Origin: a virus
IMG/VR virus record: IMGVR_UViG_3300017728_004512
Location: 1 to 37,381 of that record
DNA length: 37,381 bases
Strand: one strand, 5' to 3'
Position 1 is the first letter of the stretch. Every line of letters begins with the position of its first letter. The notes beneath the pieces are model-generated. The model searched no databases. It was not told the origin of the DNA and was given only the letters and a program-made list of their open reading frames with translations. Positions 1 to 37,381 of the stretch are shown here, one piece after another. A program made the translations under genes and the position numbers.

Positions 1-505
1 ATCTTACTTCTCGGTGATCAAAATGAATGTGTTCTACTTTTTCATTCCACATAAATTTAACACCTTTGTTACAAAGGAAGTCATACCAATTTTTACCAAT
101 TTCATGTAAATAATCTGTACCAACATGCCATACTGGAAATAAACGTAACCCAAAATATGGTTTAATAAATTCAGGTTCTGCAACCGGATTTGAACACTGC
201 ACCGCTTCTGGTTTAGGATGGAATCGTTTAAAATTCTCAATTACCTCGCTAAATAACGACATAGCTTTATCTTCACCGCAATATTTGGACATATGTCCCC
301 CAATTGAAGTATGATATGTTAATTTACCGTCACTCCAGCCCCCTGCGCCCATAAACCCAGTCATTACTTCTTCTGGCTTACGCTTATAGGGATCATTACC
401 CATATCAATAATGGTAATTAATTCGCCAGGATAACCGTTATCTACTAATTTAGTTGCAGCGTTTACGCCCGCTACACCAGCTCCTATGATTACTAATTTT
501 TCCAT
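1..505 (-). CDS. FAD-dependent dehydrogenase, N-terminal part (cut by window edge)
   Basis: The reading frame opens at the ATG at 505 and runs off the left edge, giving 168 residues with no stop. The start MEKLVIIGAGVAGVNAATKL is a dinucleotide-binding Rossmann motif (GxGxxG), as in FAD/NAD(P)-dependent oxidoreductases. About 50 residues in, GFMGAGGWSDGKL and then IGGHM-(6)-EDKA resemble the family of uncharacterised FAD-dependent dehydrogenases (COG2509 from memory), which carry a similar GGAGxxSDGKL...GGHL stretch after the Rossmann fold. It is probably a cytoplasmic flavoprotein; the substrate is unknown. The gene is preceded by a host-type promoter at 524-555 and separated from the upstream genes by a terminator, so it is its own transcription unit. 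It would be an auxiliary metabolic gene. The C-terminal substrate domain is not visible, so the family call is firmer than any function. Confidence 0.8.
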   Translation of the reverse strand, partial: MEKLVIIGAGVAGVNAATKLVDNGYPGELITIIDMGNDPYKRKPEEVMTGFMGAGGWSDGKLTYHTSIGGHMSKYCGEDKAMSLFSEVIENFKRFHPKPEAVQCSNPVAEPEFIKPYFGLRLFPVWHVGTDYLHEIGKNWYDFLCNKGVKFMWNEKVEHIHFDHREVR

Positions 506-523
506 GTTTTTAATCTTAACTAT

Positions 524-555
524 TAAATATACGAAAATAAACTGTGGCCCCCAAA
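524..555 (-). promoter_or_regulatory. Host-type (Bacteroidetes-like) promoter for the FAD gene
   Basis: On the minus strand TTTG (552-555) lies 20 bases before TATATTTA (524-531), preceded by TTCG. The box ends 18 bases before the ATG at 505. It matches the Bacteroidetes pattern TTTG/TAnnTTTG except for the last base. The TTCGTATATTWA string recurs only at 11056 and 33374, as far as I could see. The TTTG lies in the loop of the terminator at 542-568. Confidence 0.6.
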
Positions 556-568
556 TTGGAGGCCACAG
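542..568 (-). terminator. Rho-independent terminator after the 155-aa gene
   Basis: CTGTGGCC (542-549) pairs perfectly with GGCCACAG (561-568) around an 11-base loop. On the minus strand the hairpin is followed by a T-rich run (TTTATTTT). It lies in the 119-base gap between the end of the gene at 625 and the FAD gene. A second, weaker hairpin (GACTG 589-593 / CAGTC 603-607) lies just upstream. Nothing else is visible in this gap apart from the FAD promoter. Confidence 0.75.
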
Positions 569-624
569 CTCTCATAATTTTTTAAATCGACTGGCTATGA
601 ATCAGTCTGTAAGTTGATTACTTA

Positions 625-1092
625 TTATTCAGCAGCGAATGTAATATGAGCTTTCTGAGCAGCAAATGATTTTACATAGTAATGTGATCCATCACATACT
701 AATTCTACCCGGTCTCCCTTTTGAGCACCACTAGCAACTGTAATTACATCTATACCAGTACCATTAGTTGATGTTTGGGCAGCATCTTCAGCGTCTAAAC
801 CAACACCATGAAATAAATCTGTTCCTACGCAAGTTATAGTTATAGCGTTAGTGTCTACTGTTTTAACTATAAAACTTACATTCCATCCTACACCAGCAGT
901 TGCGGGGGCGGGGCAAGTAATACCAAAAGCAGCGGATTGGTCAAGGAAGAAAGTAGTACCACTATCTCCTGCTTTAAGGGTTGTAGCGGTTGTTAGTGTT
1001 TCTGCCGGAGTAACAAAAATACTAGTTTTAAGGTCTGTAATTGAAGTATCTCTATCTGCGAGTCCTCTAAATCTTTTGAAAGGTAATGCCAT
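625..1092 (-). CDS. Probable virion structural or decoration protein (155 aa)
   Basis: I do not recognise a named family. The protein is rich in Thr, Ala, Gly and Val with few charges. It looks all-beta, with alternating stretches such as ITITCVGTDLF and DRVELVCDGSHYYVKSF, typical of small capsid-decoration, fibre or head-spike proteins. The C-terminal half ends in a beta-rich segment and a short acidic tail. It is the last gene before a strong terminator and stands 41 bases from the preceding SprT-like gene, so it could be transcribed separately; the gap holds a degenerate TATATTTATT element (about 1121-1132). A virion role is inferred from composition and from the head-type neighbours. Confidence 0.6.
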   Translation of the reverse strand: MALPFKRFRGLADRDTSITDLKTSIFVTPAETLTTATTLKAGDSGTTFFLDQSAAFGITCPAPATAGVGWNVSFIVKTVDTNAITITCVGTDLFHGVGLDAEDAAQTSTNGTGIDVITVASGAQKGDRVELVCDGSHYYVKSFAAQKAHITFAAE

Positions 1093-1133
1093 TTTTAATT
1101 AATTTTTTATGGGTTATGGAAATAAATATAATA

Positions 1134-1526
1134 TTATTCTTGATACTTGAAATTATCTTCAAAGTCTCTCATTAGTAAATTACCTTGTAGGTAAGCTTCT
1201 TTTTCCATTTTACGAAGATGTTCGTCGTTTTGGGCGTACTGGGGGTCACTTGAATCACCTAAATGTAAATCACCACGCTCATTTTGTACATGATGGATTA
1301 GTTCGTGAGCAAATGACCTAAGTATATCTTTAGGATGGCGGTTAGATGTGTAAAGAACAATAATTAATTCAGAGGGATCATAATAAGCAGTACGGCCTAA
1401 AGTCATTGTTCCATTTTCTTTATCCTGACGAAGAATTACTTTAGGTGTAGTACGAATATTAAATTTTTTACATCCGTCTTTATAAATCCCTATTAGGGCT
1501 TGTTTAAATTCTGGATTATTATTCAT
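1134..1526 (-). CDS. SprT-like zinc metallopeptidase (130 aa)
   Basis: The motif HELIH at residues 74-78 inside SFAHELIHHVQNE is the HExxH zinc-binding and catalytic signature of zincins. A downstream glutamate in the MEKEAY stretch (about residues 107-112) is a plausible third ligand. The preceding GRTAYYDP and NRHPKDILRS segments are typical of the SprT-like peptidases common in T4-type marine phages. The protein is single-domain, with no signal peptide, so it acts in the cytoplasm or in the particle. Its ATG overlaps the stop of the 146-aa gene by one base (TAATG), indicating translational coupling. The substrate is unknown; processing of packaged proteins or host proteins are both possible. 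The peptidase call is strong, the role is not. Confidence 0.85.
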   Translation of the reverse strand: MNNNPEFKQALIGIYKDGCKKFNIRTTPKVILRQDKENGTMTLGRTAYYDPSELIIVLYTSNRHPKDILRSFAHELIHHVQNERGDLHLGDSSDPQYAQNDEHLRKMEKEAYLQGNLLMRDFEDNFKYQE

Positions 1527-1966
1527 TATACTTCAGGTTCTGCTGTGGGTTCATCAGTAGGCGTGTCAGCTACAGGTTCATTTATTCCTTCTATATCATC
1601 GGAAGCTTCTTCTTCACCATCAGTTTTAACTTTACCTTTTTGCATTAATTTTTCAAGCTCATACTTAGCACCGTTTAAATCATCATATCTATCTAGATCA
1701 AATAATATACGATTAATATCTGCTTGCATATATTCCCCGTTATCGATTAAATTAAATGTTTGTCCATTACTAAGAAAACATTTAAAAACAGGTTTTGGTG
1801 CTTTAATAATTTTAACATCAACTACCGCAGAAGGAGGAATACCTAATGTATCTGGCCCTAAAGCACCAAATGCCCCCGGAGATAACTGACGTAATTGGTA
1901 TTCCCTATCTTCGCTTATTACTTGACGTATTTTACGTCTTAGTCGCTGTTCAGTTAATTTATTCAT
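1526..1966 (-). CDS. Small head-associated protein with helical leader and acidic tail (146 aa)
   Basis: The N-terminus (MNKLTEQRLRRKIRQVISED) is a basic amphipathic helix ending in I-S-E, a leader type recurring in this window and common in T4-like marine phages. The middle (about 40-105) is a mixed region with FKCFLSNGQTF and a helical DINRILFDLDRYDD stretch. The last 35 residues are almost all Asp, Glu, Pro and Thr. Acidic low-complexity tails occur in phage scaffold and internal core proteins. It overlaps the 409-aa gene by 4 bases (ATGA) and the SprT gene by 1. Function is unknown; a place in the prohead is inferred from leader, tail and neighbours. Confidence 0.7.
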   Translation of the reverse strand: MNKLTEQRLRRKIRQVISEDREYQLRQLSPGAFGALGPDTLGIPPSAVVDVKIIKAPKPVFKCFLSNGQTFNLIDNGEYMQADINRILFDLDRYDDLNGAKYELEKLMQKGKVKTDGEEEASDDIEGINEPVADTPTDEPTAEPEV

Positions 1967-3192
1967 TGCATAAAATCGCTTCTAGGAATATGTCCTACAC
2001 CACCAGGACCAAAATAGGTATCTAATGCATCACTATCATCTGCTAATTGGTCTAACTCATCATCAGTTAATTCAGTACCATCCATAAATTCAGCATATGT
2101 AAACATATTATCTTCACCTTCTAAGCTTTTAAGATCAACTTTTTTACTATTGATTACAGTTTCATTTAAGTTTTTAGTCTGTTGATAATCTAAATAATGG
2201 TAAACTGAAGACATATAGTCAGAAGCTTTAGTTAATTTAGCTTGAACCCATGATTCTAATTGAGTTTCATCGTCAATCATATCACAAAGAGCTACAGCAT
2301 ATTTTTTCATTTTAAGCATTTGACTTTTAGCCATACCACCTTCATAATCCATATTATCAGGGCCCAAAAAGTTTGCTGTTTGTTCGGGTGGTTCTGGAAG
2401 TGCTAATTGAGTGTCTTGTGGGATATCTGCTTCTTTAAATATAATTTTAGTACCATCAACTTCAACTTCACCTTTATCATGAAGTTTTTTCATTAATGCT
2501 TTAGTAAATTTAATAGCACTTTCTTTATCATTACCCTTATTCATATGTTTTTTAATAAGGTGTTTTAAATCTAAAGTAAAAGTAGTATCCGCGGGTAATT
2601 CTATATCTTTAGCTTCATCCATTGGCCTACCAACGTCCCAGGCTAATTTTCTTTTTTTAATTTCTTTTTCAAACTTAGCTATATCTTCTTTATTACCTGC
2701 TTCTTTAGCTTTTTCATAGTTTTCAATAGCAGCTTTAATTTTAGGATCGCTGTTGTAAATTCTTTCACTAGTAGCCTTATTAAGACCTAATAAGGCCGCC
2801 ATTATAGCAATATAACCAGCGGCTTTACTAAGCTTACCTTCATCAATAGGTCCCCCGGCATTTAAATAATATTTTGTTAAAAAGTCTTTTATATCAAACT
2901 TACCTTTATGTTGGGGATAATCTTGATATACATCATCCAAAAATTCTTCTAATGAAGAGGCTTCCATAGCTTTCATTTCAAGGTCTTTTGCTACACCTTC
3001 TTTCATAGCTTTAGCTTTTTTAATAGCTTTATCTCTGGCAGCTAAATAGTCATCTGAGTCAATATCACCATCACCATCATGGTCTTTTTTCTTTTCCATA
3101 ACGTGGATTTCATCTTCTGGACCAGCAGCAGCTTTTACTTTAGCTAATTTATCTGGAGAAGTGTGGATGGTAGCTTCGTTTAAAAAATTCAT
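1963..3192 (-). CDS. Modular internal-head-type protein with EF-hand loop and repeated xxE|(A/G) sites (409 aa)
   Basis: The protein reads as a string of short modules. Residues 4-7 are LNE|A. Residues 37-48 (DHDGDGDIDSDD) fit a calcium-binding EF-hand loop with Asp at positions 1, 3, 5, 7, 9 and 12. A helical stretch follows (80-110), then a hydrophobic helix (122-137), a Lys-rich helical module (205-250), a helical module with VQAKLTKASDYMSSVYHYLDY (317-336) and an acidic tail (370-392). Module borders carry MKE|G (63-66), IDE|G (116-119), MDE|A (191-194), FKE|A (252-255) and LNE|T (342-345), matching or close to the T4 prohead protease pattern (L/I)xE|(A/G). Several modules resemble separate small proteins of other marine T4-like phages, from memory. 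TATAAATA lies 10 bases upstream of the ATG. I infer a packaged, processed head protein; it has no known enzymatic domain. Confidence 0.75.
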   Translation of the reverse strand: MNFLNEATIHTSPDKLAKVKAAAGPEDEIHVMEKKKDHDGDGDIDSDDYLAARDKAIKKAKAMKEGVAKDLEMKAMEASSLEEFLDDVYQDYPQHKGKFDIKDFLTKYYLNAGGPIDEGKLSKAAGYIAIMAALLGLNKATSERIYNSDPKIKAAIENYEKAKEAGNKEDIAKFEKEIKKRKLAWDVGRPMDEAKDIELPADTTFTLDLKHLIKKHMNKGNDKESAIKFTKALMKKLHDKGEVEVDGTKIIFKEADIPQDTQLALPEPPEQTANFLGPDNMDYEGGMAKSQMLKMKKYAVALCDMIDDETQLESWVQAKLTKASDYMSSVYHYLDYQQTKNLNETVINSKKVDLKSLEGEDNMFTYAEFMDGTELTDDELDQLADDSDALDTYFGPGGVGHIPRSDFMQ

Positions 3193-3201
3193 GTTAGTAA
3201 G

Positions 3202-3516
3202 TTATTTATATTTACAAGCTGCTACTTTATTAGCCCAAATACCTGCTGCGACTAGGAATCCTAATCCCCACCAGCCATTAACACCAAATAAACAACCTGC
3301 TCCTACAGCTAATACATAACCTCCATAACATTTAATGTAACATTTAATTTTATCTAGTAAACCAGATTCTTTGGCATCAGTATAGGTATCTAAAATTTTA
3401 TCATCAATGTCTGTTTTTTCTAAGGCTTCTTTTATTTTGCCTAACAACTTTTCATCAACTTCAGTTTTATCAAGAAGTTTTTTAATTTGGGTTTTTGCGT
3501 TTATTTTTCTTGCCAT
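3202..3516 (-). CDS. Small membrane protein with C-terminal hydrophobic hairpin (104 aa)
   Basis: Residues 1-57 are charged and helical, with two similar Lys/Glu/Asp-rich helices (KLLDKTEVDEKLLGKI and ALEKTDIDDKILDTY) that look like an internal duplication. Residues about 63-98 are hydrophobic and Gly/Trp-rich (GGYVLAVGAGCLFGV then GWWGLGFLVAAGIWA), consistent with one long or two short membrane segments with a tight turn. Four cysteines flank or lie within the hydrophobic part. It sits 2 bases from the 189-aa gene, in the run of small head-type genes. It could be a holin or another inner-membrane protein; no family is recognised. Confidence 0.65.
   Translation of the reverse strand: MARKINAKTQIKKLLDKTEVDEKLLGKIKEALEKTDIDDKILDTYTDAKESGLLDKIKCYIKCYGGYVLAVGAGCLFGVNGWWGLGFLVAAGIWANKVAACKYK
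3203..3210 (-). promoter_or_regulatory. Possible T4-type late promoter box TATAAATA
   Basis: The minus strand reads TATAAATA here, the exact T4 late -10 consensus, ending 10 bases before the ATG at 3192 and overlapping the stop of the 104-aa gene. In so AT-rich a sequence the 8-mer can arise by chance, and it differs from the longer TATAT(T/G)TATAAC element found elsewhere in the window. Confidence 0.3.
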
Positions 3517-3518
3517 AA

Positions 3519-4088
3519 TTATTTTTTCTTTTTAAAGCTAACTTTAGCTTTTCTAGTATTTTTTACAAATTGTTTGCCTTTTTTACTACCCCTAACTTTT
3601 TTTCTAGAAGTAGAAGCACGTTGTGCTTTAGTAAGTGAATTTGCTTTAGCACGAGGTAAACAACGTTGTGTTGCTTTACCTTTAGGCATAGTACCACATT
3701 TACCTGCTATATTTCCTTGAGTATCAATGCGAACCCAATCTTCCTTACCAAACCAGTTTTTTAAACTTTCGTCTATACTACCTTCAATAACATTATATTC
3801 TGCAATGATTGCAAAGTGGGGGTCATTAAATAGTTCTTCTAGATGATTTGATACTTGGGGTTTAAGTTGATTGTATAGGGATTCATTTTTATATGATTTT
3901 TTTCTCTTACCACCTGAACCTTTCATTTGTCCCTTACAAACCTTTACAGCACGCCCCGATAAATAAGCTGAAGATTTTTCACCTGCCCTTTTACGAGCGG
4001 CTATATAAGCTTTACCTCGCTTACATAATTCTTCATATACTAATTCTTCAATTAGTTCATTTATTATTTCATTTAAATGTTTTTGCAT
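3519..4088 (-). CDS. Highly basic phage protein with a Cys-containing WVRIDTQGNIAGKCGT module (189 aa)
   Basis: The N-terminus (MQKHLNEIINELIEEL) is an acidic helical leader with LNE. Residues 22-60 are basic (AYIAARKRAGEKSSAYLSGRAVKVCKG), a segment also found alone in phage head-region proteins. Residues 105-108 are IDE|S. The C-terminal module, about 116-185, starts WVRIDTQGNIAGKCGT, then QRCLPRAKANSLTKAQRA and a long Lys/Arg tail. I recall this module as a conserved phage domain of unknown function (DUF6321 from memory). The charge suggests DNA binding, perhaps packaged with the genome. The start overlaps the end of the cupin-like gene by 20 bases. Confidence 0.75.
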   Translation of the reverse strand: MQKHLNEIINELIEELVYEELCKRGKAYIAARKRAGEKSSAYLSGRAVKVCKGQMKGSGGKRKKSYKNESLYNQLKPQVSNHLEELFNDPHFAIIAEYNVIEGSIDESLKNWFGKEDWVRIDTQGNIAGKCGTMPKGKATQRCLPRAKANSLTKAQRASTSRKKVRGSKKGKQFVKNTRKAKVSFKKKK

Positions 4089-4449
4089 ATTTGGATATAC
4101 TAATCATTAATGACCCATCTCCTTTTATAAGACGATGCCATTGGTGTCTCCTAATAAATATAGGGCTATCTAAAGAAACAGGTAGTTGGTCTTCAAATTG
4201 AAATTGCCAATTAGTTTTACCTAAAACTGTAATGATTCTATCTTCATCATCCATGTGCCATTTTAAAGCTTCTGGTTTAGTTGAAGCAGAAAACAGACGA
4301 CTTATTGTGCCGTCTGCTTCTTTTATATCAGTATATGGTTTACCAGTAAGTTGAAGCAGGTGTTCCCAGACCCAATTGTTTATGGTATCTAGGGAGATTA
4401 CAACTCCAGTAACTAGCTTTAGTCCTATCTTTTTTATTTTTACAATCAT
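4069..4449 (-). CDS. Small cupin-like protein, overlapping the upstream gene (126 aa)
   Basis: Residues 52-118 (FSASTKPEALKWHMDDEDR, then WQFQFEDQLP, RRHQWHRLIKGDG and SLMISI) resemble a compact phage protein family that I read as a cupin-like beta-barrel. The W-H near residue 64 and the H-x-W-H at 102-105 are candidate metal or ligand contacts. The only start that keeps the conserved KWH segment is the ATG at 4449, which puts the first 110 bases in a different frame inside the end of the 287-aa gene. The next ATG (4254) would remove KWH. No alternative GTG or TTG is present in this frame between them. Function unknown; cupin assignment is by pattern only. Confidence 0.6.
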   Translation of the reverse strand: MIVKIKKIGLKLVTGVVISLDTINNWVWEHLLQLTGKPYTDIKEADGTISRLFSASTKPEALKWHMDDEDRIITVLGKTNWQFQFEDQLPVSLDSPIFIRRHQWHRLIKGDGSLMISISKYAKTFK

Positions 4450-5203
4450 GTCTTGCCGCGAATGCTTGCGAAGCTTTTTTATTTCCTAATTTTGCTCTTA
4501 ATCCACCGGAACCAAAAGTAACTTTTTTAATTTTTTTAGTTTTAGGGTCTCTAACATAAACAAAATATGCTTTAGTTCCCCCTCGTTTTGGTTTATTTAA
4601 TGGTTGATTTTTCTTTTTCTTTTTAGCAGCTTCATTAATAATATTTACTATTTCTTTTACACTTTTTTTAGGACTAGCTAACCTACCGTATAAAGCTTGG
4701 TCAGCACCTATATTAAATGCCGATTTATTTGTAAGAGCAGATGAAAGGTAATCAATACTAGTATCTAACCCTTCAATGTCTTCTTCCCTATCTTCACCAT
4801 CTTGTCTACTAGTTTGAAGTATTTTTAAGATTTGTTGTAGTAGTTCGATTTGCTTTCTATCTAAATTAATATTTTCAACTTCCATAATATAAGGTAAATC
4901 AAGAGGTACTAATTTACCTTCAAACATCCCTTGACGACCAGCGTCTGTGTGTATATAATATTCATCTGCTTCAGATAGCTGTATTTTATCTGTTTCCCAT
5001 AATTTTCTTATTTCAGCAAATAATTTAACATGGGCATTAGAACTGATTCTGAAAATAGATTCACTTAGGGGGATTTTATTATCTAAATGATATTGTAAAT
5101 TTTCAGATACTTTTACTCCTTCATTAAGGGTAGTATTACCATACTTTTCACGTCCACACCCACAATCTGATTTACCAAATAAAAGTTCTTTAAGTTTAAT
5201 CAT
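4340..5203 (-). CDS. Head-type protein with leader, helical modules and C-terminal basic Cys module (287 aa)
   Basis: Residues 1-28 form a leader with C14-x-C16 that ends in LNE|G (26-29). The module at about 44-105 (PLSESIFRISSNAHVKLFAE, then TDAGRQGMFEGKLVPLDLP) recurs in T4-like marine phages. IINE|A (188-192) precedes a Lys-rich linker and a C-terminal module with YVRDPKTKKIKKVTFGSGGL, AFAARHDC and YWSCNLPRY. This looks like a small nucleic-acid-binding domain with two cysteines and a histidine, a conserved phage module of unknown function. The xxE|(G/A) sites fall at the module borders, as in the 409- and 1207-aa proteins. It overlaps the zinc-ribbon gene by 8 bases. The role is inferred as a processed internal protein. 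Confidence 0.75.
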   Translation of the reverse strand: MIKLKELLFGKSDCGCGREKYGNTTLNEGVKVSENLQYHLDNKIPLSESIFRISSNAHVKLFAEIRKLWETDKIQLSEADEYYIHTDAGRQGMFEGKLVPLDLPYIMEVENINLDRKQIELLQQILKILQTSRQDGEDREEDIEGLDTSIDYLSSALTNKSAFNIGADQALYGRLASPKKSVKEIVNIINEAAKKKKKNQPLNKPKRGGTKAYFVYVRDPKTKKIKKVTFGSGGLRAKLGNKKASQAFAARHDCKNKKDRTKASYWSCNLPRYHKQLGLGTPASTYW

Positions 5204-5774
5204 TACGTCTTTTTTTAATTTGTTTTTTAAATTCTGTAACTTGGTGTTTGATTTCAGATTCGAGTTTTTCTTTGTCTTTTACTCCTCCTTTCCATCTTTC
5301 AATTTCACCTCTTTCTGATACATATTGAGTATTTGATGTATTTATTTTATCTAATAAAAAGGCTTCATAATCATTTACCATACCTTCAGCATTATCTAAC
5401 ATCATATTAAGTTCATAATCGTTATAAGTCCCATCAATTCTCATTTTATGTTCCATTTTTACAACACAATCAAAACATTTTTGATGTTTTTTATACATGG
5501 TAGTATCGTTTCTTTTTTTCATAATACTGTTACATTCAGGGCAAAAAATAGGCATAATAGCTTGTTTTTTAATGTCATCAAGTTTAGTATAGGTTTGTTT
5601 TATACTATCTTTAATAGTCCATTTTTTACCTCCTTCTTCCCAAATATCACCTTCTTTATGATCTTCTTTTTTAGTTTTATAACCAACTTGTAACTCAGCA
5701 GAATCATTAACGTTACCTTTAATAAGGTTACGCATACGTTCTACATCTTTTCTTTTAAATTCTTTATTTAGCAT
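5196..5774 (-). CDS. Zinc-ribbon protein of unknown function (192 aa)
   Basis: Residues about 78-104 hold CPEC and, 20 residues later, CFDC, a four-cysteine zinc ribbon. Before it lies a DIWEEGGKKWTIKDSIKQ segment. The C-terminal third is helical and charged, with VSERGEIERWKGG. The N-terminus (MLNKEFKRKDVERMRNLI) is a basic helix. The overall layout matches a family seen in T4-like marine phages whose role is not known to me. A zinc ribbon suggests contact with nucleic acid or RNA polymerase. It is the first gene after the terminator at 5791-5829, with GTATATATAA 6 bases before the ATG as a possible promoter box, so it may open the operon 5774-625. Confidence 0.7.
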   Translation of the reverse strand: MLNKEFKRKDVERMRNLIKGNVNDSAELQVGYKTKKEDHKEGDIWEEGGKKWTIKDSIKQTYTKLDDIKKQAIMPIFCPECNSIMKKRNDTTMYKKHQKCFDCVVKMEHKMRIDGTYNDYELNMMLDNAEGMVNDYEAFLLDKINTSNTQYVSERGEIERWKGGVKDKEKLESEIKHQVTEFKKQIKKRRND

Positions 5775-5790
5775 ATCGTTTATATATACA

Positions 5791-5829
5791 AAAAAAGACC
5801 CAGTTCCCAGGGGGAATCAGGTCTTTTTT
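5791..5829 (-). terminator. Strong rho-independent terminator (usable in both directions)
   Basis: AAAAAAGACC (5791-5800) pairs with GGTCTTTTTT (5820-5829), a 10-base perfect stem, and the loop can pair further (TTCC/GGAA). On the minus strand the stem is followed by T residues. It lies 20 bases after the stop of the 82-aa gene and ends the 10102-5850 unit. Confidence 0.85.
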
Positions 5830-5849
5830 AATTACTATATTTAGTATAA

Positions 5850-6098
5850 TTAATTAGAAGTCGTATCTATAGCATATCCACCCGCGTTAAGTAAATTTTG
5901 AGCAGATTGTGCTGAACCGTCTCCCGTAGAAGAATTAAATAAATCAATAGCAGCTTGGTTTTGTCCATAGCTTACAAGAGTAAAATCTGTATCTAAAGTA
6001 GCAGATACTGATTGTCCTTTTCTGGAGTGGAGATTCTCGTCAGGAAAAGCAAGAAGTCTATTATTAGCTCCACTTAAAAATTTTGTTAATAATCCCAT
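5850..6098 (-). CDS. Small protein of unknown function before the terminator (82 aa)
   Basis: A short protein with a positively charged and hydrophobic start (MGLLTKFLSGANNRLLAFPDE) and a Ser/Ala/Asn-rich second half (NQAAIDLFNSSTGDGSAQSAQ). It has no signal peptide or clear membrane segment and belongs to no family I recognise. It has its own candidate late promoter (6128-6139) with a 29-base leader and is followed by the strongest terminator in the window. This single-gene layout is what one expects for an abundant late product such as a small capsid or cement protein. That is inference only. Confidence 0.6.
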   Translation of the reverse strand: MGLLTKFLSGANNRLLAFPDENLHSRKGQSVSATLDTDFTLVSYGQNQAAIDLFNSSTGDGSAQSAQNLLNAGGYAIDTTSN

Positions 6099-6127
6099 AT
6101 TTTTTAATTTTAATGTGTTATTTTGTG

Positions 6128-6139
6128 GTTATACATATA
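6128..6139 (-). promoter_or_regulatory. Candidate late promoter TATATGTATAAC
   Basis: The minus strand reads TATATGTATAAC, 29 bases upstream of the ATG at 6098. The same 12-mer (T or G at position 6) occurs at 10117, 31417 and 35725. A TTTG lies 18 bases further upstream here, unlike the other copies, and may be chance. Confidence 0.5.
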
Positions 6140-6146
6140 TTAAAAG

Positions 6147-6482
6147 TTAACTTACATCAAACTCTGAAGAGGTAAGTTTAACTCCATATTTTTCAAAAAA
6201 TTTTCTTGCATCGGCCCCCCTTCCGGCACCTACAGCATCGTAAAATTCAAATAACCCCCTTTCACCTCCATCAAGGTTTATTTGTTGGGGTCTAGATCCA
6301 CCACTATTTACAAATAAGTAACCTCTATAAATACGATCTGACATTCCTGTATAAGCAACATCAATATTAACAAGTTTACCATTTATACGGTCACCTTGTT
6401 TTACCATAATATCATTACCTACAATGTCAATTTCAATATTACGGCTAATAGTAATTTCGTTTAATATATCTTTAAGTTTCAT
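6147..6482 (-). CDS. Small protein with ILNE leader (111 aa)
   Basis: The start MKLKDILNEITISRNIEIDI is a short helix ending in ILNE, the leader seen in several head-type proteins here. The rest is beta-rich (DIMVKQGDRINGKLVNIDVAY, then a basic Gly-rich GRGADARKFFEKYG stretch). No family is recognised. It overlaps the end of the 1207-aa gene by 4 bases (ATGA), so the two are translationally coupled. If the leader is a capsid-targeting signal, this would be a small internal protein. Equally, ILNE may simply be a helix. Confidence 0.65.
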   Translation of the reverse strand: MKLKDILNEITISRNIEIDIVGNDIMVKQGDRINGKLVNIDVAYTGMSDRIYRGYLFVNSGGSRPQQINLDGGERGLFEFYDAVGAGRGADARKFFEKYGVKLTSSEFDVS

Positions 6483-9400
6483 TTTTTCTGGAAATCTGAG
6501 GATACACCTCCTGTTATAAATTTACCTGTAACTTTAAAGGGTTTAGGTGAGATTTTATCATCACGTATAACTACACCTTCATGGTCATTAACAGAACCCA
6601 TCGGCGAATCTAATACATCTAGTATTGCATCACCTAATTTTTCTGTAGCGAGGTATGTAGTAGCTCCTTGGATGGCTTTTTGAACTTCTTGTTCTGTATT
6701 AAAGAGTGAATCTACGTTTTCACCCCCAAACACAGCAAAATATACTTGTTTACTTAATGCACCAACATCTTTTATAGAATCGGTTTCTTCGATATTCATT
6801 TTTAAACGGTCGGTTTTAGGAATATTAGTAACATTATTTAACCATTGAGCTAATGTTTTGGTTTGGTCTCCCTCAGCAAAATCAATAGTATATTTTTGGC
6901 TTAATGCAGCTCTAAAATCTGGATCTTTAGTAAATGTAGTAGGTACGGAACCATAAATTTCAAATCCTTTCTTTTTAGCAAATGGTTCTAACTTTTTAAG
7001 TAATTCTTTTAAATCAGCTTTATCATATAATTTTTCAGATGTTATTCGTTTAGTTAACATTTTACGTGCGCCTTGTACTTCTTTAGTTTCTACTTTTAAT
7101 AAACCATGAATTGCTAAAAAATTCTTACCATAATCTTGTACATTAGATTTACCACTGACATATTCCATATTAAACATAATATTAGGATCATCAATTAATC
7201 CTAATGCGTTTAATTCTTCTTGTATTGATGGTAAAGCATTATTAAATATATCTAATACATCGCCACCTGCTTTAATCATCCCATGACCCTGACCAAATCT
7301 ATCTTCTAAATCAGCTTTAGTAACTCCACGTAAATCAAGTGCCTTTTTTGATCCGCGGTCCATGGCGAAGACACGTTTACCGTCGAGATTTACTAATCTA
7401 ATTGACGCATTTACGCCATCTATCTTAACGCTACCGGGTGATTTTTTAAGACTATTAGTAGCCTGTTCAAATGATTTAATTAAATCTTTACCACTATTTA
7501 CATTAGGTAAATCAAATGGGTGTGCCATGTGCCCCGCGGCACCCCCCTCGTATAATATTTCTTCGGTAATTATATCTAACCACCATTCCTGTGAAAATAG
7601 TCCTTCCTTTTTCATTCTTTGGGTTTTTCTTTTTGATGCTTCTTTACGCTTAGTAATGTAATCTAATCCGGTTTTTAAGCGTTTTTTGACAGCAGGATCT
7701 TTAGATCTATTATACGCCGCTCTAACACGTTGGTGGATTAGGTTAATAATTTGTGACTGCCGTGCGTGAGACTTAGCTTTAAATGATTTTTTAGATAAGG
7801 TATCAACTATATCCTGCCTAGTGCTGAATTTAATGCTAACGGTATCTTTGGGGTTTTCGTCAGTATATAGACGGCGTCCAGATCCTTTAGGTTTTTTACC
7901 TGTACCCTTTTTAGGGTCTCCTTCTTTAACAGGTTCATAAGCTGAGCCATATGGTGCAGCTTTACCTTTATGTCTTTTTTGTACCTCTGGGTCTATATTC
8001 TCTTTATGAGTTGTAGTTTTTAAAGTTTTAGCTAATGTGAGTGCTTTATAATATTTTTGATTTTTGTCACTTCTCTTTTCCATCTTTTTAAGACGTGCCA
8101 ATTCTTTATTAATTAGTGAAAGAGGAATTTTTTCACCTTTAGGAATATTTAAACGTTTTCTAACTGTACCTTGTTTTAAATTACCTGCTTTTTTACCTTT
8201 AGCAGCCATTTTTTCATATGTGTCCCCCTCATCTACAGCATTATCCTCTAAATATCCTAATTTTTTAGCTTTTTTAGGATCATTAGTAAATGTATCACTT
8301 GCTCTATATCTAGTTTGTTGTACTTGATTTGCCTTATATGGTGGGAAGTTTTCATCTATTTGGGCTGATGGTAAGTGTTTACGAGCATAGTCTGTATAAA
8401 TTTGTGTTATTTTATCTTCTTGATCGTTTGATAGTTCTTCGGCTTTACTATCTATAAAATCTTGTAATGCTTGAGTAAATGAAACTTTTCTTGTTTTAGC
8501 ATTTTTATAAATTCCCATTACATGGGCCGGAATTTCATAATCTAAGGTAAGATATTCAAATGTGGGTAAGTCCTTTTCGTCTTTTTCTAGATCACCTTTA
8601 ACTCCTTTATCAAAATGGAACTGCCCTATATGTTCTAATTCATGTCTTACAGAATCTTTAATTTCAGCTATTAAATCGTTATATGCCTTAGGAAACATAT
8701 CAGGTTGATAGTTAATTTGAATAAACATTGATTCATCATCCGCACCTGCATTCACAATAAATGGGTTAGGACCTAGCTTATCAAAGGCAGTAGGGTAAAA
8801 ATATAATTCTAAATCATAAGATACTGCAGTATCTTCTTTTTTATCAGATCTTCTTAGTTTTCCGATTTCTTCAAAGTTGTCTTCATAATTTTTACCAAAT
8901 TCATCCTTAAACATATCTACAACAAAACGAGATATTATTAAAGTTTCTGCGTCATAACGCCCTTCATATAATTTTCTTTTTAACCCTTTAGTTAAATTAG
9001 TAGGAACCTGGGTCATTTGATCTGTTTGTTTAGAAAAAAATTTACGTAACTTTTTCATATTAGCTAAATGTTTATTCATTTCTTGTTGGTTCATAGTACC
9101 CCCCATAAGTTCATTTAAGTCTTTATGTAGAGTTTTACCATTTGAAGTATAAAAATTGCCTGATTGTATGATTTTTTGGGTTAAAGAAATAAAATCATTA
9201 AAAGTAGCATTAGGGTTTTTTCTGCCTAATTCTACTCCTAACTGATTATTAGCAGAATCCATATCCCAGCCACTATCAAATGGTCCTCCTTTTAATTTAC
9301 TTTTTAGGGTACCTATAAGTTCTAAAGCCTCACCAGTACCTTTAGTTAAAAATCCACCTAATTTAGTAGTAAAATAAGCACTAGCTAATACATGTCTAAA

Positions 9401-10102
9401 AGCGTCTCTTTTATTATCTAATATATCTCTATATTCTTTTTCTTCTTCAGGTGTTCTATTTTCGGGGCTACCTTGGGGTAAATGTTTAGTACTATATAAA
9501 GTTTTAGCTAAAGTTTTAATTTTTTCTATAGCAGGGATGTAATCTGTTATACCTTCGCTTATATTATTAGGCATAGTAGTATCTAATAATTTAGTCCAAA
9601 TTTCTTCTTTAATTTCTTCGGGGAGATATTCAGGAATAAATTTAAAAAATTCAATTTTATTATTAGATTTAATAATTTCACGCATACGCGTACCTGAAAT
9701 ACCGCCGGCTTGTGGTGGTACTAATTCAATTTCTGCTTTAATATTGCGAGGTTCTGCAAATTTGGGGATATTATTGTAACGCCCATCAGTAGCATCTTTT
9801 TCACCTAATCCTAAAATAACCGTAGAGCCTTCAGGTGCTACACTCTCTACAAAATCGTATACATCTTTTACAGGAGAGGGTGATTGTGCTACACTTATAA
9901 TTAATTTTTGGGCACGCGAGTCAGAATCAAACTCCTTATAAAAATTCCATATTTCTAAAGCTAAAGGTGATCCTATACCCTCTCTTTCTTTTTGCCCAAT
10001 TCTTACTATAACTTTATCAGCAAAATCCGCAAGATATTTTGCCATATTATAGTGTCCGAGATGAGGTGGTTTAAATCCACCTGGTAAAAGGGCTATTTTC
10101 AT
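6479..10102 (-). CDS. Giant multidomain protein: NMNAT-like nucleotidyltransferase, two hydrolase-like domains, basic module and ligase-like domain (1207 aa)
   Basis: Domain 1 (1-170): GGFKPPHLGH (8-17) and ISGTRMREI (135-143) are the two signatures of HIGH-type nucleotidyltransferases such as NMN or pantetheine-phosphate adenylyltransferases. Domain 2 (about 185-335): RDAFRHVLASAYF (232-244) and DMDSANNQLGVELGR (280-294) resemble DUF6973. Domain 3 (about 382-585): RHELEHIGQF, with HELEH at 487-491, is a zincin HExxH. Domain 4 (about 728-830): a very basic module with GTGKKPKGSGRRLYTDENP. Domain 5 (853-1207): KIDGVNASIR (893-902), DRGS (915-918), MEYV (979-982), EGVVIR (1175-1180) and K1187/K1190 match motifs I to V of DNA/RNA ligases; the domain resembles DUF6267. 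ISE|G (182-184), LYE|G (379-381 and 850-853), VDE|G (623-626) and VKE|G (725-728) lie between domains. It has a candidate late promoter. Its probable job is packaged enzymes released by prohead cleavage, by inference. Confidence 0.85.
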   Translation of the reverse strand: MKIALLPGGFKPPHLGHYNMAKYLADFADKVIVRIGQKEREGIGSPLALEIWNFYKEFDSDSRAQKLIISVAQSPSPVKDVYDFVESVAPEGSTVILGLGEKDATDGRYNNIPKFAEPRNIKAEIELVPPQAGGISGTRMREIIKSNNKIEFFKFIPEYLPEEIKEEIWTKLLDTTMPNNISEGITDYIPAIEKIKTLAKTLYSTKHLPQGSPENRTPEEEKEYRDILDNKRDAFRHVLASAYFTTKLGGFLTKGTGEALELIGTLKSKLKGGPFDSGWDMDSANNQLGVELGRKNPNATFNDFISLTQKIIQSGNFYTSNGKTLHKDLNELMGGTMNQQEMNKHLANMKKLRKFFSKQTDQMTQVPTNLTKGLKRKLYEGRYDAETLIISRFVVDMFKDEFGKNYEDNFEEIGKLRRSDKKEDTAVSYDLELYFYPTAFDKLGPNPFIVNAGADDESMFIQINYQPDMFPKAYNDLIAEIKDSVRHELEHIGQFHFDKGVKGDLEKDEKDLPTFEYLTLDYEIPAHVMGIYKNAKTRKVSFTQALQDFIDSKAEELSNDQEDKITQIYTDYARKHLPSAQIDENFPPYKANQVQQTRYRASDTFTNDPKKAKKLGYLEDNAVDEGDTYEKMAAKGKKAGNLKQGTVRKRLNIPKGEKIPLSLINKELARLKKMEKRSDKNQKYYKALTLAKTLKTTTHKENIDPEVQKRHKGKAAPYGSAYEPVKEGDPKKGTGKKPKGSGRRLYTDENPKDTVSIKFSTRQDIVDTLSKKSFKAKSHARQSQIINLIHQRVRAAYNRSKDPAVKKRLKTGLDYITKRKEASKRKTQRMKKEGLFSQEWWLDIITEEILYEGGAAGHMAHPFDLPNVNSGKDLIKSFEQATNSLKKSPGSVKIDGVNASIRLVNLDGKRVFAMDRGSKKALDLRGVTKADLEDRFGQGHGMIKAGGDVLDIFNNALPSIQEELNALGLIDDPNIMFNMEYVSGKSNVQDYGKNFLAIHGLLKVETKEVQGARKMLTKRITSEKLYDKADLKELLKKLEPFAKKKGFEIYGSVPTTFTKDPDFRAALSQKYTIDFAEGDQTKTLAQWLNNVTNIPKTDRLKMNIEETDSIKDVGALSKQVYFAVFGGENVDSLFNTEQEVQKAIQGATTYLATEKLGDAILDVLDSPMGSVNDHEGVVIRDDKISPKPFKVTGKFITGGVSSDFQKK

Positions 10103-10104
10103 AT

Positions 10105-10116
10105 AAACTATAGTTT
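10105..10116. repeat. Perfect 12-base palindrome in the 1207-aa gene leader
   Basis: AAACTATAGTTT is fully self-complementary and abuts the candidate promoter element (10117-10128), ending 2 bases before the ATG at 10102. It could be an operator or an RNA hairpin at the ribosome entry site. A 12-base AT-rich palindrome may also be chance. Confidence 0.4.
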
Positions 10117-10128
10117 GTTATACATATA
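10117..10128 (-). promoter_or_regulatory. Candidate late promoter TATATGTATAAC
   Basis: An exact copy of the element at 6128, ending 14 bases before the ATG of the 1207-aa gene and starting 2 bases after the primase stop. No TTTG lies about 20 bases upstream, so it is not a host-type promoter. Confidence 0.55.
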
Positions 10129-10130
10129 AC

Positions 10131-11051
10131 TTACTGATATAAGATTTTCTTTTCTACTAATCCTTGGAATGTTAGTGGTTTTGCGTTTTGTAGTACACGA
10201 GTTATTTCTTCAAATCCTAAATCACTTGGGTCTTTACCACCAAGTTCTAATAAAAATATTTCCTTACCATATGCCATAAGTTCTTTAGCATACTTAAGAG
10301 AATCATTTATGGCATCTTGGTCAAGTGCAAGATATATTTGTTTTACGCGTCCTCTAACGAGTTCTTTATAGAGTGATTTACTAATTCGTTTTCCAAACAA
10401 GGGCACGGCATTTCGTTTGATTGCAATTGCATCAAAGGCACCTTCACAAATGATAATAGGAATATTAAAGTTACAAAGCATGTCAAAGCCAATAATATCT
10501 TTTGATGTTGGCGGAAGCTTGTGCTTGTGATAAGCTTGTGGATCAAACGAACGACCCACCCAGTAATTAAGGATTCCTTGTCTATCATAACTTGGTATTA
10601 TTATAAAATTAGCTAATTTACCTTCTTCAATATACCCAATATTATACTTTATTATATCTTGTGCTGTAACCCCTCGGGACTTTAAATAATGGTAAGCTTT
10701 ATCTCTAGTTAAACCTTTACCTTTAAGTAGTGTAATAAATCCTTCAGGTAATTGAAGTTGATCTTTAGGTTTTTCTACATGTGTTGCTTTAAACTTATAC
10801 TGAGCATCAATTTCTTTTAATTCTTGAAACGCTGTATAAGGAGCCTTAATAAATTTAAGGAGTTGTAATGCTCTTGCACCCTTAAAACCACAAACCCAAC
10901 ATTGGTATTTTTGGGTTAATTTATTTAATGTAAGTTTTTTCTTATGGTGGTTGCAATTAGGACAACTAAATACGGCCTCGTCTCCTCCTCGTGCGCTTTT
11001 GCTTTTTCCTAACAGACTTTCTAGCAAATATATAAGGCGATCTTCCTTCAT
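10131..11051 (-). CDS. DNA primase, zinc finger plus Toprim (306 aa)
   Basis: Makes RNA primers for replication. The N-terminal zinc finger has C30-x2-C33 with H35/H36 and C51-x2-C54 (CPNCNHH ... CWVCG), the CHC2 type. The Toprim core shows CEGAFDA (202-208, catalytic E203 and D207), LALDQDA (241-247, D244 and D246) and GKDPSDLG (272-279). The length fits the short phage primases (T4 gp61-like) without a fused helicase. It has its own host-type promoter at 11056-11086, only 4 bases from the ATG, which would give a nearly leaderless mRNA. The downstream 1207-aa gene has a separate promoter. No replicative helicase lies next to it in the window. Confidence 0.93.
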   Translation of the reverse strand: MKEDRLIYLLESLLGKSKSARGGDEAVFSCPNCNHHKKKLTLNKLTQKYQCWVCGFKGARALQLLKFIKAPYTAFQELKEIDAQYKFKATHVEKPKDQLQLPEGFITLLKGKGLTRDKAYHYLKSRGVTAQDIIKYNIGYIEEGKLANFIIIPSYDRQGILNYWVGRSFDPQAYHKHKLPPTSKDIIGFDMLCNFNIPIIICEGAFDAIAIKRNAVPLFGKRISKSLYKELVRGRVKQIYLALDQDAINDSLKYAKELMAYGKEIFLLELGGKDPSDLGFEEITRVLQNAKPLTFQGLVEKKILYQ

Positions 11052-11055
11052 CCCC

Positions 11056-11086
11056 TAAATATACGAAAGAAAGGTCAAAAGCCAAA
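11056..11086 (-). promoter_or_regulatory. Host-type (Bacteroidetes-like) promoter for the primase
   Basis: TTTG (11083-11086) lies 19 bases before TATATTTA (11056-11063), preceded by TTCG; four G residues separate the box from the ATG. The TTTG overlaps the end of the GIY-YIG gene. It shares the TTCGTATATTWA string with 524 and 33374. Confidence 0.6.
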
Positions 11087-11500
11087 ATCCCTCTTAAAGT
11101 ATCTTCCTTCGATGTTATCATTTAAATAATCTTTAGTTTCTAATACACCTAAACTAAATAATGCTTTATTTTCTAGATAAGTTAATTCTTTTTTAGAGTA
11201 AGCTAATTGCAAAATTATACGTTCAAAATGGGATTGATTACCACTTTTAATTTCTTCTTTAATAAATTGGTGGGAACCATAATAGGTTTTCCAATCACTT
11301 TCTTTTTGAACTTGCTTATAAACTGGTGGTCTACCTTTACCTTTCCATAGGGCGGCTTCACGTTTACCAATTTTTTTCTTTTGATTATAAATTAGGGATT
11401 TTTTACCCACGTATTTTTTTCCTGAGGGTATATGTGTTGTTTGGTAAACGTATCCATATGTGCCCTCGGGAAATTGTTTATAACTTTCTGGTATTATCAT
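11075..11500 (-). CDS. GIY-YIG family nuclease-like protein (141 aa)
   Basis: GYVYQTTHIPSGKKYVGKK (16-34) holds the two half-motifs of the GIY-YIG fold (here GYVYQ and KYVGK). ESDW (68-71), YYGS (73-76) and a conserved-position glutamate in YLENKAL (E110, the usual metal ligand) follow. It is a single compact domain without an added DNA-binding module, the type common in T4-like and other tailed phages. It may be a homing-type or DNA-repair nuclease. Its start overlaps the stop of the 1641-aa tail gene by 4 bases. It stands between the tail block and the primase, which has its own promoter. Confidence 0.8.
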   Translation of the reverse strand: MIIPESYKQFPEGTYGYVYQTTHIPSGKKYVGKKSLIYNQKKKIGKREAALWKGKGRPPVYKQVQKESDWKTYYGSHQFIKEEIKSGNQSHFERIILQLAYSKKELTYLENKALFSLGVLETKDYLNDNIEGRYFKRDFGF

Positions 11501-14500
11501 GTATCAAATCTTACTATAAATGTTGTATCAGTTTTTTCACTCATTTTAGTAGGTTGTCCTAATTTACCTACTACTAATAGTTCTCCTTCATCATTATATA
11601 GACCTATTGTTGTTACATATGGTTTAAAGTTTGAACCTGTTGCAAAATTCGCTAATTCCTCTCCGTTAATAGATTTTAATTTTCTGGCAGTTGGATTTAA
11701 CGTAAAATTAAAATCATCTTCGTCTATAGTACACATATATTCATTCTCAAATATTAAATGTGTATTTTTAAATGATAAACTAAAATCAGTTGCACTAGAG
11801 GGTTCTATATAGTTTATTGTAAATGTTTGTTCTTCAGTAGAAAAATAATTTTGGTTTACTGTAAAAGTATTAGATGAAGCACTATTTATTAGGAAAGTAC
11901 CTTGTGTATTATCTACAAAAGTACCCCCATTCATAATAGAATTAAATCCATTCGTTATACTTAAAGATGAAGTAGGTGCAAAGAAGAAAAAGGTATTATT
12001 ATTCGAACCAGTAATTTCACCATTTTTTATAAAAATATTTTCACTAAGTGTTATAGTATTACTATTATTAAAAGTAAATTCATCTGTTTCTGTTAGTGAG
12101 TTAGGTCCTTTGTATGAAGCAGATATATAAGTTTGATTACTGCTTGTAGTATTTCCTAATACTGGGTTGCTTTCTATTAAAGCAGTAAATGGTGTCCCTT
12201 CTGTTGTTTTTAATCTTATATTAGATAATTCATTATTTGAAAAATTATCACCACTTAATCGAGTAATTACATTATGTGGTTTTGTTTCTTTTAAAGAAGC
12301 AGAAGCTAAATAAAGTTTAACATCAGTAGCCGGGGTAGGAATATTATCAAAAGTAAATGTATCACTACTATTACCATAATATATTTGTAAAGTATAATCT
12401 CCAGCATCATTTGGACCAGTAGTTACAGTTCCCTTAAAGGCTTCTAAAGTATCAATAGTCGAAAATGTTTGAGTGTCTATTACAACACTGCCGTTTTTAA
12501 AACTGCCAAAATTATCAGTACTTATGGATGTATAAGGTGAAGGTCCTAAAAGTCTAATGTAAATTCTATCTGAATCTGAGGCTGCCTCTTCGTGATATAT
12601 AGATTGAGTAATTTCATATTGCCTGTTTGCTAATAGAGGTATAGTTCTTTCAATTACTATAGGAACTTCAGTAGTATTAACCTGAAAAGAACCTACTTCT
12701 GTACTGTGAGTTACAAATACGTTTGGTGAAATACCCATTAGGCCAAAATTTTCAGATATTTGATCTGTTACTTTAATTAAACTTGATGTTATAGCTCCTG
12801 TAGTAAAAGGCGATCCACCTGTACTTGTAAATCGGATTTCGTTATACTCTTGATTAATTTGGAAACCAGTTCCACCAGTACCGATACCAGAATTTCCAAC
12901 TTGCTTAATAAAATCACTACTAGTTAATAATGAAACTCCTAATTTACTAAAACTAGCTGAGTATTGTTGTGATACCGCTGCAAGGGCATTGCTATTATCT
13001 ACTACGTCTAAATGAATCGACATAGAACCATTAGTACCTATAAATCCTAAGTCTACATTATCTCCCGAGCCTGTATGTGCTGAATTATTTGTTTCAGCGC
13101 TGGTAATAGCAATAAGACTACCTAAACCTAAACTAGTTTGGCTTTTTGAAGACGTCATTAAAGTACTTCCCGAGAATATTCTCATCCTAATATTCTTCCC
13201 CGCCGGTAAATTAGAATCTACCTCAAATCCATTTAATATATAAACACCATTCTTAGACGCAGTAGTTATAAAGCTAGCACTAATAAATCCTGTACCTATG
13301 CCCTGGGCAGAAGCACTTTCAAATATTATTTCTCCATTATTATCTATAGTTAATAATGCTTCATTAAGCACATAACTAGGGCTAGTACCACTATTTAAAA
13401 CTGCATTAGTAGTTAATCCAGAAGCGGATGTTGGTAAATTATTATCAAATATAACATTGTTACCCACACTAGAATCTATATCTTTATCTGTTGTAATTAA
13501 GGTTGATCCGCTTATTTCTCTAATAGAAAAATCTTTAACAGTAAATCCTTCTCCTTGTGATACTTCTAATAATTCACTTGTATCTTCGGGGTTTACAACT
13601 TTTATTCTTGTAAATAAAGCACTAACTGCTTGAATATTATCACCAACGACTCCCTCGGTTCCATCATTATTAATATCACCAGGGTTAAATAAATAAGTAA
13701 ATGAACTAGATAAAGTCCCCGAAGGTATTAATGAACTAGTTAAAGTAGTATTTACCCCAAAAGTATTAGATACTAATTCTATTTTTAAAGATCCTGTAGT
13801 TAAACCCAAGTGATTACCACTAGCTTGTTCAGATGCACTAGTATGAATTTCACCAAGCTTAATTAAATATCTTCTAGATTTATCCGCCTGATTTGCTACA
13901 TCATATGGGAGAATTGTAGGACTAGGTTGATTAGATATTGATGCCTTATTTCGTCTGCCACTAGAAGGAGATTGGCCAAAAGCTTGAAGAGTAGCTTCTG
14001 TCATATTTAATGGAGAACTACCATTCATATTTACCTGCATTCTATATTCTTCACCAATAGTTAAAGGTCTATTGCTTAAATCTAATTGAATTGTAATAGG
14101 TGTAGTAGTACTTGGTGGAATAGAAAATGATTTTAAAGCTAAAGTAGCAGCGTTTTTACCTGATTCAGATACAATTCTTATATTTCCATTAAAGTTATTA
14201 TTAGGGTTTGAATTAGTAAATTTAGCAGTCATTTTAAAAGAAGCAGACATGGGAATATCACTTGGTATGTCTAATATTCCTATTCTACCCCCACTACTAA
14301 TAGAATTATAATAACCATTATCAACAAATTCAACAAAATCATTACTATCTGAAACTTCCTGGTAAGTAACTCTAATATCTGTAAAACCATTAGCAAACGC
14401 TCCTTCTAATGTGGTGTTTCTATTTATAGACCCTATGTAACTAGGGATATCTAATAGACTAGCAGACATAGCAAGTCCTGGGATAGTAAAGTCTTCTATA

Positions 14501-16422
14501 TAAAGAAAACCATCATCAGCATTAGCATCATTATATCCAAAGGGGGTATCATCTAATGAAGTATCTGTTATAGGGAAGCTTGAAGAAGCTATAAGTTGGG
14601 AAGCACTAGCTTGTAATTGAAAATTAACTGATGATGCTATGCTGTTTGACCCACTTAATATGAATTTAGAGGAGTCACCCGTAATACTACAGGAGCCCGA
14701 AGGTATAAATCCACCAGTACTTGGGTTACTAAAAGTATTACCATAAAAATAATCATATTGGATTAAAGAAGGGGTATGATATCCCCCTACTAAATGGTTT
14801 TCAGATTGAAATCCTATAATACGATAAGTAGCATCACTTTGTGAATCTAATCTTAACTCATATTTTATAGCTTGGCCTACACCTCCTAAAGTTACATGAC
14901 TACTTCCTACAAAGCCCACTCCGGAAGCACCAAGATCCGTATTATCTATAATATCAAAGTCATCTACATGACTAAGTCTATCATTTTTATATTCAAACGA
15001 TGAAGTAAAACAACTAATGTTAGATGTAAATAATTCTGTAGCACTTTGATTAATAGAAGTTTGGGTAAAATTATTTTCGTTACCTAATGTAGGACCTACA
15101 GTTACTATAGAACTTGTAGGAGAATTTACTGATAAAAAATTATTATAATATTTAGGTGATGTTACTGTGATTAATCCGTTTTCATAAAAAACATTACCTA
15201 CGTAAGGTAATCCCGTAATTGATTCCGAAACATTTAATATTTGGGTGGAATTTAGTGCTTTATTAAAAACCATTAATTGTGAAAGAGTCCCACCTGACGA
15301 CCCATATTTACTTCTTGTACCACCCTGCACCCCCATATATAAATTTGCGGGGGTTTTAGTATTTTTAATACTATGAGATCCGGTTTCTATTTTAATTCCA
15401 TCTTTCCATATTTGGAGTTCACTCCCAGACTTTACAAAAGCATAATGGTTTAAAGTAGTAACATCTAAAGCGGAAGCTGTTGATATAGTTTTAACTGTAA
15501 GGTTATCTGCTATTGAAAAGTTTAAAGTAGTACCTTCTAAAAATATTTCAAATGGGGTAGGTTGACCCGCATCGATTTCTTTAACTCCTAAACTACCACT
15601 AGTATTGGTATTTAGCAATAACCCAGTCCTTCCTGCTTCGGGGCTATTAACTGCTGTTTGGCTGTATGATTTAGCAACTAAGTATTTAGTACCACTAAGG
15701 GAAGAAGGAGATTTATAGTAAAAACTTATAGTGTAGTTATCACTTTCACCAAAATTATAATCGTTTTTATGGGGGTATTTTACATATCCATGCGTTAAAT
15801 TAATACCCGTACAATTTAGTTCATTTATATCTTCAATAGAACTGCTTATATATTGTAAGGTATTTTTATAATAAGAATCGTCTACATCAACTTTATTAAA
15901 AGTATCTGGGGGATTTATTAATAATCTTCCTTCATTATAATCCCAATTAATATTAGTGTACTTAAACCCCTTTGTAGGAGCTAAATATAATACTCTATCT
16001 TTATCTTTAGGATAATCATTTAAATTAACTGATGATAAATAAAGATTACCTAAACCATCATCTTTATAACTGTTTTGAAGATTTACACTATTAGGAAATA
16101 TATCACTACCAAAAATACCCTGTGGTATAGAAATTATATTCGCTTGGTTATAAAGTCGTTTTTCTTGGTCTTCATACCTTAGTTCTGCTAAGGGGTAACC
16201 TGTGCTTTTGTTATTATAATATAAATGATCTAGTTGGTAGTATTTTTTAGTTTCATTTAGGTCATTTACCCCAAATGAAAATTTACTAGCACTACTAAAT
16301 CTTGCAGAAAAAAATTCAACCCCTAATGAAGAACTATTATCAGCGTTTATATTCCACTGCTTATGTGCTTCAGCAGGTGACTTGTTTATGTCTGAAGCAT
16401 TGAACTTCTTGTATGTAAACAT
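11497..16422 (-). CDS. Giant tail/fibre protein with LamG-like lectin domain (1641 aa)
   Basis: A very long Ser/Thr/Asn/Gly-rich all-beta protein, typical of tail fibres or distal tail proteins. Residues about 228-390 (YTISFYYKSPSSLSGTKYL ... ELQIWKDGIKIETG ... GGTLSQLMVFNKAL) form a LamG/concanavalin-like jelly roll, a probable sugar-binding domain. A stretch GDINNDGTEGVVGDN (near 920) resembles a dockerin-type calcium loop. The C-terminal 60-70 residues (YVTTIGLYNDEGELLVVGKL) match the C-terminus of the 346-aa protein next to it. The middle consists of loosely repeated beta segments. It is last in the tail operon and overlaps the preceding gene by 1 base. It probably recognises the host surface, but nothing specific shows the receptor. 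Confidence 0.8.
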   Translation of the reverse strand: MFTYKKFNASDINKSPAEAHKQWNINADNSSSLGVEFFSARFSSASKFSFGVNDLNETKKYYQLDHLYYNNKSTGYPLAELRYEDQEKRLYNQANIISIPQGIFGSDIFPNSVNLQNSYKDDGLGNLYLSSVNLNDYPKDKDRVLYLAPTKGFKYTNINWDYNEGRLLINPPDTFNKVDVDDSYYKNTLQYISSSIEDINELNCTGINLTHGYVKYPHKNDYNFGESDNYTISFYYKSPSSLSGTKYLVAKSYSQTAVNSPEAGRTGLLLNTNTSGSLGVKEIDAGQPTPFEIFLEGTTLNFSIADNLTVKTISTASALDVTTLNHYAFVKSGSELQIWKDGIKIETGSHSIKNTKTPANLYMGVQGGTRSKYGSSGGTLSQLMVFNKALNSTQILNVSESITGLPYVGNVFYENGLITVTSPKYYNNFLSVNSPTSSIVTVGPTLGNENNFTQTSINQSATELFTSNISCFTSSFEYKNDRLSHVDDFDIIDNTDLGASGVGFVGSSHVTLGGVGQAIKYELRLDSQSDATYRIIGFQSENHLVGGYHTPSLIQYDYFYGNTFSNPSTGGFIPSGSCSITGDSSKFILSGSNSIASSVNFQLQASASQLIASSSFPITDTSLDDTPFGYNDANADDGFLYIEDFTIPGLAMSASLLDIPSYIGSINRNTTLEGAFANGFTDIRVTYQEVSDSNDFVEFVDNGYYNSISSGGRIGILDIPSDIPMSASFKMTAKFTNSNPNNNFNGNIRIVSESGKNAATLALKSFSIPPSTTTPITIQLDLSNRPLTIGEEYRMQVNMNGSSPLNMTEATLQAFGQSPSSGRRNKASISNQPSPTILPYDVANQADKSRRYLIKLGEIHTSASEQASGNHLGLTTGSLKIELVSNTFGVNTTLTSSLIPSGTLSSSFTYLFNPGDINNDGTEGVVGDNIQAVSALFTRIKVVNPEDTSELLEVSQGEGFTVKDFSIREISGSTLITTDKDIDSSVGNNVIFDNNLPTSASGLTTNAVLNSGTSPSYVLNEALLTIDNNGEIIFESASAQGIGTGFISASFITTASKNGVYILNGFEVDSNLPAGKNIRMRIFSGSTLMTSSKSQTSLGLGSLIAITSAETNNSAHTGSGDNVDLGFIGTNGSMSIHLDVVDNSNALAAVSQQYSASFSKLGVSLLTSSDFIKQVGNSGIGTGGTGFQINQEYNEIRFTSTGGSPFTTGAITSSLIKVTDQISENFGLMGISPNVFVTHSTEVGSFQVNTTEVPIVIERTIPLLANRQYEITQSIYHEEAASDSDRIYIRLLGPSPYTSISTDNFGSFKNGSVVIDTQTFSTIDTLEAFKGTVTTGPNDAGDYTLQIYYGNSSDTFTFDNIPTPATDVKLYLASASLKETKPHNVITRLSGDNFSNNELSNIRLKTTEGTPFTALIESNPVLGNTTSSNQTYISASYKGPNSLTETDEFTFNNSNTITLSENIFIKNGEITGSNNNTFFFFAPTSSLSITNGFNSIMNGGTFVDNTQGTFLINSASSNTFTVNQNYFSTEEQTFTINYIEPSSATDFSLSFKNTHLIFENEYMCTIDEDDFNFTLNPTARKLKSINGEELANFATGSNFKPYVTTIGLYNDEGELLVVGKLGQPTKMSEKTDTTFIVRFDT

Positions 16423-17462
16423 TAATAATCAAGTTTAACTTTTATTAGGGCTTCTTTAGTAAAGTCTTTAGTTATTGGTTGACTTAATTTAGCAACAGCT
16501 AATAATTCATTTGAATCGTTATATAACCCTACAGTAGTAATATATGATTTAGGGTTATCTATCATAGAATCGAAATTTAAATTACCATTAATATCTATGA
16601 ATGATGGGTTTGTAGTATAATTAAATTCTTTATTTTTTGCTCTTACAAAATAAAATTGTGAAGAGATGGTTTCTTCAGAATCTACTATAAAGTAACCAGA
16701 TGCAGAAATAGAATTATAAAGTTTTTGGTGGTTATTATCTGATGTATGGGCATTTGTGCCCGTACCCAAAGCAATACCTCCATCACTAGCCGCTGCATCT
16801 AAACATGCTGGGTTTAAAATAATAACTCCAGCATCCGGGTAAAATAAACCATAACTACCTGAATCTGTTACTTGGCTTAAGGTAGTACCCTGCATTATCC
16901 CATTAGATCCAGAAACTATATTAAATTGTCTTCCTAAATTTGTTAATACAGCACTACCCGTACTCGTGATTGAATCGTCTGTAAGGAATATTTCGTTACT
17001 TCCGTTTTTAAGTTTAAAATTAAGAGATCCTGGTTTTAAAGCTTGTTTATATCTTGCTCTATTTACATTTATAGCATAAATATCTTCAGATACAAATTGG
17101 TCAAATTTAAAATCACGTGTTTCGTCACCAAACACTAGTGATCTATATTGTCCATAATTAGCTCTAGTAGCACTAAAACCGAATGAACCTGTATCGTTAG
17201 TAAAATCTAATGAGCCACTTCCTAATTTGTGCCCATATGATAAAGCATATTGGACTTCAGGGGTTGTTGAAGTTGAATCAGTAGCAACATTAAATACTTC
17301 GATATAAAATTGTCCACTAGAAGTAGCACTGGTAAAAACAGCTTGGGTGCTCGAGGTATGAGCGGTAGTTAAGTTATTAACATTGTTACTCCAAGTAGAA
17401 GTAGAAATTTTTTCTGTGTTAATTACTATATCGTCAGATGATAGTCGTATAAATGTTGACAT
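16422..17462 (-). CDS. Virion structural protein sharing a C-terminal module with the 1641-aa protein (346 aa)
   Basis: An all-beta protein with no catalytic motif. The last 65 residues (FNYTTNPSF ... YITTVGLYNDSNELLAVAKL) align clearly with the end of the 1641-aa protein. This module ends many structural proteins in T4-like marine phages and could be an attachment or trimerisation domain. Residues about 115-180 contain a YRSLVFGDETRDFKF stretch typical of the same proteins. It lies 7 bases after the 230-aa gene and overlaps the next gene by one base, inside the tail operon. Confidence 0.75.
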   Translation of the reverse strand: MSTFIRLSSDDIVINTEKISTSTWSNNVNNLTTAHTSSTQAVFTSATSSGQFYIEVFNVATDSTSTTPEVQYALSYGHKLGSGSLDFTNDTGSFGFSATRANYGQYRSLVFGDETRDFKFDQFVSEDIYAINVNRARYKQALKPGSLNFKLKNGSNEIFLTDDSITSTGSAVLTNLGRQFNIVSGSNGIMQGTTLSQVTDSGSYGLFYPDAGVIILNPACLDAAASDGGIALGTGTNAHTSDNNHQKLYNSISASGYFIVDSEETISSQFYFVRAKNKEFNYTTNPSFIDINGNLNFDSMIDNPKSYITTVGLYNDSNELLAVAKLSQPITKDFTKEALIKVKLDY

Positions 17463-17469
17463 TATTTAT

Positions 17470-18162
17470 TTATTTTACAGTTCCGGTTACGTTTTGATCT
17501 GCGGTTATAGCTATTACTTCTTTAGTAATTTCTAAAGGTATAGTTACTCTAGCACCACTATCTCTTCCTTCTAATATTAAAGAAGTTAATAATGTATTAG
17601 AAGTACCGAATAATGTTTGTGAATTAATAGCCGTTAAAGTGAATGAATTACCTAACACAGATTCTGCTACAGGGGTATTAGCATAGGGTCTTCTTCTTGA
17701 AATTGGGGCTCCTTTTGTTGTAGTACCCGTAAATGTTTGGAGTAATCTTCTATCAGCAATAGTTGCTATATATCCTCCTGGTTCTTTTAAATTAGCAGTA
17801 CCATTAAAGTTTAAAGTAGTAGGATTAACGTTAGTAGTAGAACCTAATGATAAAGTAACCTTTGATACATTAGCTGTTACTACTGGCATTCTAGATGTGC
17901 CTCTAGGTAAAGTAACTAATTTAGATTTCATAATATATCTATCATCTGGGATAGCTTCTAATATAGACATGTTTTCAATAGCTTCACCTACAAATTGTGA
18001 TCCATTAGGGTGGTTTTCATTAAATAGTGTATAATCTATTTCATCATCCCCTAATGCAAATTGTGTAATATTAAATGAGCCATCTTGCCTTGATAAAAGT
18101 TCTCTACCTTTTTTAGTTAAAACAGCATCTACTATAATTGTTTGGTTACTTAAATATCCCAT
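17470..18162 (-). CDS. Virion structural protein (230 aa)
   Basis: The N-terminal 115 residues (ILTKKGRELL-type start, here VDAVLTKKGRELLSRQDG, then FALGDDEIDYTLFNENHPNG and KLVTLPRGTSRMP) are the conserved core of a structural protein family common in T4-like marine phages and some Bacteroidetes phages. The second half is beta-rich and ends in a Val/Thr tail. It is the first gene after a 38-base gap with two TATTTATAA boxes, so the unit 18162-11497 may have its own promoter. A place in the tail fibre or baseplate periphery is inferred from the gene order. Confidence 0.75.
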   Translation of the reverse strand: MGYLSNQTIIVDAVLTKKGRELLSRQDGSFNITQFALGDDEIDYTLFNENHPNGSQFVGEAIENMSILEAIPDDRYIMKSKLVTLPRGTSRMPVVTANVSKVTLSLGSTTNVNPTTLNFNGTANLKEPGGYIATIADRRLLQTFTGTTTKGAPISRRRPYANTPVAESVLGNSFTLTAINSQTLFGTSNTLLTSLILEGRDSGARVTIPLEITKEVIAITADQNVTGTVK

Positions 18163-18174
18163 TTTTTTGTTTTT

Positions 18175-18187
18175 TTATAAATATATA
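18175..18187 (-). promoter_or_regulatory. Candidate late promoter (TATATATTTATAA), with a second copy upstream
   Basis: The minus strand reads TATATATTTATAA, 12 bases before the ATG at 18162, close to TATATTTATAAC but without the final C. A second partial copy (TAATATTTATAA) lies at 18192-18203, so ATATTTATAAAA is directly repeated. No -33 TTTG is present. Confidence 0.4.
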
Positions 18188-18200
18188 CCTTTTATAAATA

Positions 18201-19649
18201 TTATTCAAGATCTATAAAAGATGCAAATCCCCCATAATTATTTCTATTGTTTCTAAAAGGATCCGTATCAAGTTTATTTGAAAAACCTTCTTTTGAAAAA
18301 CCTAAATCTTTAACTAATATTTTATCTAAATCTCTTTTAATATCCGGGTGTAAGTTATCAGGAATAATAACAAAACCTTCACTTCCTACCCCATTTGGTA
18401 AGTCATCCGTAGTTACCATATCTACTATAATAGCTGGATTAGGATTTAGTCTATGTATGGTAATTAAATTTGCTGGGTTTTTAGGGTCATCGGGGTCTTC
18501 TTGAAAGGAAGTATAAGTATTAAAATCCCCAAACGGGCTATTAAAAGGGTTTGAGAGTAAAGCATCCGTTTTAAATCCTATTGAAATAATAGAGTTACCT
18601 GGTGGTCCCGCTATAGTAAGTTGGTTCATATCTAACTCATATATAAGGAGATTATTAAGACCAAATTCCGCTGTGTTAAATCGTTGGGGAGGAAATAACC
18701 TAGGGGGTTTTACTTGAATATAAAATTTATTTAATGCCCTATCTAAATCTCTTTCTTCTTTAGAATCATTAAAAAAACTTACTAAACCAGCAAAAACAGA
18801 TGTTTGATTTCCACTAATTATATTATCTCCACTACCTGATGTATTAGTATGATATGATGAAAGGTTATTATCAAATAAAGTTATTTTTGTCGATGATGTA
18901 GAACCCCCAATATCTAAAGTATCTGTACCATTATTAGCTGTTTCGGGAACAATTATGTTAACTTTGGCATTTGATGCTAACGCAAAGGGAAGAAAAGAAA
19001 CAATAACATCAGGAGTAGTTAAACTTTGGCTAACTTCTGCTATTCTGGTTAAACTTCCCTCATTAAATTCCACCGTGTATCCTTCTTTTAAGTTTTGTTC
19101 TACAGATTGATCAAATACTATAAGCTTAGCTTTTGAGCCTACTCTAAAATCATCACCTACAGCACCACGAATTGTGTTTTGGGTTGATCTTCTAGTTTTT
19201 CCTGTTCCCCCAGGGGCATCAAAGTTAGTAATTTTAGTTATAGTATTATCCCCATTAATCTGAAAAAGGCCGTCTAATTGAATTACAGTTTTGCCCTTAA
19301 ATCCGACTGAACTAAGGGTATCAGGTGGAACGTCCCCATCACCAAGGTGGGGGGTTATTTGTTTTCCTATATAGATACATCTTGAATATCTTTCTACAAT
19401 AGGTGTTTTACCAAAAGACTTATCACCTTCCCTAAAAGCACCATTTATCCCGTTTTGGGTTTCTAGTTGGTTTCCTTCATACCTTGTAGACCTCCAAGCC
19501 TTAGTATCTAACACACTATCATTAAATTCAATTGAAAATTCCTTATTACCTAATAATTGGGCACCAAACGAAGGAGGAGTTTGGGGAGGGGAAGATGGTA
19601 ATCCCGTTGGTAATGATGAAGGAATTTGATTTGGGTTAGTTACGGGCAT
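18201..19649 (-). CDS. Virion structural protein with Pro-rich N-terminus (482 aa)
   Basis: Residues 1-30 are a Pro/Ser-rich linker (SSLPTGLPSSPPQTPPSFG), a flexible tether often seen on tail-associated proteins. The rest is mixed beta with no catalytic motif; FKGKTVIQLDGLFQINGDN and a long C-terminal stretch with VIIPDNLHPDIKRDLDKIL can be noted. No named family is recognised. It lies 10 bases after the 1133-aa gene in the tail operon, and a structural role is inferred from that position and from size and composition. Confidence 0.7.
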   Translation of the reverse strand: MPVTNPNQIPSSLPTGLPSSPPQTPPSFGAQLLGNKEFSIEFNDSVLDTKAWRSTRYEGNQLETQNGINGAFREGDKSFGKTPIVERYSRCIYIGKQITPHLGDGDVPPDTLSSVGFKGKTVIQLDGLFQINGDNTITKITNFDAPGGTGKTRRSTQNTIRGAVGDDFRVGSKAKLIVFDQSVEQNLKEGYTVEFNEGSLTRIAEVSQSLTTPDVIVSFLPFALASNAKVNIIVPETANNGTDTLDIGGSTSSTKITLFDNNLSSYHTNTSGSGDNIISGNQTSVFAGLVSFFNDSKEERDLDRALNKFYIQVKPPRLFPPQRFNTAEFGLNNLLIYELDMNQLTIAGPPGNSIISIGFKTDALLSNPFNSPFGDFNTYTSFQEDPDDPKNPANLITIHRLNPNPAIIVDMVTTDDLPNGVGSEGFVIIPDNLHPDIKRDLDKILVKDLGFSKEGFSNKLDTDPFRNNRNNYGGFASFIDLE

Positions 19650-19659
19650 ATTTTATGTT

Positions 19660-22600
19660 TTATGTTACTGAATCAGGTATAATAGGTGGGTTAATTATAT
19701 TATTGACTGCTCGTGAGGTAAACGTATTTTCATTTTCAAAATCAGGTGTAACAATATCTCCATCATTATTAGTAATTGATGTATCCTCACCCTGATGGTT
19801 ATACTTAGAAGTTATTTTATAAAACTTAGAACTAAAAGGAGCATATAAAAAATTATTTTCTATATTACCTTCACTACCATCAAGTACTGCATTAACATTA
19901 ATATCTGTTTCGTATAATATATATTCACCTGATACAGAGCCTGTACCTATATAGATAGCTTCATTTACAGTTATTTGTGAAAAATCAGGGTTTCCAAAAT
20001 TAAATTTATTTCTTTCTAAGTAATGAGGTTCTATAACTAAACCTGATTTTAAATTAGCTTTAGCAGGGACAAATTGTTCTATAATTTTAAATATAGTATG
20101 ATCTATATATTCAATGGTTTTAAAATAATCTAGGAAGTTATATCTTCTTTCTAATTTTTGATCATAGACATCTTTTAGTGTTTTTAAATCAGGATAACTA
20201 CCACTTGCTAAATGTCTTGGGTCCCCAATATAATCATCCATACTAAAGGGACCTAAAGTATTTACTATATCTTCATTAATTTCAAATGTTGGTGAGAAAA
20301 ATACCCCTAAAGTAGAATAATCTAAAGGTTGCCTATCTAAAGTAGATTCTTCAGACCTTATAAAAGGTGATAATATATTATCATCTACGGATCCACTATC
20401 AAATCTAACTTTTTCTGATACCATTGTAGAACCTACAGTATCCGGTGTAGTTAAATGGTGGGTTTCTTCTATAGGGACAACTGTAGTGTCTGCTACAATA
20501 TTAGCAATATGTAGTGAATGCATTGCTATATTTGGGGCTTGGTTTTGCTGGCCACTAACTATAGTTTGATTATTAGATCCTAAAGATAATCTTTGAATTA
20601 ATGATTCAAAACTTGAACTAATAGTATTGCCATTATAATTAAATGGTGATAATGATTGTGTAACTATAGTATTTTTAGTAAGTTTTTCAGTCCATGCTCT
20701 ATATTCTTGTATACTACCCGTAAATGGGTTTATTAAAGTACCTAATGATGTATGAGAACCTATAGAACTACCATTTCCTATCATAATTGTATTAGAAGCT
20801 GCCGTCATATCAGTAAAGAAATTAGGTAATTCTATACTACATGATAAAACATAAATGCTTTTATCAAGTGCCGTATTAGTCGCAAATGCTTCAACTGTAT
20901 TACCTTCTGAGGATCCACTATTTAATCTAACGGATAGATTCCAAACTTCACCATTATATATAGGTCCTAATAAACTACTAGAAATAGCTTTAATCCTACC
21001 TGCTGATGAATCTGCTAATGAACCTGATGCAATTACTAAGTGAGCAAAAGAACCTGAGTTTATTCCCTTAGTAACGTCTATACTTTGGGATATACCAATT
21101 ACTACATCATTAGTACTAGATGGAGGAACAATAGACATAATATCAAACGCCGTAGTTGACCCTTTAGTAGGTAAAAATCTAACTTGAAGGGTTTTAGTAG
21201 TATTTGGTATGAGAGTATCAGTCATAACAACTTGTGTTGGGCCGGATACCGCGGGGGAAGTCATTTTACTATGTTTTTTATAACTAAATGTTCTAATCCC
21301 ATTTAGGGTAGTTGTGGGGCCCCCATATTCTTTTACATGAAGAATTGTTTCTGGTATACCATAACAAGCCATTAGTGCTTTAATACCCCTTTCAGTACCT
21401 TTTGTCTGTAATAGGTAAGGGGCATTATGGTATAAGCGTTTCCATACTTCTTTAGCTATATCTCCTTTGGGGATAGATCCATCATTTGAAGCAGATACCA
21501 TACTTTGTGATACTGGTGCCTGGTATTGGAAATTATCCCCACTATCACTTCCTAACAAATATTCAAATAAATTACTATTTTCAAATTGGTCAAAAGCAGG
21601 GATACCTTTTTCTTGTAGTGCATTAAATACTAAGTCCTTTGAAATGCCCTGATTTATATCATTGTTAGCAAAATTTTTATCTGTAATATTTTCAATATAT
21701 ATCCAAATATTATCAAAGTATTGGCCTAACATATCAGTAAATGTTATAGCTTCACTATTTTGAGGGTTATCTATTATATAAGTAGGTAATGTATTTCTTA
21801 AAATATAAGGATTTTGTTGGTCAAATAATGAGGAACTTAGTAATTGTCCTCCATAATAAGCACTATTATGATTAATACTACCTAACCAAGTTAAAGCTTC
21901 AGATGAAGTAGTTGAATAATTAATATAAGGTTTAGTAGAATTTGATTTAGGCCAAGAATACGTTCCACTATCAAAGTATAAAAATCTTTCAAACCCATCA
22001 AAATCATTTATAACTTTATTTTTTAGATTAATATTACTTTGCCTTTCAATAGTTAATGAATTTACATTAGTATAATTATTAATGCTTTCTACTATTTCAC
22101 TTTTAGAAACATATAATTCTATTAATTCTAATTTATAATTAAAGTTTCTTAACTTTTCTTCAGCAGAACCAAAATGGGTGAATTTTTCAAAAGTGTATCC
22201 TGAAGGAGTATTTATATTATTGTACTCTATAGATACAGGAATACTTTGGGATAATGCGTTTATAACATTATTTAAAGATGAAGTAGAACTGTAATTTAAT
22301 ATATCATTATAGGTTTTATAATTTGTAGGGATACTAGAATTTAGTCTAGTATCAATTCTTAAATTAGGACCTTTAAGTTCTATGGTGTTTAAATCTTCTT
22401 CAGGTGGTTCTAGGTTAATAGAATATTTTATAGGACTAATTAATTCTTTTACTATTCTAAAAGAAGTTTTTTCATTTAAATTAGTTGGAATAGGTTCATA
22501 TAGTTTTATTAAAAAAGTATTATCTGTTTCTATTCTGAAATTAACACCAGTTAATATAATATTATTATCAAAATTAAGAGCAAAGTCTTTAAAATATCTT

Positions 22601-23061
22601 TCAGCACCACCATCTTCTGTATCAAAATCTAAGGCTAAAGAATTAACTTGATTTTGAATTGTTCTATTCTCATATTCAGGTAATAATTTAGCTCTTATTT
22701 CAGTTCTACTAGGTGAAATGTTTTCTATAAAAAAAGCATTTTCTATATCTGGTCCTATTTCCTGTTTAACACAATTTAAAATAATATCATATTTCCCTCT
22801 ATTAAATCCTAAATTTCGTAAAACACTATCTGGGTTAATAATGATTTCATTAAATGTTTCAGTATTCTCAGTAAGTAATTCCGGAAGGTTATAATTAGTA
22901 AAATTAGGGAGGGAAAGTACTTTTTGGTTTATTGAATCATAAACGTGTAATTCAATAAAATCATTTTCGTCACCAAAAGAATTCTGTCTTTCTTGGGGAT
23001 TAAGAAGATTTCTGTCTTCAGGTTTTATTTGGTTTAATATTTCGTATGAAGTAATAGCCAT
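19660..23061 (-). CDS. Large tail/baseplate-associated protein with LamG-like domain (1133 aa)
   Basis: Three conserved parts can be seen. About residues 535-590, WKRLYHNAPYLLQTKGTERG and then ACYGIPETILHVKEYGG is a signature of large structural proteins in T4-like marine and Bacteroidetes phages. About 640-800 is a LamG-like jelly roll ending in GSIQEYRAWTEKLT. About 985-1030, FVPAKANLKSGLVIEPHYLE is a second conserved signature. The N-terminal 500 residues are Asn/Ser/Glu-rich with many predicted beta strands. It lies 3 bases from the 415-aa gene. Probable role: connecting the baseplate to the fibres; the T4 counterpart is unclear. Confidence 0.75.
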   Translation of the reverse strand: MAITSYEILNQIKPEDRNLLNPQERQNSFGDENDFIELHVYDSINQKVLSLPNFTNYNLPELLTENTETFNEIIINPDSVLRNLGFNRGKYDIILNCVKQEIGPDIENAFFIENISPSRTEIRAKLLPEYENRTIQNQVNSLALDFDTEDGGAERYFKDFALNFDNNIILTGVNFRIETDNTFLIKLYEPIPTNLNEKTSFRIVKELISPIKYSINLEPPEEDLNTIELKGPNLRIDTRLNSSIPTNYKTYNDILNYSSTSSLNNVINALSQSIPVSIEYNNINTPSGYTFEKFTHFGSAEEKLRNFNYKLELIELYVSKSEIVESINNYTNVNSLTIERQSNINLKNKVINDFDGFERFLYFDSGTYSWPKSNSTKPYINYSTTSSEALTWLGSINHNSAYYGGQLLSSSLFDQQNPYILRNTLPTYIIDNPQNSEAITFTDMLGQYFDNIWIYIENITDKNFANNDINQGISKDLVFNALQEKGIPAFDQFENSNLFEYLLGSDSGDNFQYQAPVSQSMVSASNDGSIPKGDIAKEVWKRLYHNAPYLLQTKGTERGIKALMACYGIPETILHVKEYGGPTTTLNGIRTFSYKKHSKMTSPAVSGPTQVVMTDTLIPNTTKTLQVRFLPTKGSTTAFDIMSIVPPSSTNDVVIGISQSIDVTKGINSGSFAHLVIASGSLADSSAGRIKAISSSLLGPIYNGEVWNLSVRLNSGSSEGNTVEAFATNTALDKSIYVLSCSIELPNFFTDMTAASNTIMIGNGSSIGSHTSLGTLINPFTGSIQEYRAWTEKLTKNTIVTQSLSPFNYNGNTISSSFESLIQRLSLGSNNQTIVSGQQNQAPNIAMHSLHIANIVADTTVVPIEETHHLTTPDTVGSTMVSEKVRFDSGSVDDNILSPFIRSEESTLDRQPLDYSTLGVFFSPTFEINEDIVNTLGPFSMDDYIGDPRHLASGSYPDLKTLKDVYDQKLERRYNFLDYFKTIEYIDHTIFKIIEQFVPAKANLKSGLVIEPHYLERNKFNFGNPDFSQITVNEAIYIGTGSVSGEYILYETDINVNAVLDGSEGNIENNFLYAPFSSKFYKITSKYNHQGEDTSITNNDGDIVTPDFENENTFTSRAVNNIINPPIIPDSVT

Positions 23062-23064
23062 GTT

Positions 23065-24312
23065 TTATTGAATTCTTCCGTTTCCTGTTTCTCTAATACT
23101 ATTTCTTGTGGTATTTAATACTACTAATAAATCTCTTTCGTCTTTACCACTACTTCTTTTTTTAATGTCTGTTATCCAAGCAGCAAACTTACGAACTGAT
23201 TTACCATCTCTTTCTTTTTCTTTAGCTTGTCTTAAGTCTCTTTCAGGACCATTAACCCTATTATTTTCTAAAGCACCATCATCAAATAATTTTTGTAAAT
23301 TATCTTTTAAATGACTATACTTTATTTCTGGATTATTATTATCAACAATATCTTCACCTCCCCCCGGTAAATTATTAAATAGTGACGGTTGATTAAATAA
23401 TGTTTTATACGCCTGTTTTACTTGGTCTAATCTACCTTCAGTACTGTCTAAAGTATCACTTAAATCATTTTTTTCATTACGTAGCTCTTCTATTTTTGTA
23501 TCTACTTCTAATTGTAAATTAGGAGATTTTTGGCTTTGTATTTTTAAAGTATTAATTTGTCTATTAATATTAAGAATTTTTTCTTCAACAAATTCAAGTA
23601 CATTTTCTTTTGCCTCTATATCTCTAGATAAAGAATCTAAATACTCAAAAACATCATTATATATTGTTCGGGCATAGTCTAAGTTAAGAGTAGTATCAGA
23701 CCAATCTAAATTCCATATAGCACGTTGTGTTTCATCGTCAACTGTGCTGTCTATTAAGTTAAAATTAGCTTCGTTTAAAGGAATACCGCTTTCTATTCCA
23801 TTAATTATAGAAGTAGGTACAAGTGTAGCCACATCTCTTATAGGAGAATCTATAGTACCCCCGGGTTGTAATTGTTTTAGTACATCTAATACATTTCCAT
23901 CGAATATTTTCCTAGTTTTTCCTTTAGACATAAAGAAATTTTCACTAGTAGTAGGGTTATGGATTAAACTACCATTTTTAAACTGGGGATGTTCTGGTTC
24001 TTGTTCGGATTCATCTCTCTGTAAGAGTTCTATTTCAAGTTCTTGAACTCTATTTCTTAATTCATCTATTTCTTTATCCCTAGGATCATCTAAATCATCT
24101 AATACCCCAGAACTTCTTATTACTAATGCTCTATGACTTAGATTCCCTTCTAGTGGGATATTAAAAAATACTTCATCATATTGTCTAAAAAAATCTTCTA
24201 TATTAACTTCATTTTGATTAATATTAGTTAATTCTGAAAACTCTGTGTCTATAACACTTTTATATTCAGATTTTAAATAAAGATCTTTTATTATTTCTAT
24301 TTTTTCAGCCAT
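23065..24312 (-). CDS. Coiled-coil virion protein (415 aa)
   Basis: An early coiled coil (about 78-100, DKEIDELRNRVQELEIELLQ) and a longer one (about 212-300, with FVEEKILNINRQINTLKIQ and EELRNEKNDLSDTLDSTEGR) suggest a trimeric or dimeric rod. The first 75 residues contain FFRQYDEVFFNIP and LSHRALVIRSS. The C-terminus is charged (RDLRQAKEKERDGKSVRKFA, then a basic end). No catalytic motif. It overlaps the previous gene's stop by one base, in the baseplate block. Possibly a fibre connector; no family recognised. Confidence 0.7.
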   Translation of the reverse strand: MAEKIEIIKDLYLKSEYKSVIDTEFSELTNINQNEVNIEDFFRQYDEVFFNIPLEGNLSHRALVIRSSGVLDDLDDPRDKEIDELRNRVQELEIELLQRDESEQEPEHPQFKNGSLIHNPTTSENFFMSKGKTRKIFDGNVLDVLKQLQPGGTIDSPIRDVATLVPTSIINGIESGIPLNEANFNLIDSTVDDETQRAIWNLDWSDTTLNLDYARTIYNDVFEYLDSLSRDIEAKENVLEFVEEKILNINRQINTLKIQSQKSPNLQLEVDTKIEELRNEKNDLSDTLDSTEGRLDQVKQAYKTLFNQPSLFNNLPGGGEDIVDNNNPEIKYSHLKDNLQKLFDDGALENNRVNGPERDLRQAKEKERDGKSVRKFAAWITDIKKRSSGKDERDLLVVLNTTRNSIRETGNGRIQ

Positions 24313-25448
24313 TATCTAATAACTTTAAAGTAACAATAATCATCATATAATATAACTCCATCATTGCAATCATGTCTGAGTAAAATTTTATAATATCTTT
24401 CTGGTTGTAACCCATTCATATTTAATTTAAAAAACATTCCTTCTGAATCTGCACTTAATTTAGTATAACTAGTGTCAAAAGGTACTATAACTTCTTTAGA
24501 AGTATAGTCTTCAATACTATAATATGAAGTATGTTTTAAATAATTAACATCTAGATAATTAGAAGAGGTAGTAAAAGTTCTAGTAGGAAATTGTTTTCTT
24601 ACGTTTACTCTAAAAGTATATTCTTCTTCGTTTCTATAATATTTTTTATTATTAGAAATATTTAATTGGATTTTACCACTATTTAAAAGGGTAGCTCCAC
24701 TACCTGTTATATAACTTGAATCATCCCACTTTACAGTTAATGCGGGGGAAAATATGGTATTAGTGTCTACTGAAAAATATTTTAAACTACCCTGATTTGT
24801 AGTATTATTATCCGTATCGTTTTCTCTTAATAGAATAAAACCATTATTAGATAGACCAGTAGGATATTCTTGGGATGTAAATAAACTAGAGGAGAATTTT
24901 TGTATTTGGTTAGTGACATTGAAATTTAAATCTAAATCATTTACTATTCCTAAAGTCTGTGTTGATTTAAATTCACTTCCAGTATACCATATCCCTCCCG
25001 ATATTGGGGTATTACTTCCTGTTGTACCCGGGGTTAAAGTACCCCAAGATGTTTTAGTAGTTTCATTATCCTTATACAACCATGAACAACCATTACTAAT
25101 TATACTATTATTAGTAGGGTTTTCATTATATCTTTGGTTTCCGTTATCCCAAGATTCCGAAAGAGGGTATAGTTCAACCGTTTGAGATGTTGGGAAATTT
25201 TGGGCAAATTCTGTAGCATATAGTTTTAAATTTGCCTCAAAATCTCCTGTTACTTGGGTTGAAAATACATCATTTAATTCAGTATTTTTAAATTGAAGAA
25301 GTATTCTTGAAGGATAATATAATTCATCATTTATTCCTTTTTCAGTAGTTAATTCGAGGGTTTCATTAACCCCCGTATTTAGGTTTTGCCTACTAGGGTG
25401 AGAATATATTGTTGTATCCTTTTCTGGGTATAAAAAATAATATGCCAT
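24312..25448 (-). CDS. Tail protein with DNRLRE-like beta-sandwich (378 aa)
   Basis: The start (YFLYPEKDTTIYS, then GVNETLELTTEKG and SRILLQFKN) follows the pattern of DNRLRE-type beta-sandwich domains, which bind carbohydrate or act as structural spacers in large extracellular proteins. The domain covers about residues 1-205. The C-terminal part (about 255-378) has FRVNVRKQFPTRTF and ends with NGLQPERYYKILLRHDC, like a fibronectin-III-type or C-terminal beta domain. It lies between gp6 and the coiled-coil protein. The DNRLRE match is by pattern and uncertain; a structural role is likely. Confidence 0.7.
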   Translation of the reverse strand: MAYYFLYPEKDTTIYSHPSRQNLNTGVNETLELTTEKGINDELYYPSRILLQFKNTELNDVFSTQVTGDFEANLKLYATEFAQNFPTSQTVELYPLSESWDNGNQRYNENPTNNSIISNGCSWLYKDNETTKTSWGTLTPGTTGSNTPISGGIWYTGSEFKSTQTLGIVNDLDLNFNVTNQIQKFSSSLFTSQEYPTGLSNNGFILLRENDTDNNTTNQGSLKYFSVDTNTIFSPALTVKWDDSSYITGSGATLLNSGKIQLNISNNKKYYRNEEEYTFRVNVRKQFPTRTFTTSSNYLDVNYLKHTSYYSIEDYTSKEVIVPFDTSYTKLSADSEGMFFKLNMNGLQPERYYKILLRHDCNDGVILYDDYCYFKVIR

Positions 25449-25450
25449 AA

Positions 25451-27343
25451 TTAGTATTTTACTACTCTACCCTTTATATCAGAATTAGGGTATTTTAATT
25501 CAAAAATACCTATATCTTGTGAGGGGTAAATTATATTGTTTATAGTTGCCGAGCCAAAATCATAAGAATGTTTAGAATACCCTAAGGCATTTCCTGCTTT
25601 ATTTTTAAATCTTATATCTTCAACATTTTGTACCCCAGTTACTTGTCCCAAAACATTAAATATTTCACTAATTAATATAGGTTGATTAAATTGCCAATTT
25701 TGAATATCAAAATATTTTTTTAATGAATTGATACTATTAAGTAATACTTCTTGGTTATTAAAATTTTTAAATACTACTATATCAAATTCTATAGCAAAAT
25801 TTATGATAAATCCATTTTTTATATTTATAGAATCTGTTAACATTCTATATTGTTCTAAATAGGTTATTAAATTTTGTCTAGTAGCTGGGTTTAAAGGTGT
25901 TAATTGATTTTGACTATTATATCCTAATGTATATAAATTTAAAGAATTAGGATTACTAATTCTACTAGAAGTAGAAGCACTTATTTGGTCATCTTTAATT
26001 ATGTATGCTTTAGCAACTCTACCTAATTGGGGAGGTAAATTTAAAGTCCTAATAATATAGTCTTCTTTAGATACTGTACGTAACTGAGAAGAGGCATTAG
26101 ATATTGAATTCAACCGTATATCTTCAATTGAATCCCCGGGTCCACCGCCTGTGGCAGCTTGGGGGTTATTTACTGCTATTGAGTTTATAACCGTGGTTTT
26201 TACGCCTGAGTCTAATCCACCAATATTATCACTAGTTAAAACTGTGTTTTTACGTGTAATTGTATTAGAATCTACATTACTTTTAACTCCACCTCCTACT
26301 ATGTAGGTTACTGTAAGGGTGGTATTTTTAGGGGTTTCTCCATAAGTTTTAGTAAATAAAAAGTTAGAAGGATCAAATGCTAAATCTAGTAATGATCTAC
26401 CATCTTTGACTCCTAAACCAATATTATCTGGATTAGGAATTATATCTTCATCAGTGTTAGAAGTAATTCCTGCTCCAAATTGAATTTGTAGAGTATTATT
26501 AGCTAAAAATCTAGCTACAAACCTTTTGGGTACTTTTTTAAGTTTTAATAAATATGGAGTATCACTAGAATATTGAGATAATCCTGGAGTATTTGAAGTA
26601 TCATTACTAATTTCTTCAAAAATAGTTTCTTGAGCTAAATATGGTACTTCTAAGTAACTATTTCCATCCGAATCTATAATAGATTCTATTTTAATTATAT
26701 TTTTGTCTGAAAGTTCTAAAGTAAGAAATCTTTGTGATGGTCCTATTTCAAAAGTTTTTGTTTTAGGGGTTCCCGAAATTACCTTACCTTTTTTCTTTAA
26801 TAAATAATATTCTGGGTTATCAGCACCGTCTGTTTGGTGTATTATAGTTTCTAAAGGACTTAAAGAAGAACTAATACTAAAGTTTACATCATTTTCTAGT
26901 GTAAATGTAATTGCTGATTCTCCACCAGTGGTTTTAAAGTTTGAATTTTTATTTATAGTAAGGGCATAATCAAAATCAGGGGCATATGGGGAAGTTCCCT
27001 TAGCAGGTACCTCCATAAATAAATCTACTTCTGTAGTAGAAGCATTAGTTACAGAGGGTTTATATCCTAAATTATATGCTAGTGCTAAAAGATTAGTTTT
27101 TTCCTGTGCTGATTGTATAAATGTTTCTTGAATTTGGGTATCAATATAAAAAGAAAGTACATCACCAACATAGGAAGCCATTTCCAAAAATATCATTCCT
27201 GGATTGCTTTCTGAAAAATCATTAAAATTATCAGGAAAATAAGTTTTAGTAAATTCAACTAAATTTTGTTTTAGTTGACTATAATCTTTATTAAGATAAC
27301 TTATATCTTTATTGGGGGTGTTATTTGTTTTAGAATAAGCCAT
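25451..27343 (-). CDS. gp6: Baseplate wedge protein, gp6-like (630 aa)
   Basis: Residues 14-98 (DISYLNKDYSQLKQNLVEF, SESNPGMIFLEMASYVGDVL, QEKTNLLALAYNLGYKP) are the hallmark N-terminal region of T4 gp6-like / baseplate J-like wedge proteins, which form the inner ring of the baseplate around the hub. Further conserved parts are the middle beta region (about 230-330) and the C-terminal INFAIEFDIVVFKN and ILISEIFNVLGQVTGVQNV segments. Length agrees with T4 gp6 (660 aa). The gene follows gp25 directly (3 bases), the usual pairing of wedge genes in myoviruses. Confidence 0.92.
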   Translation of the reverse strand: MAYSKTNNTPNKDISYLNKDYSQLKQNLVEFTKTYFPDNFNDFSESNPGMIFLEMASYVGDVLSFYIDTQIQETFIQSAQEKTNLLALAYNLGYKPSVTNASTTEVDLFMEVPAKGTSPYAPDFDYALTINKNSNFKTTGGESAITFTLENDVNFSISSSLSPLETIIHQTDGADNPEYYLLKKKGKVISGTPKTKTFEIGPSQRFLTLELSDKNIIKIESIIDSDGNSYLEVPYLAQETIFEEISNDTSNTPGLSQYSSDTPYLLKLKKVPKRFVARFLANNTLQIQFGAGITSNTDEDIIPNPDNIGLGVKDGRSLLDLAFDPSNFLFTKTYGETPKNTTLTVTYIVGGGVKSNVDSNTITRKNTVLTSDNIGGLDSGVKTTVINSIAVNNPQAATGGGPGDSIEDIRLNSISNASSQLRTVSKEDYIIRTLNLPPQLGRVAKAYIIKDDQISASTSSRISNPNSLNLYTLGYNSQNQLTPLNPATRQNLITYLEQYRMLTDSINIKNGFIINFAIEFDIVVFKNFNNQEVLLNSINSLKKYFDIQNWQFNQPILISEIFNVLGQVTGVQNVEDIRFKNKAGNALGYSKHSYDFGSATINNIIYPSQDIGIFELKYPNSDIKGRVVKY

Positions 27344-27346
27344 TTA

Positions 27347-27766
27347 TTATAATTTTAAAGATACTTCATTAGTATCACCATCAACTAAAACTTTATATTG
27401 AATTTTAACTAATAAATTATTAGTATTTTTTATAGGGTCTACTTTTATATCGGTTGCTGTTATTTGTGGGATGTGTATGGTAATATTTTGATTAATTAAT
27501 CCTTTTAATTGAGATATTTTATCGGCAGTTTCAATATTAGGTTCAAATAAAATTTCTCTTAACCCTATACCATAATTAGGTTCGTGAAATCTTTCACCTT
27601 TAGAAGTTAATAATAAATTAATTAAATTAGATTTTATTTGATTTTTTGTAGAAAAATTAGATTCAAAAATACTTTTTTTATTAAAAGGTATTTTTGTCCC
27701 TATAGCCTTGCGTGTATCAAGATCTAGAGGGTTAATTTTTACTCCAATTTTTCTTTGTATAGCCAT
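27347..27766 (-). CDS. gp25: Baseplate wedge protein, gp25-like (139 aa)
   Basis: Length and pattern fit the gp25/GPW family: NLINLLLTSKGERFHEPNYGIGLREILFE (about 46-75) is the conserved core, with the E-P-N-Y-G-(x)-G-L run diagnostic. The N-terminus contains INPLDLDTRKAIG, and the C-terminus is beta (VKIQYKVLVDGD). In T4, gp25 is the wedge piece that contacts gp6 and the sheath initiator. Its ATG overlaps the stop of the preceding 117-aa gene by 1 base and it is followed directly by gp6. Confidence 0.92.
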   Translation of the reverse strand: MAIQRKIGVKINPLDLDTRKAIGTKIPFNKKSIFESNFSTKNQIKSNLINLLLTSKGERFHEPNYGIGLREILFEPNIETADKISQLKGLINQNITIHIPQITATDIKVDPIKNTNNLLVKIQYKVLVDGDTNEVSLKL

Positions 27767-28119
27767 TAGGGTCTATAATTTTTTTTATTATCTATAGCAC
27801 TCATTAGTTGACTATAATCCTTATTTACAAATTGATTTACCGGATCATTAACGGCTGCACGTTCTTCCCAAGTAGGAGTAGTAGCCGTTTCTGTGAGAAG
27901 AGAATTTAAAGTATCATCTCCAGTGTTGAATGAAGGGGTTGGGATTTGGGATTTTAGTTTATTTCTAAAGGTTTCTAACTCTTGTGTGTTATTAGATTCA
28001 TTAATATGTTGTGGGGGGTTTAACCCTTCCTTCAATGAATTAATTTCACGTTTTAGTGCGTAATCTATTTCTTCACGTACAACTTTTCTAATTATTTGTT
28101 CAAAAGCACTTAACTTCAT
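27766..28119 (-). CDS. Small baseplate-region protein with helical leader (117 aa)
   Basis: Residues 1-33 (MKLSAFEQIIRKVVREEIDY, then LKREINSLKEGL) form an amphipathic, charged helix ending in LKE|G; the remainder is Pro/Thr/Asn-rich and probably flexible, with TPTWEERAAVNDPVNQFVNKD near the end. Similar short proteins precede gp25 in other T4-like marine phages, from memory. Function unknown. The gap before it (28120-28142) carries TATATTTATTAA on the minus strand, a degenerate form of the late element. Confidence 0.65.
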   Translation of the reverse strand: MKLSAFEQIIRKVVREEIDYALKREINSLKEGLNPPQHINESNNTQELETFRNKLKSQIPTPSFNTGDDTLNSLLTETATTPTWEERAAVNDPVNQFVNKDYSQLMSAIDNKKNYRP

Positions 28120-28142
28120 ATTATAGGTTTTTAATAAATATA

Positions 28143-28961
28143 TTACCCTTTAGTTATTTGATACCCAGTGTGACCACTTTCTCTGAGATATTCTATAAAT
28201 AAGGATTTGTTTGAATTTTCTAAATTGTCTAATATAACTTCTGGTTTATATATATTACCTAAAGTATCAACAATTTCTTCATTATTTTGGGAATTATTAG
28301 AAGTACTATTTAAGTTAAAGTTTTTTAGTTCTCTTAAATAAACACTATCTATAAATAAACACCTAGCATTTAAAATCGTAAGTATTCTAACTAATTCATT
28401 TCTAGCAGGAACTAATATAGCTAAAATTTCACTTGTACTAGTAGTAAAAAATTTACTAACACCATTTACAATTAAAGCTAAAGATTGTATTTCTTTAATT
28501 TTTCCCTTTAAAAAATTAATGGCATCCCCCGTCTTTATTATAAGGGCCCCATTTGCCACGGGGAATACCTGGGCCGATAAGGTTATTTGTCCCGCTGCTA
28601 TTATGGTATTAAATATAGGGATTAGTCTTAATAATTGGTTTAGTATTACATCAAAAGAACCAAATGTATTATTAACTTTTTCTATTTGGTTTATTATTTT
28701 ATTTATTTCATCTAAATAATTTTGAATTTGATGTTTAAGAAGTTCACAGGTAGCTTTTAAAGCTAAAAAAGCTCTTTCAAGTTCTTGAAGAGAGTTAGTT
28801 TTTTCTGCTAAAAGGATTAATATTCTTGCACTGTTTGGGATATTTACCGTAATTTGTGCATTTATAAAGGGGGCTACATCTGCAAAGAAAAAAGTTCTTG
28901 CTCGTGCATTTTCAAATAATCTGGTAGCACTAGGAATACTAGTTTGTAATAGTTTAATCAT
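28143..28961 (-). CDS. Helical, hydrophobic baseplate-region protein (272 aa)
   Basis: The middle (about 60-190) is long amphipathic helix with many Ile, Leu and Ala (ILLAEKTNSLQELERAFLAL, EINKIINQIEKVNN, LLRLIPIFNTIIAAGQI) and could be a helical bundle in the tail hub or a short tape-measure-like piece. The C-terminal 40 residues (IEYLRESGHTGYQITKG) are conserved in similar phages, from memory. No family named. The ATG lies in a 4-base overlap with the 154-aa gene. Confidence 0.65.
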   Translation of the reverse strand: MIKLLQTSIPSATRLFENARARTFFFADVAPFINAQITVNIPNSARILILLAEKTNSLQELERAFLALKATCELLKHQIQNYLDEINKIINQIEKVNNTFGSFDVILNQLLRLIPIFNTIIAAGQITLSAQVFPVANGALIIKTGDAINFLKGKIKEIQSLALIVNGVSKFFTTSTSEILAILVPARNELVRILTILNARCLFIDSVYLRELKNFNLNSTSNNSQNNEEIVDTLGNIYKPEVILDNLENSNKSLFIEYLRESGHTGYQITKG

Positions 28962-29422
28962 TTTATATAAACGTTTTTACTATTAATGTTATTTAATCTA
29001 CCTTTTAATGTTTTTATTTCTGCACTTAGGGGGGCTATTAGTCCTGCGTTTGTTGGGCTAGGGATAGTAGGGAAACCAGGAAATACTGTTATTTGATTTA
29101 TTATAGGTAATACTGTGTTATATAATTTATCTAAATGGGATAATATATCACCCATTAAACTAACTAATTCATTACCTTTTACAGCGGGGTTGTTAGGGGC
29201 TTCCGGGGAGGTATCCGATATTTTACCTAAACGGATTTTAGGGCTATTAACTATAAATAAACCATTAGAATCCTCAGATGTATTAATATGAAAGTCTTTA
29301 TTAGTAGAAAATGCTATAGTACTATTAGAAGAGTACACTTGATCCTCCTTAGCATTAAATATTAATCTATCTGATGTTAATATTATTTGTTTACCTTGAT
29401 ATGTGTCTGGGGATTTAATCAT
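28958..29422 (-). CDS. Beta-rich spike-like baseplate protein (154 aa)
   Basis: Residues 10-75 are regular short strands (GKQIILTSDRLIFNAKEDQ, NSTIAFSTNKDFHINT, NSPKIRLGK), suggesting a triple-stranded beta-helix like the C-terminal needle of gp5/gpV spike proteins. Residues 80-115 (KGNELVSLMGDILSHLDKLYN) are helical, and the C-terminal 40 residues are Pro-rich then helical. It directly follows the hub/lysin gene with an 8-base overlap, which fits a spike or a chaperone of the hub. The call rests on pattern and order. Confidence 0.6.
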   Translation of the reverse strand: MIKSPDTYQGKQIILTSDRLIFNAKEDQVYSSNSTIAFSTNKDFHINTSEDSNGLFIVNSPKIRLGKISDTSPEAPNNPAVKGNELVSLMGDILSHLDKLYNTVLPIINQITVFPGFPTIPSPTNAGLIAPLSAEIKTLKGRLNNINSKNVYIK

Positions 29423-31082
29423 CTATATTTAGTTTTTGATCCTTATCTATAGCTTGGTTTATTTTTTTAATATATGTAGGAAATTGACTCCAATAAATAA
29501 CAAGTGTATCTGTAACTGCTGGGTCTATTTCACTTCTATTTTTCCAAAAATTTGCTTCTTCCAAAGCAGCATCAACTATTTTTAAAGCATCTTCACCCTT
29601 TAAAGGTCTTAAAATTACAAAAGCTGCATTTTTAGATCCCTCTGTGCCCAAGTATTTACTTATTATTTTTTTATTAGATGCTGTAAGAATTTTTTTTCTA
29701 CATGTACCCTGGTTAATATCAACTCCGTATATTTCTTTATCTTTTTTTTCACTTACATTACCTCCTACCAAAGTAACTGCATTATTTCTAACTTTTACAA
29801 CTATATCCCCATGAGAAGCTCCTTTCCATTTATCATCACTAAAATTAAGTTTATTCCCCTCTCTCCCTTTAATAAAAACATCACCCGGTTTTACTTCACC
29901 CTCTGATCCTGATAAAAATGGATCTATGGCGGAAAATGCATATCCTCCATCTTTTATAGCTTGGGCATACCCAACATGATTAGCCCTCCTGGGGAATGAT
30001 ATTCCTGCTTTTTCTGCTATACAATAACTTATAAAAGCGGCACTCCATGGAGTTTCTGTTAGAAATTTACCTAAATTTTTAGTAGGATCTTGTAATATAC
30101 CCGGTGTAATTGTTCCTTTTTTAGTATCTATAATATTATCTGTTTTTATTTCTTTGACAGTATCATCAAGATCTTGTGGAATAGCATCGTTTGAATCTAT
30201 TTGATCAGTTCTTGTAAAGATACTAATCTTTTGTAGTGGTGTAATAGGTTCTGTTGAAGGGACTAGATCGACATTTTCTCCTAAGGATCTAAAATTATTA
30301 GCAGATATAGAAAACCCAGAAACATTTTGGTTACTTAACATATAAATAGAACTGGCATCCTCGTTAATATTTTCTATCACCATTTCTCTATCGCCAGATT
30401 GGCCATTAGATATTACAATAACAGGATCGCCTTCACTATCGTTTTCGGACCAATTATTTTTACCTTGTGGGGTTGAAGAACCAAATCTTATGCTATTACC
30501 AAATCTACCTTCAAATAACATATCTCCTTCAAATGGTAACATTTTTTTAGTAGATGCTATTTTATTTTCGTCTATGTAAGTTCCTAATTCTAAATTAAAA
30601 TCTTCTTCTAAATTAGTTGGAGTAGCAACTTGGCCTGGATTTATTGTTGGGGATTTTAAATCTGCTTCACGTGGTAATGGGTTATAACCAGCATTTCCCC
30701 ATATATTTACACTTGGAAAATAATAATATTCTGTGTGATTAGAATAGCCCCCAGTTTTACTATAATGATTTGAGCTAGGGGCTAATGTTAAAGTTACTAT
30801 TTCATTTTTTAGGGGTAAAACGTTAGTTGAAGAAAAATGAGGTTTAGCTATATTTAGATTTAAAGGATCTATATCTTTATTTCCTTCTTTAGTACCTATT
30901 TCAGCCCAAAAAATAGCTCCAATGTAAGTGGGATCAAATTGTCCTTCTAGAGTTTTTAAAAAAAATGGGTGGGTTTCATCCAGTATAATATCATATACCC
31001 TAGCGGATATTATATTACGATCTTTTGAGGGGTTATTATTATTTCCCTGACCTTTTAGTGTTCTTAGTTGATTCGTCGGCAT
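29415..31082 (-). CDS. Baseplate hub/spike protein with DUF2272-like peptidoglycan hydrolase domain (555 aa)
   Basis: The N-terminal part (about 22-140, with GAIFWAEIGTKEGNKD and KNEIVTLTLAPSSNHY) looks like an OB-fold hub domain. FEGRFGNSIRFGSS (about 190) and DPVIVISNGQSGD (about 220) are hub signatures I recall from T4-like marine phages. Residues about 345-490 contain PWSAAFISYCIAEKAG and later a GASHGDIVV segment; this is the DUF2272 / NlpC-P60-like amidase pattern. C352 in SYCIA, if catalytic, would be the nucleophile, but the family usually has another residue there. The protein probably opens the cell wall during injection, like T4 gp5. It overlaps the frameshifted gene by 44 bases. 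Confidence 0.75.
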   Translation of the reverse strand: MPTNQLRTLKGQGNNNNPSKDRNIISARVYDIILDETHPFFLKTLEGQFDPTYIGAIFWAEIGTKEGNKDIDPLNLNIAKPHFSSTNVLPLKNEIVTLTLAPSSNHYSKTGGYSNHTEYYYFPSVNIWGNAGYNPLPREADLKSPTINPGQVATPTNLEEDFNLELGTYIDENKIASTKKMLPFEGDMLFEGRFGNSIRFGSSTPQGKNNWSENDSEGDPVIVISNGQSGDREMVIENINEDASSIYMLSNQNVSGFSISANNFRSLGENVDLVPSTEPITPLQKISIFTRTDQIDSNDAIPQDLDDTVKEIKTDNIIDTKKGTITPGILQDPTKNLGKFLTETPWSAAFISYCIAEKAGISFPRRANHVGYAQAIKDGGYAFSAIDPFLSGSEGEVKPGDVFIKGREGNKLNFSDDKWKGASHGDIVVKVRNNAVTLVGGNVSEKKDKEIYGVDINQGTCRKKILTASNKKIISKYLGTEGSKNAAFVILRPLKGEDALKIVDAALEEANFWKNRSEIDPAVTDTLVIYWSQFPTYIKKINQAIDKDQKLNIDD

Positions 31083-31415
31083 CTTGTGCTACTTCTTCTG
31101 CTATTTGTTGAAGTTGTTTTAATTCTTCATCTGTTAAGAGAGAATCACTACCACCTGAACCATTACTATTACCCATTCTTTGTATGACAGCCATCATTTT
31201 TATAAGATGTTCATCATTTTTTACACTAACTTCTAAATATTCTTTTATAAGAGGCACAACTACGGGGGCATCTCCAATATTTTGTATTAAAGGTTTTAAT
31301 TCAGCAATTAAAGAATTAATTTGTTTATCTTTTTTTTACTGTTATCATATATTTCTTTAAATACATCGGAAGATGTTTTTCCATTAAATAGTATTGTATC
31401 AAGTGGAGTATCCAT
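31039..31415 (-). CDS. Small tail-region protein made by a -1 frameshift (about 125 aa), or a gene broken by an indel
   Basis: The ATG at 31415 opens a 35-codon frame (MDTPLDTILFNGKTSSDVFK... ending in TAA at 31308-31310). In the -1 frame the reading runs without a break from codon 30 through the GTG at 31257 to the stop at 31039. A -1 slip at A AAA AAG (31329-31335) gives NSKKK-DKQINSLIAELKP and on to VPLIKEYLEVSV, one continuous helical protein with a Gly/Ser linker (GNSNGSGGSDS) and an acidic C-terminus. The first frame and the second have the same helical, charged character. The role is unknown; position before the hub/lysin suggests baseplate assembly. An A-run length error in the assembly would give the same picture. 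Confidence 0.65.
31329..31335 (-). other. Putative -1 slippery heptamer A AAA AAG
   Basis: In the reading frame of the ATG at 31415 the codons are AAA AAA AAG (27-29), inside a run of eight A (31330-31337). A AAA AAG is the heptamer of the dnaX frameshift. No strong stem or internal Shine-Dalgarno could be seen near it. Confidence 0.55.
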
Positions 31416-31416
31416 G

Positions 31417-31428
31417 GTTATAAATATA
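31417..31428 (-). promoter_or_regulatory. Candidate late promoter TATATTTATAAC heading the tail block
   Basis: TATATTTATAAC ends one base before the ATG at 31415 and starts 4 bases after the stop of the sigma gene. With a transcription start 5-7 bases downstream of the TATATTTA box, the mRNA would begin at or very near the ATG (leaderless). No TTTG lies at -33. Confidence 0.5.
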
Positions 31429-31431
31429 TAA

Positions 31432-32124
31432 TTATAAAACTATTGGTTTACCAGTTTCCCATTGATTATAAGCTTTAATATAATATTTTTTAAGGTGTTT
31501 AGTTACTTTAGTAATAGCCGGGGTATCACATCCGGTGATTTCTCTTATATAAATATACAATGCCTTTTTATTGAATATTTCTAGTGTTTCTCTTTTTTTA
31601 AAAAGAGTTAAAACCGCATCAGCTACCATAATATCATCAGGTTTATTAAAAATACTAGATAATTTATAATCTAATTTTTCAATAAAAATATCTAAAAATT
31701 CTATTTTTTCACTTAAACGTTCTTCATTTTCAAAGTTAGTTAAAATACCATTGTCAGTATCTACATCTAATAAATCTGCTTTTTTCTTTTTCTTTGCATA
31801 ATTTTTATTATTATACAAAATAAGATAATTTTTACCTACTATACTAAAGTATGAAAAAGCTTTACCTTTACCTACTTTAAAGTAATGAAGTTTTTCAAGT
31901 AAGAAGCAAATAACCTCGTGTTTTAAATGTTCGAGGTCATCTACTTCAGTGTAATAAAATTTAAATGTGTGGATGAGATTTTCGGCTAATTTATAAAACG
32001 AATGGTGAATTCGTGTATTATAAATCTTATTTCGTAAAACCTGATCTTCTGTAGCTAAATATTCAATTATAGCTAATTCTGTATCTTCGGTAAAATATTG
32101 TCTTTTACTTTTTTTTCTAGGCAT
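31432..32124 (-). CDS. gp55: Late-transcription sigma factor, gp55-like (230 aa)
   Basis: Redirects host RNA polymerase to late promoters. The segment RNKIYNTRIHHSFYKLAENLIHTFKFYYTEVDDLEHLKHEV (about 36-76) followed by LLEKLHYFKVGKGKAFSYFSIVGKNYLI (about 80-107) is the sigma region 2 equivalent conserved in gp55-like late sigma factors of T4-type marine phages. A Lys-rich stretch (NKNYAKKKKKADLL) follows, then helical C-terminal parts. Length is slightly above T4 gp55 (185 aa). The gene is last in an operon behind the host-type promoter at 33374-33405, and the candidate late promoter of the tail block lies just past its stop. That order fits an early-to-late switch. Confidence 0.85.
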   Translation of the reverse strand: MPRKKSKRQYFTEDTELAIIEYLATEDQVLRNKIYNTRIHHSFYKLAENLIHTFKFYYTEVDDLEHLKHEVICFLLEKLHYFKVGKGKAFSYFSIVGKNYLILYNNKNYAKKKKKADLLDVDTDNGILTNFENEERLSEKIEFLDIFIEKLDYKLSSIFNKPDDIMVADAVLTLFKKRETLEIFNKKALYIYIREITGCDTPAITKVTKHLKKYYIKAYNQWETGKPIVL

Positions 32125-32128
32125 AAGA

Positions 32129-32377
32129 TTAGCGGAGACGGAATTCGTTTAGTGCCTCCTGTATCATCTTAACTTCTTTAAAAAACCAACCTATTTCATC
32201 ATCTGCTATAAATGAACCTTTATCATCGACTTGTTTTAATCTTTGATTACATCGGTCAATTGCTTCACTCTGTTTTGCTATAAAGTCTTCTAATATTTCG
32301 TTTTTCTTTATAACATTACGAATAGCAAATCCTGCTACAATTAATAGGGCTAATAGTATTGCAATTATAATTTCCAT
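32129..32377 (-). CDS. Membrane-anchored coiled-coil protein (82 aa)
   Basis: Residues 2-19 (EIIIAILLALLIVAGFAI) are one clear transmembrane helix, with a basic residue after it (RNVIKK), so the N-terminus is probably outside and the rest cytoplasmic, or the reverse; the sequence alone does not decide. The remainder is a helix with heptad-like Leu/Ile (EDFIAKQSEAIDRCNQRLKQ), then DDEIGWFFKEVKMIQEALNE. The same small protein stands between the HD-like gene and the sigma gene in related phages, from memory. A spanin is possible but the position in a sigma operon argues against it. Function unknown. Confidence 0.65.
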   Translation of the reverse strand: MEIIIAILLALLIVAGFAIRNVIKKNEILEDFIAKQSEAIDRCNQRLKQVDDKGSFIADDEIGWFFKEVKMIQEALNEFRLR

Positions 32378-33160
32378 TTAGTCTGTAAAGAATGAATCAA
32401 TAATTGATTTGGTTTTTTCGTTGAAATTAGGATTATTTTCTACGTTTATCGCTTTAGCCTTCCTTATAGTTTTATCAGCTTTGGAGGCATTAGCGGGTTT
32501 AGACGATTGTTGTATAACCGAATTTCCGGAACTCCACATTTGGAATTCTATTTCTTGAGCAGTTTGAATAGCTTGGTGGATTAATAATGGTAAATGGGTT
32601 CTAAATTTAGTTTCTTTTTGACCACTATAAAAATAGAATTTATTACTATCATCGAATAAACCTTCTTGGTTACGAATAGCTAAATACTCATTATGTGATA
32701 TTTTAATACCAGCATCCTGAAGGAGATAAATTGTACGATCATAAACTTTCATAGCAGGTACATGTTCGTTAAACTTATATACCATACCTAAATTTTTAAC
32801 ATGCCAATCAGAATCATTTTTAGTAAAATATTCATTATTCCAATCTCCTAATTTACCTAATTGGCAAAATAAAGATACAAAATTTAGTTCTTCACCTGTG
32901 TATGATTCAGCAGCTCCATGAAAATCATATAACTTATGAAGTTGGTTAGCTATTTTATTTACTCTTAATACGTGATCAAGATAACCACCAGGAAAAGCAT
33001 TATTAAACCAATCCTTAGAAGATGCTGGTGCGAACATTATTCGTTCTTTTAAGCAATCAGCTAAGGTTTTTAGTTTTTCTAAACGTTTACCTTCAAAATT
33101 AGCTTCTAAAACCTCATTAAAGGCTTCAAAATTAACCTTTATTTGATCAGCTCCAATCAT
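32378..33160 (-). CDS. HD-domain-like protein with lost catalytic dyad (260 aa)
   Basis: PGGYLDHVLRVNKIANQLHKL (57-77) is the first HD-superfamily helix with H63. The place where the HD dyad belongs reads LFCQLGKLGDW (97-107): C99-Q100 stands where homologues have His-Asp (usual form LFHDLGKLGD). Later conserved parts, SDWHVKNLGMVYKFN and VYDRTIYLLQDAGIKISHNE, match the phage family I recall as HD phosphohydrolases. The two lost ligands suggest that metal-dependent hydrolysis is lost or altered. Codons are TTT TGC CAA, with no sign of a frameshift. The ATG overlaps the 67-aa gene by 4 bases. Possible role: regulatory partner of the sigma or nucleotide binding. Confidence 0.75.
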   Translation of the reverse strand: MIGADQIKVNFEAFNEVLEANFEGKRLEKLKTLADCLKERIMFAPASSKDWFNNAFPGGYLDHVLRVNKIANQLHKLYDFHGAAESYTGEELNFVSLFCQLGKLGDWNNEYFTKNDSDWHVKNLGMVYKFNEHVPAMKVYDRTIYLLQDAGIKISHNEYLAIRNQEGLFDDSNKFYFYSGQKETKFRTHLPLLIHQAIQTAQEIEFQMWSSGNSVIQQSSKPANASKADKTIRKAKAINVENNPNFNEKTKSIIDSFFTD

Positions 33161-33360
33161 AACGCACCTATTCTACCCCCGTCGTTACCGGGTTCAATAT
33201 TAATAATATTTTGAAGTTCATCATATAATTCTTTTAAATTATTTTCCATAAAATGAATTGCTTCGGCATTATTGCCGCGCTTTATCATAGTATGCACACG
33301 AGCTAATCCTTGATCAAGTCGTTCTAGTGCAATAGTTAATTGTTGTCTATATCTAGCCAT
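33157..33360 (-). CDS. Small helical protein (67 aa)
   Basis: A short, mostly helical protein (QQLTIALERLDQGLARVHTM, NAEAIHFMENNLKELYDELQN) with a flexible Gly-rich end (EPGNDGGRIG). No family is recognised. It is the first gene of the operon leading to the sigma factor, behind the host-type promoter at 33374-33405, and its stop overlaps the start of the HD-like gene by 4 bases. The operon order 67 aa - HD-like - membrane protein - sigma suggests a shared regulatory task, but no direct evidence exists. Confidence 0.65.
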   Translation of the reverse strand: MARYRQQLTIALERLDQGLARVHTMIKRGNNAEAIHFMENNLKELYDELQNIINIEPGNDGGRIGAL

Positions 33361-33373
33361 AATAAATTTTTGT

Positions 33374-33405
33374 TTAATATACGAACGTTTTTACCGCTTT
33401 CCAAA
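33374..33405 (-). promoter_or_regulatory. Host-type (Bacteroidetes-like) promoter for the sigma-factor operon
   Basis: TTTG (33402-33405) lies 20 bases before TATATTAA (33374-33381), preceded by TTCG, with the box 13 bases before the ATG at 33360. Its -33 part overlaps the end of the 92-aa gene. Same TTCGTATATTWA string as at 524 and 11056. Confidence 0.6.
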
Positions 33406-33669
33406 TTTTTTATAATAAGAGTTACATACTCTCAATCTTTCTTTAAAATGAGTTTTACTTTGTGCTTCAGGGTTGTGAGCTAAAAAGTCACTACTTAAAA
33501 TATTAAGTGAATTAAGAAATTCTAATGTTTCACCAACATAGTGTAATTCCCTCCTATTTTCTAGGGGAATTGTATTTTTTAAGTGAATTAATTTTTGCTT
33601 AATAGAATCGCGCCACACATCGAACTGTGCGTCTATATCTATACTATCGAAGAAACTGTTTAATGACAT
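33391..33669 (-). CDS. Small helical protein of unknown function (92 aa)
   Basis: The most credible start is the ATG at 33669 (MSLNSFFDSIDIDAQFDVWR). An upstream extension to a TTG at 33735 exists but would translate a G-run (WGGREES), unlike a real protein start. The protein is helical and charged (ENRRELHYVGETLEFLNSL, then KTHFKERLRVCNSYYKKFGK). No family recognised. Between it and the 363-aa gene is the unusual GC-rich stretch 33667-33735. It is a separate unit from the sigma operon, which has its own promoter inside this gene's end. Confidence 0.65.
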   Translation of the reverse strand: MSLNSFFDSIDIDAQFDVWRDSIKQKLIHLKNTIPLENRRELHYVGETLEFLNSLNILSSDFLAHNPEAQSKTHFKERLRVCNSYYKKFGKR

Positions 33670-33670
33670 G

Positions 33671-33715
33671 ATGCGAATTATGCGAACCGGTGCGCTTTCC
33701 TCCCTCCCCCCCCAC
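33671..33715. repeat. GC-rich intergenic cluster: direct repeats, inverted repeat, pyrimidine tract
   Basis: Two copies of ATGCGAA (33671-33677, 33680-33686) lie 2 bases apart. GCGAACCGGTGCGC (33682-33695) is an inverted repeat with one mismatch pair. A pyrimidine tract (about 33695-33713) follows and ends in eight C (33706-33713), giving eight G on the minus strand. It is far richer in GC than its surroundings. Confidence 0.6.
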
Positions 33716-33753
33716 AGTAGGGGAAGATACGGCAAAAGAGATGAAAGACCAAA

Positions 33754-34845
33754 TTAAGGCTTAGAAATAGAAGGATCTAATTGGTAGACAGCAGCATTAT
33801 TAGTTCGAAGTAATCCTTTATCTACTAATTCATCTGCTTCATCTGGTGAAAATGATATATACTTACCAAATTTATTATTACTATTCCACCAAATAAAATG
33901 ATCAATATTTTTACTATTTGAGTAGTGTCTAATTAAGTTTTTAGTAAATGCTTTTCTAATTTCAATTGGGTTATCTAATATACCCTCAGTAAAATATCTT
34001 TTAGCATCTCCTTTAGGATGTGCTTTTTCTTCAAAATCAATCACAGCATCTAATAACTCTTTTTTACTTAAATCCTCTTCATCTGCTAAATTGGGAATAA
34101 GAGTTCTGAATTGCTCATCGGATTTATCGTATTTTTTAGCTAACTGACCTAAAGCTGTGCGCTCAAATCCTTCAAATTTCCTATCTCTCCCTCCTAAACG
34201 AGCACTAGAACCTTTAACCTCTAAAGATTTTCCTCCCCAATTTAAATCACCACCCCCCGCGGCAGCCATTTTAACATCTTTAAATAACAATGCCATAGCT
34301 ACTTCTCCTTTACCTACACCTCTACCACTTTCTTTCCCTGAAAAATTAAACATTTTAGTAAGGGTATCTTTAGACATCCCAGATTTTCCTTCAAAGAAAT
34401 CCAAAAAGTTACCTTCTTTACCAATTTCTCCAAATCCAGGCTTATTAAGATCTATATATTTTTTTAAATCACCACTATTAGATAATAAATCAAATATAAC
34501 TTGAGGCGCATTAGATGTATCTACAGTTTTATCAGTAACATTAGAATCATCTGCTACTCCAAAGAATCCTTTTTCTCCAGGTCTATTAGATATAAAGTTA
34601 TATATCTTTTTAATAGCTGCTTTATCGTCTTTGATTTGGTTTAAGATATCTTCTATATCTTTTATAGTAAGTTCATCTGATTTTTCTTGTTCAGTTATAA
34701 TTTGTTCTTGAAACTCGGGCAATGAAATTTCCCATTCTTTAAGGATATCCTTAAGAACCTTAAGATCAGAGGGGCTATCCATATCTGGATAGCCCTTCTC
34801 ACATCGGTATGCCCATTCGCTCAATAAAGCGTCTGTATTGACCAT
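33754..34845 (-). CDS. PD-(D/E)XK-like nuclease-type protein with marine-phage N-terminal module (363 aa)
   Basis: Residues 8-35 (LSEWAYRCEKGYPDMDSPSD) form an N-terminal module found on several T4-like marine phage proteins. The core is around 177-215: GVGKGEVAMALLF (E181), GGGDLNWGG (D200) and SLEVKGSSARLGG (E209, K211). The spacing E ... GD-x8-EVK is what PD-(D/E)XK nucleases show. A nuclease of this fold could act in packaging, DNA repair or host DNA degradation; no such role is proven here. The rest is helical and charged. It stands 12 bases from the acidic 137-aa gene. The nuclease call is by motif spacing only. Confidence 0.65.
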   Translation of the reverse strand: MVNTDALLSEWAYRCEKGYPDMDSPSDLKVLKDILKEWEISLPEFQEQIITEQEKSDELTIKDIEDILNQIKDDKAAIKKIYNFISNRPGEKGFFGVADDSNVTDKTVDTSNAPQVIFDLLSNSGDLKKYIDLNKPGFGEIGKEGNFLDFFEGKSGMSKDTLTKMFNFSGKESGRGVGKGEVAMALLFKDVKMAAAGGGDLNWGGKSLEVKGSSARLGGRDRKFEGFERTALGQLAKKYDKSDEQFRTLIPNLADEEDLSKKELLDAVIDFEEKAHPKGDAKRYFTEGILDNPIEIRKAFTKNLIRHYSNSKNIDHFIWWNSNNKFGKYISFSPDEADELVDKGLLRTNNAAVYQLDPSISKP

Positions 34846-34857
34846 TGAATTAAGTTT

Positions 34858-35271
34858 TTAGCCTTTTATATTGGCGAGTTTTTTAAAGCGAGCTACTGAT
34901 TCATTTAAACCAACATTAACGTCATCTGCTTTATGTATGACATCACGAACATACTCTGCTTTATGATTGGGCTTTGCTATAGCAGCTTCATCCATTTCTT
35001 CCTCAGGATCTTCATCAGCAGCTTCATCATCAGCTGGAACTTCTTCATCATCTATATCTACTTCACCTTCGGGTTCTATTATAGGTCTAAGCATATCATA
35101 AATTTGTCTTAAAGTATCCATAGCCTCACCACCATCGGCAACATCAGGTTCATCAGTAGTTACTTCGATATCATCATCACCATCTTCATGGTAAGCTTCG
35201 TCGGTTTGTTCTTCATTTAAGTAAGCTTTAAGCTCTTCTTGAATGATTTTGTTTAGTTCTTCAATAGTCAT
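34858..35271 (-). CDS. Acidic scaffold-like head protein (137 aa)
   Basis: The start (MTIEELNKIIQEELKAYLNE) is the helical leader with LNE seen in other head-type proteins. Residues 25-45 and 75-105 are nearly all Asp and Glu (DDIEVTTDEPDVADGG, DDEEVPADDEAADEDPEEEM), and MDE|A and LNE|S follow (about 103-106 and 122-125). The last 14 residues (VARFKKLANIKG) are a basic, helical tail I recall at the end of many marine phage head proteins. The acidic core with basic tail resembles prohead core proteins. The assignment to the prohead is inference. Confidence 0.7.
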   Translation of the reverse strand: MTIEELNKIIQEELKAYLNEEQTDEAYHEDGDDDIEVTTDEPDVADGGEAMDTLRQIYDMLRPIIEPEGEVDIDDEEVPADDEAADEDPEEEMDEAAIAKPNHKAEYVRDVIHKADDVNVGLNESVARFKKLANIKG

Positions 35272-35272
35272 T

Positions 35273-35713
35273 TTATTTTAATTTGAAAATTTCGTTAATT
35301 TTATTTCTAACTTCAGCTCTAATATTTTCTTTAAGCTTAATTTCTTTCATTTTATCCATTGTAAATTTTTCTTTTACTTCTTTCATTGAGTGTTCACCCA
35401 TTTCTTTTATAAAAGTTTTAAATGAAGGTTTACGATCCATATTACGTGTAATAGTTTCATAATGTTCCATAAGAGAATAATAAGCAGGAATGTCCTTTAA
35501 ATTTTTAAGAATACTTTCAGTAGCCTTTTCCCTTTGTTCTGTTTCAGATTCCCTTAAATTAACACCTAATTTTGCTAATTCAACATTCATTCCTTTTTTA
35601 AATTCATAAGGGTTAATTGATTCAAAGTCAAGATCTACTGAACCCCTAGCACCCTGTAAAGTATTTAATTTACTGGGATTTCTTTTATATCCGTAAAAAT
35701 TATTATTAGCCAT
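35273..35713 (-). CDS. Conserved small phage protein, function unknown (146 aa)
   Basis: The pattern INPYEFKKGMNVELAKLGVN, TEQREKATESILKNLKDIPAYYS and KPSFKTFIKEMGEHSMKEVKEK is a conserved small protein of T4-like marine phages, from memory without a known role. It is helical and charged, with no signal peptide or catalytic motif. It has a candidate late promoter 11 bases upstream and lies 1 base before the acidic 137-aa gene, so the two form a late unit. A structural or assembly role is likely. Confidence 0.7.
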   Translation of the reverse strand: MANNNFYGYKRNPSKLNTLQGARGSVDLDFESINPYEFKKGMNVELAKLGVNLRESETEQREKATESILKNLKDIPAYYSLMEHYETITRNMDRKPSFKTFIKEMGEHSMKEVKEKFTMDKMKEIKLKENIRAEVRNKINEIFKLK

Positions 35714-35724
35714 CTGTTAGTTTT

Positions 35725-35736
35725 GTTATAAATATA
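35725..35736 (-). promoter_or_regulatory. Candidate late promoter TATATTTATAAC
   Basis: An exact copy of the element at 31417, ending 11 bases before the ATG at 35713, with a second TATATTTATC directly upstream (tandem TATATTTAT). No TTTG at -33. Confidence 0.55.
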
Positions 35737-35752
35737 GATAAATATAAAAAAA

Positions 35753-36133
35753 TTAACGTTTTCCCCCGTAATATTCTACAGCGTGTCCTTCTTCTATTAA
35801 TTGTTTATTAACATTAACTAATGTTATTCCATCTTCTCCATTTAAGGGGGATAAAGAGTCTACTAAAACAGTAGCTAATGCCCTACCGAACTTACCTACC
35901 CCAGAAACCCTTAATACACATTTATTATTATTATATCTTAGAATTTCAACTAATCTATCTTTAGCAGCTAGTCCACGTTTTTTTTCTTCTAAATCTCTAG
36001 TTCTAGACTCTGGGGTATTAATACCTTCCATTCGGACTCTAATTTTTTTCCAAACATTAAATCCTAAATCAATGGTAACATCTATTGTATCACCATCAAC
36101 TACTCTATCTAATATAGCCTTATATTCATACAT
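35753..36133 (-). CDS. Staphylococcal-nuclease-like (thermonuclease) protein (126 aa)
   Basis: Single SNase domain. Catalytic and structural signatures: VVDGDTIDV (11-19, Asp13 and Asp15), RMEGINTPE (34-42, R34 and E42), acidic/basic stretch EEKKRGLAAKDRL (49-61), GKFGRALATV (80-89, R84) and VNKQLIEEGHAVEYYGG (108-124). Length and order match the calcium-dependent micrococcal nucleases of T4-like marine phages. No signal peptide, so it is cytoplasmic or packaged. It overlaps the preceding membrane-protein gene by 1 base. Probable role: degradation of host DNA. Confidence 0.9.
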   Translation of the reverse strand: MYEYKAILDRVVDGDTIDVTIDLGFNVWKKIRVRMEGINTPESRTRDLEEKKRGLAAKDRLVEILRYNNNKCVLRVSGVGKFGRALATVLVDSLSPLNGEDGITLVNVNKQLIEEGHAVEYYGGKR

Positions 36134-36351
36134 TATTTAGCAAATTTTTCTAAACCTGCTATACCAAAACTACCTAATGTTACGAATACAAATGAATTAT
36201 AAATTGCTTCGTTAATAACTAAATCCTCCCCAAAATAACCAGTTGCGAGGTCTGTTAGGGCAAATAATACCATAATAGCAAATGATGCAAATCCTACTAC
36301 GGATTTTTCGTTAATGTCGTTTTCGTCTTTAAAAATTTCTTTAAATGCCAT
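36133..36351 (-). CDS. Two-helix membrane protein, holin candidate (72 aa)
   Basis: Two hydrophobic segments, FASFAIMVLFALTDLATGYFG (about 21-41) and NSFVFVTLGSFGIAGLEKF (about 52-70), separated by an acidic loop (EDLVINEA), after a charged N-terminus (MAFKEIFKDENDINEKS). Size, two membrane helices and charged N-terminus fit small phage holins, which open the inner membrane for the lysin. No lysin gene lies next to it. Alternatives: an antiholin or an unrelated inner-membrane protein. The 104-aa protein at 3202-3516 is a second membrane candidate. Confidence 0.6.
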   Translation of the reverse strand: MAFKEIFKDENDINEKSVVGFASFAIMVLFALTDLATGYFGEDLVINEAIYNSFVFVTLGSFGIAGLEKFAK

Positions 36352-36363
36352 GATTGTGTTGTT

Positions 36364-37381
36364 TTAAATTATTCTATAATTAAAACCGACTGAAAAATCA
36401 TGCCAAGCACGGTTCCAGTATTTATGGTACTTTCCTTGGGAAAATACTCCTAATTGTTTATTTACTTGCCACCCTAAAATTAAACCTCCTGTATAGTCAA
36501 ACCAAGTATTACCATCAACAAAGTTAGTATACGAGTATTCATTTTTAGCACTTACATGGAGAGGTAATACACTTGCCCAAGAGTGGAGCCAAAATGATTT
36601 AGTATAGTGGTAATAATCATATCCTAATACTAACGAATGATTCCACTGATAGGGTAATAATGCTCTTTCTTGATCAACATATTCATTTAATACATTAGGA
36701 AGAGCAACAGCATTCCATACTATATTATTTTCGGCTACTATATCCCCATTTGGGTTAATCCATTCTCCTTCAAAATTAGTACCATAACCTTGTTCAATAG
36801 CTATATTTGTAAAATCAGCTCCTGCTAATTCAGATAATGGATCAAATCCATAGGGTTCAGAAAAACGTTGAACTAAACCAATATTCAAAGAAAATTCTTT
36901 AGCTATATTATATCTATAGCGTTGTGAAGCTTCAAAATATCTTAGATCAGCAAAGCCGTCTTGCACATACTCTACTTTTAAAATCCAATGATCATGAACA
37001 TATCTTAAAAAATGTTGTTGGTCAACAAATTTACTTCCTTGTTGTCTTTTATAGTCAAATTCAAATAAATATTCTAAACCCTCTACATTGCCTACTGTAG
37101 CAGCATCTGAAACTGATGTTTCAGTACCATTATAAAATACGTTTTTTCTATTTTCGTAATCTAAACGAGCGATTTTTCTAACACCAAAAGCTAAAGTATA
37201 ATCAAAAGGAGTAGATACAATGTTTTCTTCTAAAATACCTGTAGAAGGATTTATTGAATATAAACTAACATCTGCTAGTGAATTATTACCTGTTACTGCT
37301 GTATAAAAAGTAGCAAATTTGAGTTGTTTTTTACCCCAATCTTTAAGTTGTTGGGCTTGTACTAAAAGAGGTACACAACAT
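36364..37381 (-). CDS. Secreted outer-membrane beta-barrel-like protein, 5' end cut by window edge
   Basis: The frame is open from the right edge (37381) to the stop at 36364, giving 338 residues; the start lies outside. The first visible residues (CCVPLLVQAQQLKDWG) are the end of a signal peptide, with cleavage likely after A-Q. An upstream GTG at 36966 is internal, not the start. The sequence is aromatic and alternates like membrane strands (FDYTLAFGVRKIARLDYENR, WILKVEYVQDGFADLRYFEA, LNIGLVQRFSEPYGF), and the C-terminus FSVGFNYRII has the aromatic pattern of outer-membrane barrels. I recall similar proteins from T4-like marine phages. Location: outer membrane of an infected Gram-negative cell. 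Possible roles: superinfection exclusion or lysis. Confidence 0.7.
   Translation of the reverse strand, partial: CCVPLLVQAQQLKDWGKKQLKFATFYTAVTGNNSLADVSLYSINPSTGILEENIVSTPFDYTLAFGVRKIARLDYENRKNVFYNGTETSVSDAATVGNVEGLEYLFEFDYKRQQGSKFVDQQHFLRYVHDHWILKVEYVQDGFADLRYFEASQRYRYNIAKEFSLNIGLVQRFSEPYGFDPLSELAGADFTNIAIEQGYGTNFEGEWINPNGDIVAENNIVWNAVALPNVLNEYVDQERALLPYQWNHSLVLGYDYYHYTKSFWLHSWASVLPLHVSAKNEYSYTNFVDGNTWFDYTGGLILGWQVNKQLGVFSQGKYHKYWNRAWHDFSVGFNYRII

Follow-up and report, generated by a model that had tools for sequence, protein, structure and literature searches.

A putative head-packaged cargo polyprotein with prohead-protease motifs at its module joints in a marine T4-like virus

Introduction

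The internal head proteins of bacteriophage T4 (IPI, IPII, IPIII and Alt) are products of single genes that bear a capsid targeting sequence. The prohead protease gp21 cuts after L/I-x-E, and ten residues of IPIII are enough for packaging (PMC9026906). The T4 ipIII product starts with MKTYQEFIAE|A and gp24 with MAKINELLRE|S. The content of internal proteins varies among T-even phages (PMC3012670). In the giant phages phiKZ and SPN3US, a gp21 relative (gp175/gp245) cuts head-packaged ejection proteins after Glu at a short motif, S/A-x-E; these cuts trim off propeptides and do not split an enzyme chain into its parts (PMC5694885, PMC9026906).

The polyvalent proteins of phages (Iyer et al., 2017) are single polypeptides in which numerous unrelated enzyme domains are combined and which are presumed to be delivered with the DNA. 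Zincins are their commonest domain and have been proposed to process the proteins in which they are embedded (PMC5512222). Our literature search, which covered few subscription journals, returned papers on polyvalent proteins, T4 and giant phages, and no described polyprotein of the make-up reported below.

Results and discussion

A single frame strings together unrelated modules

The window analysed here is a stretch of 37,381 nucleotides that constitutes the complete record IMGVR_UViG_3300017728_004512, itself a viral genome fragment. As the initial annotation proposed, it contains a single 1207-aa frame at positions 6479–10102, which is read on the minus strand from an ATG to a stop codon at 6479–6481 (all features described below lie on the minus strand). 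The protein combines several unrelated catalytic domains, as polyvalent proteins do, and, unlike T4 internal proteins with their targeting sequence, has no N-terminal leader, beginning directly with a nucleotidyltransferase (MKIALLPGG).

This first module (A; 9554–10102, residues 1–183, ending in ISE183|G) is modelled with pLDDT values mostly >85 and matches the PPAT/NMNAT family by fold (VIA-align Z 15.2 over 149 residues, rmsd 2.3). It carries a GG.KPPHxGH signature (MKIALLPGGFKPPHLGH). The modelled fold and the signature together confirm membership of the NMNAT/PPAT nucleotidyltransferase superfamily, an assignment that does not imply a substrate. Module A is the N-terminal-most module in every carrier, and it took up the matches in a fold search with the N-terminal model. 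The next cassette (B; 9110–9553, residues 184–331, ending in LNE331|L) matches Pfam DUF6973 weakly (24.9 bits, E 1.7e-5, below the cut-off of 27). It is missing in 80/80 relatives of the first scan and is a clean insertion relative to loci L001 and L011.

A small basic segment follows (x; 8963–9109, residues 332–380, GGTMN..., pI ~10), which ends in LYE380|G; in 21/21 close relatives this joint reads L(Y/F)E, and the following residue varies between G, K and R. The zincin-like module (C; 8351–8962, residues 381–584, ending in IDE584|N) contains the HELEH motif within RHELEH, is folded in the model and varies in location among relatives. It is followed by a 41-aa segment (y; 8228–8350, residues 585–625, NFPPYKANQVQ..., ending in VDE625|G) whose position is permuted among relatives.

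Two mobile basic regions come next. Modules D and z (7922–8227, residues 626–727, GDTYEKMAAKGKK...) end in VKE727|G, and D (pI 10.3) is found in 71 ORFs. Module E, which is very basic (pI 10.8) and found in 63 ORFs, is encoded together with a joint helix at 7547–7921 (residues 728–852). The joint between E and this helix, KKE833|G, has no hydrophobic residue, and the helix itself, LFSQEWWLDIITEEILYE852|G, is leader-like.

The last module (F; 6482–7546, residues 853–1207) is a ligase-like nucleotidyltransferase with the motifs KIDG, MEY, HEGVV and FKVTGKF, among which KIDG, MEY and HEG are invariant in the alignment. The 592-residue C-terminal model has no significant Foldseek match, and a sequence search of the PDB with the ligase-module profile returned nothing usable; ligases emerged on a second look only, at Z <8, when many RNA and DNA ligases aligned across residues 857–1200 with Z no higher than 7.7.

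Module borders coincide with a hydrophobic-x-Glu motif

The five E|G sites that had been placed at domain borders (after residues 183, 380, 625, 727 and 852) are all present and all fall at module borders. Two further joints of the hydrophobic-x-E type (h-x-E) had been missed, at the end of the DUF6973-like cassette (Glu331) and of the zincin-like module (Glu584). All seven follow the L/I(V)-x-E pattern of gp21 substrates and would yield about eight products, rather than the six or so previously suggested.

Within the single protein the motif is not enriched: six h-x-E[GASN] sites compare with 4.3 expected from shuffled sequences (p 0.27), an ordinary number, and we therefore discarded this count as evidence. 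The placement of the sites is not random, with 6/6 hydrophobic-x-E|(G/A/S/N) sites at module borders and low-confidence predicted stretches (linkers) covering or adjoining them. The three-residue motif is loose, and a further 14 h-x-E triplets away from borders would have to be shielded by folding.

Relatives exchange modules at the motif

A comparison of about 160 related loci revealed that the protein family is a mosaic in which modules are inserted, lost and permuted, and in which content differs even between close relatives. Homology breakpoints fall on [LIVMF]-x-E in 575/1678 cases, against 259 ± 18 under a shifted-control null; the count was also computed in an unclustered version. The same test gave no excess for hE, hxxE, hxD, hxK or hxQ, and a tail-fibre-like family used as a breakpoint control gave 1.00. 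Of 98 insertions, 49 show h-x-E in each of the three places, where 1.1 would be expected, and the ligase-like module has h-x-E immediately upstream in 73/75 fused loci. The coincidence of joints with module borders in relatives is far beyond chance.

Module D provides a closer view of this dynamic. It is preceded by 44 different sequences, with Glu at P1 in 44/44 and a hydrophobic residue at P3 in 43/44. We considered that shared DNA might serve as a recombination site and rejected this explanation, since the 44 joints are encoded by 37 different 12-nt sequences.

What is conserved at the joints differs from the E|G motif of the initial annotation. The residue after Glu varies between relatives (among them G, N, A, S, K, M and D; for example LYE|K in L001 and L005). 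Like KKE833|G, which lacks the hydrophobic residue, the sequence AQFE|N at the C/y joint of L010 runs counter to the pattern. Loss of E|G with retention of the domains had been named as grounds for abandoning the cleavage reading; the glycine does vary, and h-x-E is kept at the joints despite module swaps.

The same pattern bears on whether the chain is simply a permanent, uncut multidomain fusion, with h-x-E a relic of the leaders of fused genes or a preferred linker. The helix before the ligase does resemble the leaders of separate genes. A relic would be expected to decay, however, yet P1 Glu and a hydrophobic P3 are retained in almost all joints, even as P2 and the flanking sequence drift, and internal cassettes likewise end in h-x-E. 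We accordingly regard a permanent fusion as very improbable.

Modules also occur as separate genes with leaders

The expectation that the parts would be found as separate genes with the same ends was borne out for some modules, which stand alone behind short leaders that end at the same Glu. In L020, for example, module F is its own gene with the leader MNFSEYIELINE|GG, and in L179 the separate ligase gene starts bare, with no leader. An N-terminal leader ending in h-x-E is present in 23/51 relatives. A census of leaders by regular expression (157/1029 ORFs) had no null model and was set aside as evidence.

These separate genes help to weigh the main competing explanation, that of a polyvalent protein delivered whole, whose own zincin would free the parts in the virion or the host. 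Consistent with this alternative, HExxH is present in 44/44 complete members, far above chance and as in self-processing polyvalent proteins, for which processing by zincins has been proposed. We nevertheless consider it unlikely. The joints carry the motif of the prohead protease, in agreement with the sites in the capsid proteins of this clade, the same motif closes leaders of separate genes that lack any zincin, and the zincin module varies between members and is itself an h-x-E-bounded cassette. Although the family shares with polyvalent proteins its many enzyme domains, its zincin and a presumed delivery with DNA, it differs in its prohead-protease-type joints and in modules that interconvert with leader-bearing separate genes.

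Many relatives encode a gp21-type protease and matching capsid sites

We found no gp21-type protease or capsid gene in the 37-kb record, which is a fragment. Among related records, 14/23 encode a gp21-type protease, including L003, L005 and L006, which have close homologues of the protein. The capsid proteins of relatives contain LVxE|A/S at the position where T4 gp23 is cut.

A cultured relative offers a further comparison. The gp088 protein of Flavobacterium phage immuto (YP_010114595.1; 907 aa) is 27.7% identical to the 1207-aa query over 27% of the query and similarly combines a nucleotidyltransferase and zincins in one chain with h-x-E|G sites (VKE496|G, LPE565|G and MAE702|G). It differs in having another domain before the nucleotidyltransferase and in that the nucleotidase is a separate gene. 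The immuto proteins gp092, gp077, gp080 and gp082 have leaders of the h-x-E type. The immuto genome encodes a gp21-type prohead core protease, and our literature search found no virion proteome of this phage. For modules D–F, the only match among isolated phages was a 53-aa stretch in Pelagibacter phage HTVC033P.

A cargo chain cut during head maturation is the favoured reading

Because the cutting signals are exactly where relatives rearrange the chain, its most likely fate is to be packaged in the head, cut there and delivered with the DNA. We thus judge it probable, from sequence comparison, that the 1207-aa protein is a head-packaged cargo polyprotein of a T4-like virus that is cut by the prohead protease. 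The packaged precursor envisaged by the initial annotation gains support from the modular build, the gp21-type joints kept despite swaps, the separate genes with leaders, and the protease and gp23 of relatives; packaging, cleavage and injection are what we infer from them.

Unrelated enzymes and small basic peptides, most ending in a hydrophobic-x-Glu signal, would be strung together in one chain that enters the prohead core. During head maturation a gp21-type protease would cut after each signal Glu, releasing about eight mature proteins (the nucleotidyltransferase, the DUF6973 protein, the zincin, basic peptides and the ligase-like enzyme). These would remain with the DNA, be injected and protect or reprogram the cell, with possible roles in NAD+ replenishment, RNA repair, proteolysis and DNA binding.

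An alternative fate within the head would be that of a prohead core or scaffold protein shredded in maturation like T4 gp22, gp67 and gp68, its enzymes idle after assembly. T4 core proteins are indeed cut by gp21 and mostly exit the head (PMC9026906, PMC9958956), and the basic modules (x, D and E) might belong to the core. The large modules, however, can be recognised as enzymes and retain conserved active-site motifs, the superoxide dismutase, plastocyanin-like and nucleotidase modules of relatives make little sense in a scaffold, and content varies between close relatives as it does for T-even internal proteins. We therefore give this possibility hardly any weight.

The predicted cargo polyprotein resembles T4 internal proteins in its motif, its separate-gene leaders, its variable cargo and the gp21-type protease of its clade, and differs from them in having up to eight products per chain, internal joints and exchange of cassettes. 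With the ejection proteins of giant phages it would share cleavage after Glu, at a short motif, of head-packaged proteins by a gp21 relative.

With less assurance, though on balance, we favour a wider reading in which marine and freshwater T4-like viruses carry combinatorial cargo. A coding cassette ending in the prohead-protease signal could be inserted, moved or set apart as a gene of its own without losing packaging, release by cleavage and injection. The cargo would include superoxide dismutase, nucleotidases, metallopeptidases, an acetyltransferase, plastocyanin-like copper proteins, a ligase-like enzyme and a nucleotidyltransferase acting in NAD or CoA synthesis. Packaged and injected proteins are known singly in T4, and an interchangeable cargo chain with head-protease joints would, if true, be a novel means by which a DNA phage assembles and diversifies its set of injected proteins. 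The signal at the joints would also make it possible to pick out, from sequence alone, proteins of uncultured viruses that may be injected, and to delimit uncharacterised effector domains; the idea can be tested directly in phage immuto.

Related cassettes lie elsewhere in the window

A separate basic gene at 3519–4088 is related to a module within the L018 polyprotein, and the C-terminal part of its product also exists by itself, in genes of ~92 aa whose leaders include MTRERLDEIIKE|SL. Alignment with L018 and L012 further identified a cassette of ~83 aa (4631–4879) within the gene at 4340–5203, whose product has six h-x-E[GASN] sites against 1.1 expected. The cassette is inserted exactly at IME|AAKKKK and has its own end at INE|AA.

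Module joints in the proposed polyprotein and its relatives

The 1207-residue polyprotein is encoded by an uninterrupted frame (6479-10102, minus strand of the window) and has only weak Pfam matches, to DUF6973 (24.9 bits, cut-off 27) and CTP_transf_like. We divide it into module A (NMNAT/PPAT-like nucleotidyltransferase, 1-183), B (DUF6973-like cassette, 184-331), x (basic segment, 332-380), C (zincin-like, 381-584), y (585-625), D+z (626-727), E with a joint helix (728-852) and F (ligase-like, 853-1207); D and E are strongly basic (pI 10.3 and 10.8). The five E/G sites (slash, putative cut) proposed in the initial annotation all lie where that annotation put them. Counted as hydrophobic-x-Glu (h-x-E; h = L, I, V or M) followed by G, A, S or N, sites in this protein are ordinary in number (6 versus 4.3 in shuffles, p 0.27) but not in placement, as each (183, 380, 584, 625, 727 and 852) is a module border. 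An additional F-x-E/G falls at 1077, within the ligase-like domain. AlphaFold models of residues 1-640 (mean pLDDT 74) and 616-1207 (mean pLDDT 69) have low-confidence stretches (181-186, 304-337, 356-378, 590-605, 616-644, 694-758 and 834-860) that cover or adjoin seven joints.

Among the 80 loci retrieved by a first IMG/VR scan, module A comes first in all carriers. Presence and order vary for x, C, y, D, z, E and F, with arrangements such as A-x-C-y-D-z-E-F, A-x-C-E-y-D-F, A-x-C-D-z-E-y-F and A-E-z-D. None of these 80 loci has module B, which occurs only in the window. At its site, locus L011 (best segment 95% identical) reads TTMPSEIGE/MMGGTMN, whereas the window reads TTMPNNISE/(148 residues ending LNE)/LMGGTMN.

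Homology breakpoints from 62 non-redundant members, taken blind to any motif, lay within 4 residues of [LIVMF]xE in 33.5% of cases versus 15.6% expected. Glu alone of the twenty possible end residues was clearly enriched, and a hydrophobic residue 1, 3, 4 or 5 positions from Glu gave no enrichment at these breakpoints. With repeated contexts collapsed, 575 of 1678 breakpoints were on the motif versus 258.7 +/- 18.3 (circular-shift null; maximum of 500 shifts, 314), and a tail-fibre-like control family from the same loci gave a ratio of 1.00 (59 breakpoints). Half of the insertion events (49/98; expected 1.1) had h-x-E at all three places. The 44 different sequences preceding module D all have Glu at P1, and 43 have V, L, I or M at P3; P2 is free, and the joints comprise 37 different 12-nt sequences. 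The residue after the joint Glu is also free (G, N, D, A, S, E, V, I, H and others), so the initially proposed E/G motif was too narrow.

Mosaic structure with h-x-E at the breakpoints also seems to extend to other late accessory genes, namely those at 4340-5203 and 1963-3192 in the window and a 112-ORF accessory cluster (L001-L080). In the cluster the ratio was 1.85, a less specific result because hxxE was also raised (1.63). The gene at 4340-5203 has six h-x-E[GASN] sites versus 1.1 expected, and an 83-residue cassette with near-identical flanks.

Leaders of stand-alone modules

The initial annotation proposed checking whether the parts occur as separate genes with the same E/G ends. Modules do stand alone behind leaders ending at the same Glu as in the chain. 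Examples are a ligase in L020 (MNFSEYIELINE/GGAAGHM), module D in L078 (MKKLDRIIRKILQE/GDTYEK) and a basic protein in L067 (MTRERLDEIIKE/SL), and the separate window gene 3519-4088 corresponds to a module within the L018 chain. T4 proteins start similarly: packaged ipIII with MKTYQEFIAE/A and vertex protein gp24 with MAKINELLRE/S. The first ten residues of IPIII are enough for packaging, and the T4 prohead protease gp21 cuts after L/I-x-E (PMC9026906). Sequence precedes module A in 23 of 51 relatives, nearly always a leader (for example MNHLTRSLLE/GLLE/); the window protein has none ahead of module A.

In a second scan, made for the ligase, 80 loci were found, the most distant at 47% identity. 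In 43/45 and 30/30 of the fused copies read, h-x-E immediately precedes the conserved GGA, although not all copies are independent; in three, h-x-E was located two residues from the match start. A separate copy in L179, a 235-kb T4-like contig, starts bare (Met, then GGAAGHM, no leader) and may not be packaged there. Two genes past the stand-alone L020 ligase, L020:10257-11126 has the N-terminus MKTFEQYIKEN, which bears a striking resemblance to MKTYQEFIAEA, the targeting sequence of T4 ipIII.

Putative cargo, proposed processing and genomic surroundings

In relatives, h-x-E joints also bound other modules. One part of the L032:6044-9088 polyprotein, set between such joints, is an Fe/Mn superoxide dismutase (Pfam E 4e-30), which would be unusual as injected cargo. 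Plastocyanin-like copper-binding modules (L011:8001-11642, L057:4080-6896 and L062:7932-10907; best Pfam E in the family, 2e-17) stand, h-x-E bounded, directly before module D. Further putative cargo in relatives includes 5'-nucleotidases, a GNAT and additional metallopeptidases.

The window is the entire virus record of 37,381 bases. Its remaining genes are of tail and late accessory types, and neither a capsid gene nor a protease gene was seen among them. A gp21-type protease is present in 7/11 and 7/12 related records examined and in the cultured Flavobacterium phage immuto, and the T4-type capsid protein gp23 in 14/23. Twelve gp23 homologues carry putative cut sites (LVNE/A, LVTE/A, LVVE/S, LLNE/S and similar) that correspond by position to T4 FLTE/A.

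Most likely, the chain enters the prohead core and the prohead protease splits it into about eight proteins, for which the module masses give roughly 21, 16.5, 5.6, 24, 4.8, 11.6, 14.6 and 39 kDa; these would go into the cell together with the DNA. A less likely alternative is that the zincin cleaves its own chain, since an HExxH motif is found in all complete members. From what is generally known of the two enzyme families, module A might replenish NAD+ lost to host NAD-depleting defences, and module F might mend cleaved RNA. The ingredients of such a system are familiar from T4 internal proteins, polyvalent proteins and giant-phage ejection proteins; many cargo enzymes chained by prohead-protease-type sites, with cassettes swapped at those sites, were not found in the literature searched.

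In the direction of transcription, a DNA primase gene (10131-11051; phrog_47, E 3e-41) immediately precedes the polyprotein gene, and a staphylococcal-nuclease-like protein (35753-36133; PF00565, E 4e-8) lies among the tail-end genes. At the record edges, 2-505 encodes the first part of a pyridine-nucleotide-disulphide oxidoreductase-like protein (E 1e-5), the rest of which lies beyond the record end, and an open-ended 338-residue frame (36364-37380; no Pfam match) by eye resembles an outer-membrane-type beta-rich protein.

Follow-up and report, generated by a model that had tools for sequence, protein, structure and literature searches.

The window analysed here is a 37 kb viral contig fragment (37,381 nucleotides, about 69% A+T). 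It carries a gene for a putative phage sigma factor and, on the same strand, a set of short AT-rich boxes placed shortly before genes (Table 1). The exact 12-mer TATATKTATAAC, i.e. TATAT(T/G)TATAAC, occurs at 6128, 10117, 31417 and 35725, each time on the minus (coding) strand and each time between genes. Shuffles of the window (n = 100) contained a mean of 0.13 copies, and none reached four, showing that the copies singled out by the first-pass annotation are, as a set, real and not a product of chance. The form TATATNTATAA gives a fifth site at 18175, also intergenic and on the minus strand. The end of the 12-mer lies 1-29 bases before the next ATG at the five sites. TTTG at a -33-like spacing is found only at the 6139 site (spacing 18), confirming the earlier observation that the other four lack it. 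The five sites listed in that annotation were recovered, but a strong one had been missed: TATATTTATTAAAAAC at 28142-28127 precedes the baseplate wedge genes and fits the class just as well. The gp25 and gp6-like genes sit downstream of it and form a baseplate operon.

When a matrix trained without the window was applied to it, the top intergenic scores fell at 35738, 18187, 31430 and 28144, and both TATATG sites (6128 and 10117) scored poorly. The matrix also matches within genes, so a single match is no proof. One such match is strong (26543-26558, minus strand, 18.0 bits, in the gp6-like baseplate gene) and represents either an internal promoter or chance. The site at 6139, taken alone, is possibly a chance occurrence. 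The proposal that the boxes precede genes for structural or packaged proteins holds for the tail and baseplate genes, but not evidently for the cytidyltransferase-like gene behind the 10117 box, nor for the gene behind the 6128 box, for whose 82-aa protein no relatives were found.

Two further features of the window were observed. A perfect 12-bp palindrome, AAACTATAGTTT (10103-10117, minus strand), separates the variant box from the start codon of the cytidyltransferase-like gene; its counterpart in relatives L092-L122 is mostly AAACTGCAGTTT, and the element is a possible operator. An open-ended reading frame (36364-37380, minus strand) has by eye the look of an outer-membrane beta-barrel, which is unusual for a phage.

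Table 1. Putative promoter boxes and associated genes in the window
Feature	Position	Strand	Context
Second-class box TTCGTATATTTA	524..535	-	Directly behind terminator-like hairpin, before gene 2-505
Variant box TATATGTATAAC	6128..6139	-	Before orphan gene 5850-6098; weakest member; TTTG at spacing 18
Variant box TATATGTATAAC	10117..10128	-	Before gene 6479-10102 (cytidyltransferase-like); matrix score below 8 bits
Second-class box TTCGTATATTTA	11056..11067	-	Before primase gene 10131-11051
Late box TATATTTATAAA	18174..18185	-	Before tail-module gene 17470-18162; 17.3 bits
Late box TATATTTATTAA	28131..28142	-	Before gene 27766-28119 and gp25/gp6-like baseplate genes; 14.9 bits
Conserved gene after sigma gene	31039..31415	-	About 120 aa in relatives; leaderless mRNA predicted
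Late box TATATTTATAAC	31417..31428	-	Directly after sigma gene; next ATG at 31415
gp55-like phage sigma factor, 230 aa	31432..32124	-	Region 2-like N-terminal domain and conserved C-terminal helical domain
Second-class box TTCGTATATT	33376..33385	-	TTTGG upstream; kept in close relatives; host-type -33/-7 promoter
Late box TATATTTATAAC	35725..35736	-	Before gene 35273-35713; best matrix score, 18.9 bits; kept in 6/6 relatives found

Conservation of the box in related contigs

A set of 161 non-redundant related contigs (1.37 Mb) contains the 12-mer 52 times in sense-intergenic positions, 6 times in sense-coding, once in antisense-intergenic and never in antisense-coding positions; frequent occurrence inside genes, which would have spoken against a promoter, is not seen. 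Among 453 upstream regions of these contigs the most enriched octamer is ATATTTAT, present in 186 on the sense strand and in 14 on the antisense strand, and the bias of strand and position that the first reading had suggested looking for is thereby established. Pooled sites give the consensus [T/C]ATATTTAT(A/T)ANNAA. With positions numbered from 0 at the first A of ATATTTAT, 86% of them have an A at index 12. The terminal C and the T/G choice of the 12-mer are not general features of the class, which is better described by the consensus TATATTTAT(A/T)A, followed by a conserved A where +1 probably lies, than by the fixed string TATAT(T/G)TATAAC.

The T4 box TATAAATA was considered as the late box of these phages and rejected, because it is not enriched in sense-intergenic positions of the related contigs (68, versus 252 antisense). 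The antisense copies are the reverse complement of TATTTATA. TATTTATA and the T4 box are exact reverse complements of each other, so that a search blind to strand can confuse the two. In the T4 control, the phage's own TATAAATA was seen on the sense strand.

Comparison of orthologous upstream regions revealed footprints of the box at four genes whose flanks have diverged. Upstream of orthologues of the tail-module gene 17470-18162, ATATTTAT is present in 51 of 55 distinct sequences (exactly TATATTTATAAC in 30 of the 55), and index 12 is an A in all 51 that carry it. Almost all of some 30 relatives retain the 28142 site, including ones whose proteins share just 30-40% identity, and behind the sigma gene a late box is present at 80 of 80 loci. 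The ATATGTAT of the variant site at 10128 is also kept, in 31 of 31 close relatives.

Predicted start site and the gene behind the sigma gene

Downstream of the sigma gene the spacing of the box is fixed. In the window and all 11 other clade members (12/12), index 12 is the A of the ATG of the next gene, and the spacing is the same in members whose box falls within the end of the sigma coding sequence; in other clades that ATG stands at index 16-30. Homology between the encoded protein and its relatives begins at this ATG. If the box drives the gene, transcription cannot start further downstream than the A of the ATG at index 12, and since other sites also keep an A there, this base is suggested to be +1. 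The conserved A and the spacing to the ATG would agree with the start 5-7 bases downstream of the box that is expected of a T4-type late promoter. The message of the post-sigma gene is consequently predicted to be leaderless, with the start in TATATTTATAACcATG on the A of the ATG. The mRNAs of Flavobacterium johnsoniae are mostly leadered (PMC6847099). A T4 register, with TATTTATA at -13 to -6, was discarded, because +1 would then fall two bases into the post-sigma ATG.

Two details of this locus deserve mention. In L007-L014 the sigma reading frame runs through the late box of the next gene at its 3' end, and its stop codon shares bases with the ATG that follows. In the window itself, the post-sigma gene has a run of eight A residues (31330-31337, minus strand) against nine bases in the relatives. 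Its frame is thereby broken, while that of the relatives is intact; the break is either an assembly error or a real deletion.

The sigma factor and the two probable promoter classes

The sigma gene matches at least 600 IMG/VR stretches. Among deposited phages it is found in Flavobacterium phage immuto (46% identity), in Microcystis phage Mel-JY01 (40%) and in one metagenomic phage. Immuto is T4-related, with gp20, gp23, sheath and tube. Genome-assembly contigs that bear the gene are often labelled Flavobacteriaceae or Bacteroidetes, and the hosts of the lineage are most likely Bacteroidetes.

The presence of a gp55-like gene in the window, as first reported, is borne out by members of the sigma family that match the late sigma profile PHROG 234 (best E-value 4.9e-5); the sole phrog_234 match in immuto is the sigma gene (E 0.008). 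The predicted model of the protein (pLDDT 77) aligns with T4 gp55 in the open complex (7d7c_F) at Z 9.0 and 3.4 A over 108 residues, and although helical folds score easily in such a search, the top rows are nearly all sigma factors. By profile and predicted fold, the region 2-like domain thus appears to resemble gp55, distantly. A direct profile-profile comparison of the sigma with gp55 did not reach significance, and solved structures searched by sequence with the sigma profile gave no real match. Assignment of the C-terminal domain as sigma region 4 or as gp33-like was dropped, since a fold search of this domain returned weak and mixed matches.

A conserved C-terminal hydrophobic/acidic clamp-binding tail of the T4 type (T4 gp55 ...SLDFLYEAND) is absent across 24 aligned sigma members. 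The complete records of immuto and Mel-JY01 have no match to PF09116, PF02916 or DnaN PF02768, models that do find the T4 control, though a diverged clamp could escape them. With no clamp detected and no clamp-binding tail, late transcription in these phages may proceed without the T4 clamp device.

Box and sigma gene occur together. In independent contigs that were selected solely for the sigma and had no part in defining the motif, ATATTTAT stands in sense orientation in 23 upstream regions and in antisense orientation in none; nearly all of these contigs carry the box, down to 29% sigma identity. The Bacteroidetes phages FCL-2 and phi14:2 (first 50 kb) lack the sigma and have ATATTTAT in 0 of 32 and 1 of 28 upstream regions, respectively. 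Mel-JY01 has the sigma, yet carries ATATTTAT in only 1 of 21 upstream regions; motif discovery in this phage, with too few regions, gave no stable motif. From this co-occurrence we infer that the sigma encoded in the window reads the late box. What stands of the promoter class first proposed is a box of its own, the lack of a -33 element and the link to the sigma, through strand bias, footprints, co-occurrence and the location of sites in the structural module; its fixed 12-letter form does not stand, and its TATATG sites are weak.

A second class of boxes exists in the same phages, in which TTTGG precedes TATATT by about 20 bases (TTTGG-N~20-TATATT) in the context TTCGTATATT. In its letters this class fits the promoter of the Bacteroidetes primary sigma, which has TTTG at -33 and TAnnTTTG at -7 (PMC6847099). 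TTTG at the -33 spacing accompanies 19 of 56 second-class sites (2.6 expected) and 2 of 103 late-box sites (5.1 expected), and both boxes are found together in only 2 of 324 regions. Most structural genes of immuto are located past 78 kb, and this part of the genome holds 17 of the 24 intergenic TATTTATA sites but only one of the 24 sites of the second class (p = 2e-6). The immuto late-box sites precede sheath, tube, portal, tape measure and other genes, and it is by this gene content, the structural module, that the class is putatively late.

Terminator-like hairpins with a T run are in places followed directly by a GTATAT-type box (506-624 and 5775-5849 on the minus strand of the window; 22.1, 25.5 and 130.6 kb in immuto). 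In these pairs a terminator and the next promoter seem to be fused, and the -33 TTTGG can fall within the hairpin.

We consider it probable, with good confidence, that TATATTTAT(A/T)A marks the late promoters of a large T4-related lineage, used by the host RNA polymerase when it carries the phage sigma. The phage sigma would replace the host primary sigma on the host polymerase. Its region 2-like domain would recognise and open the -10-like box, an upstream -33 element would not be read, and transcription would begin at or beside the conserved A at index 12. Promoter role, recognition by the sigma, start site and late timing are all inferred from sequence.

The box could instead be a host -7 element of the TAnnTTTG type that lacks its -33 partner: the host primary sigma would read it, and the phage sigma would read another sequence or act differently. 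TATATTT does agree with the -7 element of F. johnsoniae at T-12 A-11 and T-8 T-7 T-6, the -33 motif of this bacterium is weak in vivo (PMC6847099), and TATATT is common to both phage classes. However, the near-invariant G-5 is replaced by A, followed by a conserved T(A/T)A that the Bacteroidetes promoter does not have, and the -33 TTTG is missing. The same phages also keep a separate TTTGG class, the two classes divide in immuto between early-type and structural regions, and sigma-less phages are nearly free of the box. We therefore regard reading by the host sigma as unlikely. An effect of the AT-rich string on the mRNA or its translation, for example as an A/U-rich leader favoured by Bacteroidetes ribosomes, is very improbable: the box is close to the start codon and A-rich leaders do favour initiation in F. 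johnsoniae (PMC6847099), but its distance to the ATG varies (12-30 bases), it stands before some genes only, its fixed letters TATATTT are unlike an A-rich leader, and it tracks the sigma gene. Chance in such AT-rich DNA is scarcely credible for the class and is refuted by the shuffles, strand bias, footprints and controls.

Comparison with T4 and Aeh1 and significance

T4 late promoters consist of a single TATA box and have no -35 element (PMC2988020). In T4, TATAAATA at -13 to -6 is read by gp55 with gp33 and gp45. The class described here, if it is used by the phage sigma, shares with T4 a single AT box of 8-9 bp about one turn before the start, the lack of a -35/-33 element, a position before structural genes, and a phage sigma with a gp55-like region 2. 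It differs in its centre, where AA has become TT (TATATTTA versus TATAAATA, 6 of 8 letters equal), and this TT, unlike the AA of T4, matches the Bacteroidetes -7 element. The box here adds a conserved T(A/T)A and an A at the probable +1. In contrast to T4 gp55, the sigma has an extra C-terminal domain, and the gp45 clamp of T4 has no detected counterpart in the complete relative immuto, where a diverged clamp could be missed. A T4-related precedent is Aeh1, which has a CTAAATA late box and a diverged gp55 (PMC1524935). The likeness lies in the pairing of a diverged box with a diverged gp55, and immuto boxes often have a C at the corresponding position. Aeh1 nevertheless retains AAATA, whereas the late box described here has a TTTA centre. 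A search of the open-access literature brought up no earlier description of a late promoter from Bacteroidetes T4-like phages.

In summary, the late box is very probably a real promoter element, and the class is probably a variant of the T4-type late promoters, with letters that differ both from T4 and from the usual promoters of the probable host. That the lineage as a whole combines a gp55-like sigma with an extra C-terminal domain, clamp-free transcription, a box that leans toward the -7 element of the host, and a leaderless start in one clade is put forward only tentatively. The consensus offers a testable late promoter for abundant, mostly uncultured aquatic phages and one cultured relative, and it lets late genes be marked in hundreds of contigs. 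The constant distance from box to ATG behind the sigma gene limits where transcription may start and leads to the prediction of a leaderless message. The pairing of a diverged sigma and a diverged box recalls Aeh1 and opens to test the idea that the late boxes of phages track the -10/-7 preference of the host.
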